Shown piece after piece: positions 1 to 64,000 of a DNA stretch of 64,000 nt. Numbering within the stretch: the stretch's first letter is position 1; every line of letters starts with the position of its first letter. The notes under the pieces were generated by a model. The model was given only the letters and a program-made list of their open reading frames with translations, ran no database searches and had not been told where the DNA came from. The translations under genes and the position numbers were made by a program. This DNA comes from Blastococcus saxobsidens (GTDB lineage: Bacteria; Actinomycetota; Actinomycetes; Mycobacteriales; Geodermatophilaceae): the NCBI RefSeq assembly GCF_002938435.1, contig NZ_POQT01000001.1, positions 62,001 to 126,000 on the forward strand. Reading direction: 5' to 3'.

Positions 1-1046
1 GTGGTGGACGTCGCACCAGTGGGGGCGGGGGCGTCGAGCCGGCGCCCTGCACACTCAACTACGCCGCAGCCGCGGTCGCGGTGTTCGATCCCTCGGCGCA
101 GGTGGGGTGGGGTCACGCGGTGCGTGCGTCCGAGGTCGGGGAGGTGGCCGTCGGGGCCGATGACGATGCGGCTGATGCCGCCGTCGCAGGCCAGCCAGCG
201 GGCGCGGGCGGCGGAGATGGCCGCGCCGAAGCCGGTGCGCGCCGTGGCGGGGCCGGTGGCCGGGTCCATCAGGTCGGCCAGCGGGATGGTGACGACCACG
301 TGCGGCTTGGCGGTGCGCAGGATCGGCAGGGTGCCGGCGGCCAGTTGGTTGTCGCACAGCTGGACGAGGGCGTCGGCGGACTGCTGGGCGCGGGTGCGGG
401 TGTCCCCGGCCGGTCGGGAAGCCTGCACGATGGATTCCAGCGCGGCCTGGAACTTCTCCCCGCCGACGGCGTCGAGTTCGCCGCGGAAGGACAGGCTGCC
501 GTCGGCGTGCTTGGCCATGGTCAGCGACCGCTGCTCGGTGGGGTCGGGTTCGGGGCCGTCGGGGTCCAGGCGGGTGAGGTAGTGGCCGACGACCTGCCGG
601 AGTTCGGCGTGCGGGCGGGTGGCGGCCACCTCGGCCACGGTCTCGTCGACCCCGGCCAGGTCCACGCCCTGGGCCTCGGCGGCGGCGAGGTTGTCCGGCG
701 CCACGACCGGGGCGATCACCGCCACCGCCTCCGGGCTCACCTCACCGCGGGCCGCCGCCGAGGCCACCGCGGGCAGCTGGGCGAGGGTGCGACCGTTGCG
801 GACCAGCTGGTTGGCCGCTGTGGCAGACAGCCGGGCGTGGCCGCGCAGCCAGGAGGCCATCGTCGCCTTGCCGTCGTGCTCGGCGGCGCCGGCCAGCTCG
901 CACTGCCGCACGGTGCGCGCGACCTCGGCGGCCAGCCGGTTCTGCATCGCCAGCAGCGGGGCCAGGTGGTCCAGCAGCGCGGGGCCGTACAGGCCGTCGA
1001 TCCGCTCGGCGGCGAGCGCGTCCAGCGCCTCGTCCAGCTGGTCCAC
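1..1046 (-). CDS. DUF222 / HNH endonuclease (13E12 repeat family), 3' end beyond window
   Basis: The first ~250 residues read as the alpha-helical DUF222 domain of the 13E12 family, usually followed by a small HNH nuclease domain; family members are multi-copy in actinobacteria and poorly characterised. The GTG start is chosen because GGGAGGT lies just upstream. The HNH region begins with RDRGC and a Cys pair at 327 and 332 (C-x4-C). After that the frame no longer gives the expected W-C-D-x-H-H signature; that signature (HWCDVHH) is present at bases 21-1 one frame away. The run of G residues at 21-30 is the likely site of a one-base indel. It is either a genuine frameshift or a sequencing error. 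Function of the intact protein is unproven. Confidence 0.75.
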   Translation of the reverse strand, partial: MDQLDEALDALAAERIDGLYGPALLDHLAPLLAMQNRLAAEVARTVRQCELAGAAEHDGKATMASWLRGHARLSATAANQLVRNGRTLAQLPAVASAAARGEVSPEAVAVIAPVVAPDNLAAAEAQGVDLAGVDETVAEVAATRPHAELRQVVGHYLTRLDPDGPEPDPTEQRSLTMAKHADGSLSFRGELDAVGGEKFQAALESIVQASRPAGDTRTRAQQSADALVQLCDNQLAAGTLPILRTAKPHVVVTIPLADLMDPATGPATARTGFGAAISAARARWLACDGGISRIVIGPDGHLPDLGRTHRVTPPHLRRGIEHRDRGCGVVECAGRRLDAPAPTGATST

Positions 1047-1374
1047 GACACCTCCCAAACGTTCGACCACCTGTTCGAATACTACCGCCGCCCGGCCGGT
1101 CTCGCAGCACGAAACCGCAGGTCAACCACTTGTCCACAGATTCGGAGAACGGCTTGACGCCGACCCTCAGCAGCTCACCGCGGGGCGCGGCGATGGTGGT
1201 GTCGGACGGCACGAGGCCCGTCATGCCGCGGGGCATGGATGCCGTGCTGCGGGGAGGTGCTGGACGACTACCGGTAGATCGGTTCGAGCGGTCGGGAGGA
1301 ATGGGTCGAGCCGATGACCGCGCAGCCCGACGCGCCTGGGGCGATGATCGGCGTCGACGACGAGGAGGTCGGAC
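1047..1374. other. Intergenic region between divergent DUF222/HNH and ygiD-like genes
   Basis: No convincing gene is seen. A TAGTAT hexamer on the minus strand (1084-1079) could be the -10 element of the DUF222 gene. On the plus strand a perfect 10-bp palindrome, CTACCGGTAG, lies at 1268-1277, and the Shine-Dalgarno GAGGAGGT lies just before the dioxygenase ATG. A short ORF from 1301 overlaps the dioxygenase start and is not supported by spacing or composition. Confidence 0.4.
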
Positions 1375-2226
1375 ATGTCGCTCATGCCTGCCGCGTTCTT
1401 CGGTCACGGCAACCCGATGAACGCGCTCGAGACCAACCGCTACACCGAGGCCTGGCGGGCCTTCGGCCAGGCGGTGCCCAGGCCGCGGGCGATCCTCGTC
1501 GTCTCCGCGCACTGGTACGTCCAGGCGACCGCCCTGACCGCGATGCCCCGCCCGCGCACCATCCACGACTTCTACGGGTTCCCCCGCGAGCTCTTCGACG
1601 TCCGCTACGAGCCGCCCGGTCTGCCCGAGCTCTACGACGAGGTGGCCGACATCGTGCACCCGACCTGGGTGGGTGCCGACGTCGACAGCTGGGGCATCGA
1701 CCACGGCACCTGGTCGGTGCTGATGCACGCCTTCCCCGACGCCGACATCCCGGTGGTGCAGCTGTCGATCAACGCGCTCAAGTCGTTCGACTACCACCTG
1801 CAGCTCGGGGCGGCCCTGGCTCCGCTGCGCGAGGACGGCGTGCTGGTGATCGGCAGCGGCAACGTCGTGCACAACCTCGGCGGGGTGAGCCGCGCCCTGC
1901 CCGATGCCGGCTTCGACTGGGCGCAGCGCTTCGACGAGGCGGCGAAGGAGTTCATGCTCACCGACCCCGGCAACGCCGGGCGGCTGGACGGGCACCGCGA
2001 CTACGACCTCGCCGTCCCGACACCGGACCACTTCCTCCCGCTGCTGTACGTGGCGGGGATGGCGGGCGCGACCGACGCCCCGGTCGACGTGCTGGTGGAC
2101 GGCTACGCCTACGGCTCGCTGTCGATGACCGCCTACACCGTCGGCATGGATGCACCCGCGCCCTCGGGCACCGGCTTCGCCGCACCGCTGCCCGAGGGCC
2201 CGCCGCCGGACGGCGCCAACATCTAG
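1375..2226 (+). CDS. ygiD: LigB-type extradiol dioxygenase, 4,5-DOPA dioxygenase family
   Basis: 283 residues, the usual length of the YgiD/DODA group, which opens catechol rings such as DOPA between carbons 4 and 5. The family's zinc ligands are matched by H11 (in FFGHGNPM), H46 (in SAHWY) and H219 (in PDHFLP); H110 (IDHGTW) and H166 (NVVHNLGG) fit the active-site histidines. A GAGGAGGT Shine-Dalgarno seven bases before the ATG fixes the start. It is a single gene, convergent with cysG, the two stop codons being 6 bases apart. The physiological substrate cannot be read from sequence; bacterial members are often of unknown role. Cytoplasmic, with no signal peptide. Confidence 0.88.
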   Translation: MSLMPAAFFGHGNPMNALETNRYTEAWRAFGQAVPRPRAILVVSAHWYVQATALTAMPRPRTIHDFYGFPRELFDVRYEPPGLPELYDEVADIVHPTWVGADVDSWGIDHGTWSVLMHAFPDADIPVVQLSINALKSFDYHLQLGAALAPLREDGVLVIGSGNVVHNLGGVSRALPDAGFDWAQRFDEAAKEFMLTDPGNAGRLDGHRDYDLAVPTPDHFLPLLYVAGMAGATDAPVDVLVDGYAYGSLSMTAYTVGMDAPAPSGTGFAAPLPEGPPPDGANI

Positions 2227-2232
2227 CCGGCG

Positions 2233-3456
2233 TCAGCCCGGGTCGCCGAGCGCCACGACCTCGCCGACCACCCAGACGGCCGGCGGCCGGACGCCGCTCT
2301 CGGCGAGGGCGCCGGGCAACCCGGCCAGCGTGGTGCGGACCGTGCGCTGGGTGGCGGTGGAGCCGTCGCTGACGACGGCGACGGGGGTGTCCGGCGCGCG
2401 GCCGTGCTCGACGAGCGCCGCGGCGATCGCCGGCGCGGTGTCCACGCCCATCAGCACGACGACCGTGCCGCGGAGCCGGCCCAGCGCCGGCCAGTCGACC
2501 AGCGACTGCGGGTGCCCCGGGGGCAGGTGGCCGGAGACGACGACGAACTCGTGGGTGAGCCCGCGGTGGGTGACCGGGACGCCGGCCAGGGCGGGCACGG
2601 CGATGGCGCTGGTGATGCCGGGCACCACCTCGACGGGGATGCCGGCGGCGGCGCAGGCCTCGACCTCCTCCATGCCCCGGCCGAACACGAACGGGTCGCC
2701 GCCCTTGAGCCGCACGACCCGGCGGCCGGCGCGGGCGTGCTGGACCAGCAGGTCGTTGATCCGCTCCTGCGCCATCGACCGGCCGCGCGGGAGCTTCGAG
2801 GCGTCGATGACCTCCACCTCCGGCGGCAGCGAGGCCAGCAGCGCCTGCGGGGCGAGGTGGTCGGCGACGACGACCTCGGCGTGCGCCAACGCCTGGCGGC
2901 CGCGGACGGTGATCAGCCCCGGGTCGCCCGGGCCGCCGCCCACGAGGACGACGCTGCCGCCGGGTGCGGGCCGGGCGGCGCGGTCGCGGATGCTGCCGTC
3001 GGTCAGGCCGGCGACGACGGCGTCGCGGACGCCGATCGCCCGCTGCGGGTCACCGCCTCCGTGCACGCCCACGACCAGGTCGCCCTGCCGCCCGATCGCC
3101 GGCGTCCACACGCTGGAGGCGGCGCGGTCGTCGGCGCGCGCGCAGAAGATCCGGTCGCGCTCCGCCTCCGCCGCCACGGCCGCGTTCACGCCGGGGTCGT
3201 CGGTGGCGGCGACGACGTACCAGGCGCCGGCCAGGTCGCCGGCCTCGTAGCGGCGGCGCAGCCAGGTGACCGATCCGGGGGCCACGAGGGCTTCGAGCGC
3301 CGGGGTCACCTCCGGGCTGATCACGGTGATGCGGGCCCGGGACTCCAGCAGCCCGGCCACCCGCCGGTGCGCCACCCGGCCGCCGCCGACCACGACGACG
3401 AGCCGGTCGAGCAGTCGGAGGCCGACCGGGTAGACGGTGCCCGACTCGGGCGGCAC
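2233..3456 (-). CDS. cysG: Siroheme synthase: precorrin-2 dehydrogenase/ferrochelatase fused to uroporphyrinogen-III C-methyltransferase
   Basis: A two-domain enzyme of ~407 residues. Residues 8-150 form the NAD-binding CysG-N/Met8 domain (GGGRVAHRR at 24-32), which oxidises precorrin-2 and inserts iron. Residues ~168-400 form the SAM-dependent methyltransferase domain, with VGGGPGDPGL at 172-181, KGGDPFVFGRG at 251-261 and VVPGITSA at 278-285. It feeds siroheme and, through precorrin-2, cobalamin. It lies directly downstream of cobC on the same strand. The start is uncertain: the GTG at 3456 is used here, but a CTG at 3471 sits better behind a GGAG motif. The longer in-frame ORF running back across cobC is not real coding sequence. 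Confidence 0.9.
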   Translation of the reverse strand: MPPESGTVYPVGLRLLDRLVVVVGGGRVAHRRVAGLLESRARITVISPEVTPALEALVAPGSVTWLRRRYEAGDLAGAWYVVAATDDPGVNAAVAAEAERDRIFCARADDRAASSVWTPAIGRQGDLVVGVHGGGDPQRAIGVRDAVVAGLTDGSIRDRAARPAPGGSVVLVGGGPGDPGLITVRGRQALAHAEVVVADHLAPQALLASLPPEVEVIDASKLPRGRSMAQERINDLLVQHARAGRRVVRLKGGDPFVFGRGMEEVEACAAAGIPVEVVPGITSAIAVPALAGVPVTHRGLTHEFVVVSGHLPPGHPQSLVDWPALGRLRGTVVVLMGVDTAPAIAAALVEHGRAPDTPVAVVSDGSTATQRTVRTTLAGLPGALAESGVRPPAVWVVGEVVALGDPG

Positions 3457-3467
3457 CGGGGTGGCGT

Positions 3468-4550
3468 TCAGCGGATCTCCTCGAGGCCGGCGGAGGAGGC
3501 CTCCGCTGCGGAGCCGGTCCGGTCCGCACCGACCAGGATCGCAGCGAGGTCGGTCGCGAACGCGCGCGAGGTCCCCGGATCGCGGACGGCCACCCGCAGG
3601 TGATCGGTCGTCAGGCCGGGGAAGGTGTCGCCGCGGCGCACCGCCCACCCGCGTGCGCGCAGCGCCTGCCGGACCCGCACCCCGTCGGCGACGCGGAGCA
3701 GCACGAAGGAGGACCGCGGCTCGCCGAGCACCTCCACGTGCGGCGGCAGGGCGTCCAGCAGGGCCGCCCGGTGCGCGACCAGGTCGGTGGCCGCGGCCTC
3801 GGCCTCTGCGCGGGCAGCCGGCGCGGTGCACGCCGTCAGGGCGGCGAGCGCCGGGGTCGAGACCGCCCACGGCGGCTGCTGCTCGGCCATCGCCGCGAGG
3901 AGATCGGGCGGGCCGAGCGCGTAGCCGACCCGCAGCCCGGCCAGCCCCCACGTCTTGGTCAGGCTGCGCACGACGAGCAGCCCGGGCAGGTCGCGGCGTC
4001 CGGCCAGCGACTCCGGTTCCCCGGGCACCGTGTCGGCGAACGCCTCGTCCACGAGCACGACCCGGCCGGGACGGGTCAGGCCGGCGAGGGCGTCGGCCGG
4101 GTGCAGGACCGAGGTCGGGTTGGTGGGGTTGCCGACCACCACCAGGTCGGCGTCGTCCGGCACCGCGGTCGGGTCGACCCGGTAGCCGTCGTCGGCGCCG
4201 AGCAGCAGCCGGGACACCGGGTGGCCGGCCGCGCGCAGCGCCGCCTCCGGCTCGGTGAACGACGGGTGGACGACGACGGCGTGCCGCGGGCGCAGCGCCC
4301 GCGCCAGCAGCACGAAGGCCTCGGCGGCCCCCGCGGTCAGCAGCACCTCGGCCGGGTCGCGCCCGTGGGCCGTGGCGACGGCGGCGCGGGCCCGGCGCGG
4401 GTCGGGGTAGGCGGCGCCCGCGTCCAGCGCCTCGTGCAGCAGGGCCCGCAGCCACTCCGGCGGGGTGCCGGCGCGCACGTTGACGGCGAGGTCGACCAGC
4501 CCGGGCGCCAGTTCGGCGTCGCCGTGGTGGCGGAGGTCGGAGCCGGTCAT
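3468..4550 (-). CDS. cobC: Threonine-phosphate decarboxylase-like PLP enzyme (CobC; Rv2231c-type)
   Basis: 360 residues of the fold-type I aminotransferase family. NPTNPT at 141-146 and the PLP lysine K199 in SLTKTWGLAGLRVGY are clear. In actinobacteria such HisC-like proteins next to cobalamin genes are called CobC and are assigned to making the aminopropanol arm from threonine phosphate. The neighbour cysG supports that role; a histidinol-phosphate aminotransferase function is the alternative. ATG start with GGAGGA 12 bases upstream. The stop is 12 bases before the chosen cysG start, so the two are probably one transcript. No cobalamin riboswitch could be recognised upstream. Confidence 0.82.
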   Translation of the reverse strand: MTGSDLRHHGDAELAPGLVDLAVNVRAGTPPEWLRALLHEALDAGAAYPDPRRARAAVATAHGRDPAEVLLTAGAAEAFVLLARALRPRHAVVVHPSFTEPEAALRAAGHPVSRLLLGADDGYRVDPTAVPDDADLVVVGNPTNPTSVLHPADALAGLTRPGRVVLVDEAFADTVPGEPESLAGRRDLPGLLVVRSLTKTWGLAGLRVGYALGPPDLLAAMAEQQPPWAVSTPALAALTACTAPAARAEAEAAATDLVAHRAALLDALPPHVEVLGEPRSSFVLLRVADGVRVRQALRARGWAVRRGDTFPGLTTDHLRVAVRDPGTSRAFATDLAAILVGADRTGSAAEASSAGLEEIR

Positions 4551-4686
4551 CGGGCGGGGGTCCTCCGGTGCGGTCGCGTGGGGCCGGCCGACATTCGACC
4601 ACGGCAGAGGGCCCGGAGCCCCCGTCGCGTGGGCCATCGCACACCGGCAGAGTGATCGCCGACGACCGGTGCTGAACGGGGGACGG

Positions 4687-5760
4687 GTGGGCGGCAGGCG
4701 CGGCGCACGGCTGCTCGACGCCGCCGTCGTCGTCGCCGGGGGCGTCGGGCTGAGCCTGCTGGTCGCCCTGGTCGGCCTCCCGTCACCCGCGCTGTTCGGC
4801 GGGCTGCTCGCCGGCCTCGTGCGTGCGCTGGCCGGTCGCACCGCGGTCCGGTTGCCGGAGCGGGTCACGATCGCCGGCCAGGCCGTCATCGGTGTGGCGA
4901 TCGGTGCCGTGGTGGAGGTGGGCACGCTCAGGGCGGTGGCGGCCGACTGGCTGCCCGTCCTGTCGGTCACGGTCGCGACGCTGGCGCTGAGCCTGCTGGC
5001 GGGGGCGGCGTTCCGGCTCCACCGCGGCATCAGCCCGGTCACCGGCGCGTTCGCGATGGTCGCCGGCGGTGCCAGCGGCATCGTGGCGATGGCCCGTGAC
5101 CTGGGCGCGGACGAGCGGATGGTCGCCGTCCTGCAGTACCTGCGGGTCCTCCTCATCGTGCTGCTGATGCCCGTCGCGGCGACGACGGTCTACGGCGCCA
5201 GCGCCGGGTCCGGTGGCCCCGCCGATCCCGACGGGCCGGGTTGGGCCGCAGGCCTGGCGTTCACCGCGGGGTGCGCACTGGTCGGGCTGGTCGTGGGCCG
5301 GCTGGTGCGGATGCCGGTGGCCGCGCTGCTGGGACCGCTCACCGCGGCTGCCGTCGCCGACCTCACCGGGCTGTCGCGCGGTGCGCAGGTGCCCGGCCTG
5401 GTGGAGAGCGCCGCCTTCCTGGTGATCGGGCTGCAGGTGGGCTTGAGCTTCACCCGGGACAGCCTGCGGGTCATCGGCCGCGCCCTGCCGTCGGCGCTGG
5501 CGCTCATGGCGGCGCTGGTGCTCGCCTGCGCCGGCCTGGGGGCGCTGCTCGCCGGCGTCACCGGGGCCAGTGCGCTGGAGGGGTATCTGGCGACGACGCC
5601 CGGCGGGCTCTACGCGGTGCTCGCCACGGCGCGCGACGCCGGGGCCGACACGACGTTCGTGCTGGCCGTCCAGATGCTGCGGCTGTTCGTGATGCTGTTC
5701 AGCGCCCCGCTGATCGCCCGATGGCTGCGCCGTTCCTCCCGGGGGGACGCGGGCACCTGA
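4687..5760 (+). CDS. AbrB-family membrane transporter (PF05145)
   Basis: An inner-membrane protein of ~357 residues with about ten hydrophobic segments. It contains an internal duplication: residues ~121-163 (GAFAMVAGGASGIVAMARDL...) and ~299-341 (GYLATTPGGLYAVLATARDA...) share the pattern G-x-x-GG-x-x-x-x-x-A-x-A-R-D-x-GAD followed by a hydrophobic helix, as known for AbrB proteins. The family was once labelled putative ammonia monooxygenase, but it is a transporter-like regulator of unknown substrate. The GTG at 4687 follows GGGGGA; an in-frame GTG at 4669 would add six residues. Divergent from cobC. Confidence 0.8.
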   Translation: MGGRRGARLLDAAVVVAGGVGLSLLVALVGLPSPALFGGLLAGLVRALAGRTAVRLPERVTIAGQAVIGVAIGAVVEVGTLRAVAADWLPVLSVTVATLALSLLAGAAFRLHRGISPVTGAFAMVAGGASGIVAMARDLGADERMVAVLQYLRVLLIVLLMPVAATTVYGASAGSGGPADPDGPGWAAGLAFTAGCALVGLVVGRLVRMPVAALLGPLTAAAVADLTGLSRGAQVPGLVESAAFLVIGLQVGLSFTRDSLRVIGRALPSALALMAALVLACAGLGALLAGVTGASALEGYLATTPGGLYAVLATARDAGADTTFVLAVQMLRLFVMLFSAPLIARWLRRSSRGDAGT

Positions 5761-5779
5761 CGAGCGGCCCGTCCGCGCC

Positions 5780-5785
5780 TACTCT
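5780..5785 (+). promoter_or_regulatory. Candidate -10 element (TACTCT) for the 71-residue gene
   Basis: TACTCT lies 34 bases upstream of a strong GGGAGGAG Shine-Dalgarno at ~5804-5811. That arrangement suggests a short leader and initiation near 5819 rather than at 5867. Confidence 0.35.
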
Positions 5786-5866
5786 CGTGGGTCGGCGCAC
5801 GAGCGGGAGGAGACCCAGCTGTCCGAGGAGAACGCGGCCGCCACCGACGCAGCCACCGACGACGCG

Positions 5867-6082
5867 GTGCTGCTGTTCGTCGGTGGGCCCCTCGACGGGC
5901 GGGTGCAGATCCGGGAGGCGCGGCACGGCGACCCGCTGCCCACCGTGACCCACGTGCACCTGCACGGCGGGCCCAAGGTGGTCCACCGCTACGACCTGGA
6001 ACCGCTCACCGAGGGCGTGGGCGTCTACAACCTGCGGCCGCCCGCGCGCCGGCCCGCCCGGGACGAGTCGATCGCGGACTGA
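5867..6082 (+). CDS. Small conserved-looking protein, function unknown
   Basis: 71 residues from a GTG, beginning MLLFVGGPLDGR and continuing with HVHLHGGPKVVHRYDLEPL. I do not recognise a characterised family. No signal peptide or membrane helix is seen; the C-terminus is Arg/Ala/Pro-rich. The best ribosome-binding site (GGGAGGAG) points to an in-frame CTG at 5819, which would add 16 residues beginning LSEENAATDAATD; CTG starts are rare, so the GTG is used here. It lies between the AbrB gene and a convergent PemK-like gene. Confidence 0.6.
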   Translation: MLLFVGGPLDGRVQIREARHGDPLPTVTHVHLHGGPKVVHRYDLEPLTEGVGVYNLRPPARRPARDESIAD

Positions 6083-6083
6083 G

Positions 6084-6623
6084 TCACCAGCCCTGGACGC
6101 GGCGGGCCTCGCCGACGACCCGCTCGAAGCGGGCCCGGTCCAGCGCGGCGCCCTCGCGGCGCACCGAGGCAGGATCCACCACCAGCAGCCGGTCCAGCCG
6201 CACCTCGCTGGCGCGGCCCCGGGAGTCCCACGCCCCGGTGCCGATGTCGGTCCACACCCGGCCGTGCCGGGCCTCGTCGGCGGCGTCCCGGTCGTGGTCC
6301 CGGCTGGTGAGCATCAGGCCCAGCAGCTGCTCCCCGCGCCGGCCGATCACCAGGACCGGGCGGTCCTTGCCGCGGCCGTCGTCCTCGTCGTAGGGCACCC
6401 AGGCCCACACGATCTCGCCCGGGTCGGGCCGCCCGTCGTCCCGGGGCCGGTAGGTGACGTCCGGCTCGTCCGTGGGCGCCGTCGCAGGCCGAGCGGAGCC
6501 GGGCCGCGGGCGTCCACCCGGCGTCCGTGGGGGCCCCGGCGCACCCACCGCGGGCCGCAGCCGGCCCAGCAGGCGACCGGCCAGCCGCACGGCGGTCCGC
6601 CCGAGGTGTCGAGGAGCTGCCAT
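6084..6623 (-). CDS. PemK/MazF-like protein with Pro/Arg-rich N-terminus
   Basis: 179 residues. Residues ~1-60 are basic, Pro/Gly-rich and probably disordered. Residues ~65-175 match the PemK/MazF fold: GEIVWAWVPYDEDDGRGKDRPVLVIGR, then LLGLMLTS and VRLDRLLVVD. MazF-type proteins cleave RNA, and many are toxins paired with an antitoxin. No antitoxin gene is adjacent, so this looks like the solitary [15 protein letters not shown] type, which may not be a toxin. The ATG is six bases after a TACGGT hexamer, suggesting a leaderless message. Convergent with the gene ending at 6082. Confidence 0.75.
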   Translation of the reverse strand: MAAPRHLGRTAVRLAGRLLGRLRPAVGAPGPPRTPGGRPRPGSARPATAPTDEPDVTYRPRDDGRPDPGEIVWAWVPYDEDDGRGKDRPVLVIGRRGEQLLGLMLTSRDHDRDAADEARHGRVWTDIGTGAWDSRGRASEVRLDRLLVVDPASVRREGAALDRARFERVVGEARRVQGW

Positions 6624-6629
6624 GCGAGC

Positions 6630-6635
6630 ACCGTA
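6630..6635 (-). promoter_or_regulatory. Candidate -10 (TACGGT), leaderless promoter of PemK-like gene
   Basis: TACGGT ends six bases before the ATG at 6623, the spacing expected if transcription starts at the A of ATG. No Shine-Dalgarno is visible. Confidence 0.45.
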
Positions 6636-6679
6636 CGGACCGGCGGGGCGGCGGCCCAGGACACGAAACGGTCACCCGA

Positions 6680-6710
6680 TGTCACATGTGACACATCGAC
6701 ACCAATTGGT
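6680..6710. promoter_or_regulatory. Two adjacent perfect palindromes, candidate operator
   Basis: TGTCACATGTGACA (14 bp, 6680-6693) and ACCAATTGGT (10 bp, 6701-6710) are perfect palindromes seven bases apart, in a stretch markedly richer in A+T than its surroundings. They lie between the divergent PemK-like gene and the 65-residue gene, so a dimeric repressor controlling one or both is plausible; the regulator is unknown. Confidence 0.45.
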
Positions 6711-6795
6711 CACGGTGAGGGTTCATGTCGCCGAAATGGGGGAACCATGACCGCACGGGGAGCGTGGCGACGCCCCCCAGGAGGAGGGGGTCTCC

Positions 6796-6993
6796 ATGAC
6801 ATCGGCCGAGCCGGTCCGACCCGCCGTTCCGCGGGCGCGTGAGGTGAAGGCGAGCGTTCTCGCCGCCTTCCAGCTGGTGGAGGACGCGCGCTACCGCGGC
6901 CGCGACCGCAGACGTCGGCGTGCACGCATGCGCCTGATGGCCGAGCGCGCGGTGGCCGACCGCAAGCTCGCGAGGGACCTCCGCGCCAGCTGA
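6796..6993 (+). CDS. Small basic protein, function unknown
   Basis: 65 residues with a central Arg-rich helix (YRGRDRRRRRARMRLMAERAV). No known domain is recognised. The start is supported by AGGAGGAGGGGG just upstream of the ATG, one of the strongest ribosome-binding sites in this part of the window. The region upstream holds two palindromes. Charge and length would fit a nucleic-acid-binding or ribosome-associated peptide, but that is only a guess. Confidence 0.55.
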   Translation: MTSAEPVRPAVPRAREVKASVLAAFQLVEDARYRGRDRRRRRARMRLMAERAVADRKLARDLRAS

Positions 6994-7013
6994 CCCGGCA
7001 ACGAAGGCGATGG

Positions 7014-7439
7014 TCAGGTCACGCAGAACTCGTTGCCCTCCGGGTCGGCGAGCGTCACCCAGGCATACGGGCCCTGCTGCCCCCGCCACAGCTCCCGCGC
7101 GCCGAGCCCGACGAGGCGGGCCACCTCCTCCTCGGTCCGCTCGCTGCCCACGCGCACGTCGAGGTGCAGCCGGTTCTTGACGGTCTTCGCCTCGGGCACG
7201 AGCTGGAACAGCACCCGTGGGCGGCCGGGCTCCGGGGAGACGATCGCGGCGCCGACCTTCCAGACCAGCGCGCCCCGGTGGGTGGTGGTGTCGGACTCCG
7301 CTGCCGCGCCGGCCCCGACCATCCGCCGGATGAAGGCCTCGTCCTGCGGCTCCACCTGCCAGCCGAGCGCCTCGGCCCACCAGTCGGCCAGCGCGTGCGG
7401 CGAGGAGCTGTCGACCACGATCTGGACGTCGAAGGACAT
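7014..7439 (-). CDS. VOC (glyoxalase-like) family protein
   Basis: 141 residues with the beta-alpha-beta-beta-beta VOC pattern. It starts SFDVQIVVDSSSPHALADWWAEALGW; the middle has LFQLVPEAKTVKNRLHLDVRV, and it ends WVTLADPEGNEFCV, the usual closing strand where metal ligands sit. This is the small glyoxalase-like group (PF18029 type) common in actinobacteria, with no assigned substrate. The ATG is six bases after TAGCCT, suggesting a leaderless message. Single gene, upstream of a PPOX gene on the same strand. Confidence 0.82.
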   Translation of the reverse strand: MSFDVQIVVDSSSPHALADWWAEALGWQVEPQDEAFIRRMVGAGAAAESDTTTHRGALVWKVGAAIVSPEPGRPRVLFQLVPEAKTVKNRLHLDVRVGSERTEEEVARLVGLGARELWRGQQGPYAWVTLADPEGNEFCVT

Positions 7440-7445
7440 GCCGGC

Positions 7446-7451
7446 AGGCTA
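7446..7451 (-). promoter_or_regulatory. Candidate -10 (TAGCCT) for VOC gene
   Basis: The hexamer ends six bases from the ATG with no Shine-Dalgarno between them, a leaderless arrangement. Confidence 0.4.
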
Positions 7452-7470
7452 GGGCGGGGTGCCGACGGAA

Positions 7471-8097
7471 CTACAGCTCCTCGGCCAGCGCCGCGCGCAT
7501 CACCGCGTCGTCGGCCGGGATGGTGGTGTCCCGGCAGTGGTCGCGCAGCACGGCGCCGAACGTCGGGTAGGCCGACCGGTCCACCCGGCGCTCCGGGTCC
7601 CACAGGCCCGACCGCATGACCGACTTCGGGCACTGGAAGTAGGCCTTCTCCACCTGGAGCACCAGCACCGACAGCGGTGGCTTGCCGAACTCGGTGAGGT
7701 CGACGTCCAGCTCGCCGGGCGCGACCACCGTGGTGGTGCCGTACACGCGCAGCGTCTCGTCGAACCCGGGGACGAAGAACATCAGCGCGGCCCGCGGGTT
7801 GGCCCCGAGGTTGCGCAGGCTGTCGATCCGGTTGTTGCCGAGCCGGTCGGGCAGCGCCAGCCGGTGCTCGTCGAGCACGTGCACGAAGCCGGGCGCCCCG
7901 CCGCGGGGCGACACGTCCGGCCACCCCTCCGCCGAGGCCGTGGCGAGCGTCGCGAACGGGGACAGCCCGATGAACGTCCGGCAGTGGTGGTCGAGGAGGC
8001 CGATCTCCTTGTCGAGCACCCGCTTCGAGGGCGACCGGTAGGCCTCCAGCGCGTCCGGTGCGGGAGGGGCGTCCGGGAGGAGGGTGTCGGGGTCCAC
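7471..8097 (-). CDS. FMN-dependent PPOX-type flavoprotein (MSMEG_1061-like)
   Basis: 208 residues of the pyridoxamine-5'-phosphate-oxidase-like split-barrel fold. FIGLSPFATLATASAEGWPDVSPRGGAPGFV and LALPDRLGNNRIDSL are typical of the FMN-binding subgroup that includes MSMEG_1061. Such proteins reduce varied substrates, and the true substrate is unknown. The C-terminal KAYFQCPKSVMRSGLW is also characteristic of the group. GTG start, six bases after a TACGGT hexamer. Divergent from the thioesterase; the two start codons are 39 bases apart, with both promoters between them. Confidence 0.83.
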   Translation of the reverse strand: MDPDTLLPDAPPAPDALEAYRSPSKRVLDKEIGLLDHHCRTFIGLSPFATLATASAEGWPDVSPRGGAPGFVHVLDEHRLALPDRLGNNRIDSLRNLGANPRAALMFFVPGFDETLRVYGTTTVVAPGELDVDLTEFGKPPLSVLVLQVEKAYFQCPKSVMRSGLWDPERRVDRSAYPTFGAVLRDHCRDTTIPADDAVMRAALAEEL

Positions 8098-8103
8098 GGC
8101 CAG

Positions 8104-8109
8104 ACCGTA
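8104..8109 (-). promoter_or_regulatory. Candidate -10 (TACGGT) for PPOX gene
   Basis: The hexamer ends six bases before the GTG start at 8097; no Shine-Dalgarno is present, so a leaderless start is likely. Confidence 0.4.
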
Positions 8110-8122
8110 GACCGGCCCGCAC

Positions 8123-8128
8123 TACCGT
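8123..8128 (+). promoter_or_regulatory. Candidate -10 (TACCGT) for thioesterase gene
   Basis: TACCGT ends eight bases before the GTG at 8137, a leaderless arrangement. It lies only 13 bases from the opposing hexamer of the PPOX gene. Confidence 0.45.
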
Positions 8129-8136
8129 GGTCGCCC

Positions 8137-8526
8137 GTGCCCGAGGTCTGGAGTTCCCCCGTCCGCTACGTGGAGTGCGACCAGCAGGGAGTCGTCTTCA
8201 ACGCCCACTACCTGGTGTGGGCCGACGAGGCCTCCAACGGGTGGTGGTCCGCCCACGGGCTGACGTGGGACGAGTTGGTCGCCCGCAGCATCGACCCGGT
8301 GGTCAAGGCGAGTTCCCTGGAGTGGGCGGCGTCCGCCCGCTGGGGCGACACCGTCACCGTGGACGCCGACACGGAGAAGGTGGGCCGCACCAGCGTGACC
8401 GTGCGGTTCACCGTGCGCGTGGGCGAGCGGGTGTGCTGCGTCGTCCGCAACACCTACGTCTGCGTCGCGGACGGCGCCGCCACTCCCTGGCCGGACGACG
8501 TCCGGGCGCGGCTCAGCGCGGGCTGA
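8137..8526 (+). CDS. Acyl-CoA thioesterase, 4HBT hotdog family
   Basis: 129 residues, single hotdog domain. [24 protein letters not shown] carries the Asp and the GVV-N-Y-W pattern of 4-hydroxybenzoyl-CoA-type thioesterases; [25 protein letters not shown] is the central strand pair. It hydrolyses acyl- or aryl-CoA in the cytoplasm; the exact substrate is unknown. The start is placed at the GTG after a TACCGT hexamer, because longer in-frame versions have no signal and lie across the PPOX gene. Its last 14 bases overlap the 3' end of the convergent cobQ. Confidence 0.85.
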
Positions 8527-10018
8527 GCAGCGAGCCCGGCGGCAGCAGCGGCAGACCCGGCGGCGGCCCCGCCTCGATCAGCCGCCACAGCGCGTCGGTG
8601 TCGGCGTGCTCGGCGATCAGGTCACCGAGCCGGTCCAGCCGGGCCTCCCGGACGGCGGCGAAGTCCGTGCCCGGTGCCGGCACGAACCGGCGGCCGGTGG
8701 TCCGGGCGACCTCGCTGAGGAAGGCCCGCCGGAACCCGTCGTTCTCCAGCGCCCCGTGCCACGTCGTCCCGAACACCGAGCCGGCCCGCGCTCCGTCGAG
8801 GAACGGCTCGGCGTCGTCGTCGACGGTCACGATGCCGTGGTGGATCTCGTAGCCGGCCACCCGCTCGCCGAGCGCCGTCCCCACCGGCCGGCCCAGCGTC
8901 TTCTCCCGCGCGAACCGCACGTCGGCCGGCAGCAGCCCCAGGCCCGGGACCGTACCGGCGCCGGACTCGACCTCGTCGGTGATCGTGCGGGCCAGCATCT
9001 GGTGCCCGCCGCAGATGCCGAGCACCGGCGTGCCGTCGGCCGCCCGGCGGGCGACGGCCTCGGCCAGCCCCGTCGACCGCAGCCAGCCGAGATCGGCGAC
9101 GGTCGCCCGGGAGCCGGGCAGCACGACCAGGTCGGCGTCGGCCAGCTCCTCCGGCCGGGTGGCGTAGCGGACCAGGACGCCGGGCTCGGCGGCGAGCGCG
9201 TCCAGGTCGGTGAAGTTCGACAGCCGGGGGAGCCGGGCGACCGACACCCGCAGGACGTCCTCGCCGTGCGGCGGGCCGCCCGAGGAGACGCCGGTGGGCA
9301 CGCCCAGGGAGTCCTCGACGTCGATCTCCAGGCCGCCCAGCCAGGGGAGCACGCCCAACGTCGGCCGCCCGGTCAGGCGCGCGAGCTCCACCAGGCCGGG
9401 CTCGAGCAGCCGGACGTCGCCGCGGAACTTGTTGACCAGGAACCCGGCCACCAGTCGCTGGTCGGCCGGCGGCATCAGGGCGACCGTCCCGTACAGGGCG
9501 GGGAAGACGCCTCCGCGGTCGATGTCGCCCACCACGAGGACGGGCAGGCCCGCCGCGGTGGCCAGGCCCATGTTGGCGATGTCGTCGGCGCGCAGGTTGA
9601 TCTCGGTGGGGGAGCCGGCGCCCTCGCAGACGACGACGTCGAAGCGCGACCGCAGGTCGGCCAGGCAGCTGAGCACCTGCTCCAGCAGCGCGGCCTTGCG
9701 CGGCCGGTAGGACAACGCGGTCACCTCGCCCACCGCGCGGCCGAGGACGACCACCTGACTGGAGTTGTCGCCGCCGGGCTTGAGCAGCACCGGGTTCATC
9801 GCCGCCTCGGGCTCCACCCGCGCGGCGGCGGCCTGCATCACCTGCGCCCGGCCGATCTCCGCGCCGTCGGCGGTGACCATCGAGTTGTTGCTCATGTTCT
9901 GCGCCTTGAACGGCGCCACCGAGACGCCCTGGCGCACCAGCCAGCGGCAGATCCCAGCCGTGACCACCGACTTCCCGGCGTCGGACGTGGTGCCCGCGAC
10001 GAGCAGCGATCCGCTCAC
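8513..10018 (-). CDS. cobQ: Cobyric acid synthase
   Basis: 501 residues, full length. It amidates the b, d, e and g carboxylates of adenosyl-cobyrinic acid a,c-diamide. The N-terminal dethiobiotin-synthetase-like domain has GTTSDAGKS at 9-17 and KAQNMSNNS at 38-46; the C-terminal type-1 glutamine amidotransferase domain has C336 in LGICGGHQM and H421 in WHGALEN. GTG start overlaps the stop of the upstream acyltransferase by four bases (GTGA), so the two are probably co-transcribed and coupled. Part of the dispersed cobalamin set (cysG, cobC, cobD) on this strand. Confidence 0.95.
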
Positions 10019-10710
10019 GCGGCGGCGCCCGGTGCCTCCCAGCCGGCCTTCTCCTGGCCGGAGAGCTCCGCGATCGCGACCATGATCCGGTCGGTGACCT
10101 CGCGACGGGCCCGGCCGTTGCCGGCCTTGCCGCGGTGCTCGGGGAAGGTCATCGGTTCGCCGAAGGTGATCGTGAAGCGGCGCGGCCACGGCCAGCGCGC
10201 CCCGACCGGCTGGATGCGGTCGGTGCCGATGACCCCGACGGGCACCACGGGGCAGTCCGCGGTCAACGCCAGCCACGCCACGCCGGTCTTGCCGCGGGCC
10301 AGCCGGCCGTCCCGCGAGCGCGTGCCCTCCGGGTAGATGCCGAACCCGCCGCCGGCGCGCAGCACCGACATCGCGGTGTCCAACGCCGCCTGGGCGGCGC
10401 GGTGGGTGCCCCGTTCGACCGGCAGGGCGCCGAGGGCCGTGAAGAGCGTGCGGATCAGCCAACCGCGAACCCCGGACCCGGTGAAGTACTCGGCCTTGGC
10501 GAGGTAGCCCACCCGGCGCGGGGCCATGAGCGGGATGGCGATGCTGTCGATGAAGGACAGGTGGTTGCTGGCGATGATGAACGGGCCGCTGACCGGCACG
10601 TTCTCCTTGCCGGTCACCCGCGGGCGGCAGAGCAGGAACAGGGGGCGGAGGATCAGGCGGGCGATGAGGTAGACCACGGGACGCGTCCCCTTCCGGGCAC
10701 TTCGGTGCAT
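10015..10710 (-). CDS. plsC: 1-acyl-sn-glycerol-3-phosphate acyltransferase family protein
   Basis: 231 residues. The HX4D motif is H50-L-S-F-I-D55 and is followed by the EGTRSRDG block typical of the PlsC superfamily. An N-terminal hydrophobic stretch ([15 protein letters not shown]) suggests membrane attachment. It probably transfers an acyl chain in phospholipid or glycolipid synthesis. Start chosen at the ATG giving MHRSARKG, because the 23 extra residues upstream are not family-like. The stop overlaps the cobQ start, an unusual pairing that suggests shared transcription rather than shared pathway. Confidence 0.85.
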
Positions 10711-10779
10711 GCCGGCGGCAGCTCCCGCATTGTTCCGAACGACCGACCACGGGACCCACCCAGGGCAGCCGCGGAGCAC

Positions 10780-11493
10780 TCAGTGCATCGGCCGCGCGGG
10801 TGGGCAGGCATCGCGCAGGATCGCCGCCAGGTCGCCCGGGAGCCGGGCGTGGCCGGCTGCCGAGCCGGTGAGCGCCGCGGCGACGTCACGCACCTTGCGG
10901 TGGGTGTGGCTGGACATGTGCGCCAGCAGGTCGAACGCCGTCTGCTCGCCGCAGTGGGTGAGCAGCATCAGGATGCCCTTCGCCTGCTCGATGACCGCCC
11001 GGCTGGCCATGGCCGTCCTCAACTGCGCGATCTCGGTCTGCAGCGCCTCGGCGTGCCCGGCGACGGGATCGGCCGGCCGTGCCCCGGTGACGTCGGCGCA
11101 GACGCCCTCCACGCCGCGCACGGCTCCGCCCTCGCCGTGCACGGGCTCGCCCAGCAGGACGACCGCCCGCTGGCCCCGCGTGGGATGCAGGACGCGGGTC
11201 TCCAGGGCGAACGTCCGCCCGTCGGCGCAGGCGGCTCCGAGCGCGTCGCGCACCCGGGCGACGTCGTCGGGGTGCTGGGCGTCCAGGAGGGTCTCGGTGC
11301 AGGGCTCGACCGCCGAGTCGAGGCCGAGCAGCCGGCGCATCTCCGGCGACCACCACCAGCTGCCGGTGGTGGCGTCGAACCGGTAGCGCCCGGTCGGCGG
11401 GCCGGCCGCTCGGCGGTCGACCGAGCGGGTGCGCGCGGTGCTGCTGGGCGTGCGGGGGGCCGGCCGGTGGAGGGGGAATGCCGGTGACGACAT
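10780..11493 (-). CDS. PAS and ANTAR domain regulator
   Basis: 237 residues. Residues ~36-145 form a PAS-like sensor ([23 protein letters not shown], then a PAC-like GVCADVT). Residues ~155-220 form an ANTAR RNA-binding domain ([17 protein letters not shown], then the conserved A-FDLL-H-S helix). ANTAR proteins bind paired stem-loops in nascent RNA and prevent termination; this one resembles the PAS-ANTAR proteins common in soil actinobacteria. GAGGAG eight bases before the ATG supports the start. No histidine kinase or target operon is adjacent. The first ~30 residues are low-complexity. Confidence 0.85.
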
Positions 11494-11709
11494 GGGAGTA
11501 CTCCTCGGTGCAGCGTGCCGGTTGATCCGGCAGGGCCCCACCGCCGTGTCTTGGACGGCGTGCACCGCCGGTCCTCCCGGACCGGCCGCTCCGCTGCGCG
11601 CGACATTACGTCCGGCGCGAGGCTCCGGCAGCTCTCGACCGCACGTCGCCGCGACTCGTGGCGGGAGAACTCGTGTCGTGACCGTGCGTCCCTTCGCGGA
11701 CGCCGTGCG

Positions 11710-12657
11710 TCAGGTCCGGCGCATCCGTGCCAGTACGGCCAGGGTCGCGGCGGCGAGCCAGACGGCGCGGGACAGCCGGGTCGCGCGGGCGATGTCCGCC
11801 GGCTGCGGGGTGCGGCCGTCCCCGAGCGGCGGCCGGTCCTCGACGCGGGTGCCGTACACGTTGCGCCCGCCCAGCCGCAGGTCCAACGCACCCGCCAGGG
11901 ACGCCTCGCACCGCCCGGCGTTCGGGCTGGGGTGTGCGGCGCCGTCCCGGTGCCAGGTGCGCCACGCGCCGGCAGCCGAGCCCCCGGCCAGCGGTGCGCA
12001 GGCGACGGTCAGGGTCGCGGTGAGGCGGGCGGGCAGCCAGTTGGCGACGTCGTCCGCGCGGGCCGATGCCCAGCCGAACCGTTCGTACCGGCGCGACCGG
12101 TGGCCGACCATCGCGTCGAGCGTGTTGACCGCTCGGTAGCCCAGCAGCCCGGGCAGACCGGCGACGGCGCCCCAGAACAACGGTGCGACGGCGGCGTCGC
12201 AGGCGTTCTCCGCGACGGACTCCACGGTGGCCCGCGCCAGGCCCGCCTCGTCGAGGTGGCGCGGGTCCCGCCCGGCCAGGCTGGGGAGGACGGCCCGTGC
12301 GGCGACGACGTCCCCCGCCGCCAGCGCGTCGTGCATCCGGCCGGCCGTCCGGCCCAGCGACGTGCCGCCCAGCACCGCCCAGGTCGCCGCCGCGGTGAGC
12401 ACCGTGCGAGCGGCGGGGTGCCCGCGGGTGGCCTGATCCGCCGTCGCTCCCAGGGCGGCGGTGCTCCCCACCAGCACCAGCCAGTGCCCGGCTCCGGCAG
12501 CGCGCGAATCCCGCCAGGACCGCCGCTCGAGCGCCGCCGCGAGGCTGCCGAAGCCCGCGACCGGGTGCCATCGGCGGGGATCGGCCAGGGCCACATCGGC
12601 GAGCGCGCCGAGGGCCAGACCGGCCGCGGTGGCGGCGTCGGGACGGGGGAGGGGCAC
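11710..12657 (-). CDS. cobD: Adenosylcobinamide-phosphate synthase
   Basis: About 315 residues of the CobD/CbiB membrane family, which attaches aminopropanol (phosphate) to adenosylcobyric acid. Family hallmarks are DPRRWHPVAGFG near the N-terminus, ESVAENACDAAVAPLFWGAVAGLPG in the middle and RADDVANWLPARLTA before the C-terminal region. Several hydrophobic helices place it in the membrane. The GTG at 12657 is preferred over the more upstream ATG at 12726, whose codon overlaps the divergent def start and adds a non-family basic extension. Confidence 0.9.
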   Translation of the reverse strand: MPLPRPDAATAAGLALGALADVALADPRRWHPVAGFGSLAAALERRSWRDSRAAGAGHWLVLVGSTAALGATADQATRGHPAARTVLTAAATWAVLGGTSLGRTAGRMHDALAAGDVVAARAVLPSLAGRDPRHLDEAGLARATVESVAENACDAAVAPLFWGAVAGLPGLLGYRAVNTLDAMVGHRSRRYERFGWASARADDVANWLPARLTATLTVACAPLAGGSAAGAWRTWHRDGAAHPSPNAGRCEASLAGALDLRLGGRNVYGTRVEDRPPLGDGRTPQPADIARATRLSRAVWLAAATLAVLARMRRT

Positions 12658-12710
12658 CGCGACATGGTGCCAAGCCGCCGGCGGGAGGCGCCGTCGGCCA
12701 CCCACCTCCC

Positions 12711-12716
12711 TAGGAT
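12711..12716 (+). promoter_or_regulatory. Candidate -10 (TAGGAT) for def
   Basis: TAGGAT ends eight bases before the def ATG with no Shine-Dalgarno between them; a leaderless promoter is likely. Confidence 0.5.
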
Positions 12717-12724
12717 CGGTGGCC

Positions 12725-13282
12725 ATGCGCCTGTTCGGCCGTTACGACGGCGTCGCCCGGCCGATCGTCACCTACGGCAGCGACCCGGTCCTGCACCGGC
12801 GGTGCGCCGAGGTCACCGTGTTCGACGACGGCCTGCGGCGGCTGGTGCTCGACATGTTCGCCAGCATGGAGGCCGCCGACGGCGTGGGCCTGGCCGCGAA
12901 CCAGATCGGCGTCGACGCGCGCGTGTTCGTCATCGACTGCCCGGACGCCGACGGCGAGGACGTCGTCGGCTACGTCGTCAACCCGGTGCTGACTGTGCTC
13001 GACCCGGTGGGGGACGACCCCGCCGAGGAGGTCACCGAGGAGGGCTGCCTCTCGGTGCCCGGCCCGTACGCGGAGCTGCCCCGGGCGTTCCGCGCCCGCG
13101 TGGACGGCGTCGACCTGCACGGCGACGCGGTGGGCATCGAGGCCACCGGGATGGCGGCCCGCTGCCTGCAGCACGAGGTGGACCACCTGAACGGCACCGT
13201 GTACGTCGACCGGCTGCCGGAGGACCTGCGCGACCGGCTGCTGGCCGAGGCCGCCGGCCCGGGCGGGGACCTCCCGGCCTGA
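12725..13282 (+). CDS. def: Peptide deformylase
   Basis: 185 residues. It removes the N-formyl group from new proteins. All three motifs are present: GVGLAANQIG (53-62), EGCLSVPG with metal ligand C108, and QHEVDHLNG with H150, E151 and H154. Divergent from cobD. The likely promoter lies eight bases upstream, so translation probably starts on a leaderless message. Downstream is a short hairpin and then a glgC-like gene. Confidence 0.95.
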   Translation: MRLFGRYDGVARPIVTYGSDPVLHRRCAEVTVFDDGLRRLVLDMFASMEAADGVGLAANQIGVDARVFVIDCPDADGEDVVGYVVNPVLTVLDPVGDDPAEEVTEEGCLSVPGPYAELPRAFRARVDGVDLHGDAVGIEATGMAARCLQHEVDHLNGTVYVDRLPEDLRDRLLAEAAGPGGDLPA

Positions 13283-13308
13283 TCGGCCGGCGCGCGGCGG
13301 ATAAGGGG

Positions 13309-13322
13309 CCCCCTCCCGGGGG
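13309..13322 (+). terminator. Short GC hairpin after def
   Basis: CCCCC-TCCC-GGGGG stem-loop in the gap between def and the glgC-like gene. It has no T-run, so termination is only a possibility. Confidence 0.3.
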
Positions 13323-13354
13323 TGTGCGACGTCCGCGGCGGGTAGCGGGAGCCC

Positions 13355-14533
13355 ATGGCGCTTCCCCGCATCCTCGTGCTCGTGCTCGCCGGTGGCGCGG
13401 GAGGTCGTCTCGAGCTGCTCACCGAGCAGCGAGCGAAGCCCGCGGTGCCCTTCGCCGGGGTCTACCGGCTCATCGACTTCCCGCTGAGCAACTGCCAGAA
13501 CTCGCAGCTCTCCGACGTCTGGGTGTCCATCCAGTTCCACCCGACGTCGCTGCACGAGCACCTGGCCAACGGGCGCCCGTGGGACCTGGACCGCACCACC
13601 GGCGGCCTGATGACCCTCCCGCCGTACCGGGGCACCGAGCGCGGCGGCTGGAACACCGGCACGGCGGACTCCCTGTGGCGGCAGGCCGAGCTGATCCGCG
13701 AGTACGAGGCCGACGCGCTGGTCGTCGTGAGCGCCGACGCGGTCTACAAGCTGGACTACCGGGACGTCGTCGACGCCCACCTGGGCTCCGGTGCCGAGGT
13801 GACGATGGTGACCACCGAGGTGGCGGCCGACGACGCCCCGCGCTACGGGATCGTGGAGGTCGGCGAGGGCGACCGGGTCACCGGCTACGCCTACAAGCCC
13901 GACGAGCCGGCGACGACGACGGCCACCAACGAGGTGTTCGTCTTCTCCCCGGGGCCCACGCTGGACCGGCTCGAGGCGCTCGGCGCCGACGTCGGCGAGG
14001 AGGGCCTGGAGGACCTGGGCACCCACCTGCTGCCGGCGCAGACGAAGGACGGGCTGGCCCGCGCGTACCCGCTGGACGGCTACTGGCGCGACGTCGGCAC
14101 GGTCGAGTCCTACTGGCGGACGCACCGGGAGTTCCTCGACGAGGAGCCGCCGCTGGACCTCGACGACCCGCGCTGGCCGGTGCACACCCGGGGCGGGCGG
14201 CACAGCGCGGCCCGGGTGCTGGACGACGGGCAGATCGAGAACAGCCTGCTCTCCGGTGGCACCCGCGTCTCCGGCAACGTGCGCGGGTCGGTGCTCTCCC
14301 CGGGCGTGCACGTCGAGCGAGGGGCGACCGTCGTCGACTCGGTGCTGCTGCCGGGCACGCGGGTGCGCGCCGGCGCGACGGTCACCCGCGCGGTGCTCGA
14401 CGACGGCGTCGACGTCGGTGCGGGTGCCTCGGTGGGCGGCGACGGCGACATCACCCTCGTGGGGCGTGCCGCGCGGGTGGCCGACGGGACCGAGCTCTCC
14501 GCCGGGGCGCGGTACCCCGAGCCGGAGGAGTGA
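13355..14533 (+). CDS. glgC: Glucose-1-phosphate adenylyltransferase-like protein
   Basis: 392 residues. The N-terminal nucleotidyltransferase domain begins LVLAGGAGGRL and has RAKPAVPFAGVYRLIDFPLSNC and NTGTADSLWRQ; the C-terminal part (~300-380) is a left-handed beta-helix of hexapeptide repeats. GlgC makes ADP-glucose for glycogen. The first loop is GGAGG where many GlgC proteins have GG[RE]G[TK], and sequence between the two domains differs from [15 protein letters not shown] enzymes, so substrate (ADP- versus other NDP-glucose) is not certain. No other glycogen gene is in the window. Confidence 0.85.
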   Translation: MALPRILVLVLAGGAGGRLELLTEQRAKPAVPFAGVYRLIDFPLSNCQNSQLSDVWVSIQFHPTSLHEHLANGRPWDLDRTTGGLMTLPPYRGTERGGWNTGTADSLWRQAELIREYEADALVVVSADAVYKLDYRDVVDAHLGSGAEVTMVTTEVAADDAPRYGIVEVGEGDRVTGYAYKPDEPATTTATNEVFVFSPGPTLDRLEALGADVGEEGLEDLGTHLLPAQTKDGLARAYPLDGYWRDVGTVESYWRTHREFLDEEPPLDLDDPRWPVHTRGGRHSAARVLDDGQIENSLLSGGTRVSGNVRGSVLSPGVHVERGATVVDSVLLPGTRVRAGATVTRAVLDDGVDVGAGASVGGDGDITLVGRAARVADGTELSAGARYPEPEE

Positions 14534-14573
14534 GCCCGGGAAGCGGCGGGACCGTGCCCGCGTTGGGGCGGGC

Positions 14574-14903
14574 ATGACAAGGCCGTTCCAGCTCGATCTG
14601 CACTCGGAGTTCCTCCGGGCCGACCTCCTCCTCAACATCGGTCAGCCGGCCGAGGCCGCGCGCATCCTGCAGGCCGTGGTCGACGCCGAGCCGCGCAACG
14701 AGGCGGCCCTGGAGCTGCTGGCACGCGCCTACTACGGCTCCGCGCAGCTGACCCGCGCCGAGGAGGCGCTGACCCGGCTCGTCGAGCTGTCGCCGTCCGA
14801 CGGGTGGGCCCGCCGCGCCCTGGCGCGCACGCTGGAGCGGCTCAGCCGGGGACCCGAGGCGACCGCGCACCACCGGATGGCCGACGCGCTCGGCGCCGGC
14901 TGA
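14574..14903 (+). CDS. Tetratricopeptide repeat protein
   Basis: 109 residues made of about two and a half TPR units: RADLLLNIGQPAEAARILQAVVDAEP, then NEAALELLARAYYGSAQLTRAEEALTRLVELSP, then a closing helix. TPR proteins are scaffolds for protein contacts; no partner is obvious. It follows the glgC-like gene by 40 bases on the same strand and may share its transcript. The preceding GGGGCGGGC is a weak ribosome-binding site. Confidence 0.78.
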   Translation: MTRPFQLDLHSEFLRADLLLNIGQPAEAARILQAVVDAEPRNEAALELLARAYYGSAQLTRAEEALTRLVELSPSDGWARRALARTLERLSRGPEATAHHRMADALGAG

Positions 14904-14914
14904 GGCGGGCGCGC

Positions 14915-15829
14915 TCAGCCCAGCAGGTCCGCCAGGGCCTCGTCGAGGTCGGGGTGCCGCCAGCGGTACCCCGCCTCGGCGAGCGTGCGGGAGACCACCC
15001 GGCGCCCAGCCAGCGCGAGCGCCGGATCGGTCCGCAGCAGCACCGCGCCCACCCGCACCAGCGGCGCAGGGGTGGGGGGCGCGGCAGGCCGGTGGAGGGC
15101 CCGGCGCAGGGCCGCCATGAGCTCGGCGTTGCGCACCGGGTTCGGGGAGCTGGCCACCAGCACCCCCGACAGCGGCGGCGCGGGCACGTCGTCGTCCACC
15201 CCGAGCGCCCACCGGGTGATCGCCAGCCAGTCCTCGACGTGCAGCCAGCTGGTCCGCTGCCGGCCGCTGCCGACCCGGCCGCCCAGGCCCCAGCGGGCCA
15301 GGCCGGCCAGCCGGTCCAGGGCGGGCGTGTCCCGGTCCAGCACGACGCTGGTGCGCAGCATCACCTGGCGCTCGGCGGGGGCGCCGGCCGCGGCGGCCTC
15401 CCAGGCCCGGGCCACGTCGACCATCTGCGGTGGCCCGTCGCCGGGTGGTGAACCCTCGTCGAGCAGCGCCTCGCCGGCGTCCCCGTGGATCGCGGTGGTG
15501 CTGGCCTGCAGCCAGACCGGCACCGGGACGCCGAGCTGCTCGGCCGCCCCGCGCAAGGCCAGGGTCGGCTCGACCCGCGAACGGGTGAGCAGCTCCCGGT
15601 TCCGCGCGGTCGGCCGCCGGTCGACCAGCTCCCCGGCGAGGTTGACCACGGCGGAGCCCGCGAGCTCGGTGGCCCACGGCCCGACCGTGCGGCCGTCCCA
15701 CCGCACCTGCCGGTGACCGCCCGGCCGCGGGGTGCGGCTCAGCACGACGACGTCGTGCCCGCGGGCGGCGAGGTCGTCGCAGAGCCGGCGGCCCAGCGCG
15801 CCGGAACCGCCGGCGACCACGACCTTCAC
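14915..15829 (-). CDS. TIGR01777/YfcH-family NAD-dependent epimerase-like protein
   Basis: 304 residues of the extended SDR superfamily. The nucleotide-binding loop is GGSGALGRRL at 7-16, followed by VVNLAGE and RTSVVLDRD. The C-terminal ~50 residues (LVRVGAVLLRTDPALALAGRRVVSRTLAEAGYRWRHPDLDEAL) match the DUF1731 extension typical of the TIGR01777 group. The catalytic role is unproven; members are near cell-division or lipid genes in various bacteria. Convergent with the TPR gene; the two stops are 11 bases apart. Confidence 0.87.
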   Translation of the reverse strand: MKVVVAGGSGALGRRLCDDLAARGHDVVVLSRTPRPGGHRQVRWDGRTVGPWATELAGSAVVNLAGELVDRRPTARNRELLTRSRVEPTLALRGAAEQLGVPVPVWLQASTTAIHGDAGEALLDEGSPPGDGPPQMVDVARAWEAAAAGAPAERQVMLRTSVVLDRDTPALDRLAGLARWGLGGRVGSGRQRTSWLHVEDWLAITRWALGVDDDVPAPPLSGVLVASSPNPVRNAELMAALRRALHRPAAPPTPAPLVRVGAVLLRTDPALALAGRRVVSRTLAEAGYRWRHPDLDEALADLLG

Positions 15830-15915
15830 CGCGCGGCCGGGAAGCTGGGGGAGGCGGTCACGCGGTGATCATGCCGGAGCCGGGGTGCGGGCCGGGGCTC
15901 TGGGAGCATGGGGCC

Positions 15916-16410
15916 ATGACCCGCCGCACCGTGCCCGGGGCGTTCCTCGCCCTGTCCCTGTTCCTGCCCCTCACCGCCTGCGGGGAGGACGACGCGGCGC
16001 CGGCATCGTCGGGCGCGGAGGTCGTCACCACCGACCTGTCGGTCGCCCCGGAGGTGCCCGCGTCGGACGAGGAGCCGCCGACCGACCTGGTCATCGACGA
16101 CGTCGTCGTCGGCGAGGGTGACGAGGCCGTGTCCGGCAGCACCGTCGAGGTCAAGTACGTGGGCGCCTTCTACGAGACCGGGGAGGAGTTCGACTCCTCC
16201 TGGAGCCGGGGCGAGGACACGACGCTGCCGGTGACCCTGGGGTCCGGCGGGGTCATCCCCGGCTTCGACCAGGGCATCACCGGCATGCAGGAGGGCGGAC
16301 GGCGGATGGTGACCATCCCCAGCGAGCTCGGCTACGGCGCGGGTGGGGCCGGCCCGATCCCCGGCGACGCCACCCTCGTCTTCGTCATCGACCTCGTCGA
16401 CGTGAGCTGA
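15916..16410 (+). CDS. FKBP-type peptidyl-prolyl isomerase lipoprotein
   Basis: 164 residues. A signal peptide ends in a lipobox (LPLTAC, Cys ~22), so the mature protein should be anchored on the outer face of the membrane. An acidic, Ser/Pro-rich linker leads to an FKBP domain (~60-164): VKYVGAFYETGEEFDSSW, GGVIPGFDQGITGMQEGGRR and IPSELGYGAGG. It should assist folding of secreted proteins. The start was placed at the ATG that gives a proper signal peptide rather than one further upstream. Confidence 0.92.
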   Translation: MTRRTVPGAFLALSLFLPLTACGEDDAAPASSGAEVVTTDLSVAPEVPASDEEPPTDLVIDDVVVGEGDEAVSGSTVEVKYVGAFYETGEEFDSSWSRGEDTTLPVTLGSGGVIPGFDQGITGMQEGGRRMVTIPSELGYGAGGAGPIPGDATLVFVIDLVDVS

Positions 16411-16543
16411 CCAGCACGGACCACCGTCCCGGCCCAACCGGAGAGGGTCCGCCGGCCTCCGCGCGGTGACGGCACGCCGGTGATCGTTCCGTCCGGTCTC
16501 CGCCACCGCATCGGTGCCGCCCCCGATGGGCACCGGGGTCCCC

Positions 16544-16747
16544 ATGAGCATTCTGGGAAGACTGATGGGTACCGCGGAGACCGCAGCCCGAGGCGCGGCC
16601 CGGGGTGGACGCACGACCGGACGACCGGGGCGGGGCATGGGCCGCGCCACGACCGCCGGCCGGGGGATGAGTCGCGGTCGCGGGGTGCCTGCCGCCTCCG
16701 GCGGCGGTCTCGGCCGCATCGTGGGCGGACTCCTCCGCCGCCGCTGA
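16544..16747 (+). CDS. Small Gly/Arg-rich protein, function unknown
   Basis: 67 residues from the ATG giving MSILGRLMGTAETAARG; the rest is Gly/Arg-rich low complexity (GRPGRGMGRATTAGRGMSRGRG) ending GGGLGRIVGGLLRRR. An in-frame ATG at 16514 would lengthen it. Coding is supported only by an open frame with GC-rich third positions, so it could be spurious. RGG-like composition is seen in RNA-binding tails, but no function is claimed. Confidence 0.35.
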   Translation: MSILGRLMGTAETAARGAARGGRTTGRPGRGMGRATTAGRGMSRGRGVPAASGGGLGRIVGGLLRRR

Positions 16748-16782
16748 CGCAGAGCTGACGTGCCGGCCATCCGGCCGGCACG

Positions 16783-17334
16783 TCACTCGCAGATCTCGAG
16801 CCTGGTCACCGAGCCGTTGTGCGGGGTGATGCCGGGCATGGCGTCGGGGCCGAGCCCTGCCGCCACGGCCTGCGCGGCACGGATCGTGTCGCCGTGGGTG
16901 ACCAGCGCGACGACGTCCGCCGGCGGTTCGGCGCAGAGGTGGCCCAGGAACGCCGCGACCCGGGCGTGCAGCTCGGCCAGGCTCTCGCCGCCCTCGGCGG
17001 ACCAGTGCGCGTCCGTCCAGTCGACGACGTCCCACAGCTCGTGCGAGGGACGCCCCTCGAGCACGCCGTAGCCCTGCTCCCGAAGCGCCGGTGTCGTGCT
17101 GAACGGCAGCCCCGTCGCGCGGGCGCAGTGCTCGGCCGTCTGCACCGCCCGGAGCAGGTCGCTGGACAGCAGGACCCCGGGGCGCAGCTCGGCCAGTTCC
17201 CGCGCCGCCAGCTCGGCCTGCGAGTGCCCGAGCGCGGTGAGCGGCACGTGCGCGGTCTGGCCCTGCATGAGGCCTCGGGCATTCCACTCGCTCTGGCCGT
17301 GTCGGACGAGCAGCAACGTCATCGGGGCAGTCAT
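16783..17334 (-). CDS. Histidine phosphatase family protein
   Basis: 183 residues of the phosphoglycerate-mutase-like branch. The catalytic motif is R11-H12-G13 in LLVRHGQSEWN; the second histidine is in VTHGDTIRA, and E85-type acid lies in REQGYGVLEG. It hydrolyses a small phosphoester in the cytoplasm; the substrate is unknown. On the minus strand, TACGCT lies ~11 bases before the ATG, suggesting a very short leader. Divergent from the Rv3662c-like gene. Confidence 0.88.
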   Translation of the reverse strand: MTAPMTLLLVRHGQSEWNARGLMQGQTAHVPLTALGHSQAELAARELAELRPGVLLSSDLLRAVQTAEHCARATGLPFSTTPALREQGYGVLEGRPSHELWDVVDWTDAHWSAEGGESLAELHARVAAFLGHLCAEPPADVVALVTHGDTIRAAQAVAAGLGPDAMPGITPHNGSVTRLEICE

Positions 17335-17386
17335 GGCAAGGAGGCAGCGTAGGGCAGGGGTGTGCGGAGCGCTCCCGGACGCCTCG

Positions 17387-17392
17387 TACCGT
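17387..17392 (+). promoter_or_regulatory. Candidate -10 (TACCGT) for Rv3662c-like gene
   Basis: TACCGT ends seven bases before the GTG at 17400; leaderless arrangement. Confidence 0.45.
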
Positions 17393-17399
17393 CGTCGGC

Positions 17400-18188
17400 G
17401 TGAGCATCCCCGTCCGTCCCGGCGCCTCGCGCCCCGCCGCCCGCCCGGGCACGCCCGACCCGCTGGCCCCGCTGCTGGAGCTGCCGGGGGTGCGGGAGGC
17501 CGCCGACGGCGCCCGTGCGGCGGTCGACCGGCTGCTGGGCCACCGCGTCCTGCGGCGTGAGTCGGCCGGGGTGAGCACCGAGTCGGCGCTGCGCGGCGCG
17601 CGCGCGTCGGCGGCGCTGGCCGGCGTCGACGTCCCGCTGGCGGAGCTGCGCGCGGGCTCGGTGGAGGACCCGGTCGTGCAGGGCGCGCTGCGGGTGTCGG
17701 CCGCGCTGGGATCGATGGTGGAGACGTGGCCGAAGGCCCCGGGGCAGGTGCTGGCCCGGCTGCACGTGCTGGCCGCGGCCGACCTGGCCGACCGCGCCGA
17801 CCTCGGGCGCCCTGCCCCGCACGCCGGTCAGCGGCTGTCCGGGCTGTTCGCCCTCTCCACCGGCGCCACCACGGCGCCGGCCGTGCTCGTGGCCGGCCTG
17901 GTGCACGGCGAGATCGCCGCCCTGGCGCCCTTCGGCGTCGCCGACGGCGTCGTCGCCCGCGCCGCCGCCCGGTTGACCGGGATCACCCGCGGCCTGGACC
18001 CCAAGGCGTGCTCGGTGCCCGAGGTCGGGTTCGCCGAGTTCGGGCGGGAGGCCTACGAGCAGGCCCTGGCCGGGTACGCCGCGGGCACGTCCGAGGGGGT
18101 GGCGGCGTGGCTGGTGCACTGCTGCCGGGCCACCGAGCACGGCGCACTGGAAGGCCTGGCCATCTGCGAGAGCCTGCTCCGCGGCTGA
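17400..18188 (+). CDS. Conserved [15 protein letters not shown] protein (Rv3662c-like), function unknown
   Basis: 262 residues, Ala-rich and mostly helical. Its place beside the HAD phosphatase and ssd/tad genes matches Rv3662c, Rv3661 and Rv3660c of M. tuberculosis, which is the main basis for the name. Recognisable blocks are ESALRGARASAALAG, LHVLAAADL, ALSTGATTAPAVLVAGLVHGEIAAL and WLVHCCRATEHGALEG. The patterned helices recall Fic-like folds, but I see no HPFxxGN motif. It is followed by a strong terminator. Confidence 0.8.
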   Translation: MSIPVRPGASRPAARPGTPDPLAPLLELPGVREAADGARAAVDRLLGHRVLRRESAGVSTESALRGARASAALAGVDVPLAELRAGSVEDPVVQGALRVSAALGSMVETWPKAPGQVLARLHVLAAADLADRADLGRPAPHAGQRLSGLFALSTGATTAPAVLVAGLVHGEIAALAPFGVADGVVARAAARLTGITRGLDPKACSVPEVGFAEFGREAYEQALAGYAAGTSEGVAAWLVHCCRATEHGALEGLAICESLLRG

Positions 18189-18220
18189 CCTCCCGCGGCC
18201 GGTCGCCGGTCCGGGGCAGC

Positions 18221-18253
18221 ACCTCTCTGCCCACCCCGGTGGGGCAGAGAGGT
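18221..18253 (+). terminator. Strong hairpin terminator after Rv3662c-like gene
   Basis: ACCTCTCTGCCC (18221-18232) pairs perfectly with GGGCAGAGAGGT (18242-18253). It lies between convergent genes, so it can stop transcription from both sides. No long T-run follows, as is common in actinobacteria. Confidence 0.7.
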
Positions 18254-18308
18254 ACTCCGTCAGGAGTGGACCTGTCGCCCGGGGGGCGGCGCTGATTCGC
18301 GCGGTGGT

Positions 18309-19154
18309 TCAGGCCCCGCGACGCCGGCGGCGGCCCGGCAGCGGAGCCGGGTCCGGCGCCAGCAACCCGGCACGCGTCGCCCGGTGCCGGGCGTACCAGG
18401 CGAGGCCGACGACGGCGGCGCCGACGCCCATCGCGGCGCCGGTGACGACCGGCGTCGAGGGCGCCGAGAAGCGGGAGCGCAGGGTGACCGGGCGCTCGAA
18501 CCGCAGCACCGGCCAGCCCTGCTGCAGGGCGGCCTTGCGCAACCCGCGGTCGGGGTTGACGGCGGTCGGGTGGCCGACGGCGGCCAGCAGCGGCAGGTCG
18601 GTGATCGAGTCGCTGTAGGCGTAGCAGTCGGCCAGGTCGTAGCCGCCCTCGGCGGCGAGCCGGCGGACGGCCTCGGCCTTGTTCTCGCCGTAGGCGTAGA
18701 ACTCGATGTCGCCGGTGTAGCGGCCGTGCTCGACGACGAGCCGGGTGGCGACGACGCGGTCGACGCCGAGCATCTCGCCGATGGGCTCGACCATCTCGGC
18801 GCCGCTGCTGGACACGATGACGATCTCGCGGCCGGCGGCGCGGTGCTCCTCGATGAGGTCGGCGGCCTCGGCGTAGACCAGCGGGTCGACGATCTCGTGC
18901 AGCGTCTCGCGGACGATCTCGTGGACGGTCGCGGCGTCCCAGCCGGTGACCATCGCGGTGAGCTGGGCGCGCAGCCGGTCCATCTGCTGCTCGTCGGCCC
19001 CGGCGAGGGAGAAGACGAACTGCGCGTAGGCGGACTTCAGCACGGCGCGGCGGTTGATCAGCCCGCCCTGGAAGAAGGGCCGGCCGAAGGCGAGCGCGCT
19101 CGACTTGGCGATGACCGTCTTGTCCAGGTCGAAGAACGCCGCTGAGCGCGTCAC
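18309..19154 (-). CDS. HAD-IB family phosphatase (SerB-like, Rv3661-type)
   Basis: 281 residues. HAD motif I is FFDLDKTV (D9, D11), motif II is VSSSG, and motif IV is YAYSDSITDLPLL. Residues ~225-265 include a hydrophobic segment (TPVVTGAAMGVGAAVVGLAWYA), suggesting a membrane-anchored C-terminus. Members dephosphorylate small molecules; the substrate is unknown. The GTG at 19154 is favoured over one at 19163 because a TACCGT hexamer ends seven bases before the former and overlaps the latter. Divergent from ssd, as in M. tuberculosis. Confidence 0.85.
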   Translation of the reverse strand: MTRSAAFFDLDKTVIAKSSALAFGRPFFQGGLINRRAVLKSAYAQFVFSLAGADEQQMDRLRAQLTAMVTGWDAATVHEIVRETLHEIVDPLVYAEAADLIEEHRAAGREIVIVSSSGAEMVEPIGEMLGVDRVVATRLVVEHGRYTGDIEFYAYGENKAEAVRRLAAEGGYDLADCYAYSDSITDLPLLAAVGHPTAVNPDRGLRKAALQQGWPVLRFERPVTLRSRFSAPSTPVVTGAAMGVGAAVVGLAWYARHRATRAGLLAPDPAPLPGRRRRRGA

Positions 19155-19161
19155 GGTGGCC

Positions 19162-19167
19162 ACGGTA
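19162..19167 (-). promoter_or_regulatory. Candidate -10 (TACCGT) for HAD phosphatase
   Basis: The hexamer ends seven bases before the GTG at 19154 and helps choose that start. Confidence 0.45.
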
Positions 19168-19243
19168 GCTGTTTCGGCAGGTCGGCCGCCCGACTGGACC
19201 CGGATCCACACCCGATGGGGTCATCCACAGTTGCGCCGTCCCC

Positions 19244-20359
19244 GTGGTCCTGCTGCACCCCGCGGGATGGGGTCGGCACGTGCTCCCACTCCCGCCCGCG
19301 GTGCGCTCCGCCCGTCCGCTCGTCGTCTGCGCCGACGAGGACCTGCTCGACGACGTGCTCCGGCTGCTCGCCGCGGCCGGGGCGGAGGCGGAGCGGGCGG
19401 CCGGCGGCCCGGCGCTGCGCCGCGCCTTCCGCGAGGCGCCGCTGGTCCTGCTGGGTGCCGACGCGCTGGCCGGCGGGGCGCTGCGGTCGCTCCCCCGGCG
19501 GCCGGGGGTCGTGGTGGTCGCCGGCGCGGAGCTGCCGCCCCGTGAGTGGGCTGCGGCGGTCGAGGTGGGTGCCGAGCGCGTCGTGGTCCTCCCCCGGGAC
19601 GAGTCATGGCTGCTGGCCCGGTCGGCCGCGGCGGTCCGCGCGCCGGTCGAGCAGGGGCCGCTGATCGCGGTCGGGGCCGCCTGCGGGGGCGGCGGGGCCA
19701 GCACGGTGGCCGCGGCCCTCGCGGTCGCCGCGCCCGACGGCGCGGTGCTCGTCGACGCCGACGTGTGGGGCGGCGGCCTGGACCTCGTCCTGGGGGCCGA
19801 GCTGGTCGAGGGGCTCCGCTGGCCGGAGCTGACCGGGCTGCGCGGGCGGGTGGCGGGCGACGCGCTGCTCGCCGCGCTGCCCGAGGTCGAGGGCGTCCAC
19901 CTGCTGGCCGCCGACCGGGCGCGGCCGGCACCCGTGCCCGCGGAAGCGCTGGCGGCGGTGGTGGACGCGGCGCGCGCCACGGGCCGGCTCGTCGTCGTCG
20001 ACCTGCCCCGGCCCGGGCCCGACGGCCTGGGGGAGGGGCCCCGCGGAATCCTCGCCGATGCAGACCTGGCCGTGCTCGTGGTGCCCGCGCGGCTGCGTGC
20101 CGCCACCGCCGCACGGCTGCTCGTCACCGGCCCCGGCTCGCCCTGGGAGCCGGCCCGGCTGGTGGTCCGGGAGGTGCCCGGTGGCCTGGGTGCCGACGAC
20201 GTGGCCGACCTGGTCGGCTGCCCGGTCCTCGCGCAGCTGCCGCACGATCGCGGCGCGGTGACCCGCGGCGAGCGGGGTGAGCCACCGGGCCTCGGTACGC
20301 GGACGCCGCTGGCCCGGGTGGCCCGCCAGGTGCTCGGTGCGGTGGCGGGCCGGCAGTGA
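19244..20359 (+). CDS. ssd: Septum site-determining protein Ssd (CpaE/MinD-like)
   Basis: 371 residues. Residues ~1-125 are receiver-like; residues ~138-360 follow the ParA/MinD fold (IAVGAACGGGGASTVAAALA, VLVDADVWGGGLDLVLG, LVVVDLPRPG). The normally KGGxGK[ST] P-loop is GGGGAST at 148-154, so the two conserved lysines are missing and ATP hydrolysis is doubtful. Ssd proteins sit at the head of [15 protein letters not shown] tad loci and are linked to septum regulation or pilus placement. Overlaps tadA by four bases (GTGA), giving a tightly coupled operon. Confidence 0.85.
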   Translation: MVLLHPAGWGRHVLPLPPAVRSARPLVVCADEDLLDDVLRLLAAAGAEAERAAGGPALRRAFREAPLVLLGADALAGGALRSLPRRPGVVVVAGAELPPREWAAAVEVGAERVVVLPRDESWLLARSAAAVRAPVEQGPLIAVGAACGGGGASTVAAALAVAAPDGAVLVDADVWGGGLDLVLGAELVEGLRWPELTGLRGRVAGDALLAALPEVEGVHLLAADRARPAPVPAEALAAVVDAARATGRLVVVDLPRPGPDGLGEGPRGILADADLAVLVVPARLRAATAARLLVTGPGSPWEPARLVVREVPGGLGADDVADLVGCPVLAQLPHDRGAVTRGERGEPPGLGTRTPLARVARQVLGAVAGRQ

Positions 20360-21495
20360 GCGCGCCGTCGCTGCTGGACCGGGTCCGCGCGCGGCTCGCC
20401 GTGGCGGAGGCGCCGCCGTCCCGTGCTGAGGTGGCGGCGCTGGTGCGCGAGGAGGCCGGTGGTCTCCTGGGTGACGACGACGTGCTGCTCGCCGTCCGGC
20501 ACGCCGTCGACGAGCTGGCCGGCGCCGGACCGCTGGAGTCGCTGCTGCGGCTGCCGGGGGTCACCGACGTGCTGGTCAACGGGCCGGAGGAGGTGTGGGT
20601 CGACCGGGGCGCCGGGCTCGAGCCGGCGCCGGGGGTCCGCTTCGACGACGACGCGGCCGTCCGCCGGCTGGCGGTCCGGCTGGCCGGTTCGGGAGGGCGG
20701 CGGCTCGACGACGCCTCCCCGTGGGTCGACGTCGGCCTGCCCGGCGGCATCCGGCTGCACGCGGTGCTGCCGCCGGTGTCGGGCGACGGCACCTGCCTGT
20801 CGCTGCGGGTGCTCCGGCGGTGCGCGCAGACGCTCGCCGAGCTGGCGGAGGCCGGCACGCTGCCCGGCGAGAGCTGCGGGCTGGTACGCGCCGTGATCGA
20901 CCGGCGGCTGGCCTTCCTCGTCACCGGCGGTACCGGCTCGGGGAAGACGACGCTGCTGTCGGCGCTGCTCGGCGAGGTGGACACCGGCGAGCGGCTGCTG
21001 CTGTGCGAGGACGCCCCGGAGCTCACCCCGCGGCACCCGCACGTCGTCCGGCTGCTGACCCGACCGCCCAACGTCGAGGGCGCCGGCACGGTGGAGCTGC
21101 GCGACCTGGTGCGCCAGGCCCTGCGCATGCGGCCCGACCGGCTCGTGGTCGGGGAGGTGCGCGGCGCAGAGGTGGTCGACCTGCTGGCGGCGCTGAACAC
21201 CGGGCACGACGGCGGCTGCGGCACCCTGCACGCCAACCGGTCGGCCGAGGTGCCGGCCCGGCTGGAGGCGCTCGGGGTAGCAGCCGGTCTCGGCCGGGCC
21301 GCGGTGCACAGCCAGACCGCGGCCGCGCTGGACGTCGTCGTGCACCTGCGGCGGGGGCCGGCGGGGCGTCGGGTGGAGGAGATCGGGGTGCTGCGGCGGC
21401 GGGGCGACCTCGTGGTGGTCGAGCCGGGATGGCGGGCCGACGGCGGGCCCTGCCCGGCGGGCGACGCCCTGCGCGAGCGGCTGGCCGGCCCGTGA
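20356..21495 (+). CDS. tadA: TadA/CpaF-family secretion ATPase
   Basis: 379 residues. Hexameric motor ATPase of the Tad (Flp) pilus system. An N-terminal helical region leads to LRLPGVTDVLVNGPEEVWVD; Walker A is GGTGSGKTT at 191-199, the Asp box is LLLCEDAPEL, and the Walker B/His-box region is RPDRLVVGEVRGAEVVDLLAALNTGHDGG followed by TLHAN. It overlaps ssd and tadB by four bases at each end, so translation is coupled. It acts at the inner membrane with TadB and TadC. Confidence 0.93.
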   Translation: MSAPSLLDRVRARLAVAEAPPSRAEVAALVREEAGGLLGDDDVLLAVRHAVDELAGAGPLESLLRLPGVTDVLVNGPEEVWVDRGAGLEPAPGVRFDDDAAVRRLAVRLAGSGGRRLDDASPWVDVGLPGGIRLHAVLPPVSGDGTCLSLRVLRRCAQTLAELAEAGTLPGESCGLVRAVIDRRLAFLVTGGTGSGKTTLLSALLGEVDTGERLLLCEDAPELTPRHPHVVRLLTRPPNVEGAGTVELRDLVRQALRMRPDRLVVGEVRGAEVVDLLAALNTGHDGGCGTLHANRSAEVPARLEALGVAAGLGRAAVHSQTAAALDVVVHLRRGPAGRRVEEIGVLRRRGDLVVVEPGWRADGGPCPAGDALRERLAGP

Positions 21496-22295
21496 CCCTC
21501 GCGCTGCTCTCGGCTGCGGGCGCGGTGCTGCTGTGGCCCGATGCGCGGGCGGTGCTGCGGCACCGGGTGCGGCAGGTCACCCCGGCGGTCGCCGGGAGCC
21601 GGACGGGGCCGGCGGTGCCGCTGCCGGTGGCCGCCGCGGTGCTCGCCGCCGGGATCGGTTCGGTCCTGAGCACCCCGCTGGTGGCGGCGCTGGCCGCCGC
21701 CTGCGCGGCGCTCGCGGTCCGCGGGTGGCGGTCGCGGCGGGCCGAGGCGGTGGAGGGAGCACGGTTGGCGGTCCTGGCGGAGTCCCTGGCGGCGCTGGCG
21801 GCAGAGCTGCGGGCCGGGCGGCTGCTGGGTGAGGCGGCCGAAGGAGTGGCCGAGGCCTGCCCGGACCGGGAGTGCGCCGCCGCCCTGCTGCGCGCCGTAC
21901 GCGGGTCGCCCCCGCAGCGCGAGCCGGGCGGCGGGGAGCACGACGAGTCCGACGGGCTGACCGGTGCACTGGCCCGGCTGTCGGCCGCGGTGGCGCTGAG
22001 CGCCCGGACCGGATGCTCGCTGGCGACGGTCGTCTCCGCCGTGGAGGACGACCTGCGCGCGCGCCTGCGGCGCCGGCGGGAGCTGCTGGTGGCCACCGCG
22101 GGTCCGCGGTCCAGCGCACGGCTGCTGGCGGGGCTGCCGGTGCTCGGGCTGGCCCTGGGCAGCGGGGCCGGGGCGGATCCGTGGGGCGTGCTGACCACGA
22201 CGGGGACGGGGCAGGCGCTGCTGGTCGGCGGCGTGGCCCTGGAGGTGGCGGGGATCGCGTGGACGGGCCGGCTCGTCCGGCGGATCGCACGATGA
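21492..22295 (+). CDS. tadB: Tad pilus inner-membrane platform protein TadB
   Basis: 267 residues. A T2SSF-type platform protein with N-terminal hydrophobic segments (~1-75), a cytoplasmic helical domain (LAVLAESLAALAAELRAGRLLGEAAEG, then ALSARTGCSLATVVSAVEDDLRARLRRRRELLVATAGPRSSARLLAGLP) and C-terminal membrane helices. A Pro/Gly/acidic insert (~140-160) separates the two halves of the cytoplasmic domain. Starts with a GTG overlapping the tadA stop, ends overlapping the tadC ATG. Confidence 0.87.
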   Translation: MTLALLSAAGAVLLWPDARAVLRHRVRQVTPAVAGSRTGPAVPLPVAAAVLAAGIGSVLSTPLVAALAAACAALAVRGWRSRRAEAVEGARLAVLAESLAALAAELRAGRLLGEAAEGVAEACPDRECAAALLRAVRGSPPQREPGGGEHDESDGLTGALARLSAAVALSARTGCSLATVVSAVEDDLRARLRRRRELLVATAGPRSSARLLAGLPVLGLALGSGAGADPWGVLTTTGTGQALLVGGVALEVAGIAWTGRLVRRIAR

Positions 22296-23035
22296 AGGCC
22301 GGGGTCTGGCCGGCGGTGCTGCTGATCGGCGCCGCGCTGGCGCTGTGGGCGCCGGGCTCGGCCCTCGCCGGGATGCGGGCACGGCGGCTGACCGGGCTGC
22401 TGACGCCCCGGTCCGCACCCACCCCTGCGACGGGCACCGTCAGCAGCGCTCGGCGGCGGTGGGCCCTGGCCGGGGCCGCGGGACTCGCGGCCGGGTTGCT
22501 GGTGGGCGGAGCGGCCGGTGCCTGCGCGGCGGTCGTCACCACGGTGACCGGCCAGTGGCTGCTCCGGGCCGCCGAGGCCGATCCCGGGGAGGCCGTGCGG
22601 ACGGCGCTCGAGCGCGAGCTGCCGGTGGCCTGCGAGCTGATCGCCGGCTGCCTCGCGGCGGGGCTGCCGGTGACCGCCGCACTGGCGGCGGTGGGCGGGG
22701 CCGCCCCTGATCCGCTCGGCGCGCAGCTGCGCAGGATCGCCGCACTCTCCCGCCTGGGTGCCGAGGACCGGCAGGCCTGGGCCGACGTGCCCGCACCCCT
22801 GGCCGCTCTCGGGCGGGTGCTGGTGCGGGCCGGGGAATCGGGTGCGGCAGCGGTGCCGGCCCTGCGCGCGCTGGCCCAGGAGCTGCGGTCGTCGGCCCGG
22901 TCCGAGGCCCAGGCGGCGGTGCAGCGGGCGGGGGTGTGGGTGCTGGCGCCGCTGGGGTTGTGCTTCCTGCCCGCGTTCGTGTGCCTGGGCGTCGTGCCGC
23001 TCGTCCTCGGCATCGCCGGGGAGGTGTTCCGGTGA
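22292..23035 (+). CDS. tadC: Tad pilus inner-membrane platform protein TadC
   Basis: 247 residues. Second T2SSF-type platform protein: an N-terminal helix, a pair around 60-90, a cytoplasmic domain (ERELPVACELIAGCLAAGLPVTAALAAVG, then LGRVLVRAGESGAAAVPALRALAQELRSSARSEAQAAVQRAGVWVLAPLG) and C-terminal helices. The ATG overlaps the tadB stop (ATGA). It works with TadB to recruit TadA. Confidence 0.87.
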   Translation: MKAGVWPAVLLIGAALALWAPGSALAGMRARRLTGLLTPRSAPTPATGTVSSARRRWALAGAAGLAAGLLVGGAAGACAAVVTTVTGQWLLRAAEADPGEAVRTALERELPVACELIAGCLAAGLPVTAALAAVGGAAPDPLGAQLRRIAALSRLGAEDRQAWADVPAPLAALGRVLVRAGESGAAAVPALRALAQELRSSARSEAQAAVQRAGVWVLAPLGLCFLPAFVCLGVVPLVLGIAGEVFR

Positions 23036-23151
23036 GCCCGGTCCACAGTCGCGGGCCCTCTCCACAGATGCCCCGGGGCTCTCGAACCGGCGCGCCCGTC
23101 GCCCGAGGCTCAGGGGGTCGGCCCCGCCGGGGCCCCGACCGAGGAGGACCC

Positions 23152-23409
23152 GTGGACGAAGCAGAGCAGGACATCGAGAGCCCCACGCCCCATCCCGACC
23201 GTCCCGGGAGGGTCGGCGGCACCCGGCTCGGCCGCCGCTGGGCGCGGCTGACGGCCACCGCCGAGGCGGGGATGAGCACCGCCGAGTACGCCGTCGGCAC
23301 CGTGGCGGCGTGCGCCTTCGCGGCCGTGCTCTACCGCGTGGTCAGCGGTGACTCGATCGTCACCGGGCTCACCGAGCTCGTCGACGCTGCGCTCGCGACC
23401 CTGTCCTGA
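23152..23409 (+). CDS. DUF4244 Flp-pilin-like protein (Rv3656c-type)
   Basis: 85 residues. A polar N-terminus is followed by GMSTAEYAVGTVAACAFAAVLYRVV, where the G-M-S-T-A-E-Y pattern matches a Flp prepilin cleavage site (after Gly) and the Glu and Tyr at +5 and +6 typical of Flp pilins. It is therefore probably the major pilin subunit. GAGGAGGA upstream of the GTG start is the strongest ribosome-binding site in the operon, consistent with high pilin output. No prepilin peptidase is in the window. Confidence 0.85.
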   Translation: MDEAEQDIESPTPHPDRPGRVGGTRLGRRWARLTATAEAGMSTAEYAVGTVAACAFAAVLYRVVSGDSIVTGLTELVDAALATLS

Positions 23410-23412
23410 GCC

Positions 23413-23790
23413 GTGGCGCGACCGGTCCGGCGGGAGCGGGGAGAAGCGGGCATGGTCACCGCCGAGACCGCCGTCGTCCTGCCGGTGCTGCTGCTGGTGC
23501 TCGTGGGTGCGGTCGCGGCGGTGACGGTGGTGGGCGCCCAGCTGCGGTGCGTGGACGCCGCCCGGGAGGGGGCCCGCGCCGCGGCCCGGGGCGAGGACGC
23601 CGCGACGGTGGCGGGCTGGGCCGCGGCCGCCGCGCCCGACGGCGCCCGCACGGCCATGACGACGACCGACGCCGAGGTGCGGGTGGTGGTCACCGTCGAG
23701 GTCGCCCCGCTGGGGCCGCTGCCGTGGCGGGTGACCGTCTCCGCCGAGGCGGTGGGGCAGCGCGAACCCGGCGCCGGGCCGGCCGGGTGA
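23413..23790 (+). CDS. tadE: TadE-like pilus assembly protein
   Basis: 125 residues. GEAGMVTAETAVVLPVLLLVLVGAVAAVTVV is a TadE-type pseudopilin N-terminus (G-M-x-T-A-E with a hydrophobic helix), followed by CVDAAREGARAAARGE, characteristic of the family. It is probably a minor pilin. Its GTG start lies three bases after the pilin stop, and the stop overlaps the next gene by four bases. Confidence 0.87.
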   Translation: MARPVRRERGEAGMVTAETAVVLPVLLLVLVGAVAAVTVVGAQLRCVDAAREGARAAARGEDAATVAGWAAAAAPDGARTAMTTTDAEVRVVVTVEVAPLGPLPWRVTVSAEAVGQREPGAGPAG

Positions 23791-24149
23791 GCGCCGGAAG
23801 GGGCTCGCGGGAGCGCGGGTCGGCCACCGTCTGGGTGCTGCTCCTGGCGGGCGTCCTGGCGGTCGTGGCCGCGGCCGCGGTCCTGGTGGGAGCGGCGGTC
23901 GTCGCCCGGCACCGGGCCGCGGCTGCGGCCGACCTGTCCGCGCTGGCGGCCGCCGGCCGGGCCGTGGCCGGGGACCCGACGGCATGTGCCGCGGCGGCGG
24001 AGGTGGCGGAGGCGAACGGCGCCGAGCTGACCGGCTGCCACATCGGGTCCGGCGCGGTCGTGGACGTGGAGGTCCGCGTCGCCGCCCGGCTCGGGCTGGG
24101 CGTGCACGAGGCGGTGGGCCGGGCCCGCGCGGGTCCGGTACCGCCCTGA
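23787..24149 (+). CDS. Rv3654c-like Tad pilus minor protein (TadG-like)
   Basis: 120 residues. GSATVWVLLLAGVLAVVAAAAVLVGAAVVARHRAAAAADLSALAAA matches the N-terminus of the TadG/Rv3654c group: GSATV, a hydrophobic helix, then R-A-A-A-A-A-D-L-A-A-L. The remainder has a Cys pair (TACAAAAEVAEANGAELTGC). Last gene of the operon. The convergent helicase gene ends 13 bases beyond its stop. Confidence 0.82.
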   Translation: MSAGRGSRERGSATVWVLLLAGVLAVVAAAAVLVGAAVVARHRAAAAADLSALAAAGRAVAGDPTACAAAAEVAEANGAELTGCHIGSGAVVDVEVRVAARLGLGVHEAVGRARAGPVPP

Positions 24150-24161
24150 GCCGCCGTCCGG

Positions 24162-26771
24162 TCAGAAGACCAGGTCGTCCTGCTCCTCGGCGGTGGCCGC
24201 CGGCTCGGGCTCGGGCTCCCGGACCCGCTGCGGGTCGGCGGTCCGCCGGGGGGCGGCGACCGGTGCGTCCGGCAGCTGGTCGCGCGACGACGGCGGGTCC
24301 TCCTCGACCGCGACGCCCGCCTCGGGGTCGTCGCCGCCCAGCTCGTCGTCCGTGGAGCTCGCGTCGTCGCGCGCGGCCAGCTCGTCCAGGACCACGTCGA
24401 GCACCCGCACCGCGCCGGCCTTGTCCAGCGGGTCGTTGCCGTTGCCGCACTTGGGCGACTGCACGCACGATGGGCAACCGCTCTCGCACTCGCAGCTGGC
24501 CACGGTCGCCCGGGTGGCCTGCAGCCACCGGCGCAGCGCCGCGTAGCCGCGCTCGCTGAAGCCCGCGCCGCCGGGGTGGCCGTCGTAGACGAAGATCGCC
24601 GCGGTCCCGGTGTCCGGGTGCACGGCGGTGGACAGCCCGCCGAGGTCCCAGCGGTCGCAGGTCGCCAGCAGCGGCAGGATGCCGATCGCCGCGTGCTCGG
24701 CGGCGTGCAGCGACCCGGGCAGGGCGGCGTCGTCGACGTCGGCCCGCTCGACCGCGCGGTGGTCCAGCGTCAACCACACGGCCTTGGTGCGCAGCTGCCG
24801 CGGGGGGAGGTCCAGCGGGAACTCGGCCAGGACCTCGCCGGTGCCCTGCCGGCGCCGCTGGTAGGCCACCACCTGGTTGGTCACGTCGACCACGCCGGTG
24901 TGCGCGGTGACCGCGCCCAGGGAACGGGTCTGCTCGATCGAGACGATCGACAGGTCGGTGACGTCGCGGGCGACGGTCGTCCAGTCCGGGTTCTCCGGGT
25001 GCACCACCGCGCAGGCGTCCTCGACGTCGAACTCGTCGACGACGAAGGTGTCACCGCGGTGCACGTACAGCGCACCCTCGTGCACGGTGGCGTGCGCGGC
25101 CCCGCCGTCGACGGTGCCGAGCAGCCGGCCGGTCGCCGCCTCGATGATCGCCACCGGTTCACCGCCGCTGCCGCGGATGTCGACGTCCGGCCGCCCGCGC
25201 CCGGCCCAGTACCAGCCGGTCGGCCGCCGACGGAGCTGGCCGTCGGCGACCAGTTCCTCGATCTGCGCCTCGGCGACCGGCCCGCCGAAGTCGGCGAGGT
25301 CCGCATGTGCCAGCGGCAGCTCGGCCGCGGCGCAGCACAGCTGGGGGCCCAGCACGTAGGGGTTGGCCGGGTCGGTGACGGTGGCCTCGATCGGCCGGCC
25401 GAAGACCGCCTTGGGGTGGTGGGCGAGGTAGTGGTCCAGCGGGTCGTCGCGGGCCACGAAGACCACCAGCGACTCCCGCTGCGCCCGGCCGGCCCGGCCC
25501 GCCTGCTGCCAGAGCGACGCGAGAGTGCCCGGATAGCCGGCCAGCACGACGGCGTCCAGGCCCGCGATGTCGATGCCCAGCTCGAGGGCGTTGGTGGTGG
25601 CGACCCCGAGCAGGTCGCCCGAGGACAGGGCGCGCTCCAGCTCGCGGCGCTCCTCGGGGAGGTAGCCGCCGCGGTAGGAGTCCACCCGGCCCACCAGGTC
25701 GGTGCGGCCGCGCTCGCCGAGGATCCGGCGGGCCTGCTCGGCCACCGACTCCGCGCTGCGGCGGGACCGGACGAACGCCAGCGTCCGCGCGCCCCGCTCC
25801 ACCAGGTCGGCGAGCAGCCCGGCCGCGTCCGCCGCGGCCGAGCGGCGCAGCGGTGCCCCGTGCTCGCCGGTCCGCTCGGTCAGCGGCGGCTCCCACAGCG
25901 CGAAGGTGGCGCCGGGGCGCGGCGAACCGTCGTCGGTCACCGCGACCACGTCCTCGCCGACCAGCCGGGCGGCGGCTGCGGCGGGATCGGCGACGGTGGC
26001 CGAGGCGAGGACGAAGACCGGCTCGGCGCCGTAGCGGCGGCAGATCCGCCGCAGCCGGCGCAGCACGTGGCCGACGTGCGAGCCGAACACCCCTCGGTAG
26101 GCGTGGCACTCGTCGATGACCACGTAGGCCACCCGGCGCAGCGTGCTCGACCAGCGCTGGTGGGCCGGCAGGATCCCGCGGTGCAGCATGTCGGGGTTGG
26201 TGACGATCCAGCGGGAGTGCCGGCGGACCCAGTCGCGCTCCTCGGCCGGGGTGTCGCCGTCGTAGGCCGCCGGCCGCACCGACGGATCGGCCAGCTCGGC
26301 CACCGAGGCCAGCTGGTCGCGGGCCAGCGCCTTGGTCGGTGCCAGGTACAGGACGCAGGCGCGCGGGTCCTCGGCCAGCTTGGTGAGCGCGGGCAGCTGG
26401 TAGGCCAGCGACTTCCCCGAGGCGGTGCCGGTGGCCACCACCACGTGCCTGCCCTCGCGGGCCAGCTGCGCCGCGGCCACCTGGTGCTGCCACGGGGCGT
26501 GGACCCCGCGGGTGACCAGCCGCTCGCGCAGGCCCGGCTCGACCCACTCCGGCCAGGCCGAGGTCCGGCTGTCCCGCACCGGCAGGTGGTGCACGTGCGT
26601 GACCGGTTGCTCGTCCTCCGCCGTGCCGGCGAGCAGCTCGTCCAGCAGCTCGCCCCCGGGCGGGACCGCGCCGACGGGACGGGGGCCTCCCGGCGACCCG
26701 CCGCTGCCACCCGCGGACCGGTCGTCCGTGCCGGGAGGGGGAGCCGACAGGACCTGGTGGAGCGTGGTCAC
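24162..26771 (-). CDS. MrfA/Rv3649-like DEAD-box DNA helicase with DUF1998 zinc domain
   Basis: 869 residues. Walker A is GTASGKS at 115-121, the DECH box is at 220-223, and the helicase C domain has ATNALELGIDIAGLD and QQAGRAGRA. The C-terminal part has the four-Cys cluster CECESGCPSCVQSPKCGN (~785-802), the DUF1998-type zinc site of the MrfA repair helicases. The last ~70 residues are an acidic low-complexity tail. MrfA helps repair mitomycin-type damage in Bacillus; the same role here is inferred. The GTG start lies just after a GAGGAGGA Shine-Dalgarno contained in a dispersed repeat. Confidence 0.9.
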   Translation of the reverse strand: MTTLHQVLSAPPPGTDDRSAGGSGGSPGGPRPVGAVPPGGELLDELLAGTAEDEQPVTHVHHLPVRDSRTSAWPEWVEPGLRERLVTRGVHAPWQHQVAAAQLAREGRHVVVATGTASGKSLAYQLPALTKLAEDPRACVLYLAPTKALARDQLASVAELADPSVRPAAYDGDTPAEERDWVRRHSRWIVTNPDMLHRGILPAHQRWSSTLRRVAYVVIDECHAYRGVFGSHVGHVLRRLRRICRRYGAEPVFVLASATVADPAAAAARLVGEDVVAVTDDGSPRPGATFALWEPPLTERTGEHGAPLRRSAAADAAGLLADLVERGARTLAFVRSRRSAESVAEQARRILGERGRTDLVGRVDSYRGGYLPEERRELERALSSGDLLGVATTNALELGIDIAGLDAVVLAGYPGTLASLWQQAGRAGRAQRESLVVFVARDDPLDHYLAHHPKAVFGRPIEATVTDPANPYVLGPQLCCAAAELPLAHADLADFGGPVAEAQIEELVADGQLRRRPTGWYWAGRGRPDVDIRGSGGEPVAIIEAATGRLLGTVDGGAAHATVHEGALYVHRGDTFVVDEFDVEDACAVVHPENPDWTTVARDVTDLSIVSIEQTRSLGAVTAHTGVVDVTNQVVAYQRRRQGTGEVLAEFPLDLPPRQLRTKAVWLTLDHRAVERADVDDAALPGSLHAAEHAAIGILPLLATCDRWDLGGLSTAVHPDTGTAAIFVYDGHPGGAGFSERGYAALRRWLQATRATVASCECESGCPSCVQSPKCGNGNDPLDKAGAVRVLDVVLDELAARDDASSTDDELGGDDPEAGVAVEEDPPSSRDQLPDAPVAAPRRTADPQRVREPEPEPAATAEEQDDLVF

Positions 26772-26845
26772 GCATCCTCCTCGCTGGCGCTCGTCGTCCG
26801 CGTGTCCACGGGTGCTGCCTCTCTGGGTGACGTCGCACGCTCCGT
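26772..26845 (-). repeat. Dispersed repeat carrying a Shine-Dalgarno, helicase copy
   Basis: On the minus strand this region ends with a 28-base stretch (26802-26775) identical to 45946-45973 upstream of folE. Both copies end in GAGGAGGA directly before a GTG. Weaker similarity extends further upstream (a TCACCCA block). Function unknown. Confidence 0.65.
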
Positions 26846-26934
26846 CACCTCCCCACTGTCACACCTGCCGGCAAGCCGCCGCTGCGCGGCCGGGGCTCCG
26901 GCCGCGGGGACCGGCGAAGGGAGAGCCGGAAACG

Positions 26935-26963
26935 GTTGCCGAAAGTGTGATCTCCCTTACACT
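26935..26963 (+). promoter_or_regulatory. Promoter of hppA with embedded inverted repeat
   Basis: TTGCCG (26935-26940) and TACACT (26957-26962) are separated by 16 bases and form a good housekeeping-type promoter. AAGTGT (26942-26947) and ACACTT (26958-26963) form an inverted repeat across it, so a regulator may bind there. A perfect 8-bp GC hairpin (26885-26904) lies upstream. The rest of the 295-base gap holds no gene. Confidence 0.55.
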
Positions 26964-27066
26964 TCGCTCCGTTCCCGAGCCGGTCGACCTGGCCGGCGCG
27001 GGAACGCCGACCTCCGCCGCACCGGGGAGCACGGCGCCTCCCGGGCGGCCGACGCCTGGAGGATCC

Positions 27067-29331
27067 ATGCCCGACAGCTCCCTGTCCGGTGGGGAGATGG
27101 CGCTGGTCGCCGTCATCCTCGTCATCTCGCTGGCCGCTCTGGTCTTCGCCGGTTATCTGGTACGGGCCGTCACGGCAGCGGACCAGGGCACCGAGAAGAT
27201 GCGGGAGATCGCCCGGGCGATCCAGGAGGGGGCGGCCGCCTACCTCCGGCGGCAGTTCCGCACCCTCGCCGTCTTCGCCGTGATCGTGTTCGTGGTCCTG
27301 CTGATCCTCCCGGTCGCCGATGGCGGCTGGGGGACCCGCATCGGTCGCGCGCTGTTCTTCCTCGTCGGGGGGACGTTCTCCGCGCTCGTCGGGTTCATCG
27401 GCATGACGCTGGCCACCCGCGGCAACGTCCGGATGGCCGCGGCGGCGCGGGGCGGCGGGTACCAGCCGGCCTTCCGGATCGCGTACCGGACCGGCGGCGT
27501 CTGCGGGATGATCACCGTCGGGCTGGGCCTGTTCGGAGCGGCCCTGGCGCTGCTGCTGTTCGACGAGACCGCGCCGGTGGTGCTGGAGGGCTTCGGCTTC
27601 GGCGGCGCCCTGCTGGCCATGTTCATGCGTGTCGGCGGCGGCATCTTCACCAAGGCGGCCGACGTCGGCGCCGACCTGGTCGGCAAGGTGGAGGCCGGCA
27701 TCCCCGAGGACGACCCCCGCAACGCCGCGACCATCGCCGACAACGTGGGGGACAACGTCGGCGACTGCGCGGGCATGGCGGCCGACCTCTTCGAGTCCTA
27801 CGCCGTCACCCTCGTCGCCGCGCTCATCCTCGGCCAGGTCTTCTTCGGCTCGGTGGGCATGGTGTTCCCCCTGGTGGTGGCCGCGGTCGGGGTGATCGCC
27901 TCGGTGGTCGGCATCCTGGCCACCCGCCCGGGGGCGCGGGACACCACCGGGCTGGCCCCGATCAACCGCGGGTTCTTCGTCTCCGCCGTCGTCTCGCTGC
28001 TGCTGGTGGCGGTCGCCTCCTTCACCCTGCTGCCGGGCGTGGGCGACGTGGAGGACCTGCCGGTCAGCCCCCAGGTGCTCGGCTTCGTCGCGGTGCTGAT
28101 CGGCGTGGTGCTCGCCGCGGCCATCCAGCAACTCACCGGCTACTTCACCGAGACCAGCCGCAAGCCGGTCAAGGACGTCGGGCGCAGTTCGCTGACCGGC
28201 CCGGCGACGGTGATCCTCTCGGGGATCTCGCTGGGGCTGGAGTCGGCGGTGTACGCGGCGCTGCTCATCGGCGGCGCAGTCTACGGCGCCTTCCTCATCG
28301 GTGGCGGGGCTGCGCTGTACGCCGTCGCGCTGGCCGGCTGCGGCCTGCTCACGACGGCCGGGGTCATCGTCTCGATGGACACCTTCGGCCCGGTCAGCGA
28401 CAACGCCCAGGGCATCGCGGAGATGTCCGGCGACATCGACGAGGCCGGCGCCCAGGTGCTCACCGACCTGGACGCCGTCGGCAACACCACCAAGGCGATC
28501 ACCAAGGGCATCGCGATCGCCACCGCGGTCCTGGCCGCGACGGCGCTCTTCGGCAGCTACAACGCCCAGGTGCTCGTCGCCCTCGAGGAGGCGGGCACCT
28601 CGCTGGGCGATGCGTTCAGCCTGGTGAACCCGAACAACGTCGTCGGCGCGGTGCTCGGGGCCGCGGTGGTCTTCCTCTTCTCCGGGCTGGCCATCAGCGC
28701 CGTGTCCCGCGCGGCCGGCCGGGTGGTGTTCGAGGTGCGCGAGCAGTTCCGCCGGCACCCCGGGATCATGACCTTCACCGAGCGACCGGACTACGGCGCC
28801 GTCGTGGACATCTGCACCAAGGACTCGCTGCGCGAACTCGCGACGCCCGGCCTGCTCGCCGTGCTCGCCCCGGTCGCCGTCGGCTTCGGGCTCGGCATCG
28901 GCCCGCTGGCCGCCTACCTCGTGGGCGCCATCGCGGCGGGCACGCTCATGGCCGTCTTCCTCGCCAACTCCGGCGGCGCGTGGGACAACGCCAAGAAGAT
29001 GGTGGAGGACGGCGCGTACGGCGGCAAGGGCAGCGAGGCCCACGCGGCGACGGTCATCGGCGACACGGTGGGCGACCCGTTCAAGGACACCGCCGGGCCG
29101 GCGATCAACCCGCTGATCAAGGTGATGAACCTGGTCGCGCTGCTGATCGCGCCCGCCGTCGTCGGGCTGTCGGTGGGGGAGGACGCCGACACCGGCCTGC
29201 GCCTGGGCATCGCGCTGGCCGCCGTGGCCATCGTGGTGGTGGCCGTGGTGGTGTCCAAGCGCCGGTCCGTGGTGGTGGGCGAGATGGCGACCTCTCCCGA
29301 CGACGCTCCGCTCACCGCCAGCGCTCCCTGA
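27067..29331 (+). CDS. hppA: K+-independent proton-pumping membrane pyrophosphatase
   Basis: 754 residues with about 16 membrane helices. It couples PPi hydrolysis to proton export. The catalytic block is clear: GGGIFTKAADVGADLVGKV, then EDDPRNAATIADNVGDNVGD, with a second set near the C-terminus (DNAKKMVEDG, GDTVGDPFKDTAGP). In GNTTKAITKG the Lys at 476 replaces the Ala found in K+-dependent enzymes, which is the established mark of the K+-independent class. GGAGG before the ATG supports the start. The window also carries a soluble pyrophosphatase (ppa). Confidence 0.95.
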   Translation: MPDSSLSGGEMALVAVILVISLAALVFAGYLVRAVTAADQGTEKMREIARAIQEGAAAYLRRQFRTLAVFAVIVFVVLLILPVADGGWGTRIGRALFFLVGGTFSALVGFIGMTLATRGNVRMAAAARGGGYQPAFRIAYRTGGVCGMITVGLGLFGAALALLLFDETAPVVLEGFGFGGALLAMFMRVGGGIFTKAADVGADLVGKVEAGIPEDDPRNAATIADNVGDNVGDCAGMAADLFESYAVTLVAALILGQVFFGSVGMVFPLVVAAVGVIASVVGILATRPGARDTTGLAPINRGFFVSAVVSLLLVAVASFTLLPGVGDVEDLPVSPQVLGFVAVLIGVVLAAAIQQLTGYFTETSRKPVKDVGRSSLTGPATVILSGISLGLESAVYAALLIGGAVYGAFLIGGGAALYAVALAGCGLLTTAGVIVSMDTFGPVSDNAQGIAEMSGDIDEAGAQVLTDLDAVGNTTKAITKGIAIATAVLAATALFGSYNAQVLVALEEAGTSLGDAFSLVNPNNVVGAVLGAAVVFLFSGLAISAVSRAAGRVVFEVREQFRRHPGIMTFTERPDYGAVVDICTKDSLRELATPGLLAVLAPVAVGFGLGIGPLAAYLVGAIAAGTLMAVFLANSGGAWDNAKKMVEDGAYGGKGSEAHAATVIGDTVGDPFKDTAGPAINPLIKVMNLVALLIAPAVVGLSVGEDADTGLRLGIALAAVAIVVVAVVVSKRRSVVVGEMATSPDDAPLTASAP

Positions 29332-29708
29332 TCTCCGCACGTCGGCGATCCTGCGGTGGCGGGCCGGCCGGTGGTCCGCCGCGCGGGCGGCTGTGGACGG
29401 ACGGCTCGGCTGTGGACGGGTGAGGGCCCAGGTCAGCGCGCCGGGGCATGCTGACTGCCCCCTTCGCGGTACGTCCTCTTCCCTCCCTGGGAACACGGCC
29501 GCAGCATCCGCGTTGGTCGGGGTGACGGCGCGCCCACGGAGGGTCGCGCCCGGCGCCCCGGCGCCGGGGTGGCTTACCGTGGCGCGCCGAGGGGCGTTCC
29601 GCGGTGGCGCCCACCCGGTCCCGGCCCACGGGGCCGACGCACCAGGGTTTCCCGGTGCGGCCAGGTACGCCGCGCCTGCACCACCTCAGCACCACCGACA
29701 GGAGTCCC
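29332..29708. other. Intergenic region between hppA and topA
   Basis: No gene is supported. It contains a direct repeat of CGGCTGTGGACGG around 29387-29417, a GGCGCC-CC-GGCGCC inverted repeat around 29551-29564 that could form a hairpin, and a TACCGT hexamer at 29575-29580 about 130 bases before topA. A structured topA leader is possible; topA genes are often supercoiling-regulated. Confidence 0.4.
29575..29580 (+). promoter_or_regulatory. Candidate -10 (TACCGT) for topA
   Basis: TACCGT implies a leader of ~120 bases before the GTG at 29709, which has AGGAG just upstream. No clear -35 can be assigned. Confidence 0.35.
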
Positions 29709-32585
29709 GTGCCCACGAAGACCACGCAGCCCGCAGCCGACAGCGACCCGACGACCGACGGGGCGGCGAAGAAGCCCGCCCGCCGGGGCTCGGCCGCGCC
29801 CGGCGGACGGCCGCTGGTCATCGTCGAGTCGCCGACCAAGGCGAACAAGATCGCCGGCTACCTCGGCAGCGGCTACGTCGTCGAGGCCAGCGTCGGGCAC
29901 ATCCGCGACCTGCCGCGCAACGCCGCCGACGTCCCGGCCGAGCACAAGGGTGCGGCGTGGGCCCGGCTCGGCGTCGACGTCGACAACTCCTTCGAGCCGC
30001 TCTACGTCGTCAGCCCGGACCGCAAGCAGCAGGTGACCCGGCTCAAGCAGCTGGTCAAGAACGCCAGCGAGATCTTCCTGGCCACGGATGAGGACCGCGA
30101 GGGCGAGGCCATCGCCTGGCACCTCATCGACACGCTCAAGCCGCGCGTCCCGGTCCGCCGGATGGTCTTCCACGAGATCACCCCCGAGGCGATCGCCCGC
30201 GCCGTCGCCAATCCCCGCGAGCTGGACACCGCCCTGGTCGACGCCCAGGAGACCCGGCGCATCCTCGACCGCCTCTACGGCTACGAGGTCAGCCCGGTCC
30301 TCTGGAAGAAGGTCCTGCCGAAGCTCTCGGCCGGCCGCGTGCAGTCGGTGGCCACCCGGATCGTCGTCGAGCGCGAGCGGGAGCGGATGGCCTTCCACGC
30401 CGCCGACTACTGGTCGCTCGAGGGCACCTTCGCCGTCCCCGGCAAGGCCGCCGGCGCCGACGAGGGCGAGCCCACCACCGTCCGCGCCAAGCTGGTCGGC
30501 GTCGACGACAGCCGGGTCGCGACGGGCAAGGACTTCGACGCGGCCACCGGCAGCGTCAGCGGCGACGTCGTCCACCTCGACGAGGCCGGCGCCCGCGGCC
30601 TGGCCGCCCGGCTCGAGGGCCGTCAGATGACGGTCAGCCGCGTCGACGAGAAGCCCTACCGCCGTCGTCCGTACGCCCCGTTCACCACCTCCACGCTGCA
30701 GATGGAGGCCGGTCGCAAGCTCGGCTGGTCCTCCGCGCAGACCATGCGGGTGGCCCAGCGGCTGTACGAGAACGGCCACATCACCTACATGCGGACCGAC
30801 TCGACGAACCTGTCGCAGGAGGCGATCAACGCCGCCCGGCAGCAGGCGCGCGAGCTCTACGGCGACGCCTACGTCCCGGCGGAGGCCCGCCGCTACGCGA
30901 AGAAGGCCAAGGGCGCGCAGGAGGCGCACGAGGCGATCCGTCCCGCCGGTGACAGCTTCCGGACCCCGGGCCAGCTCGCGGCCGGGCTGGCCCGGGACGA
31001 GTTCCGGCTCTACGAGCTCATCTGGCAGCGCACCGTCGCCTCCCAGATGGCCGACGCCGTCGGGCAGACCGTGAGCGTCCGGCTCGCGGGCCGCAGCACC
31101 ACCGACGAGGCGGTGGAGTTCACCGCGTCGGGCCGCACCATCACCTTCCCCGGCTTCCTGCGCGCCTACGTCGAATCCCGCGACGAGGGTGCGACGAAGG
31201 ACGGCGACGAGGACCACGGCAGCGACGACGCCGAGCGTCGGCTGCCCCGCCTCGAGCGCGGCCAGCAGCTGGACACCCGGTCGCTGGACGCCAAGGGGCA
31301 CACCACCCAGCCGCCGTCCCGCTACACCGAGCCGAGCCTCGTCGCCCGGCTGGAGGAGCTGGGCATCGGCCGGCCGTCGACCTTCGCGTCGATCATGCAG
31401 ACCATCCAGGACCGCGGGTACGTCTGGAAGAAGGGCAACGCCCTCGTCCCGTCGTTCGTCGCGTTCGCCGTGGTCAACCTGCTGGAGCAGTACTTCACCC
31501 AGCTGGTGGACTACGACTTCACCGCCTCGCTGGAGGAGGAGCTCGACGAGATCGCCGGCGGCAGCCTGCAGCGGGTCACCTGGCTGACCGAGTTCTACTT
31601 CGGCGGCGAGGGCCGGCACGCCGGCGCGATCGCGCAGTCCGGCGGCCTCAAGCACGTGATCGGCCAGCGGCTGGAGGAGATCGACGCCCGCGGGATCAAC
31701 TCCATCCCGCTGCGCGCCACCGACGAAGCGGGCCGCCCGGTCGTCGTCCGGGTCGGCCGCTACGGCCCCTACCTGCAGGTCGACAGCGAGGACGGTGCGC
31801 GGGTCAGCATCCCGGAGGACCTCGCGCCCGACGAGCTGACCACCGAGAAGGTGCGCGAGCTGCTGGCCGCGCCGTCGAGCGACCGCGAGCTGGGCACCGA
31901 CCCGGAGTCCGGCCACCCGGTCGTGGTCAAGGCCGGCCGCTACGGCCCCTACGTCACCACGGTCGTCCCCGAGGGCAGCAAGGACGCCCCCCGGACGGCG
32001 AGCCTGTTCTCCTCGATGTCGCCGGAGACGGTCACCTTCGAGGACGCGCTGAAGCTGCTCACGCTGCCGCGCGCGGTGGGGACGACGCCGGAGGGCGAGG
32101 AGATCCAGGCGCTCAACGGCCGGTACGGGGCCTACCTGAAGAAGGGCACCGACTCGCGCTCCCTGGAGAGCGAGGACCGGCTGTTCACCGTCACCCTCGA
32201 CGAGGCGCTGGCGATCTTCGCCCAGCCCAAGCAGCGCGGCCGGGCCGCAGCCAAGGCTCCGCTCAAGGAGCTCGGCCCCGATCCGGTCACCCAGGGCGTG
32301 GTCACCGTGCGCGAGGGGCGTTTCGGCCCCTACGTGACCGACGGCGAGACCAACGCCAGCCTGCGCAAGGGCGACGACGTCGAGTCGATCACGATCGAGC
32401 GGGCGGCGGAGCTGCTGGCCGACCGCCGTGCTGCCGGGCCGTCGAAGAAGAAGGCGACGGCGAAGAAGACGACGGCGAAGAAGACGACGGCGAAGAAGAC
32501 GACGGCGAAGAAGACGACGGCGAAGAAGACGACGGCGAAGAAGACGACGGCGAAGGCGGCCACCGCCCCGGTCACGGCCGGCTGA
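29709..32585 (+). CDS. topA: DNA topoisomerase I
   Basis: 958 residues. The Toprim domain begins LVIVESPTKANKI, and DEDREGEAIAWHL carries the acidic Mg2+ site. The catalytic tyrosine is Y360 in HITYMRTDSTNLS. The C-terminal region has three GRYGPY/GRFGPY-type repeats without zinc-binding cysteines, as in [13 protein letters not shown] TopA, followed by a Lys-rich tail of six (AKKTT) units. Such tails raise processivity in Streptomyces TopA. GTG start after AGGAG. The stop overlaps the next ATG (TGATG), so the methyltransferase is co-transcribed. Confidence 0.95.
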   Translation: MPTKTTQPAADSDPTTDGAAKKPARRGSAAPGGRPLVIVESPTKANKIAGYLGSGYVVEASVGHIRDLPRNAADVPAEHKGAAWARLGVDVDNSFEPLYVVSPDRKQQVTRLKQLVKNASEIFLATDEDREGEAIAWHLIDTLKPRVPVRRMVFHEITPEAIARAVANPRELDTALVDAQETRRILDRLYGYEVSPVLWKKVLPKLSAGRVQSVATRIVVERERERMAFHAADYWSLEGTFAVPGKAAGADEGEPTTVRAKLVGVDDSRVATGKDFDAATGSVSGDVVHLDEAGARGLAARLEGRQMTVSRVDEKPYRRRPYAPFTTSTLQMEAGRKLGWSSAQTMRVAQRLYENGHITYMRTDSTNLSQEAINAARQQARELYGDAYVPAEARRYAKKAKGAQEAHEAIRPAGDSFRTPGQLAAGLARDEFRLYELIWQRTVASQMADAVGQTVSVRLAGRSTTDEAVEFTASGRTITFPGFLRAYVESRDEGATKDGDEDHGSDDAERRLPRLERGQQLDTRSLDAKGHTTQPPSRYTEPSLVARLEELGIGRPSTFASIMQTIQDRGYVWKKGNALVPSFVAFAVVNLLEQYFTQLVDYDFTASLEEELDEIAGGSLQRVTWLTEFYFGGEGRHAGAIAQSGGLKHVIGQRLEEIDARGINSIPLRATDEAGRPVVVRVGRYGPYLQVDSEDGARVSIPEDLAPDELTTEKVRELLAAPSSDRELGTDPESGHPVVVKAGRYGPYVTTVVPEGSKDAPRTASLFSSMSPETVTFEDALKLLTLPRAVGTTPEGEEIQALNGRYGAYLKKGTDSRSLESEDRLFTVTLDEALAIFAQPKQRGRAAAKAPLKELGPDPVTQGVVTVREGRFGPYVTDGETNASLRKGDDVESITIERAAELLADRRAAGPSKKKATAKKTTAKKTTAKKTTAKKTTAKKTTAKKTTAKAATAPVTAG
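32461..32550 (+). repeat. Six perfect 15-bp tandem repeats in the topA tail
   Basis: CGAAGAAGACGACGG is repeated six times without mismatch, each unit adding A-K-K-T-T. Perfect identity at DNA level suggests recent expansion by slippage. Because 15 is a multiple of three, gain or loss of units changes tail length but keeps the frame. Confidence 0.95.
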
Positions 32586-33343
32586 TGGCCGGCCCCGAGG
32601 ACGCGCTGCACGCCCGGGCGCGCTCCTTCGGCGCCGTCGCGGCGAGTTATGCGACGCTGCGGCCGAGCTACCCCACCGACGCCGTCGAGTTCCTGCTCGG
32701 CCGCGACGGGCCGCTGGACGTGCTGGACGTCGGCGCCGGCACCGGGCTGCTGACCGAGGTCGTGCTCGGCCTGGGCCACCGCGTCCGCGCCGTCGACCCC
32801 TCCGCGGGGATGCTCGCCGAGCTCGGCGTCCGCCTGCCCTCGGTCCGCACCGCCGTCGGGACCGCTGAGTCGATCCCGGCCGACGACGGCTCGATCGACG
32901 CCGTCGTCGCCGGGCAGGCCGCCCACTGGTTCGACCCGGCGCCGGCCGCCCGGGAGATCCGGCGCGTGCTCCGCCCCGGCGGCGTCCTCGGGCTGATCTG
33001 GAACACCCGGGACGACCGCGTGCCATGGGTCGCCGCCCTGGAGGAGCTGCCGGACCTCGTGGTGCGCGGGCACGGAGCCGACCTGGGCCTCGTCGACCGG
33101 CTCGCCGCGGAGCTGGACGCGGAGGTGGGGGTCGTCGAGTCGCAGGTGGTCCAGCGGCTGGCGCCCGAGGACGTCGTCGGGGCCATCGCGACCCGCAGCT
33201 ACGTGGCGGTCATGGACGACGCCGGCCGGGAGGCGTTCCTGTCCTCGATCCGCGACCTGCTGGCCGGCCACCCCGACACCCGGGGCCGGGCCGAGCTCGA
33301 GCTGCCCTACCGGACGCACGCCTACCGGCTCACCTCGCGCTGA
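32585..33343 (+). CDS. Class I SAM-dependent methyltransferase (methyltransf_11)
   Basis: 252 residues. Motif I is VLDVGAGTGLLTEVV, followed by VRAVDPSAGMLAEL, DGSIDAVVAGQAAHWFD and RVLRPGGVLGLIWNTRDD, the last typical of the ubiE/smtA-like group. Substrate unknown. It starts one base into the topA stop (TGATG) and is presumably translated by reinitiation. The gene order topA then methyltransferase is a local feature that I cannot tie to a pathway. Confidence 0.87.
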   Translation: MAGPEDALHARARSFGAVAASYATLRPSYPTDAVEFLLGRDGPLDVLDVGAGTGLLTEVVLGLGHRVRAVDPSAGMLAELGVRLPSVRTAVGTAESIPADDGSIDAVVAGQAAHWFDPAPAAREIRRVLRPGGVLGLIWNTRDDRVPWVAALEELPDLVVRGHGADLGLVDRLAAELDAEVGVVESQVVQRLAPEDVVGAIATRSYVAVMDDAGREAFLSSIRDLLAGHPDTRGRAELELPYRTHAYRLTSR

Positions 33344-33433
33344 GCGGTCGCCGCCCGCCGGTGCGGCGGCTCCGGCGTCAGTGGGTCGTGTCGGAGGTCG
33401 CCGGCGCCTCCACCACCACCATCGCCGGGGACG

Positions 33434-33595
33434 TCACCCGGGCAGGACCCATGGCGCGTTGCCGAACGGGGTGCCCGTGCGCTTGCCGCACCGCCGGCAC
33501 ATCTTGTCGTCCGGTTCCGCAGGTCGCTCTCCGTCCGGGTGTCGCTGGACATAGGAGTGGAACCCGAATCGGCACCTCAGTGGCTTCCCGGCCAT
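33434..33595 (-). CDS. 53-residue zinc-ribbon-like protein
   Basis: Translates as MAGKPLRCRFGFHSYVQR followed by a short polar linker, then DDKMCRRCGKRTGTPFGNAPWV. One Cys (8) and one His (13) near the N-terminus and a C-x2-C at 33-36 would suit a single zinc site. The pattern C-R-F-G-F-H-S-Y resembles small [15 protein letters not shown] 'CRxGxHxW' proteins. Evidence is an open frame with GC-rich third positions and a sensible protein; the ribosome-binding site is weak. Function unknown. Confidence 0.55.
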   Translation of the reverse strand: MAGKPLRCRFGFHSYVQRHPDGERPAEPDDKMCRRCGKRTGTPFGNAPWVLPG

Positions 33596-33847
33596 GGTCG
33601 GACGCTAGGAGTTGCCGATCCCGCCGGGAAGAGGCGTACGGCCCGGCCTGTCCGTCCAGCGAGCCACGAAGAACCGGCCACCGGTCACCTGCGCCGAACG
33701 CATGGCGCGCCTCCCGGGCCGCAGATCCCGGTCGTGCCGGCGTCCGCCCCGTCCCGACCTCGTCCGGGCGTGCCGCCCGCCGGAGCGCACTCCCCGGTAC
33801 CGGAGCTGCGCAGCCTCGCACGTGGTCCGTCGCCCACCCGTCGCCCA

Positions 33848-34080
33848 CCCGTCGCCGATCGGCTCGAGCGCCTCCAGCCGGTTGCCCAGGGGGTCGACGA
33901 CGTAGCGCCTCCGGTGGCCGGGGGAGCGCGGGTCTCGCTCGACCGGGTGCCGCCGCGGGGGTATGCACCGGTGGCCTCTCCACCTCCGTCATCCCGAGGA
34001 CCCCGGCGCAGGAGGCGCGCAGTGCGTCCTCGCTCCCCGCGGGGCAGGCGACCTGGACGTGGTGCAGACCGGTGAGCGCA
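33848..34080 (-). pseudogene. Decayed VOC (glyoxalase) family gene
   Basis: Two VOC fragments lie in different frames on the minus strand. The N-terminal part (34076 downwards) reads LTGLHHVQVACPAGSEDALR then AGVLGMTEVERPPV, the usual start of a metal-binding VOC domain, but has no start codon. The C-terminal part (~33925-33850) reads GHRRRYVVDPLGNRLEALEP, the usual end. About 50 middle residues are missing. An 11-bp unit (GGCGACGGGTG on this strand) is tandemly repeated at the 3' end. It lies just after tam. Confidence 0.7.
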
Positions 34081-34092
34081 GGACCTCCGGGA

Positions 34093-34905
34093 TCAGGACG
34101 GGCGGTGGCCGACGGCGAAGACCCGCCGGAAGGGCAGCACGGTCGTGCCGTCGGCGCGGCGGGGGTAGGCAGTCCGCAGCGCGGCGGCGTACGCCTCGGT
34201 GAAGCGTCTGGCGTCGGCGTCGTCGAGCAGGCCGAGCACCGGCCGCAGGGCCGTCGACCGCACCCAGCCGAGCACCGGATCCTCCCCCTGCAGGACGTGG
34301 AGGTAAGTGGTCTCCCAGACGTCGGGCACCAGCCCGGCGCCGGTCAGGACGTCGGCGTAGCCGGCCGGCTCCAGCACGGTGTCGGGACGCGGTGCCGCCC
34401 CGGCCAGCCGGTCGGCCCACCCGGGAGAGCGGCACAGCTCGGCGAGCAGGGCGTGGGTGGGCGCACGGAAGTTGCCCGGCACCTGCACCGCCAGCCATCC
34501 ACCCGGCGGTACGGCCGCCGCCCAGCGGGTCAGCAACTGCGGATGGTCGGGCACCCAGTGCAGGACCGCATTGCTGACGACGACGTCGACCGGCTCGGCA
34601 GGGGCCCACTCGCGCACGTCGCCCAGCTCGAAGCCGACCCGGCCGGGCACCACCGACGCGGCGGCGAGCATCTCGGGGGAGGAGTCGACGCCGGTGACGC
34701 GGGCGGCCGGCCAGCGCTGCGCCAGCGACGCGGTGAGGCTGCCCTCGCCGCAGCCGAGGTCGACCACGGTGTGTGGGGAGGGCGCGTCCACCCGCGCGAG
34801 CAGTTCGACGAACGGCCGGGCGCGCTCACCGGCGTAGCGCAGGTAGGTGCCGGGATGCCACGAGCCGGCCGCGGCGGGGTGCGTCGTGTCCTCTGTCCCG
34901 GTCAC
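34093..34905 (-). CDS. tam: Trans-aconitate 2-methyltransferase
   Basis: About 270 residues. It methylates trans-aconitate, a spontaneous inhibitor of aconitase. Family blocks: GSWHPGTYLRYAGERARPFVELLARV, VVDLGCGEGSLTASLAQRWP (SAM motif I), SNAVLHWVPDHPQLLTRW and VQVPGNFRAPTHALLAEL. The C-terminus TVLPFRRVFAVGHRP is also typical. The GTG start lies seven bases after TAGGCT, suggesting a leaderless message. The much longer open frame upstream is antisense to the MFS-tmk gene and is not coding. Confidence 0.9.
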   Translation of the reverse strand: MTGTEDTTHPAAAGSWHPGTYLRYAGERARPFVELLARVDAPSPHTVVDLGCGEGSLTASLAQRWPAARVTGVDSSPEMLAAASVVPGRVGFELGDVREWAPAEPVDVVVSNAVLHWVPDHPQLLTRWAAAVPPGGWLAVQVPGNFRAPTHALLAELCRSPGWADRLAGAAPRPDTVLEPAGYADVLTGAGLVPDVWETTYLHVLQGEDPVLGWVRSTALRPVLGLLDDADARRFTEAYAAALRTAYPRRADGTTVLPFRRVFAVGHRPS

Positions 34906-34912
34906 CGCCGTC

Positions 34913-34918
34913 AGCCTA
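34913..34918 (-). promoter_or_regulatory. Candidate -10 (TAGGCT) for tam
   Basis: The hexamer ends seven bases before the GTG start at 34905 with no Shine-Dalgarno. Confidence 0.45.
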
Positions 34919-35124
34919 GTGCCGGGGGTGGCGGGCACCGGAACGCCAGGTAGCCGTTCACCCCGCCGGAGCGGCAAGGGGCCGAAATCGTCACGGCGGA
35001 CCGGTACCGTGACCCCCGCCGGGGCCCGCTCCGTCCCGGTGCCCATCGACCTTGGGAGCCCGTCATTCCGGCCGACCCGACGCCCCCGGTACCCCCGTCC
35101 GACGAGTCGGCGGCGGCTGCCCCG

Positions 35125-37371
35125 GTGGTGGGTCCGGGTGCCCAGGGGGACGGCCTGCCGCCGGCCGGGACGCCCGTAGCGCCCGACGCCGTTGTGCCGC
35201 TGGGCGAGCTGGCCCCCGGTGGGCCGGACGACGCGGAGCACGCGGGCGGGCCGGGCGCCGTGGGCCTGGCGGCCAAGATCCGCGCCGTCCTCCGGATCCG
35301 GGACTTCCGGAAGCTGTGGCTGTCGACGGCGCTGTCGAGCTTCGGTGACTGGCTGGGCCTGCTGGCCATCACGTTCACCGCGTACTCGCTGGTCGACGGC
35401 TATGCGGCCAACTTCGCGCTCGGTGGCGTGCTGGCCTTCCGGCTGCTGCCGGCCATCCTGCTCGGCCCGCTGGCCGGCGCCTTCGCCGACCGGTTCGACC
35501 GGCGCAAGACGATGGTCGTCACCGACATCCTCCGCTTCGGCCTCTTCGCCTCGATCCCGATCGTCGGCGAGCTGATCTGGCTGTTCATCGCGCAGTTCCT
35601 GATCGAGGCGCTCAGCCTGTTCTGGATCCCGGCCAAGGACGCCGCGGTGCCGAACATGCTGCGCAAGGACCAGCTGGAGCCGGCCAACCAGCTGTCCCTG
35701 GTGACGACCTACGGCTTCACCCCCGTGCTGGCGGCCGTCGTCTTCGCCCTGCTGAACGCCCTCAACGGCGACGGCGAGCTGCTGCCCTCGGTCGACCAGG
35801 CGGACCTCGCGCTCTACCTCAACGCGCTCACCTTCCTGGTCGCCGCCGCCGTGATCTGGCGGCTGCCCTCGATCAGCGGGCGGCGGGCGGCCGGGGCCGC
35901 CGTCAAGCAGGAGAGCTTCCTCCGTTCGCTGCGGGACGGCTTCTCCTTCGCCGGGCACACCGCGCTGGTCCGTGGGCTGGTCGTCGGCATCACGGGCGCG
36001 TTCGTCGCGGCCGGCGTCGTCATCGCCACCGCGCAGGCGTTCGCCGCCTCCGTGGGTGGCGGCGGTGCCGCCTACGGACTGCTCTTCGGTGCGGTCTTCA
36101 TCGGGCTGGGCATCGGCATCGGCGCGGGGCCCAGCGTGGCGCGCGACCTGTCGCGCGAGCGGCTCTTCGGGGTGGCCATCGTCGGCGCCGGCACCGCGCT
36201 CCTGCTGCTGGCCTGGACCTTCACGCTGTGGATCGCGCTCCTGCTGATCGTGGCCATGGGCTTCTTCGCAGGGATCGCCTACCTGGCCGGCTTCACCCTG
36301 CTCGGCACCGAGATCGAGGACTCGATCCGCGGGCGCACCTTCGCGCTGGTCCAGTCGCTGGTGCGGGCGGCGCTGATCCTCTCCCTGGCCGTGGTGCCGT
36401 TCGCCGTGGGTGCGCTGCGCCGGCACACCCTGGACCTCGGTGTCTTCTCCCTGACGGTCACCGGCGAGCGGCTGATGCTGTTCGTGGCCGGGTTGCTGGC
36501 CATCGGCGTCGGCGTGCTCGCCTACCGGCAGATGGACGACGGGCGGCCGGTCCCGCTGCTGGCCGACGTGCTCACCGCGGTGCGGCGGGACACCACCGCC
36601 CGTCGCCGGCTCGCGAAGGGCGGGGTCCTCATCGCCTTCGAGGGCGGTGAGGGCGCCGGCAAGTCCACCCAGGTCCGCCGGCTGCAGGAGTGGCTCACCG
36701 ACGAGGGGCTGGTCGCGCGCGCGACGTTCGAGCCGGGCGCTACCCCCTCCGGGGCCGGCATCCGTGCGATCGTGCTCGACCGGGCGCACGCCGGGATCGC
36801 CTCCCGGTCGGAGGCGCTGCTCTACGCCGCCGACCGCGCCCAGCACGTGCACGACGTGCTGCGGCCGGCGCTGGACGCCGGCGAGGTCGTCATCACCGAC
36901 CGGTTCGTCGACAGCTCGCTGGCCTACCAGGGGGCGGGCCGGACGATCCCGCTCGAGGACGTCCGCATGCTCTCGCGCTGGGCCACCGAAGGCCTCCAGC
37001 CGGACCTGACGGTGCTGCTCGACCTCCCCCCGGAGGTCGGTCTGGCGCGGGCGCGCGGGCGGGCGGCCGCCGACCGGCTCGAGTCGGAGTCCCTGGACTT
37101 CCACCAGCGGGTGCGCCAGACGTTCCGGGCGCTGGCCGAGTCCGACCCGGACCGCTACCTGGTGCTGGATGCGCGCCGCAGCCCCGACGAGATCGCCGCC
37201 GCCATCCGGGTGCGCGTGGCCGAGCTGCTGTCCGGGCTGCCGCTGCAGACCCTGGCGCAGCCCGCCGCCGGGCACAGCGGCGGGCGTGCCCGCCGGAGCG
37301 ACGAGGAGCTGGCCACGACCACCCACCACCCGCACGCCCAGACCGGCACCACCCCCCAGCTGCACCCATGA
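35125..37371 (+). CDS. tmk: MFS transporter-like domain fused to thymidylate kinase
   Basis: 748 residues. Residues ~50-475 are an MFS-like membrane domain with ~12 helices (LWLSTALSSFGDWLGLLAITFTAYSL, LLPAILLGPLAGAFADRFDRRKTM). Residues ~498-715 are a dTMP kinase: P-loop FEGGEGAGKST from 505, ITDRFVDSSLAYQGAGR, and a lid with ARARGRAAADR. It phosphorylates dTMP to dTDP. This fusion is known in several actinobacteria; the role of the membrane half is unknown. Start is uncertain: the first GTG is used, but a GGGAG-preceded ATT at 35065 would add 20 residues. The stop overlaps holB. Confidence 0.9.
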   Translation: MVGPGAQGDGLPPAGTPVAPDAVVPLGELAPGGPDDAEHAGGPGAVGLAAKIRAVLRIRDFRKLWLSTALSSFGDWLGLLAITFTAYSLVDGYAANFALGGVLAFRLLPAILLGPLAGAFADRFDRRKTMVVTDILRFGLFASIPIVGELIWLFIAQFLIEALSLFWIPAKDAAVPNMLRKDQLEPANQLSLVTTYGFTPVLAAVVFALLNALNGDGELLPSVDQADLALYLNALTFLVAAAVIWRLPSISGRRAAGAAVKQESFLRSLRDGFSFAGHTALVRGLVVGITGAFVAAGVVIATAQAFAASVGGGGAAYGLLFGAVFIGLGIGIGAGPSVARDLSRERLFGVAIVGAGTALLLLAWTFTLWIALLLIVAMGFFAGIAYLAGFTLLGTEIEDSIRGRTFALVQSLVRAALILSLAVVPFAVGALRRHTLDLGVFSLTVTGERLMLFVAGLLAIGVGVLAYRQMDDGRPVPLLADVLTAVRRDTTARRRLAKGGVLIAFEGGEGAGKSTQVRRLQEWLTDEGLVARATFEPGATPSGAGIRAIVLDRAHAGIASRSEALLYAADRAQHVHDVLRPALDAGEVVITDRFVDSSLAYQGAGRTIPLEDVRMLSRWATEGLQPDLTVLLDLPPEVGLARARGRAAADRLESESLDFHQRVRQTFRALAESDPDRYLVLDARRSPDEIAAAIRVRVAELLSGLPLQTLAQPAAGHSGGRARRSDEELATTTHHPHAQTGTTPQLHP

Positions 37372-38552
37372 GCGCCCCGGTGACGGCACCCAGCGAGGGT
37401 GTGTGGACCCAGCTGGTCGGCCAGCCGGCCGTCGTGGCGGAGCTGAGGGGCGCGATCGCGGACCCCACGGCGATGACGCACGCCTGGCTCTTCACCGGCC
37501 CCCCAGGCTCCGGTCGATCGGTGGCCGCCCGTGCCTTCGCGGCCGCCCTGCAGTGCCCGGCGGGCGGTGACGGCACCTGCCACGCCTGCCGGACGGTGCT
37601 GGCCGGCACCCACGCCGACGTGCAGACCGTCGTGCCGGAGGGCCTGTCCATCGGTGTCGCCGAGGTCCGGGAGCTGGTCCGCATCGCCGGCCGGGCGCCG
37701 TCGCAGGGCCGCTGGCAGGTGGTCGTCGTCGAGGACGCCGACCGGATGACCGAGCAGGCGTCCAACACCGTCCTCAAGATGCTGGAGGAGCCGCCGCCGC
37801 GGACGGTCTTCCTGCTCTGCGCCCCGAGCCTGCACCCCGAGGACGTGCCGGTCACCATCCGCTCCCGCTGCCGCGTGGTGGCGCTGCGCACGCCGCCGGC
37901 CGAGGCGGTCGCCGAGGTGCTGGTGAGCCGCGACGGGATCGACCCCGCGCTGGCCTCCTGGTCGGCCGCCGCCTCCGGAGGGCACGTCGGCCGCGCCCAC
38001 CGGCTGGCCCGCGACGAGGACGCGCGGATGGCCCGCAAGGCGGTGCTCGACGTCCCGCTGCGGCTGGTGTCGCTGGCCGCCTGCCTCGACGCCGCGGACG
38101 ACCTGGTCGGCTCGGCCAAGGAGGAGGCCGACCAGGCCTCCGCCGCCCTGGACGGCGCCGAGACCGAGGCGGTCAAGAACAGCCTGGGCGTCGGCGCCCG
38201 GGGGCCGGGCATCGCTGCCGCCAGCCGGGGCGCCGGGCAGCTCAAGGAGCTGGAGAAGCGGCAGAAGTCGCGGGCCACCCGGCTCGGTCGCGACTCGCTG
38301 GACCGGGCGCTGGTCGACCTGGCCGGGCTGTACCGCGACGCGCTCGTCCTGCACGCGGTCGGGGCCGACGTCCCGCAGCTCAACCACCCCGACCGGCGCG
38401 CCGACGCCGAGGAGCTGGCCCGCCGGATCGGCGCCGAGGGGGCGCTGCGCCGCATCGACGCGATCCTCGCCTGCCGCCGCGCGCTGGAGCAGAACGTGAA
38501 GCCGCAGGTGGCGCTGGAGGCGCTCACGGTCGCGCTTCGGCTGCCCGCCTGA
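37368..38552 (+). CDS. holB: DNA polymerase III subunit delta'
   Basis: 394 residues; clamp-loader subunit. The P-loop region is GPPGSGRS (44-51), with Arg replacing the catalytic Lys, as expected for the non-hydrolysing delta'. A zinc-module region has only three Cys (63, 71, 74). ASNTVLKMLEEPPPRTVFLL and TIRSRCRVV are the conserved sensor and SRC motifs. Residues ~240-305 contain a long charged helical stretch. Its ATG overlaps the tmk stop (ATGA), the usual tmk-holB coupling. Followed immediately by a dispersed hairpin repeat. Confidence 0.93.
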   Translation: MSAPVTAPSEGVWTQLVGQPAVVAELRGAIADPTAMTHAWLFTGPPGSGRSVAARAFAAALQCPAGGDGTCHACRTVLAGTHADVQTVVPEGLSIGVAEVRELVRIAGRAPSQGRWQVVVVEDADRMTEQASNTVLKMLEEPPPRTVFLLCAPSLHPEDVPVTIRSRCRVVALRTPPAEAVAEVLVSRDGIDPALASWSAAASGGHVGRAHRLARDEDARMARKAVLDVPLRLVSLAACLDAADDLVGSAKEEADQASAALDGAETEAVKNSLGVGARGPGIAAASRGAGQLKELEKRQKSRATRLGRDSLDRALVDLAGLYRDALVLHAVGADVPQLNHPDRRADAEELARRIGAEGALRRIDAILACRRALEQNVKPQVALEALTVALRLPA

Positions 38553-38612
38553 AGAAGGGCCCTCCTGCCCCCCACCGCTCGCGAGCTCGCGGCGGGCCCC
38601 TGCAGGAGGGCC
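38551..38612 (+). repeat. Dispersed hairpin repeat, copy A (after holB)
   Basis: Begins GAAGAAGG right at the holB stop. Outer arms GGCCCTCCTGC (38558-38568) and GCAGGAGGGCC (38602-38612) pair perfectly; the inner part CGCTCGCGAGCTCGCGGCG can form a second stem. Shares centre and layout with copies at 47826, 58434 and 61353, while the outer arms differ. It may act as a terminator. Confidence 0.75.
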
Positions 38613-38637
38613 ACGCAGCACCGCGGGCGACGTGTCG

Positions 38638-38643
38638 TAGGCT
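38638..38643 (+). promoter_or_regulatory. Candidate -10 (TAGGCT) for tRNA-Thr
   Basis: TAGGCT ends 13 bases before the tRNA 5' end, giving a very short 5' leader. Confidence 0.5.
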
Positions 38644-38656
38644 GTGCGGGCAGTTC

Positions 38657-38729
38657 GCCGCCTTAGCTCAGTCGGTAGAGCATCTCACTCGTAATGAGAA
38701 GGTCGTCGGTTCGATTCCGACAGGCGGCT
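38657..38729 (+). tRNA. tRNA-Thr (anticodon CGU)
   Basis: A full cloverleaf can be drawn: acceptor GCCGCCT pairs with AGGCGGC, D-arm GCTC..GAGC, anticodon stem TCTCA/TGAGA around loop CTCGTAA (anticodon CGT, reading ACG), T-arm GTCGG-TTCGATT-CCGAC. The discriminator base is T and CCA is not encoded. ACG is a frequently used Thr codon in GC-rich genomes. A strong terminator follows. Confidence 0.95.
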
Positions 38730-38735
38730 CTCCCA

Positions 38736-38775
38736 GACGCAGCGGGCCCGTCCACCAGAACGGGCCCGCTGCGTC
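38736..38775 (+). terminator. Terminator of tRNA-Thr
   Basis: A perfect 16-bp stem (GACGCAGCGGGCCCGT at 38736-38751 with its complement at 38760-38775) and an 8-base loop, seven bases after the tRNA. Confidence 0.85.
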
Positions 38776-38862
38776 GTCTCCGGGGCCGAGCGGCGACCGG
38801 CCGGAATCGCGCGCCGGGTCGAGCCGTGCTGGCCGGCCCCAGCTGTTCCCGCGGGTACGGCT

Positions 38863-38897
38863 GACGGCGGCACGCCCCCGTGGGGTGTGCCGCCGTC
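38863..38897 (-). terminator. Terminator of ppa
   Basis: GACGGCGGCAC (38863-38873) pairs with GTGCCGCCGTC (38887-38897), and the stem continues inward for five more pairs including one G-U. It lies ~40 bases beyond the ppa stop on its strand. Confidence 0.7.
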
Positions 38898-38937
38898 GGT
38901 GCGCTCGGCGCCCGGACCGAAGGGCCGGGTACCGGGC

Positions 38938-39432
38938 TCAGTGGTGCGTGGAGTTGTCCTTGGCCCGCTGGATCGAGGCCGTGATCTCGGCCTCGGCCTC
39001 CTCGCGCCCGACCCACTCGGCGCCCTCGACCGACTTGCCCGGCTCCAGGTCCTTGTAGGTCTCGAAGAAGTGCTGGATCTCCAGACGGTCGAACTCCGAC
39101 ACGTCGTGGATCTCCTTGAGGTGGGCCACCCGCGGGTCCGTCGCCGGCACGCAGAGGACCTTGTCGTCCCCACCTGCCTCGTCGGTCATGCGGAACATGC
39201 CGATGGCCCGGCAGGTCACCAGGCACCCCGGGAACGTCGGCTCCTCGAGGATCACCAGGGCGTCCAGCGGATCGCCGTCCTGCCCCAGGGTGTTCTCGAT
39301 GTAGCCGTAGTCCGCCGGATAGCGGGTGGAGGTGAACAGCATCCGGTCCAAGCGGATGCGTCCGGTCTCATGGTCCAGCTCGTACTTGTTCCGCTGGCCC
39401 TTCGGGATTTCTACCGTCACGTCGAACTGCAC
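38938..39432 (-). CDS. ppa: Inorganic pyrophosphatase (family I, soluble)
   Basis: 164 residues. Begins [26 protein letters not shown]; the signature DGDPLDALV follows [11 protein letters not shown], and the metal-binding acidic residues lie in this block. It removes PPi from biosynthesis. The GTG start is chosen because the family N-terminus aligns there and no ATG lies nearby. Divergent from dacB, as in M. tuberculosis; starts are 78 bases apart. The window therefore encodes both a soluble and a membrane pyrophosphatase. Confidence 0.94.
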
Positions 39433-39510
39433 GAACGTAGTGTGGCCCACGGGGGTCGATCCGGTCGGGCCAGGTCTCGTTCCGAGGGGCGAAGAGCCCC
39501 CTTCTGGGGG

Positions 39511-40932
39511 GTGGAGAGCATTTCGTCGGGTGGATCGACGGTCATCACCGCGAACTACGGACGGTTCCGCCGACGCATGATCATGGCCGTCGTCACGGTG
39601 GTCCTGCTGCTCGTCGGCGGTGGCATCGGGCTCGCGGTGCTGCTCGGTCGCGACGACCCCGAGGGTGCCGTCGCGGTCGAGGACGCCGAGCTGCCCGAGC
39701 TCGGCCCGGCCGACCCGGTCCTCGCCTCGCTCTCCAGCGACGCCCCGGTGCCCGGCGCCGACGTCCTCGCCACCCGGCTGACCCCGCTGGTCACCGGGTC
39801 CGCGCTCGGGAGCGGTGCCACGGCCAGCGTCGTCGACGTCGCGACCGGTGAAGTGCTGTTCGAGGAGGAGGCGGACGCTCCCGTCACCCCGGCGTCGACG
39901 GTCAAGCTGCTCACCGCCGTCGCAGCCCTCACCACGCTCGACCCCGGCGACACCTTCGAGACCACCGTCGTCAGCGGCGCCTCGCCCGGTGAGGTGGTGC
40001 TCGTCGGCGGCGGTGACCCCACGCTGTCCCGCACGGAGCCGTCCCTCAGCTACCCGGGCGCCCCCACGGTCGCCGACCTCGCCACCCAGGTGGTCGCCGC
40101 GCTGCCCGCCGGCACCGCGGTCACCCGCGTCGTCGTCGACAGCTCGCTGTACAGCGGCCCCCTGACCGCCCCGGGCTGGGGCCCGGGGGACGCCCCCTCC
40201 ACATACGCCGCCCCCATCACCGCCACCGCCGTCGACGGCGCCCGGGTGAGCCCCGGCTCCCTGGCGCGCAGCGGGCAGCCCGGCCTCGACGCCGGCGCGG
40301 CCTTCGCCGACGCACTCGGCGCCCCGGGCGCCACCGTGGTGCTCGGTCAGGCCCCGGCCGGCGCCCGGACGCTCGGGACGGTCGAGTCCGCCCCGGTCGT
40401 GCGGCAGGTGGAGCAGATGCTGTCCATGTCGGACAACGTGCTCGCCGAGACCCTGGGCCGCCAGGTCGCCATCGCCCGGGGCGAGCCGGCCACCTTCGAC
40501 GGCGCAGCGCGGGCGGTCACCGACGCGGTGGAGGAGGCCGGCATCCCCGTCGCCGACGTCAGCCTGGCCGACAGCAGCGGTCTCTCCGGGACGAACAGCG
40601 TGACCGCCGACGTGCTCAGCGCGATCATCACCGGTGCGGCCGACGGCAGCCTGGGCAACGCCGCCGGGCTGCTCGCCGGCCTGCCGATCGCCGGCTACGA
40701 CGGCACCCTCGCCGACCGCGGCGACGACGACCCCGCGACCGCGCCCGGCACCGTCCGCGCGAAGACTGGCACCCTCCTCGGCGTGCACGCGCTCGCCGGC
40801 ACCGTCGTCACCGTCGACGGGCGGCTGCTGGCGTTCGCCGTCGTCGCCGACGACGCCACCGGCGGCGAGGTCGCGGCCGAGGCGGCGCTGGACGAGTTCG
40901 CCGCCCAGCTCGCCGCCTGCGGCTGCAGCTGA
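39511..40932 (+). CDS. dacB: D-alanyl-D-alanine carboxypeptidase/endopeptidase (PBP4 type)
   Basis: About 473 residues. A short cytoplasmic N-terminus and one membrane helix (~24-46) place the enzyme outside. The three penicillin-binding motifs are S129-T-V-K132, S307-D-N309 and K418-T-G420. It trims peptidoglycan stem peptides. The GTG at 39511 directly follows a CCCCC-TTCT-GGGGG hairpin (39495-39510) that could mask its ribosome-binding site; an ATG at 39577 would give a shorter cytoplasmic tail and is a fair alternative. Confidence 0.9.
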
Positions 40933-41036
40933 GGCCCGGGCTCCGGACGGGCGGGACGGCCTCCGCCGCGTACGGTGAGGCGGATGTGCTCTTCAGCGTG
41001 GCGGAGCCACTCCGCTCCTGCACCGGAGGTGGGTCG

Positions 41037-42125
41037 ATGAGCAGCGCCTCCTCGATGGTCGACTGGGACCTCGCCGGTCGCACCGCCCGGCGGCTGGTGA
41101 GTCCGGGTCCGCGCACGACGCGGGAGGAGGCCGCCGCCGTCGTCCGCGAACTGCACGAGGCGGCGGCCACCGCCGTCGCCCACGTCGAGGCGCTCACCGG
41201 CCTGCGGCCCGCCCCCGACGGCGCCGTGCCCGAGATCGCCGTCGTCGACCGCCCGGGCTGGGCCGACGCGAACGCCCGCGGCATGGCGACCCTGCTGGAC
41301 CCGCTCGTGGCCAAGCTCGCCGAGCGCCAGGACAGCAGGCCCGGCGCGCTGGCCACCGCCATCGGCTCCCGGGCCACCGGGCTGCAGGCCGGAGGACTGC
41401 TGGCCTTCCTGTCCAGCCGGGTCCTCGGCCAGTACGAGATCTTCGGCACCGGCGGGCGGCTGCTGCTGGTGGCGCCCAACATCGTCGCGACCGAGCGCAA
41501 GCTCGGCGTCGACCCGTCGGACTTCCGGCTCTGGGTCTGCCTGCACGAGGTCACCCACCAGCTCCAGTTCACCGGCGTCCCCTGGCTGCACGAGTACCTG
41601 GAGCAGCAGATCGGCGAGTTCGTCGCGGCCACCGATCTGGCCCCCGAGGTGCTGCGGGAGCGGCTGCAGGACGTGCTCCGCAGCGTGGGCGACGCCGTCC
41701 GCGGCACCGAGTCCGGCAGCGAGCCGGAGGGCCTGATGGCGCTGGTCCGGGACCCGCGCCAGCGCGAGGTGCTCGACCGGGTCACCGCGGTCATGAGCCT
41801 GGTCGAGGGGCACGCCGAGTACGTCATGGACGGCGTTGGCCCCGACGTCGTCCCGTCGGTGCGCACCCTGCGCAAGCGGTTCGCCCAGCGCCGCAAGGGC
41901 CGCGGCCCGGTGGACCGCGTCCTGCGCCGGCTGCTCGGCCTGGAGCAGAAGATGAAGCAGTACGCCGAGGGGCGGGTCTTCGTCGGCGGGGTGATCGAGC
42001 TCGCCGGCATGGAGGGCTTCAACCGGGTGTGGGAGGGGCCGCACAACCTGCCCCGCATCGACGAGCTCACCGCGCCGGAGCGCTGGGTCGAGCGGGTGCT
42101 CGGGCGCCCGTCCCTCCCCGCCTGA
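41037..42125 (+). CDS. Zinc-dependent metalloprotease-like protein (DUF2342 family)
   Basis: 362 residues. H170-E171-V-T-H174 is a zinc-metallopeptidase motif, with a likely third ligand downstream in SLVEGHAEYVMD. The family is called DUF2342 or 'F420 biosynthesis-associated'; its activity is unproven. Blocks such as VDWDLAGRTARRLVSPGP and VAPNIVATERKLGVDPSDFRLWVCLHE are typical. GGAGGT before the ATG fixes the start. It lies between dacB and tilS, matching M. tuberculosis Rv3627c, Rv3626c and Rv3625c. Confidence 0.87.
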   Translation: MSSASSMVDWDLAGRTARRLVSPGPRTTREEAAAVVRELHEAAATAVAHVEALTGLRPAPDGAVPEIAVVDRPGWADANARGMATLLDPLVAKLAERQDSRPGALATAIGSRATGLQAGGLLAFLSSRVLGQYEIFGTGGRLLLVAPNIVATERKLGVDPSDFRLWVCLHEVTHQLQFTGVPWLHEYLEQQIGEFVAATDLAPEVLRERLQDVLRSVGDAVRGTESGSEPEGLMALVRDPRQREVLDRVTAVMSLVEGHAEYVMDGVGPDVVPSVRTLRKRFAQRRKGRGPVDRVLRRLLGLEQKMKQYAEGRVFVGGVIELAGMEGFNRVWEGPHNLPRIDELTAPERWVERVLGRPSLPA

Positions 42126-42133
42126 CCGCCGGC

Positions 42134-43162
42134 GTGGGCGGGCCTCCGCGCGCGGTCGCCGTCCTGCGGCATGCCGTCCGGTGTGGGCTGCGTTCCTCGG
42201 CGCAGCCGGTGCTCGCCGCCTGCAGCGGGGGAGCGGACTCCGTGGCCCTCGCCGCGGCCCTGGCCTTCGAGGCCCGTGACGCGGGTGTGCCGGTCGGCGG
42301 GGTGACCGTGGACCACGGGCTGCAGCCCGGGTCCGACGTCCGCGCCCGCCGAACCGCGTCGCTGCTGGCGGAGCTGGGGCTGGACCCCGTGCTGGTGCTG
42401 ACCGTCGACGCCACCGGTACCGGCGGTCCGGAGGCGGCCGCCCGTGCGGCGCGCTACGCCGCGCTCGCCGGCGCGGCGGGCGAGCACGGCGCCCGCGTCG
42501 CACTCGGGCACACGCTCGACGACCAGGCGGAGACGGTGCTGCTGGGGCTCGGCCGCGGCTCCGGTCCGCGGTCGGTGGCGGGCATGGTCGCCGAGCGGGA
42601 GGACGACGGCGTCCGGTGGTGGCGCCCCCTGCTGGGCGTGCGGCGGGCGACCGCCCGGCAGGCGTGCGCGGACCAGGGCCTGCCCGTCTGGGACGACCCG
42701 TGGAACGCCGATCCGGCCTACACCCGCGTGCGGCTGCGCACCGAGGTGCTGCCGCTGCTCGAGGACGTACTCGGCGGCGGCGTCGCCCCCGCCCTGGCGC
42801 GGACCGCCGGGCAGCTGCGCGAGGACCTCGACGCCCTCGACGCGATGGCCGCGACCGAGCTGGCGCGGCTGGCCGGCGAGGCGGGGGACGGCGGTCTGCC
42901 GGCCCGGCCGCTGGGCGCGCTGCCGGCTGCCCTGCGCCGGCGCGTGCTGCGCGGCTGGCTGCTCGCCGCGGGCGTGCCCGACCTGCAGGCGGTGCACCTG
43001 CACGCGGTCGAGGCCCTGGTCACGGCCTGGCGCGGGCAGGGCCGGGTGGACCTACCCGGCGGCGCGGGCGTCGTCCGGGCGTCTGGCACTCTGGTGGTGC
43101 TGCCGCCCGGTCTCCGGCGCGGCGATCCCGGTACCGCAGCACTCGAGGAGCCCCTTCCGTGA
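42134..43162 (+). CDS. tilS: tRNA(Ile)-lysidine synthetase
   Basis: About 342 residues. The PP-loop is S31-G-G-A-D-S36, followed by TVDHGLQ and [21 protein letters not shown]. It converts the CAU anticodon wobble C of tRNA-Ile2 to lysidine so that it reads AUA. Residues ~215-340 form the accessory helical domain. The GTG start is eight bases after the preceding stop. The stop overlaps hpt (GTGA). Confidence 0.9.
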
Positions 43163-43746
43163 CGGACCCCGCCAGCACCCCCGGGGCACTCGGTCCCGAC
43201 CACGGCTACGGGCCGGACATCGACCACGTGCTGCTCAGCGAGGAGCAGATCCGCGAGAAGATCGGCGAGCTCGCCGCGGCGGTCGCCGCCGACTACGCCG
43301 GCCGGGAGGTCCTGCTCGTCGGCGTGCTCAAGGGCGCGGTGCTGTTCATGAGCGACTTCGCCCGCGCGCTGCAGCTGCCCACGCAGATGGAGTTCATGGC
43401 CGTCTCCTCCTACGGCTCCTCCACCAGCTCCTCGGGTGTCGTGCGGATCCTCAAGGACCTCGACCGCGACATCACCGACAAGCACGTCCTGGTGCTCGAG
43501 GACATCATCGACTCCGGCCTGACGCTGTCCTGGCTGCTGAAGAACCTCGGCGGCCGCTCCCCGGCGTCCCTCGAGGTGTGCGCGCTGCTGCGCAAGCCCG
43601 ACGCGATCAAGGTCGAGGTGCCGGTCAGGTACGTCGGCTTCGACATCCCCAACGAGTTCGTCGTCGGCTACGGCCTGGACTACGCCGAGCGCTACCGGGA
43701 TCTGCCCTACATCGGGACGCTCAAGCCCGAGGTGTACTCCAGCTGA
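43159..43746 (+). CDS. hpt: Hypoxanthine phosphoribosyltransferase
   Basis: 195 residues. The PRPP-binding motif is [37 protein letters not shown] and [23 protein letters not shown] are the other active-site loops. It salvages hypoxanthine (and guanine) to IMP/GMP. GTG start overlaps the tilS stop, so tilS and hpt are coupled. About 180 bases separate it from ftsH. Confidence 0.94.
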
Positions 43747-43800
43747 GGGACGACGGCGCATTCCCAGGTCGCACGCAGGAGATGCGCAGGATCGCCGGTG

Positions 43801-43806
43801 TACCGT
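43801..43806 (+). promoter_or_regulatory. Candidate -10 (TACCGT) for ftsH
   Basis: TACCGT lies ~118 bases before the ftsH ATG; a leader of ~110 bases would result. No clear -35 is seen. Confidence 0.35.
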
Positions 43807-43923
43807 CGATCGTGACGACGCTGAACCGAGCGCCGGGGTCCCCACCCGGGCCGCCGGCGGTGTCCCGGGGACGATCAGGAGGGTCGACGGGCAGGCCGGC
43901 ACGCCGGCGCCCGGCATCGGTGT

Positions 43924-45901
<1,978 letters not shown>

Positions 45902-45903
<2 letters not shown>

Positions 45904-45979
45904 GCGAGCTCGCGAGCTCACCCATGAGCAGAGCAGTGTCGCGAACGCGGACGACGAGCGCCAGCGAGGAGGAGTCGTG
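45902..45979 (+). repeat. Dispersed repeat carrying a Shine-Dalgarno, folE copy
   Basis: Contains a 28-base stretch (45946-45973) identical to the sequence before the helicase gene on the other strand, ending in GAGGAGGA and followed by a GTG. The upstream part GAGCTCGCGAGCTC is palindromic. The copy begins at the ftsH stop codon. Confidence 0.65.
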
Positions 45980-45997
45980 AGCGAGGAGGAGTCGTGA
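45964..45997 (+). repeat. 17-bp tandem duplication at the folE start
   Basis: GCGAGGAGGAGTCGTGA occurs twice in succession (45964-45980, 45981-45997). Each copy has a Shine-Dalgarno and a GTG. The upstream GTG opens a six-codon ORF whose TGA overlaps the folE GTG. Confidence 0.9.
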
Positions 45998-46611
45998 GCG
46001 AGATCCCGGCCGAGCCCGAGGACCTGCTGCTGACGCCGGCCCCGGGGGTCGACCAGGAGCGGGCCGCGGCCGCCGTCCGCGAGCTGCTGGTCGCGGTCGG
46101 GGAGGACCCCGACCGCCCCGGCCTGCAGGACACCCCGGCGCGGGTGGCGCGGGCCTACGCCGAGACCTTCGCCGGGCTCTGGCAGGACCCGTACGAGATC
46201 CTCGCGACGACGTTCGACGAGGACCACAACGAGCTGGTGCTGGTCAAGGACATCCCGATGTACTCGACCTGCGAGCACCACCTGGTGCCCTTCCACGGGG
46301 TCGCGCACGTCGGGTACATCCCGGGCAGCGACGGGCGGGTCACCGGCCTGTCCAAGCTCGCCCGGCTGGTGGAGGTCTATGCGCGCCGTCCGCAGGTGCA
46401 GGAGCGCATGACCAGCCAGATCGCCGACGCGCTGGCCGACGTGCTGAAGCCCCGTGGCGCGCTCGTCGTCATCCAGGCAGAGCACCTGTGCATGGCGATG
46501 CGCGGCATCCGCAAGCCCGGGTCCACGACCGTCACCTCGGCCGTGCGCGGCATCTTCCGGGAGGACGCGCGGACACGCAGCGAGGCGATGAGCCTCATCC
46601 TGGGCCGATGA
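45994..46611 (+). CDS. folE: GTP cyclohydrolase I
   Basis: 205 residues. First step of folate synthesis, GTP to dihydroneopterin triphosphate. Zinc and catalytic residues lie in [14 protein letters not shown] (C93, H95, H96) and [32 protein letters not shown] is a conserved block. The GTG start follows a duplicated Shine-Dalgarno; the upstream copy belongs to a six-codon leader ORF. The stop overlaps folP (ATGA), starting the folE-folP-folB-folK operon. Confidence 0.95.
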
Positions 46612-47456
46612 CCGAGCTGCCGCGCCCCGGCCGGTGCGTGGTCATGGGCGTCCTGAACGTCACCCCGGACTCCTTCTCCGACGGCGGGTGCTTCGCCGAT
46701 CCGGCGGTCGCGGTGGCGCACGGCCTGGCCATGCACGCCGCGGGCGTGGACTACGTCGACGTCGGCGGGGAGTCCACCCGGCCGGGCGCCGACCGGGTCG
46801 ACGCGGCCGAGGAGTGCGGCCGGGTCGTCCCGGTGATCCGCGAGCTGTCGGCCGCCGGGGTGCGCACCAGCGTGGACACCACCCGGGCCGAGGTCGCCGA
46901 GGCGGCGCTGGCGGCCGGTGCGGTGCTCGTCAACGACGTCAGCGGCGGGCTGGCCGACAAGAACATGGCCGAGCTCGTCGCCGCCGCCGGCGTCCCGTGG
47001 GTGCTCATGCACTGGCGCGGCCACAGCCGGGAGATGTACGCGGCCGCGCAGTACGGCGACGTCGTCACCGAGGTCTGCGCCGAGCTCACCGCGCGGGTCG
47101 AGGACGTCGTCGCCGCCGGGGTGCAGCCCGCGCAGCTGGTGCTCGACCCCGGACTGGGCTTCGCGAAGAACGCCGAGCACAACTGGGCGCTGCTCGCCGG
47201 GCTCGACCGGCTGATCGGGCTGGGCCTGCCGGTGCTCGTGGGCGCGTCCCGCAAGACCTTCCTCGGCCGGCTCCTGGCCGGGCCCGACGGCACCCCGCGC
47301 CCGGCGGAGCGAAGGGATGCTGCCACCCTGGCCACCACGGTGCTCGCCGCCGAGGCGGGCGCCTGGGGGGTGCGCGTGCACGACGCCGCCTCCTCCGTGG
47401 ACGCCGTGCGCACCGTCGCGGCCGTCCGCATGGCGAGAGGAGCGCACCGTGGCTGA
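46608..47456 (+). CDS. folP: Dihydropteroate synthase
   Basis: 282 residues, TIM barrel; the sulfonamide target, joining pterin pyrophosphate with p-aminobenzoate. Motifs: [13 protein letters not shown] near residue 15, [30 protein letters not shown] and [12 protein letters not shown] overlaps the folE stop; the 3' end overlaps folB by eight bases. A single, canonical copy consistent with FolP1. Confidence 0.95.
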
Positions 47457-47826
47457 GGACCGCACCCCCGACCGGATCGTCGTCCGCGGCATCCGGGCCC
47501 ACGCCCACCACGGCGTCTACGCCTTCGAGCGGGAGCGCGGCCAGATGTTCCGCGTCGACGCCGTCCTGGAGCTCGACACCGCCCCGGCGGCCGCGGACGA
47601 CGACCTCGCCCGCACCGTGAACTACGCCGACCTCGCGCAGAAGCTGCACGCGGTCCTGTCCGGCGAGCCGGTGAACCTGCTGGAGACCCTCGCCCAGCGG
47701 CTGGCCGACGTCTGCCTGGCCGATGAGCTGGTCGAAGCGGTGGAGATCACCGTGCACAAGCCCGAGGCCGAGCTGGGCGTCCCGTTCGACGACGTCGTGG
47801 TCAGCATCCGCCGCCGACGCGCATGA
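47449..47826 (+). CDS. folB: Dihydroneopterin aldolase
   Basis: 125 residues. IVVRGIRAHAHHGVYAFERERGQMFRVDAVLELD contains the substrate loop; TVNYADLAQKLHAVLSGEPVNLLETLAQRLAD carries the conserved Tyr and Glu. It forms 6-hydroxymethyl-dihydropterin. GTG start overlapping folP by eight bases. Its stop begins dispersed hairpin repeat copy B. Confidence 0.93.
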   Translation: MAEDRTPDRIVVRGIRAHAHHGVYAFERERGQMFRVDAVLELDTAPAAADDDLARTVNYADLAQKLHAVLSGEPVNLLETLAQRLADVCLADELVEAVEITVHKPEAELGVPFDDVVVSIRRRRA

Positions 47827-47883
47827 GAAGGACCCACCTCCCCCCGCGCCTCGCCAGCTCGCCGCGGGCCCCTGAGGAGGGCC
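47826..47883 (+). repeat. Dispersed hairpin repeat, copy B (folB-folK gap)
   Basis: Begins at the folB stop with GAAGGACCC and has the shared centre CTCGCCAGCTCGCCGCGGGCCCCTG. The outer arms (47830-47841 and 47874-47883) pair imperfectly, so this copy is degenerate. It interrupts the otherwise overlapping fol genes. Confidence 0.65.
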
Positions 47884-47910
47884 GAGGAGCAGACCGGAAC
47901 GGCCGTGCTG

Positions 47911-48417
47911 ATGTCTAGGGCCGTCCTCTCGCTCGGCGCCAACCTCGGGGACCGCGCCGGCACGCTGCGGGCCGCGGTCACGGCCCTGAAGGACGAGGGG
48001 GTGCTGGTCGCCCGCTCGACCCTCTACGAGACCCCGCCGTGGGGACCGGTGGAGCAGCCGCCGTACCTGAACGCCATCGTGGTCGTGCGGGGGGACCGCG
48101 ACGCCCGCGGCTGGCTGCAGCGGGCACACGAGCTGGAGCAGGCGGCCGGCCGCACGCGGGAGGTCCGCTGGGGCGCCCGCACGCTGGACGTCGACGTCGT
48201 GACCGTCACCGCGGACGACGGCACCCCGGTGCTGTCCGACGACCCGGAGATCACCCTGCCGCACCCCCGCGCGCACGAGCGCGCCTTCGTGCTCGTCCCG
48301 TGGTCCATCGCCGACCCCACCGCGGTCCTGGCGGGCCACGGGAAGGTCGCCGACCTGGTGGCGGCGCTCGACCCGGCGGACGTCGCCGCGGTCGTGCGCT
48401 GGGACCACCTGCACTGA
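47911..48417 (+). CDS. folK: 2-amino-4-hydroxy-6-hydroxymethyldihydropteridine diphosphokinase
   Basis: 168 residues. It pyrophosphorylates hydroxymethyl-dihydropterin before FolP acts. Motifs: LSLGANLGDR, STLYETPPWGPVEQPPYLNAIV, and RWGARTLDVDVV followed by LPHPRAHERAFVL. ATG chosen; an in-frame GTG two codons earlier is possible. Separated from folB by hairpin copy B rather than overlapping it. Confidence 0.94.
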   Translation: MSRAVLSLGANLGDRAGTLRAAVTALKDEGVLVARSTLYETPPWGPVEQPPYLNAIVVVRGDRDARGWLQRAHELEQAAGRTREVRWGARTLDVDVVTVTADDGTPVLSDDPEITLPHPRAHERAFVLVPWSIADPTAVLAGHGKVADLVAALDPADVAAVVRWDHLH

Positions 48418-48424
48418 GCCGACC

Positions 48425-48940
48425 GTGAGCCCCGTCCGTCGTCGCGACCTCGCCGCCCTGGCCCTGGGGCTGGCGGTGGCGGCCTGGCTGCTGGTCCGGA
48501 CCTGGTACGGCGACCTGCCGCCGCTGCGCTGGTGGCTGCCCGCGCCCCTGGCCGTGCTCGCGGTCGCCGAGGCGCTCGGCGCCCGCACGCTCCGGGCCCG
48601 CCTGGACGCCCAGCGGGAGGCGCGCGCCGGCCGCGGCCCCACGGCGGCCGACGGCCGTTCGGCCCTGCTCCGCCCGGTCGAGCCGATGCTGGTCGCCCGG
48701 CTGGCGGTGCTCGCCCAGGCCAGCGCCTACGTCGGTGCCGTCTTCGCCGGGATCTGGGGCGGGGTTCTGCTGTACACGGCCCCGGCGGTGAGCAGGCTGG
48801 CCGCCGCCGGCGACGACACCGTCACCGCGCTGACCGGGCTGGTGAGCTCGGCGGCGCTGGTCGCGGCGGCGCTGTGGCTGGAGACCGTCTGCAAGGTGCC
48901 GCCGGACTCCGGCGACGAAGGGCCGACGGCGCGCGCCTGA
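48425..48940 (+). CDS. DUF3180 membrane protein
   Basis: 171 residues with four predicted helices (~8-25, ~37-53, ~98-120 and ~135-155). It matches DUF3180 by place (after folK, as Rv3605c) and by WGGVLLYTAPAVSRLAAA. Function unknown. Starts seven bases after the folK stop, so it belongs to the fol transcript. Its last base abuts the last base of the convergent ABC ATPase gene. Confidence 0.85.
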   Translation: MSPVRRRDLAALALGLAVAAWLLVRTWYGDLPPLRWWLPAPLAVLAVAEALGARTLRARLDAQREARAGRGPTAADGRSALLRPVEPMLVARLAVLAQASAYVGAVFAGIWGGVLLYTAPAVSRLAAAGDDTVTALTGLVSSAALVAAALWLETVCKVPPDSGDEGPTARA

Positions 48941-50131
48941 TCAGACCCTGGCCGCCCCGGCGACCTCGGGGGCGGTGCCATCGACCGACCGGCGGAGGGC
49001 GGCGTGCAGCGACTCCGGCGTCAGGACGCCGAGGAACCGGTCCCCGTCGAGCACGGCGACCCAGCCCGCCTCGAGTTGGAGCATCTGCGCGAACGCCGTC
49101 TTCAGGGAGGCGTCGGCCGGCACCCAGGCCTCCATGCGGCGGCAGGCCTCCCGGACCGTGCCGCTGCCGCTCGCGCGGTCCAGGGACAGCCAGCCGTGCA
49201 GCGCCTTGCGGTCGTCCAGGACGACGGCCCAGCGGGCGCCCGAGCGGACCAGTGCGGCGCGGGCGTCGGCCAGCCCGTCGTCGACGTGCAGGACCGGGGG
49301 CTGCTCGAGGTCGGCGGGGTCGATCCCGGTGACGGCCAGCCGCTTCAGCCCGCGGTCGGAGCCCACGAAGTCGGCCACGAAGGCGTTGGCCGGCCGCCCC
49401 AGCAGCTCGGCGGGCGTGGCGAACTGCTCGACCCGCCCGCCCTCGCTCATCACGGCGATCCGGTCGCCGATGCGCACGGCCTCCTCGATGTCGTGGGTGA
49501 CGAAGACGATCGTCTTCCGCACCGCGGCCTGCAGCCTCAGGAACTCCGCCTGCAGCCGCTCGCGCACCACCGGGTCGACGGCGGAGAAGGGCTCGTCCAT
49601 CAGGAGCACCGGCGGGTCCGCGGCCAGGGCACGGGCCACGCCGGCGCGCTGGCGCTGCCCACCCGAGAGCTGGGCCGGGTAGCGGTCGCCGTGCACGGCC
49701 GGGTCCAGCCCCACGGTGCCCAGCAGCTCGTCGACCCGTGCCCGGATCCGTTCCTTGTCCCAGCCGAGCAGGCGCGGGACCGTGCCGACGTTCGTCCGGA
49801 CGCTCTGGTGCGGGAACAGCCCGACGCTCTGGATCACGTAGCCGATCCGGCGGCGCAGCTGGTCGGGGTCGGCCCGGGTGACGTCCTCGCCACCGAGCAG
49901 GATCCGGCCGGTGGTCGGCTCGATGATCCGGTTGATCATCTTCATCGTCGTCGTCTTGCCGCACCCGGACGGGCCGACCAGCACGGTGAGCTCACCGGCG
50001 GCGAAGGTCAGGTCCAGCTCGGCTACGCCGACGGTGCCGTCGGCGTAGACCTTGCTCACCCCGTCCAGCCTGATCTCCAGCGCCTCCCCGGTCGCGGTCG
50101 CCGGCGGGGGAGTGTGCGCAGTAGCGTCCAC
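48941..50131 (-). CDS. opuCA: Glycine betaine/choline-type ABC transporter ATPase with CBS domains
   Basis: 396 residues. Walker A is GPSGCGKTT at 53-61, the signature is LSGGQRQRAGVARAL, and Walker B is PPVLLMDEPFSAVD. Residues ~265-390 form a CBS pair, which in OpuA/OpuC ATPases senses osmotic or nucleotide state. It would power uptake of compatible solutes with the divergent permeases and binding protein. GTG start, 17 bases from the ATG of the first permease on the other strand; most such operons put all genes on one strand. Confidence 0.9.
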   Translation of the reverse strand: MDATAHTPPPATATGEALEIRLDGVSKVYADGTVGVAELDLTFAAGELTVLVGPSGCGKTTTMKMINRIIEPTTGRILLGGEDVTRADPDQLRRRIGYVIQSVGLFPHQSVRTNVGTVPRLLGWDKERIRARVDELLGTVGLDPAVHGDRYPAQLSGGQRQRAGVARALAADPPVLLMDEPFSAVDPVVRERLQAEFLRLQAAVRKTIVFVTHDIEEAVRIGDRIAVMSEGGRVEQFATPAELLGRPANAFVADFVGSDRGLKRLAVTGIDPADLEQPPVLHVDDGLADARAALVRSGARWAVVLDDRKALHGWLSLDRASGSGTVREACRRMEAWVPADASLKTAFAQMLQLEAGWVAVLDGDRFLGVLTPESLHAALRRSVDGTAPEVAGAARV

Positions 50132-50148
50132 GGGGTGGCCTTCCTGGG

Positions 50149-50868
50149 ATGCGCCTGGTGCTGAGCGCCGGAGCGATGGTGTCCGCCCCCGGTGACGTGC
50201 TGGCCGCGGACGCCGCGCCGAACCCGTGGTTCGACGCGTCCTACGTGGTCGACAACTGGGACACCATTGTGCGGTACCTCGGCGAGCACGTCAGGCTGAC
50301 GATCGGCGCCGTCGTCCTCGGCGCGCTGATCGCCCTTCCGCTGGCCCTGCTGGCCCGGCGGTACCGCTGGCTGTCGGGCCCGGTGCTCGGACTGTCGGCA
50401 GGCATCTACACGATCCCCTCCCTGGCCATGTTCGCCTTCGTCTTCCCGTTCACCGGCCTCACGGCGACGACGGTGCTGGTCGGCCTGACCCTGTACTCGC
50501 TGGTGATCCTGATCCGGAACTTCCTCACCGGGCTGCAGGGTGTGCCGGCCGACGTCCGCGAGGCGGCCCGCGGCATGGGCTACGGCTCCGCCCGGCTGTT
50601 CTGGCAGATCGACCTGCCCCTGGCCCTGCCCGCCTTCATCGCCGGGCTGCGCATCGCCACGGTCTCCACCGTCGCCCTGGTGACGGTCGGCGTGCTGGTG
50701 GGCCACGGCGGCCTCGGGCAGCTGATCTTCGGCGGCTTCAACGCGAACTTCTACCGGGCCGAGATCGTCACCGGCACCATCGGCTGCGTGCTGCTCGCCC
50801 TGGTCGCCGACGTACTCCTCGCCGGCGTCGAGCGGTTGTCCACCCCGTGGGCGCGGGCACGCGCATGA
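50149..50868 (+). CDS. Compatible-solute ABC transporter permease (OpuCB type)
   Basis: 239 residues with about five to six helices. The EAA-like loop GVPADVREAARGMGYGSARLFWQIDLPLALP is the site where the ATPase docks. The sequence matches the ProW/OpuCB permeases. The N-terminus is uncertain: an ATG at 50176 would remove nine residues. ATG overlaps nothing upstream, but the intergenic gap to opuCA is only 17 bases, so promoters probably lie inside the coding sequences. Confidence 0.87.
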   Translation: MRLVLSAGAMVSAPGDVLAADAAPNPWFDASYVVDNWDTIVRYLGEHVRLTIGAVVLGALIALPLALLARRYRWLSGPVLGLSAGIYTIPSLAMFAFVFPFTGLTATTVLVGLTLYSLVILIRNFLTGLQGVPADVREAARGMGYGSARLFWQIDLPLALPAFIAGLRIATVSTVALVTVGVLVGHGGLGQLIFGGFNANFYRAEIVTGTIGCVLLALVADVLLAGVERLSTPWARARA

Positions 50869-51596
50869 ACGGCTTCTCCGAGGCGTTCCTCTACCTGAAC
50901 GACCCGCTCAACTGGACCCGCCGCGGCGGCATCCTGGAGCTGCTCGGGGAGCACCTGGCCATCTCCGCCGTCGCGGTGCTGGCCGCGCTGGTCCTCGCCG
51001 TCCCCACCGGGATCGCGCTGGCGGTCACCGGCCGGGGCAGCGGGATCGTCGTCGTGCTGTCCAACGTCAGCCGCGCGGTGCCCACCCTGGCACTGCTGAC
51101 GCTCTTCGCGGTCAGCCCGATCGGCTTCGGCAACCGGGCGACCACCATCGCCCTGGCGGTGTTCGCCGTCCCGCCGATCCTGACCAACACCTTCGTCGGC
51201 TTCCGCGAGGTGGACGCCGACGTGCGGGAGGCCGCCCGCGGGATGGGGCTGCGCCGTCGCCAGGTGATCGCCCGGGTGGAGTTACCGCTCGCGCTGCCGC
51301 TGGTCATGACCGGCATCCGGACGGCGGCGGTCCAGGTGGTGGCGACGGCGTCCCTGGCGGCGCTCGTGGGCGGGGGCGGGCTGGGCCGGATCGTCAACCT
51401 CGGGTTCGGCCAGCAGGACTACGGCCAGATCATCGCCGGGGCGCTGCTGATCGCCGTGCTGGCGCTGGCCACCGAGGTGCTCCTGGTCCTGCTCTCCTGG
51501 GCGGTCACACCCGGCCAGAAGCGGTTCCCCTTCCCGGTCCGGCGGCGACTGTCCGCGACCGCGCCGGAGCCCACCGCAGCCGGAATGCCCCTCTGA
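50865..51596 (+). CDS. Compatible-solute ABC transporter permease (OpuCD type)
   Basis: 243 residues with six likely helices. The EAA-like loop is EVDADVREAARGMGLRRRQVIARVELPLALP. It resembles the first permease and pairs with it as a heterodimer. Overlaps the first permease by four bases (ATGA). About 150 bases of regulatory sequence separate it from the binding-protein gene. Confidence 0.88.
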   Translation: MNGFSEAFLYLNDPLNWTRRGGILELLGEHLAISAVAVLAALVLAVPTGIALAVTGRGSGIVVVLSNVSRAVPTLALLTLFAVSPIGFGNRATTIALAVFAVPPILTNTFVGFREVDADVREAARGMGLRRRQVIARVELPLALPLVMTGIRTAAVQVVATASLAALVGGGGLGRIVNLGFGQQDYGQIIAGALLIAVLALATEVLLVLLSWAVTPGQKRFPFPVRRRLSATAPEPTAAGMPL

Positions 51597-51638
51597 CGTC
51601 CCGCAGGTCACGGGGAGGGCACGGTCCTGCGCCGCCGA

Positions 51639-51672
51639 TTGCATTGCACGCAACGCAGTGCTTGCATACCGG
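51639..51672 (+). promoter_or_regulatory. Candidate promoter of the binding-protein gene
   Basis: TTGCAC (51644-51649), a 17-base spacer and TACCGG (51667-51672) form a partial promoter; TTGCAT occurs twice (51639, 51662) and TTGC-AC-GCAA is an inverted repeat. The region is richer in A+T than its surroundings, suggesting separate control of the binding protein. Confidence 0.4.
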
Positions 51673-51697
51673 CGCGGGAATCCTCTCGCCAGACACG

Positions 51698-51717
51698 CGT
51701 GGCAGCCGGCTGCCACG
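51698..51717 (+). promoter_or_regulatory. Perfect 20-bp palindrome before the binding-protein gene
   Basis: CGTGGCAGCCGGCTGCCACG is self-complementary end to end. It lies 26 bases before the ATG. It may be a repressor operator or an mRNA stem-loop that stabilises the downstream message; both are common where a binding protein needs more copies than its permeases. Confidence 0.6.
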
Positions 51718-51743
51718 GGACACAGAAGGCGGGGCGTCACGAC

Positions 51744-52736
51744 ATGCGCGCACGCATCCGAACCATCGCTCCTCTCGCCCTCGCGGTCGCCCTGACCGCC
51801 GCGTGCGGGGAGTCCGGGTCCTCCGGGAGCGGCGGGGGAGGCGGCGGCGGCTCCCAGGCCTCCGGCGACGCCTGCGCCCCGGTCGCCGGCGAGCAGCTGG
51901 TGGTCCTCGAGGACGACCAGAACCTGCAGAACGCCGACAACATCATCCCGGCGGTCAACGCCGAGGCGGCCCAGGCCAACCCGGCCCTGCTGCCGGCGCT
52001 GAACCAGGTGTCGGCGGAGCTCACCACCGACGAGCTGATCGACCTGAACGCGGCCGTGGAGGTCCAGCGGGAGAGCTCCGAGGACGTCGCTGCGGCCTGG
52101 GTCGAGGAGAACATCGACACCGCCGGGCTCGAGCAGGGCAGCGGCGCGATCAGCGTCGGCGGGGCCAACTTCCCCGAGTCCGCCACCCTGGCCAACATCT
52201 ACGCGGACGTGCTGCAGGCGGCCGGGTTCGACGCGACCGTCCAGGAGGTCGGCAACCGCGAGCTGTACCTGCAGGCGCTGCAGGCGGGCGAGATCCAGGT
52301 GTTCCCCGAGTACCTCGCCACGGTGACCGAGTTCCTGGACGGCGACGAGTCCCGGGAGGTCGCCTCCGGGGACGTCCAGGAGACGGTGGCCGTGCTCGAG
52401 CCGCTGGCCGCCGACGCCGGGCTCGTCTTCGGGGAGCCGTCGGAGGCCGCGGACCAGAACGCCTTCGCCGTCACCCAGGCGTTCGCCGACGAGCTGGGGA
52501 TCAGCACCCTGTCGGAGCTGGCCGAGGCGTGCGGCGACGGCTCGCTGGTCCTCGGCGGGCCGGCCGAGTGCCCGGAGCGGCCGTTCTGCCAGCGGGGTCT
52601 GGAGGAGACCTACGGCCTGGAGTTCGACAGCTTCCGCGAGCTGGACGCCGGTGGCCCGCTGACCCGCGCCGCGATCGAGCGCGGTGAGGTCTCGATGGGT
52701 CTGGTCTTCAGCTCGGCGGGCTTCCTCGCCGAGTAG
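51744..52736 (+). CDS. Circularly permuted glycine-betaine-type substrate-binding lipoprotein
   Basis: 330 residues. A lipobox (LTAAC, C21) and a Gly/Ser linker lead to the mature protein. Residues ~50-125 (VVLEDDQNLQNADNIIPAV..., LNQVSAELTTDELIDLN) match what is normally the C-terminal end of OpuAC/OpuCC proteins. Residues ~135-330 (ISVGGANFPESATLANIYAD, VGNRELYLQALQAGEIQVFPEY, to MGLVFSSAGFLAE) match the normal N-terminal and middle parts. The order is therefore circularly permuted. It should bind a quaternary amine outside the cell and deliver it to the permeases. ATG chosen for its signal peptide. Confidence 0.88.
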   Translation: MRARIRTIAPLALAVALTAACGESGSSGSGGGGGGGSQASGDACAPVAGEQLVVLEDDQNLQNADNIIPAVNAEAAQANPALLPALNQVSAELTTDELIDLNAAVEVQRESSEDVAAAWVEENIDTAGLEQGSGAISVGGANFPESATLANIYADVLQAAGFDATVQEVGNRELYLQALQAGEIQVFPEYLATVTEFLDGDESREVASGDVQETVAVLEPLAADAGLVFGEPSEAADQNAFAVTQAFADELGISTLSELAEACGDGSLVLGGPAECPERPFCQRGLEETYGLEFDSFRELDAGGPLTRAAIERGEVSMGLVFSSAGFLAE

Positions 52737-52756
52737 GGCACCCGCCGCACCGTCCG

Positions 52757-52792
52757 GGGTCCTGACTCACCATCGGTGGTGAGCCAGGACCC
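52757..52792 (+). terminator. Hairpin terminator after the binding-protein gene
   Basis: GGGTCCTG plus CTCACC pair with GGTGAG plus CAGGACCC, with one A-C mismatch and a 6-base loop. Confidence 0.65.
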
Positions 52793-52793
52793 G

Positions 52794-52818
52794 TGGTGAT
52801 CAAGTCTCCTGATCACCA
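52794..52818 (-). terminator. Second hairpin, probably terminating the DUF1684 gene
   Basis: TGGTGATCA (52794-52802) and TGATCACCA (52810-52818) form a perfect 9-bp stem with a 7-base loop, right beside the DUF1684 stop on the other strand. The two hairpins together form a bidirectional terminator. Confidence 0.65.
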
Positions 52819-52821
52819 GCG

Positions 52822-53427
52822 TCAGTACCAGCCGCCGGGGGGCAGCAACTCCCCGGCGGCGACCGGCGCCTCGACCCGGTTGCCCTCCGGCGCCAGCGGG
52901 CACGACCAGCGCGGGTCGTAGGCACAGGACGGGTGGTAGGCGAAGTTGAGGTCCACCACCAGCCGGCCGTCGTTCCCACCGAGGTCGGCGCCCTTCACGG
53001 TGTCGAGCAGGTAGCGGCCGCCACCGTAGGTCGCCGACCCGGCGGTGCTGTCCCGCAGCGGCAGGAAGATCCCCCCGCCGTAGAGCGCCACCCACCAGAC
53101 GTCGAGCCGGCCCAGGTTCGGCAGGTCGACCGTGCCGATCCGGTCCAGCGGCACCACGCCGTCGGCTGCGGTCGGCACCTCCAGGCGCAGCGGCGGGGCC
53201 GGGGCGACCTCCGGCTCGAACCGGAGCGCGGAGTCGTAGGCGGCCACGGGCAGCCCCTCGAACGCGCGGCGGGCCTCCGCCGACAACGGGGACTGCGGAT
53301 GCCCCGCGAACAGCTCGTCCCGGCCGTCCCGCCACCGGCGCCAGCCCTGCTCCGGATCGCGGGCGTCCCGGACGGAGGCGTGCAGCGCGGCCACGCGGCG
53401 GCGCCAGTCGAGCAGCGAGAGGGTCAC
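52822..53427 (-). CDS. DUF1684 family protein
   Basis: 201 residues. Begins VTLSLLDWRRRVAALHASVR; FAGHPQSPLSAEARRAFEGLPVAAYD, GRYLLDTVKGADLG, VVDLNFAYHPSCAYDPRWSCPLAPEGNR and GELLPPGGWY are hallmarks of DUF1684. Its function is unknown. GTG start chosen because the family N-terminus aligns and no ATG is close. It probably came with, or sits beside, the ABC cassette that interrupts the DUF3180-DUF6779 order. Confidence 0.87.
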   Translation of the reverse strand: MTLSLLDWRRRVAALHASVRDARDPEQGWRRWRDGRDELFAGHPQSPLSAEARRAFEGLPVAAYDSALRFEPEVAPAPPLRLEVPTAADGVVPLDRIGTVDLPNLGRLDVWWVALYGGGIFLPLRDSTAGSATYGGGRYLLDTVKGADLGGNDGRLVVDLNFAYHPSCAYDPRWSCPLAPEGNRVEAPVAAGELLPPGGWY

Positions 53428-53526
53428 CGGGGCACTGTGGCACCTTCTCCCGCGCGGCGCCGCGCGGTCCGGGAGCGGCCACTGTGGGCACGGGCACGGA
53501 TGCTCCCCGTGAGCGCCGCTCGTCGC

Positions 53527-53532
53527 TACGCT
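53527..53532 (+). promoter_or_regulatory. Candidate -10 (TACGCT) for DUF6779 gene
   Basis: The hexamer ends six bases before the ATG with no Shine-Dalgarno, a leaderless pattern. Confidence 0.4.
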
Positions 53533-53538
53533 GGACCC

Positions 53539-55152
53539 ATGCCCCGCCGCGAGGACGACGACGTCGCCCGGGGCGCTGCCCTCGCCGGCCCACGGACCCT
53601 GGTGCAGGCCGGCGGTTTCATGCTCGCCGCGGCGGCCACCCTCGCCGTCTTCCTCACCGACGACGCCCGGCTCCTGCGGCTCGCCGTCGTGGCCGTGGCC
53701 TGGGCCTTCGTGCTGGCCACCTTCGCCGCGGGGCGCCGTGGCGCCGACCGGGTGCGGGCGGCCGCCCGCGAGGCGGAGCTGCGCCAGGCGTACGAGCTGG
53801 AGCTCGAGCGCGAGGTCGCGGCGCGCCGCGAGTACGAGCTCGCGCTGGAGAACGAGCTGCGCCGCGAGGCCGAGGACTCGATGCGCGACGAGCTCGACGC
53901 GCTGCGCGGCGAGATCGCCTCGCTGGCCGACCTGCGCGACGAGGTCGCCCGCGTCTCCTCGTTGCGCGGCGACCTGGCGGCGCTGGGCGGGCTGCGCGAG
54001 GAGGTGGCCCGCGTGGCCGCGCTGCGCGAGGACGTCGCCGCCCTGACGTCGCTGCGCGGCGAGCTGGGGCAGATCGCCGCGCTGCGGGAGGACATGGGCC
54101 GGCTGCGCGCCGAGCTCACCGAGCAGCTGTCCAGCGAGATGCTCGTCGAGCGGATCACGATGCGCACGCAGGCCAGCCGGCTGCCGGGGGAGGCCGCCCG
54201 GCTGGACGGCCCGGCGCGCACCCTCGAGGGCGGGGCGTCGTGGACCGACGACGCGCCGCCCCGCGAGCTGACCGGTGGCTGGCCGGCCATCCGCCTGGAC
54301 GAGCCACGGCCGACGCAGCACTTCGAGCAGGTGCGCACCAGCACGGCGTGGACCCCCGCCACGCCGCCGACCACCACCTTCGCCGCCGTCCAGCAGCCGA
54401 CGCCCTCGCGGTTCGCCGCGCCGCCGCCCCCGCCGCCGCTGTCCCGCCCGCCGGTGTCCTCGGCCGCACCGCCGACCGTCGCACCGGTCGCGCCGGTCAG
54501 CTGGAGCCAGGAGCCCGGCGGCACCTATGGCACGCCCGTCGTGGCACCGGGTCCGGCGACGACGCACGAGCCGCTCGCCTCCTACCTCTCCGACCCGCGC
54601 GCCGCCGCCCCGCCGGCTCCCGAGCCGCCCCGCGCGGCGCCGCCGGAGAAGCCCGCTGCGCCCCCGGCCTTCGACCGGCACCCCCGCGCCGCGGCGCACG
54701 AGGCGGATCCGTATCTCGGGTCGTCGTGGTCGCCGGTCGACGTCGCGCCGGCCGCACCGCCGACGGTGGCCTCACCCGTCGTCACGCCGTCGTCGGTGCT
54801 GCCGTCCCCGCCGGAGCCGCAGCAGCCACCCCTGGACCGGCCGGTCACGTGGTCGCTGCTGGACCCGCCGCCCGCGGCTCCCGCCGGCGACGGGCCGCGC
54901 CGCCGGCGCACCGACGGACCGCCGGAGACGCCGCTCCCGCCGGCCCACGCGCCGACGACGGAGCACCCCGCCGCCGCGCCGCGCTGGTCCGAGCAGGGTC
55001 ACGAGGCCTCCGGCCCCGACACCTCCGACCGGCTGGCCCGGATCCTCGCCGAGAACGGGGTGACCCCGGAGTCGGGTGGTCGTCGCCGGCGCCGCTACCG
55101 GGAGGACGGCGAGTCCGACGACGTCCTGGCCCGGGTGCTCGGCCGGGAGTGA
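53539..55152 (+). CDS. DUF6779-type coiled-coil and Pro-rich membrane protein
   Basis: 537 residues. Two helices near the N-terminus (~24-40, ~48-63) anchor it. Residues ~70-205 are a charged coiled coil with repeating 'LR-E-VARV-ALRED' units (e.g. LREEVARVAALREDVAALTSLR). Residues ~225-490 are Pro/Ala-rich and likely disordered; the end has LARILAENGVTPESGGRRRRRYREDGE, a conserved-looking tail. Its place between the fol and pan genes matches Rv3604c. Function unknown; it could be a wall or division scaffold. Confidence 0.8.
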   Translation: MPRREDDDVARGAALAGPRTLVQAGGFMLAAAATLAVFLTDDARLLRLAVVAVAWAFVLATFAAGRRGADRVRAAAREAELRQAYELELEREVAARREYELALENELRREAEDSMRDELDALRGEIASLADLRDEVARVSSLRGDLAALGGLREEVARVAALREDVAALTSLRGELGQIAALREDMGRLRAELTEQLSSEMLVERITMRTQASRLPGEAARLDGPARTLEGGASWTDDAPPRELTGGWPAIRLDEPRPTQHFEQVRTSTAWTPATPPTTTFAAVQQPTPSRFAAPPPPPPLSRPPVSSAAPPTVAPVAPVSWSQEPGGTYGTPVVAPGPATTHEPLASYLSDPRAAAPPAPEPPRAAPPEKPAAPPAFDRHPRAAAHEADPYLGSSWSPVDVAPAAPPTVASPVVTPSSVLPSPPEPQQPPLDRPVTWSLLDPPPAAPAGDGPRRRRTDGPPETPLPPAHAPTTEHPAAAPRWSEQGHEASGPDTSDRLARILAENGVTPESGGRRRRRYREDGESDDVLARVLGRE

Positions 55153-55155
55153 CTC

Positions 55156-55908
55156 TCAGCGCGGGCCGCGGGACAGACCTCCGCCGTCGATCACCAGCGT
55201 CTGGCCGGTGACCCAGCCCGCGCCCTCGCCGAGCAGGTAGGCCGCCGCCTCGCCGATGTCCTCCGGCGTCCCCAGCCGGGCCATCGGGTAGGCCTGGGCG
55301 ACTTCGGCCTCGCGGCCCTCGAACAGCGCCCCGGCGAAGCGCGTCTTCACGACCGCCGGGGCGACGGCGTTGACTCGGACCTTCGGCGCGAGCTCCACGG
55401 CCAGCTGGGTGGTGAGGTTGATGAGGGCGGCCTTGCTCACCCCGTAGGCGCCGATCTCCTGCGACGAGCGCAGGCCGGCCACCGAGGCGACGAAGAGCAT
55501 CGACCCGCCGTGCTCGGCCATCCAGGCGCGCCACGCCTCCTGCACGAGGCCGAGGGCGGCGACCACGTTGGTGTCGAGGATCTTGCGGAAGGCGGCCAGG
55601 TCCAGGTCCATGAGCGGCCCGTACGCCGGGTTGATGCCGACGTTGCCGACCAGCACGTCCAGGCTGCCGAAGGTGTCGACGGCAGTGCGCACGGCCTCGG
55701 CGCGGTGTTCGGCGTCCCCGGCGTTCCCCGCGACGGCGACGGCCACCTCCGGCCCGCCCAGCGCCTCCACCGCCTCGGCCAGCGCGTCGGGCTTGCGGGC
55801 GGTGAGGACCACCCGCGCTCCGCGGTCGACCAGGCTCTTCGCGATGCCCAGCCCGATGCCCCGGCTGCCGCCGGTGACCAGAGCGGTGCGTCCCTCGAAC
55901 GTGCGCAC
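55156..55908 (-). CDS. Short-chain dehydrogenase/reductase
   Basis: 250 residues. The cofactor loop is [12 protein letters not shown] (13-24), the Asn region is [10 protein letters not shown], catalytic Ser lies in FVASVAG, and Tyr/Lys in [20 protein letters not shown] and [11 protein letters not shown]-type ending ([15 protein letters not shown]) complete the classical SDR. Substrate unknown. GGGAGG upstream of the GTG start. Its neighbours in M. tuberculosis do not include an SDR, so it is probably a local insertion, convergent with the DUF6779 gene (stops four bases apart). Confidence 0.88.
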
Positions 55909-56190
55909 GGTGCCTCCCTCGTCGGTGTGCCGGAGGTCACGGTAGGTCCGGCCGGCGGGCCGCTGCTCCGCGGGTCGCCGGCACCCGGGTGAGCTATGAC
56001 ACAGGCGGCAGACGTTGCGGGCGGCCGGAAGCGGTCACACACTCGCCATCGGCACGTCGCCCGCGTGACACACCTGGTTGCAGCGGACGCCGACCGCAGC
56101 ACGACCCGCACGACCCCTTCGCGGCCGCCGCCAGCGGTGGCCGTGACCGACGTCCGGTACCCGGCAGGGACTGGAACGAGAGGTGCACCG

Positions 56191-57135
56191 ATGCCTGCTG
56201 CCCGCAGGACCGTCCGTGCCGCCGGTCTCCCGGCGGCCTCCGAGGCCCCCGCCCGCCTGCGCGTCGGGGTGATCGGCGCCGGCCGCGTCGGCGCCGTCCT
56301 GGGTGCCGCACTCGCCGCCGCCGGCCACGACGTGGTCGCCGCATCCGGACTCTCCGCCGCTTCGCACCTGCGGGCCGGTCGCCTGCTGCCGGCCGTCCCG
56401 CTGGTCCCCGCCGACGAGGTCGTCCTCGCCGCCGACCTGGTCGTCCTGGCCGTCCCCGACGACACGCTGCCCGGGCTGGTCGCCGGTCTGGCCGAGACCG
56501 GTCACTGGCGGGCGGGTCAGCTGGCCTTCCACACCTCCGGCGCCCACGGCCTGGCCGTGCTCGCGCCCGCCGAGGAGTGCGGCGTGCTCGCCCTCGCGCT
56601 GCACCCGGCCATGACCTTCTCCGGCGCGCCCGAGGATGCCGACCGGCTCGCCGGCGCCCCGTTCGGCGTCACCAGCCGCCCCGAGCACCGCCCGGTCGCC
56701 GAGACCCTCGTCCTGGAGATGGGCGGAGAACCCTTCTTCGTCGCCGAGGCCGACCGCGGGCTCTACCACGCGGCGCTGGTCACCGGCGCCAACCACCTGG
56801 TCACGCTGGTCGCCGAGGCGGCCGACCTGCTGCGCACCGCGGGCGTCACCGATCCGGCCCGCGTGCTGGGTCCGCTGCTCACGGCCGCGCTGGACAACGG
56901 TCTGCGCCGCGGCGACCGCGGCCTGACCGGCCCCGTCAGCCGGGGCGACGTCGGCACCGTGGGCCACCACCTCGACACCTTGACCGAGCGCGCGCCCGAG
57001 GCCGTGGCCGCCTACGTGGCCATGGCCCGCCGCACCACCGAGCGGGCGCTGGCCGCCGGCCGGCTCAAGCGGCACGAGGGGGCGCCGCTGCTGGAGCTGC
57101 TGGACGGCTCCGCACACCCGGCGGAGTCGCGGTGA
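56191..57135 (+). CDS. Rossmann-like and DUF2520 domain protein (Rv3603c-type)
   Basis: 314 residues. An NAD(P)-binding loop [24 protein letters not shown] (~30-53) resembles ketopantoate reductase and Pro[15 protein letters not shown] and [15 protein letters not shown] follow, and the DUF2520 helical domain has [24 protein letters not shown]. It is always next to panC in actinobacteria, so a role near pantothenate synthesis is likely, possibly supplying the PanE step, but this is unproven. GAGAGGTG before the ATG decides the start. Overlaps panC by four bases. Confidence 0.87.
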
Positions 57136-58013
57136 CGACGGCCGTGCCCACCGCCCCCGCCGTGGCCGAGTCCGTCGTCGAGCTGCGCCGTCTCGTGGCG
57201 GCCCTCCCGGGCCCGGTGGCCCTCGTCCCGACCATGGGCGCGTTGCACGAGGGGCACCGGACCCTGGTGCGTGCGGCCCGCGAGCGCGCCGGGAGCGTCG
57301 TCGTCTCGGTGTTCGTCAACCCGACGCAGTTCGGCCCCGGTGAGGACTTCGACCGCTATCCGCGCACCTGGGACGCCGACCTGGCGGCCCTGGCGGAGGA
57401 GCGCGCCGACGTCGTCTTCCACCCGCCGGTCGAGGAGGTCTACCCGGCCGGCGCCCTGGGCGTGACGGTCGACCCGGGTCCGCTGGGCTCGGTCATCGAG
57501 GGATCGGTCCGTCCCGGGCACTTCGCCGGCGTGCTGACCGTCGTCGCCAAGCTGTTCGGGCTCGTCCGTCCCGACCTGGCCCTCTTCGGCGAGAAGGACT
57601 ACCAGCAGCTCACGCTGATCCGCGCCATGGCCCGGGAGCTGGCGCTGGGCGTGGAGGTCGTCGGCGTGCCCACGGTCCGCGAGGACGACGGCATGGCGCT
57701 GTCCAGCCGCAACCGGTACCTCTCGCCGGAGCAGCGGGCCACTGCCGCCGCCGTCTCCGCGGCCCTCCGCGCCGGGGCGGCCGCCGGACCGCAGGGCCCC
57801 GATGCCGTCCTGGCCGCCGCCCGCGCCGTCCTCGCCGACCACCCCGGCCTGCTCCAGGACTACCTGCAGCTGACCGATCTCGACCTGGGGCCGGCGCCGA
57901 CCGCCGGTCCCGCCCGACTGCTGGTGGCCGTCCGCGCCGGCAGCACCCGGCTCCTCGACAACACCCACGTCGACCTCCACCGCCCGACCCAGCCCACGGG
58001 AGACGCCCGATGA
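57132..58013 (+). CDS. panC: Pantothenate synthetase
   Basis: 293 residues. It ligates pantoate and beta-alanine with ATP. HIGH-like motif MGALHEGH (38-45), [43 protein letters not shown] start overlaps the DUF2520 stop, and the stop overlaps panD (ATGA): DUF2520, panC and panD form a coupled unit. Confidence 0.95.
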
Positions 58014-58513
58014 TGCGCACGATGCTCAAGTCCAAGATCCACCGGGCGACGGTCACCCAGGCGGACCTGCACTACGTCGGCTCGGTGACCATCGACGAGG
58101 ACCTCCTCGACGCCGCCGACCTGCTGCCCGGTGAGCAGGTCGCGATCGTCGACGTCACCAACGGCGCCCGGCTGGAGACCTACGTGATCCCCGGCGAGCG
58201 CGGCACCGGGGTGATCGGCATCAACGGTGCCGCCGCGCACCTGGTGCACCCCGGCGACCTGGTCATCCTCATCAGCTACGGCCTGATGGACGAGACCGAG
58301 GCCAAGAGCTACCTGCCCAAGGTCGTGCACGTCGACGCCGCCAACCGCGTGGTCGAACTCGGCGCGGACCCGTCGGCCCCGGTGCCCGGGTCCTCCGACA
58401 TGCAGCGCAGCCCCTCTGCAGCTGCTGATTTCCGGCCTCGTCCCGGGTTCCCTCGCGAGCTTGCGAGCGGAGAGCAGGACGAGGTCCTTCCACTCGGCGT
58501 CCCGATCCGGTGA
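58010..58513 (+). CDS. panD: Aspartate 1-decarboxylase with repeat-derived C-terminal extension
   Basis: 167 residues, against ~139 in M. tuberculosis. It makes beta-alanine. Self-cleavage site is G24-S25 in [41 protein letters not shown] is the conserved core. The core ends near residue 129; the remaining ~38 residues (residues 142-160 encoded by hairpin repeat copy D) do not look like PanD. The tail probably arose when a repeat replaced the original stop. It may be cleaved, disordered or tolerated. Confidence 0.9.
58434..58487 (+). repeat. Dispersed hairpin repeat, copy D (inside panD 3' end)
   Basis: Outer arms GGCCTCGTCC (58434-58443) and GGACGAGGTCC (58477-58487) pair over eight perfect bases; inner CTCGCGAGCTTGCGAG matches the centre of the other copies. 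Unlike copies A-C it is translated, as part of panD. Confidence 0.65.
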
Positions 58514-58517
58514 CCCG

Positions 58518-59324
58518 GTGCTGCTGACCGTCGACGTCGGCAACAGCCAGACGGTCCTGGCCACCTTCGACGGCGACCGGCGGATCGGTACCTGGCGGGT
58601 GACCACCGCGGCACGGGCCACCGCCGACGAGCTGCGGATGGTCTGGCGCGGGCTGCTGCGCGACACCGAGGTGACCGGCGTCGCCGCCTGCTCCACGGTG
58701 CCGGCGCTGCTGCCCTCGCTGCGCCAGCTGTTGGACTCCTTCGACGTCCCGGTGGTGCTGATCGGCCCGGGTGTGCGCACGGGGGTGCCGCTGCACGTGG
58801 ACAACCCGCGCGAGGTGGGCGCCGACCGGGTGGTGACCGCGTTGGCGGCCCACGAGCTGTTCGGTCGCACACCCGACGGGCGCGGCCGGCCGGTCGTCGT
58901 CGTCGACTTCGGGACCTCGACCAACGTCGACGCCGTCGGCCCCGGGGGGCAGTTCCTCGGCGGCGCACTGGCCCCCGGCGTGGAGGTCAGCCTGGACGCG
59001 CTGGCCAACCGTGCCGCACAGCTGCGCTCGGTGGAGCTGACCTGTCCGCCGCAGGCCATCGGCAAGAACACCGTGGCCGCCCTGCAGTCCGGTCTGGTGC
59101 TCGGGTTCGCCGGTCTGGTCGACGGCCTGGTCGGCCGGATCGCCGCCGAGCTCGTCGCCCAGTTCGGGACCCCGCCGGTCGTCGTGGCCACCGGCGGGCT
59201 CGCCCCGGTGGTCGTCGACAGCTGCCGCACGATCGGCGAGCGGGAGCCCGACCTCACGGTGCACGGGCTCCGGCTGGCCTTCCAGCGGCAGCAGGCCGCC
59301 GAGCGGCGTACCGCCGCCCCGTAG
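58518..59324 (+). CDS. coaX: Type III pantothenate kinase
   Basis: 268 residues. First step of CoA synthesis from pantothenate. ASKHA-fold motifs: [15 protein letters not shown] (phosphate loop), [25 protein letters not shown] and [25 protein letters not shown] start five bases after panD, completing a pantothenate-to-CoA cluster. A rival frame start at 58461 lies inside panD and is not favoured. Confidence 0.93.
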
Positions 59325-59327
59325 GCT
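59322..59327 (+). promoter_or_regulatory. Candidate -10 (TAGGCT) for lysS
   Basis: TAGGCT, overlapping the coaX stop, ends eight bases before the lysS GTG; leaderless arrangement identical in spacing to def. Confidence 0.5.
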
Positions 59328-59335
59328 GGGCCCCC

Positions 59336-60856
59336 GTGACGGACGTAGGACCCAGCGGCCCCGGCGACGACAACGGCGGCGAGGAGCTGCCCGAGCAGAT
59401 GCGCGTCCGCCGCGCCAAGCTCGACCGGCTGCGGGAAGCGGGCATCGACCCCTTCCCGGTCGGCGTGCCGCGCACGACCACGCTCGGCGCGGTCCGGACC
59501 GAGCACCCCGACCTCGCGCCGGACACGATGACCGACCGGCAGGTGGCGGTGACCGGGCGGGTCATCTTCTTCCGCAACACCGGCAAGCTGTGCTTCGCCA
59601 CCCTGCGCGAGGGCGACGCGGAGCTGCAGGTGATGCTCTCCCGCGATCGCGTCGGCGAGGACGCCCTGGCCGCCTGGAAGGCCGACGTCGACCTCGGTGA
59701 CCACGTGCAGGTCACCGGCGAGGTCGGGACGTCGCGACGCGGCGAGCTCTCGGTCTTCGCCGACTCCTGGCAGCTGACCGCCAAGGCGCTGCGCCCGCTG
59801 CCCGTGGCGCACAAGCCGATGAGCGAGGAGCTGCGCGTCCGCCGCCGCTACGTGGACCTGATCGTGCGGGACGAGGCGCGCCGCACGGTGCGCCAGCGGG
59901 CCACCGTCATGTCCACGCTGCGGGCCGGCCTGACCCGGCGGCAGTTCATCGAGGTCGAGACGCCCATGCTGCAGACGGTCCACGGTGGCGCGGCCGCCCG
60001 GCCGTTCCGCACCCACATGAACGCCTTCGACCTCGACCTCTACCTGCGCATCGCGCCCGAGCTGTTCCTCAAGCGCTGCATCGTCGGCGGGCTGGATCGG
60101 GTCTTCGAGATCAACCGGAACTTCCGGAACGAGGGTGCCGACAGCTCGCACTCCCCGGAGTTCGCGATGCTGGAGTTCTACGCGGCCTACACCGACTACT
60201 CCGACGTCGCCGCCATCACCCGGGAACTGATCCAGGAGAGCTGCGTGGCCCTCTTCGGCGACCACGTGGCCCGTCACCACGACGGCACGGAGCTCGACCT
60301 CTCCGGCGAGTGGCGGCAGGTCAAGCTGTTCGACCTCGTGTCGGAGGCGGTGGGGGAGCCGGTCACGCCGGAGACCCCGATCGAGCACCTGCGGGCGCTG
60401 GCGGAGCGGCACGACGTGGGGGTGGACCCGGCGTGGATCCACGGCAAGGTCGTCGAGGAGCTGTTCGAGGCGCTGGTGCAGCCGTCGCTGCTGGCCCCGA
60501 CGTTCGTCCTGGACTACCCGGTGGACACCTCGCCGCTGACCCGGGCGCACCGGTCCGAGCCGGGCGTGGCCGAGAAGTGGGACCTCTACATCGGCGGCAT
60601 CGAGCGCGGGACCGGCTACTCCGAGCTGGTCGACCCGGTGGTGCAGCGCGAGCGCTTCACCCAGCAGGCGCTGCTGGCGGCGGCCGGTGACCCCGAGGCG
60701 ATGGCGCTCGACGAGGACTTCCTCGAGGCGCTCGAGTACGGAATGCCGCCGACGGGTGGCGTGGGCATGGGCATGGACCGGCTCATGATGACGCTCACCG
60801 GGCTCGGAATCCGCGAGACGATCCTCTTTCCACTGGTGAGACCAATTAGTTCCTGA
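59336..60856 (+). CDS. lysS: Lysyl-tRNA synthetase (class II)
   Basis: 506 residues. N-terminal OB fold ([31 protein letters not shown]), then the class II catalytic domain: motif 2 [29 protein letters not shown] and motif 3 [15 protein letters not shown]. It charges tRNA-Lys. Conserved place between coaX and lsr2. GTG start after a leaderless-type promoter. Confidence 0.96.
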
Positions 60857-61004
60857 ACAGTTACTCCCGCGTCACCAGAAAAGGGCAGCAGGAGTCGGGC
60901 ACAATCCCTCGAATAGAAGGGGCTTGTGCTTTAATCGACTTCGCACCCGCCGGGTGCGCATTATCGACCGGCTCCCCGGAGTCGCTGCGAAAAGCGAGGA
61001 ACGA
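60857..61004 (+). promoter_or_regulatory. A+T-richer upstream region of lsr2 with hairpin
   Basis: This 148-base gap is markedly less GC-rich than its surroundings (runs such as GAAAAGG, GCTTTAATCG). CGCACCC-GCC-GGGTGCG forms a perfect 7-bp hairpin at 60942-60958. Lsr2 binds A+T-rich DNA, so autoregulation is plausible. A Shine-Dalgarno-like GCGAGGA precedes the ATG. Confidence 0.45.
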
Positions 61005-61355
61005 ATGGCGCGCAAGGTCCAGGTCATCCTGAGCGACGATCTCGACGAGAACCTCCCGGCCGACGAGACCGTCAGCTTCTCCCTGGACGGGACCTCGTAC
61101 GAGATCGATCTGGCGGAGAAGAACGCCAAGGAGTTGCGCGACGCCTTCGCCCGTTACGTCTCGGCGGCGCGCAAGGTCGGTCGTGGCTCCGGGCGCTCCT
61201 CCGGCGGTGGCCGCTCCCGCGCCACCGGCGGTGGTCGCATGGATCGCGAGCAGGCCGGCGCCATCCGCGACTGGGCCCGGAAGAACGGGCACGCGGTCAG
61301 CGACCGCGGCCGCATCCCGGCCAGCGTCGTCGAGGCCTACGAGGCCGCGCACTGA
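61005..61355 (+). CDS. lsr2: Nucleoid-associated xenogeneic silencer Lsr2
   Basis: 116 residues. N-terminal dimerisation domain ([36 protein letters not shown]), a Gly/Ser/Arg linker, and a C-terminal AT-hook-like domain with R101-G-R103 in [12 protein letters not shown]. It bridges A+T-rich DNA and silences foreign genes. ATG chosen after GAGGA; longer versions of the frame lack family similarity. Single copy in the window, between lysS and clpC as in mycobacteria. Confidence 0.95.
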
Positions 61356-61415
61356 AGAAGGACCCCGCTCCTCCCCAGCCCTCGCACGCTCGGGCCGGGC
61401 CCCTGGAGCGGGGCC
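61353..61415 (+). repeat. Dispersed hairpin repeat, copy C (after lsr2)
   Basis: Begins TGAAGAAGG at the lsr2 stop. CCCCGCTCC (61363-61371) pairs with GGAGCGGGG (61405-61413); the centre CCTCGCACGCTCGGGCCGGGCCCCTG resembles copies A and B. Same position relative to a stop codon as copies A and B. Confidence 0.75.
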
Positions 61416-61597
61416 GTTCCAGAACGTCGCCAAGCTCGGTTCCTGTGATGGGGAGCCGGGCTTGCGGCGTTCCGGGGCGGCACGCCGACGTCCGCTGACG
61501 GCGTAACCGACCTGGAACACCACCCCCCGAGGGGCCGTTGCACCCGACAGCCATCCACCGCACCGCCGCACGGCGACGGGACGGCGTGGTCCGCGAC

Positions 61598-61603
61598 TAC
61601 AGT
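61598..61603 (+). promoter_or_regulatory. Candidate -10 (TACAGT) for clpC
   Basis: TACAGT would start a ~95-100 base leader. No certain -35; no ClgR or HAIR operator could be recognised with confidence. Confidence 0.4.
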
Positions 61604-61642
61604 GGAATGACCGGTGCCCCCAGCGCCGACGGACGTCGGGTG

Positions 61643-61667
61643 CCCCTTCCCCAGACCAGGGAAGGGC
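61643..61667 (+). promoter_or_regulatory. Leader hairpin before clpC
   Basis: CCCTTCCC (61644-61651) pairs with GGGAAGGG (61659-61666) around a 7-base loop within the clpC leader, 37 bases before the start. Confidence 0.45.
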
Positions 61668-61702
61668 AGTGCCGGACCAGCCGGTCGAAGGAGAAGCAGC
61701 AG

Positions 61703-64000
<2,298 letters not shown>

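Follow-up and report, generated by a model that had tools for sequence, protein, structure and literature searches.

Circular permutation of an OpuAC-family substrate-binding lipoprotein in Blastococcus saxobsidens and its relatives

The window analyzed here is a 64,000-nucleotide stretch of DNA from the soil actinobacterium Blastococcus saxobsidens, and one of its genes (51744..52736, forward strand) encodes an OpuAC-family substrate-binding lipoprotein of 330 amino acids plus a stop codon in which the familiar segments stand in an unfamiliar order. This raises the question of whether the order is genuine and, if so, how it arose and what it does to the protein. The order proves genuine: the window protein is a circularly permuted OpuAC-family (PF04069) binding protein, with its segments in the order B-F-M in place of the normal F-M-B. 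The reading that we favor, at a probability of roughly 0.87, is that the protein serves an Opu/Osm-type ABC importer as a working substrate-binding lipoprotein, and that it was permuted once in an ancestor within the Actinomycetes. It is built on computed evidence, namely the B-F-M order and its conservation, the placement of the permuted genes as one clade among normal-order genes, the same gene neighborhood, and the retention of most conserved residues.

All parts of the gene lie on the forward strand. It starts with a signal peptide with a lipobox (51744..51806), whose motif points to Cys21 (51804-51806) as the lipidated residue; this cysteine is invariant in all 56 rows of alignment A1. 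Cys44 (51873..51875) lies at the folded domain's new N-terminus. Segment B (residues 51-122, 51894..52109) includes the last strand of lobe 2, linker 2 and the C-terminal half of lobe 1; it is the last segment in normal proteins and the first one here. A joint of residues 123-133 (52110..52142) then leads from the old C-terminus to the old N-terminus, and the gap between segments B and F has a median of 11 residues (range 9-14) in 117 ORFs. Segment F (residues 134-262, 52143..52529), normally the first, contains the N-terminal half of lobe 1, linker 1 and the start of lobe 2, and is followed by Cys263 in lobe 2 (52530..52532), the proposed disulfide partner of Cys44. Segment M (residues 267-326, 52542..52721), normally in the middle and here the last, supplies the remainder of lobe 2, including Cys276 and Cys282, which are common to normal-order relatives. 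The sequence-only reading had placed the usual last segment first, at residues ~50-125, and the usual start at ~135. The named segments were indeed found there, and each part is present once with no remainder, in agreement with its view that the protein is rearranged and not truncated.

Profile searches give the same picture. The window protein scores 143.7 bits against PF04069, where the gathering cut-off is 21.2, though not as one colinear match: two swapped stretches were found instead, with profile positions 187-257 (E 7.6e-14) upstream of positions 2-184 (E 3.1e-25) in the genome profile search. With hmmscan, residues 135-326 correspond to profile positions 2-181. The normal-order paralogues of the same genome (L001 and L002; P0003 and P0004) match the profile in one stretch. 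The first 125 residues correspond to the C-terminal part of the OpuAC profile and are not a different fold. Truncation and an unrelated N-terminal domain were each considered and rejected on the profile matches of both parts and the conserved order. Solved homologues show the same swap; for EgtUC (7txk), residues 138-296 aligned to chain positions 10-167 (i-Evalue 7.1e-11) and residues 51-124 to positions 200-273, the latter match being weak on its own (i-Evalue 0.34). After the pieces were reordered (131-330 followed by 49-125), the protein aligned to EgtUC end to end, 8-276 to 10-273, and the E-value was 3.4e-19 compared to 1.2e-15 for the native order. Profile-based annotation does not reveal this permutation, and the window protein passes as an ordinary OpuAC match.

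The EgtUC report (PMC9732360) gives the domain limits as 232-331 plus 445-503 for D1 and 341-432 for D2, with linkers between them. By alignment to EgtUC, linker 2 corresponds to residues 55-66 of the window protein, and the cut maps between EgtUC 426 and 427, six residues short of the end of lobe 2 and just ahead of interdomain linker 2. As it is the last loop of lobe 2 that is cut, the chain would run from the anchor through a linker to the last strand of lobe 2, then through linker 2 to all of lobe 1, and through linker 1 to the rest of lobe 2. Lobe 1, which is split in normal proteins, would now be continuous, and lobe 2 would be split, with its last strand as the new N-terminus. The sequence-only reading had proposed that both the lipid anchor and the hinge strands could shift relative to the binding cleft. 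By the mapping to EgtUC, the first part stands, as the anchor moves from lobe 1 to lobe 2, but the second does not, as both interdomain linkers stay and only the chain ends differ.

An AlphaFold2 model of the window protein is confident (pLDDT 89.1) and shows two lobes, as in the quaternary-amine binding proteins of cluster F-III, which suggests that the protein folds into the usual two lobes. The top structural matches of the model are OpuAC/ProX-like, the best being OpuAC of B. subtilis (PDB 2b4l). Structural aligners that keep the chain order matched residues 132-330 on normal-order proteins, or residues 37-261 on the permuted OpuAC of B. subtilis, and they never covered the whole domain on a normal-order protein; a superposition without permutation, which would have contradicted the sequence-only reading, was thus not obtained.

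In the window, two ABC permease genes with BPD_transp_1 domains (50149..50868 and 50865..51596, forward strand) precede the binding-protein gene, the ATG of the second overlapping the stop codon of the first, and a ProV-type ATPase gene with a CBS domain (48941..50131, reverse strand) is divergent. With its lipobox and the adjoining permease and ATPase genes, the protein has the features of an ABC importer lipoprotein. Two permeases upstream on the same strand were found at 61/61 distinct named loci, 60 of which have the ATPase on the opposite strand; no ATPase was matched at the remaining one. The same arrangement occurs at three near normal-order loci (L135, L136 and L140). The solute would be captured between the two lobes and handed to the permease pair as in normal-order relatives, with the membrane tether hanging on lobe 2 in place of lobe 1. 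Among 42 columns that are at least 90% conserved in 50 normal-order rows, 35 have the same residue in at least 90% of 117 permuted rows.

The nature of the solute is a separate matter, and the family name is no evidence of substrate. EgtUC, A. fulgidus ProX, OpuBC and OpuCC (cluster F-III) are the closest solved sequence relatives and have the same lobes and linkers by alignment, but they have the normal order F-M-B and a cage of four aromatic residues, of which the window protein keeps two by sequence mapping: EgtUC F293 and Y419 correspond to Y190 and F322, whereas Y341 and Y443 correspond to N239 and D65, and N339 to D237. N239 is invariant in 56/56 rows of A1, and the OsmF equivalog model (NCBIfam NF049931) gives 82.5 bits against a cut-off of 400. 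With two cage aromatics replaced, the ligand may differ from glycine betaine. By this mapping, the chances are about equal that the quaternary-amine cage is altered and the transporter carries some other small solute; the mapping was made at ~25% identity, other residues could rebuild the cage, and the neighboring genes are ProV- and ProW-like.

A conserved, structured RNA element lies directly 5' of the start codon (51683..51734, forward strand), as indicated by covariation. Its outer stem includes part of the ribosome-binding site, an internal loop has GACAC on both sides, and the inner hairpin covaries. In 54 sequences, 107 cells with two-sided change were counted compared to 45.5 in shuffles, and the covariation score was 0.345 compared to 0.126; none of 500 shuffles reached the observed cells or score, and the pair types also exceeded the shuffles. 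Six of the eight pairs of the inner stem covary, whereas there is little variation in the outer stem. Counted as pairs with two-sided change, the alignment showed no excess over the shuffles (7 versus 6.5; 203/500), and the folding energy was not unusual relative to shuffles for the window element (z -2.13 for 55 nt and -0.67 for 79 nt) or for three relatives (z +0.73, -1.35 and -1.38). The window stretch had no Rfam match at E up to 1, and for five relatives Rfam returned just two matches, both poor, unrelated and located elsewhere in the loci. We consider the element a candidate cis-regulatory RNA and, because its outer stem includes part of the ribosome-binding site, translational control would be the likely mode. 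A comparable RNA, described independently, is the proX motif, a riboswitch candidate with 17 representatives in Spiribacter (PMC8632094); it too is structured, occludes the ribosome-binding site and precedes the binding-protein gene of a betaine transporter.

The RNA model had one match in the window's genome and matched in 51/197 genomes of the class. Of 30 matched loci inspected, 29 have a binding-protein gene at this place (6 permuted and 23 normal) and one is at a contig end. These 6 permuted and 23 normal loci were added to the counts with repeats kept, of which there are at least two (L199 is the window's own gene, and L212 comes from the same genome as L156). That the leader precedes normal and permuted genes alike favors a change inside the coding domain, with the 5' end staying put. 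Two further loci (L149, 3543-5852, and L150, 3231-5530) have two permuted genes in tandem with an RNA element before each.

The sequence-only reading had also raised the occurrence of this order in other actinobacteria and the continuity of the assembly. The scan of named genomes yielded 80 loci, all 80 with the B-F-M order. They were found in Blastococcus, Geodermatophilus, Modestobacter, Demequina, Actinotalea, Cellulomonas, Micromonospora/Verrucosispora, Catellatospora and Allorhizocola, as well as in MAGs labeled Sporichthyaceae and Spirochaetaceae. The record labeled as a Spirochaetaceae MAG (L103) has the actinobacterial type of locus, the RNA element and 71.6% GC, and is probably a contig binned wrongly. 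The permuted profile was matched over its full or nearly full length in 38 of 150 genomes sampled from the taxonomic order, with one further match in a split gene (G066), and in two of 396 genomes sampled from the phylum, one being the window's own. Altogether, 111 distinct B-F-M ORFs remained once identical cores were removed. As the same order recurs at 80/80 loci and in many further, independent genomes, in some of them within one contig (G007, G017 and G021), the concern over an assembly fault does not hold.

Two other permuted orders were found. In the second type (M-B-F) the cut lies between F and M; it comprises 20 ORFs (L115, L116, L142-L147, L166, L173, L175, L176, L179-L181 and L229-L232, and L148) and gave full-range matches in 11/396 phylum genomes, and G128 from the sample of 150 genomes resembles it. 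In the third type (M2-B-F-M1) the cut lies within M, and it was found in two genomes of family f88 (L163, 1498-3402, reverse strand; L165, 1087-2229, forward strand). The best Pfam stretches are 114-257 placed first or 2-113 placed last for the second type, and 2-145 or 2-148 placed last for the third. At the second-type loci permeases are present and the ATPase, where matched, is on the same strand, and both third-type loci have the arrangement of the window. A short pattern for the RNA element was absent upstream of 18 second- or third-type genes. The shared arrangement of normal and permuted loci indicates that the permutations arose in genes occupying the same kind of locus. The second- and third-type cuts likewise map into lobe 2 of EgtUC, so all three cuts would place the lipid anchor on lobe 2 instead of lobe 1; the profile-range test behind this set could miss cuts in lobe 1 near the old ends, and partial-range matches were judged among the matches listed. 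One gene cut by a contig end (L233, 2248-2979, reverse strand) begins in M2 (M2-B-F) and fits the second or third type. In L148 (2121-4070, forward strand), the permuted M-B-F OpuAC domain is part of a fusion that also includes a peptidoglycan-binding domain and a polysaccharide deacetylase, and importer genes were not matched within the 6 kb covered.

For the phylogenetic trees, the pieces were put in the usual order before alignment, and the permuted rows were thinned by identity each time. L148 and L002, which have long branches and joined together in the 81-row tree, were left out of the 94- and 67-row trees. The permuted clade of the window forms one side of a branch with supports of 99/93 (81 rows), 100/93 (94 rows) and 93/88 (67 rows). 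In the 94-row tree it is nested in a group of 65 rows with normal-order genes (99/95), and its immediate sister is weakly supported (90/48). The numbers of order changes needed are 6, 5 and 6 in the 81-, 94- and 67-row trees, of which the second type alone needs 4, 3 and 4; these changes are gains or losses, and the tree roots serve for drawing only. With the 94-row set, a single clade of all second-type rows was rejected (p-AU 4.3e-06), as was a single clade of all permuted rows (p-AU 9.1e-06). Hence, the relatives seem to have rewired their chain order several separate times. The mature domain of the window protein would have been permuted once, in the ancestor of a set of Actinomycetes, and the likely origin would be that the domain was duplicated in tandem and its outer parts were then lost, with the leader RNA and the signal peptide staying. 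No duplicated or fused intermediate was found among the relatives. The N-terminal linker has APVAGE ahead of LVVLEDD, a possible remnant of the segment that precedes M; the idea was dropped, as the stretch is too short for a judgment, and family f10 members do not have it. Pairwise dN/dS values by NG86 were not low (median 0.475 and maximum 0.907 for 435 pairs of 30 genes), although the method is unreliable in very GC-rich genes.

Cys21, Cys44, Cys263, Cys276 and Cys282 are invariant in 56 aligned rows. Both cysteines near positions 44 and 263 occur in 104 of the 111 distinct ORFs, neither in seven and a single one in none; all seven ORFs lacking the pair come from family f10, which is sister to the rest of the permuted clade. 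Not one of 50 normal-order rows has an equivalent of either cysteine. The most parsimonious reading is that Cys44 and Cys263 were gained together after the permutation; as the pair changed once on the tree, their co-occurrence counts as one evolutionary event. In the model, position 44 precedes the new first strand and position 263 ends a helix of lobe 2, so that a disulfide between them would link the new start of the chain to lobe 2. Cys44 and Cys263 probably form such a disulfide, a staple by which the new N-terminal strand and the tether would be held to this lobe.

Natural permutation of binding proteins is already known. The CPSARST report (PMC2395249) lists a permutation among the betaine-binding proteins 2b4l, 1r9l and 1sw1. 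OpuAC of B. subtilis (2b4l), a glycine-betaine binder, also belongs to the OpuAC family and also has a natural permutation when compared to the proteins nearest to it in sequence: residues 173-299 and 69-172 of a normal-order OpuAC-type protein from the window's genome align to its positions 4-127 and 164-266, respectively. However, its cut lies between F and M, as in the second type, whereas that of the window protein lies between M and B; it represents a different subfamily, and the accessible description mentions no cysteine pair. Another case is TpMglB-2 (Tp0684) of Treponema pallidum, a permuted, lipid-anchored ABC binding protein termed 'Type Ic' that still binds its ligand and for which an anchoring argument is made. 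According to PMC4990184, it has a Type I (cluster B) fold, a sugar ligand and four hinge crossings, in contrast to the two linkers that the alignment suggests for the window protein. The open-licence subset of PubMed Central yielded nothing on actinobacterial cases, repeated origin, a cut before linker 2 or the cysteine pair, and the available parts of PMC2861598 and PMC12667903 contain nothing on permutation in this family.

What the permutation is good for admits several explanations. It may be real and yet neutral, to which we assign even odds: on this reading the old ends lie close, duplications are common and cuts in the loops of lobe 2 are merely tolerated, and the site of the anchor would have no effect on transport. 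The short joint is as expected for nearby old ends, the conserved residues are kept in permuted proteins that occupy the same kind of locus, and TpMglB-2, a permuted glucose-binding lipoprotein, binds normally, its authors noting no advantage that would be obvious (PMC4990184). Neutrality fits less well with the repeated order changes, the position of every cut in lobe 2 and the occurrence of the cysteine pair in only one permuted clade; few breakpoints were sampled, though, and repeats at one site may only mark a permissive site.

Somewhat less probable is an adaptive switch of the anchor, in which a tether on lobe 2 would help the protein to dock on the permease pair or to leave it, and would have been selected several times. 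Three cuts and five or six order changes, each of which would bring the anchor to lobe 2, speak for it, as do the agreement of the B. subtilis OpuAC cut with that of the second type and the anchoring argument that the TpMglB-2 authors raise for their own case. Against it, lobe 2 may simply have permissive loops, and cuts in lobe 1 could have escaped the profile-range test as stated above. A broader proposal, equally tentative, is that the subfamily is a permutation hot spot with at least five or six rewirings at three cuts, the tether always passing from lobe 1 to lobe 2, so that the tethered lobe would be the selected property and the new chain end would later have been locked by the permutation-specific Cys44-Cys263 disulfide.

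A misassembly, a pseudogene or a fusion with an unrelated domain can practically be dismissed, as the order is kept across genera and the window gene has an open frame, conserved residues and profile matches for both parts, and nothing about it favors such a reading, the nearest case being a relative split into two ORFs. In this relative (L151, 2536-3790, forward strand) the two ORFs of the permuted gene overlap, and since its genome is 74% complete, error and decay are indistinguishable.

Natural permutations that are readable from sequence, and whose normal-order orthologues occupy the same kind of locus, are rarely available. Because one family combines the normal order and three permuted orders in the same importer context, a direct test is possible of whether chain order and anchor lobe affect the capture and hand-over of the solute, and nature itself provides in this family a way to ask why a protein chain has the order that it has. 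The natural cut sites may also be useful for fluorescent-sensor scaffolds from this family; several PDB matches of the window protein are fluorescent sensors built on it.
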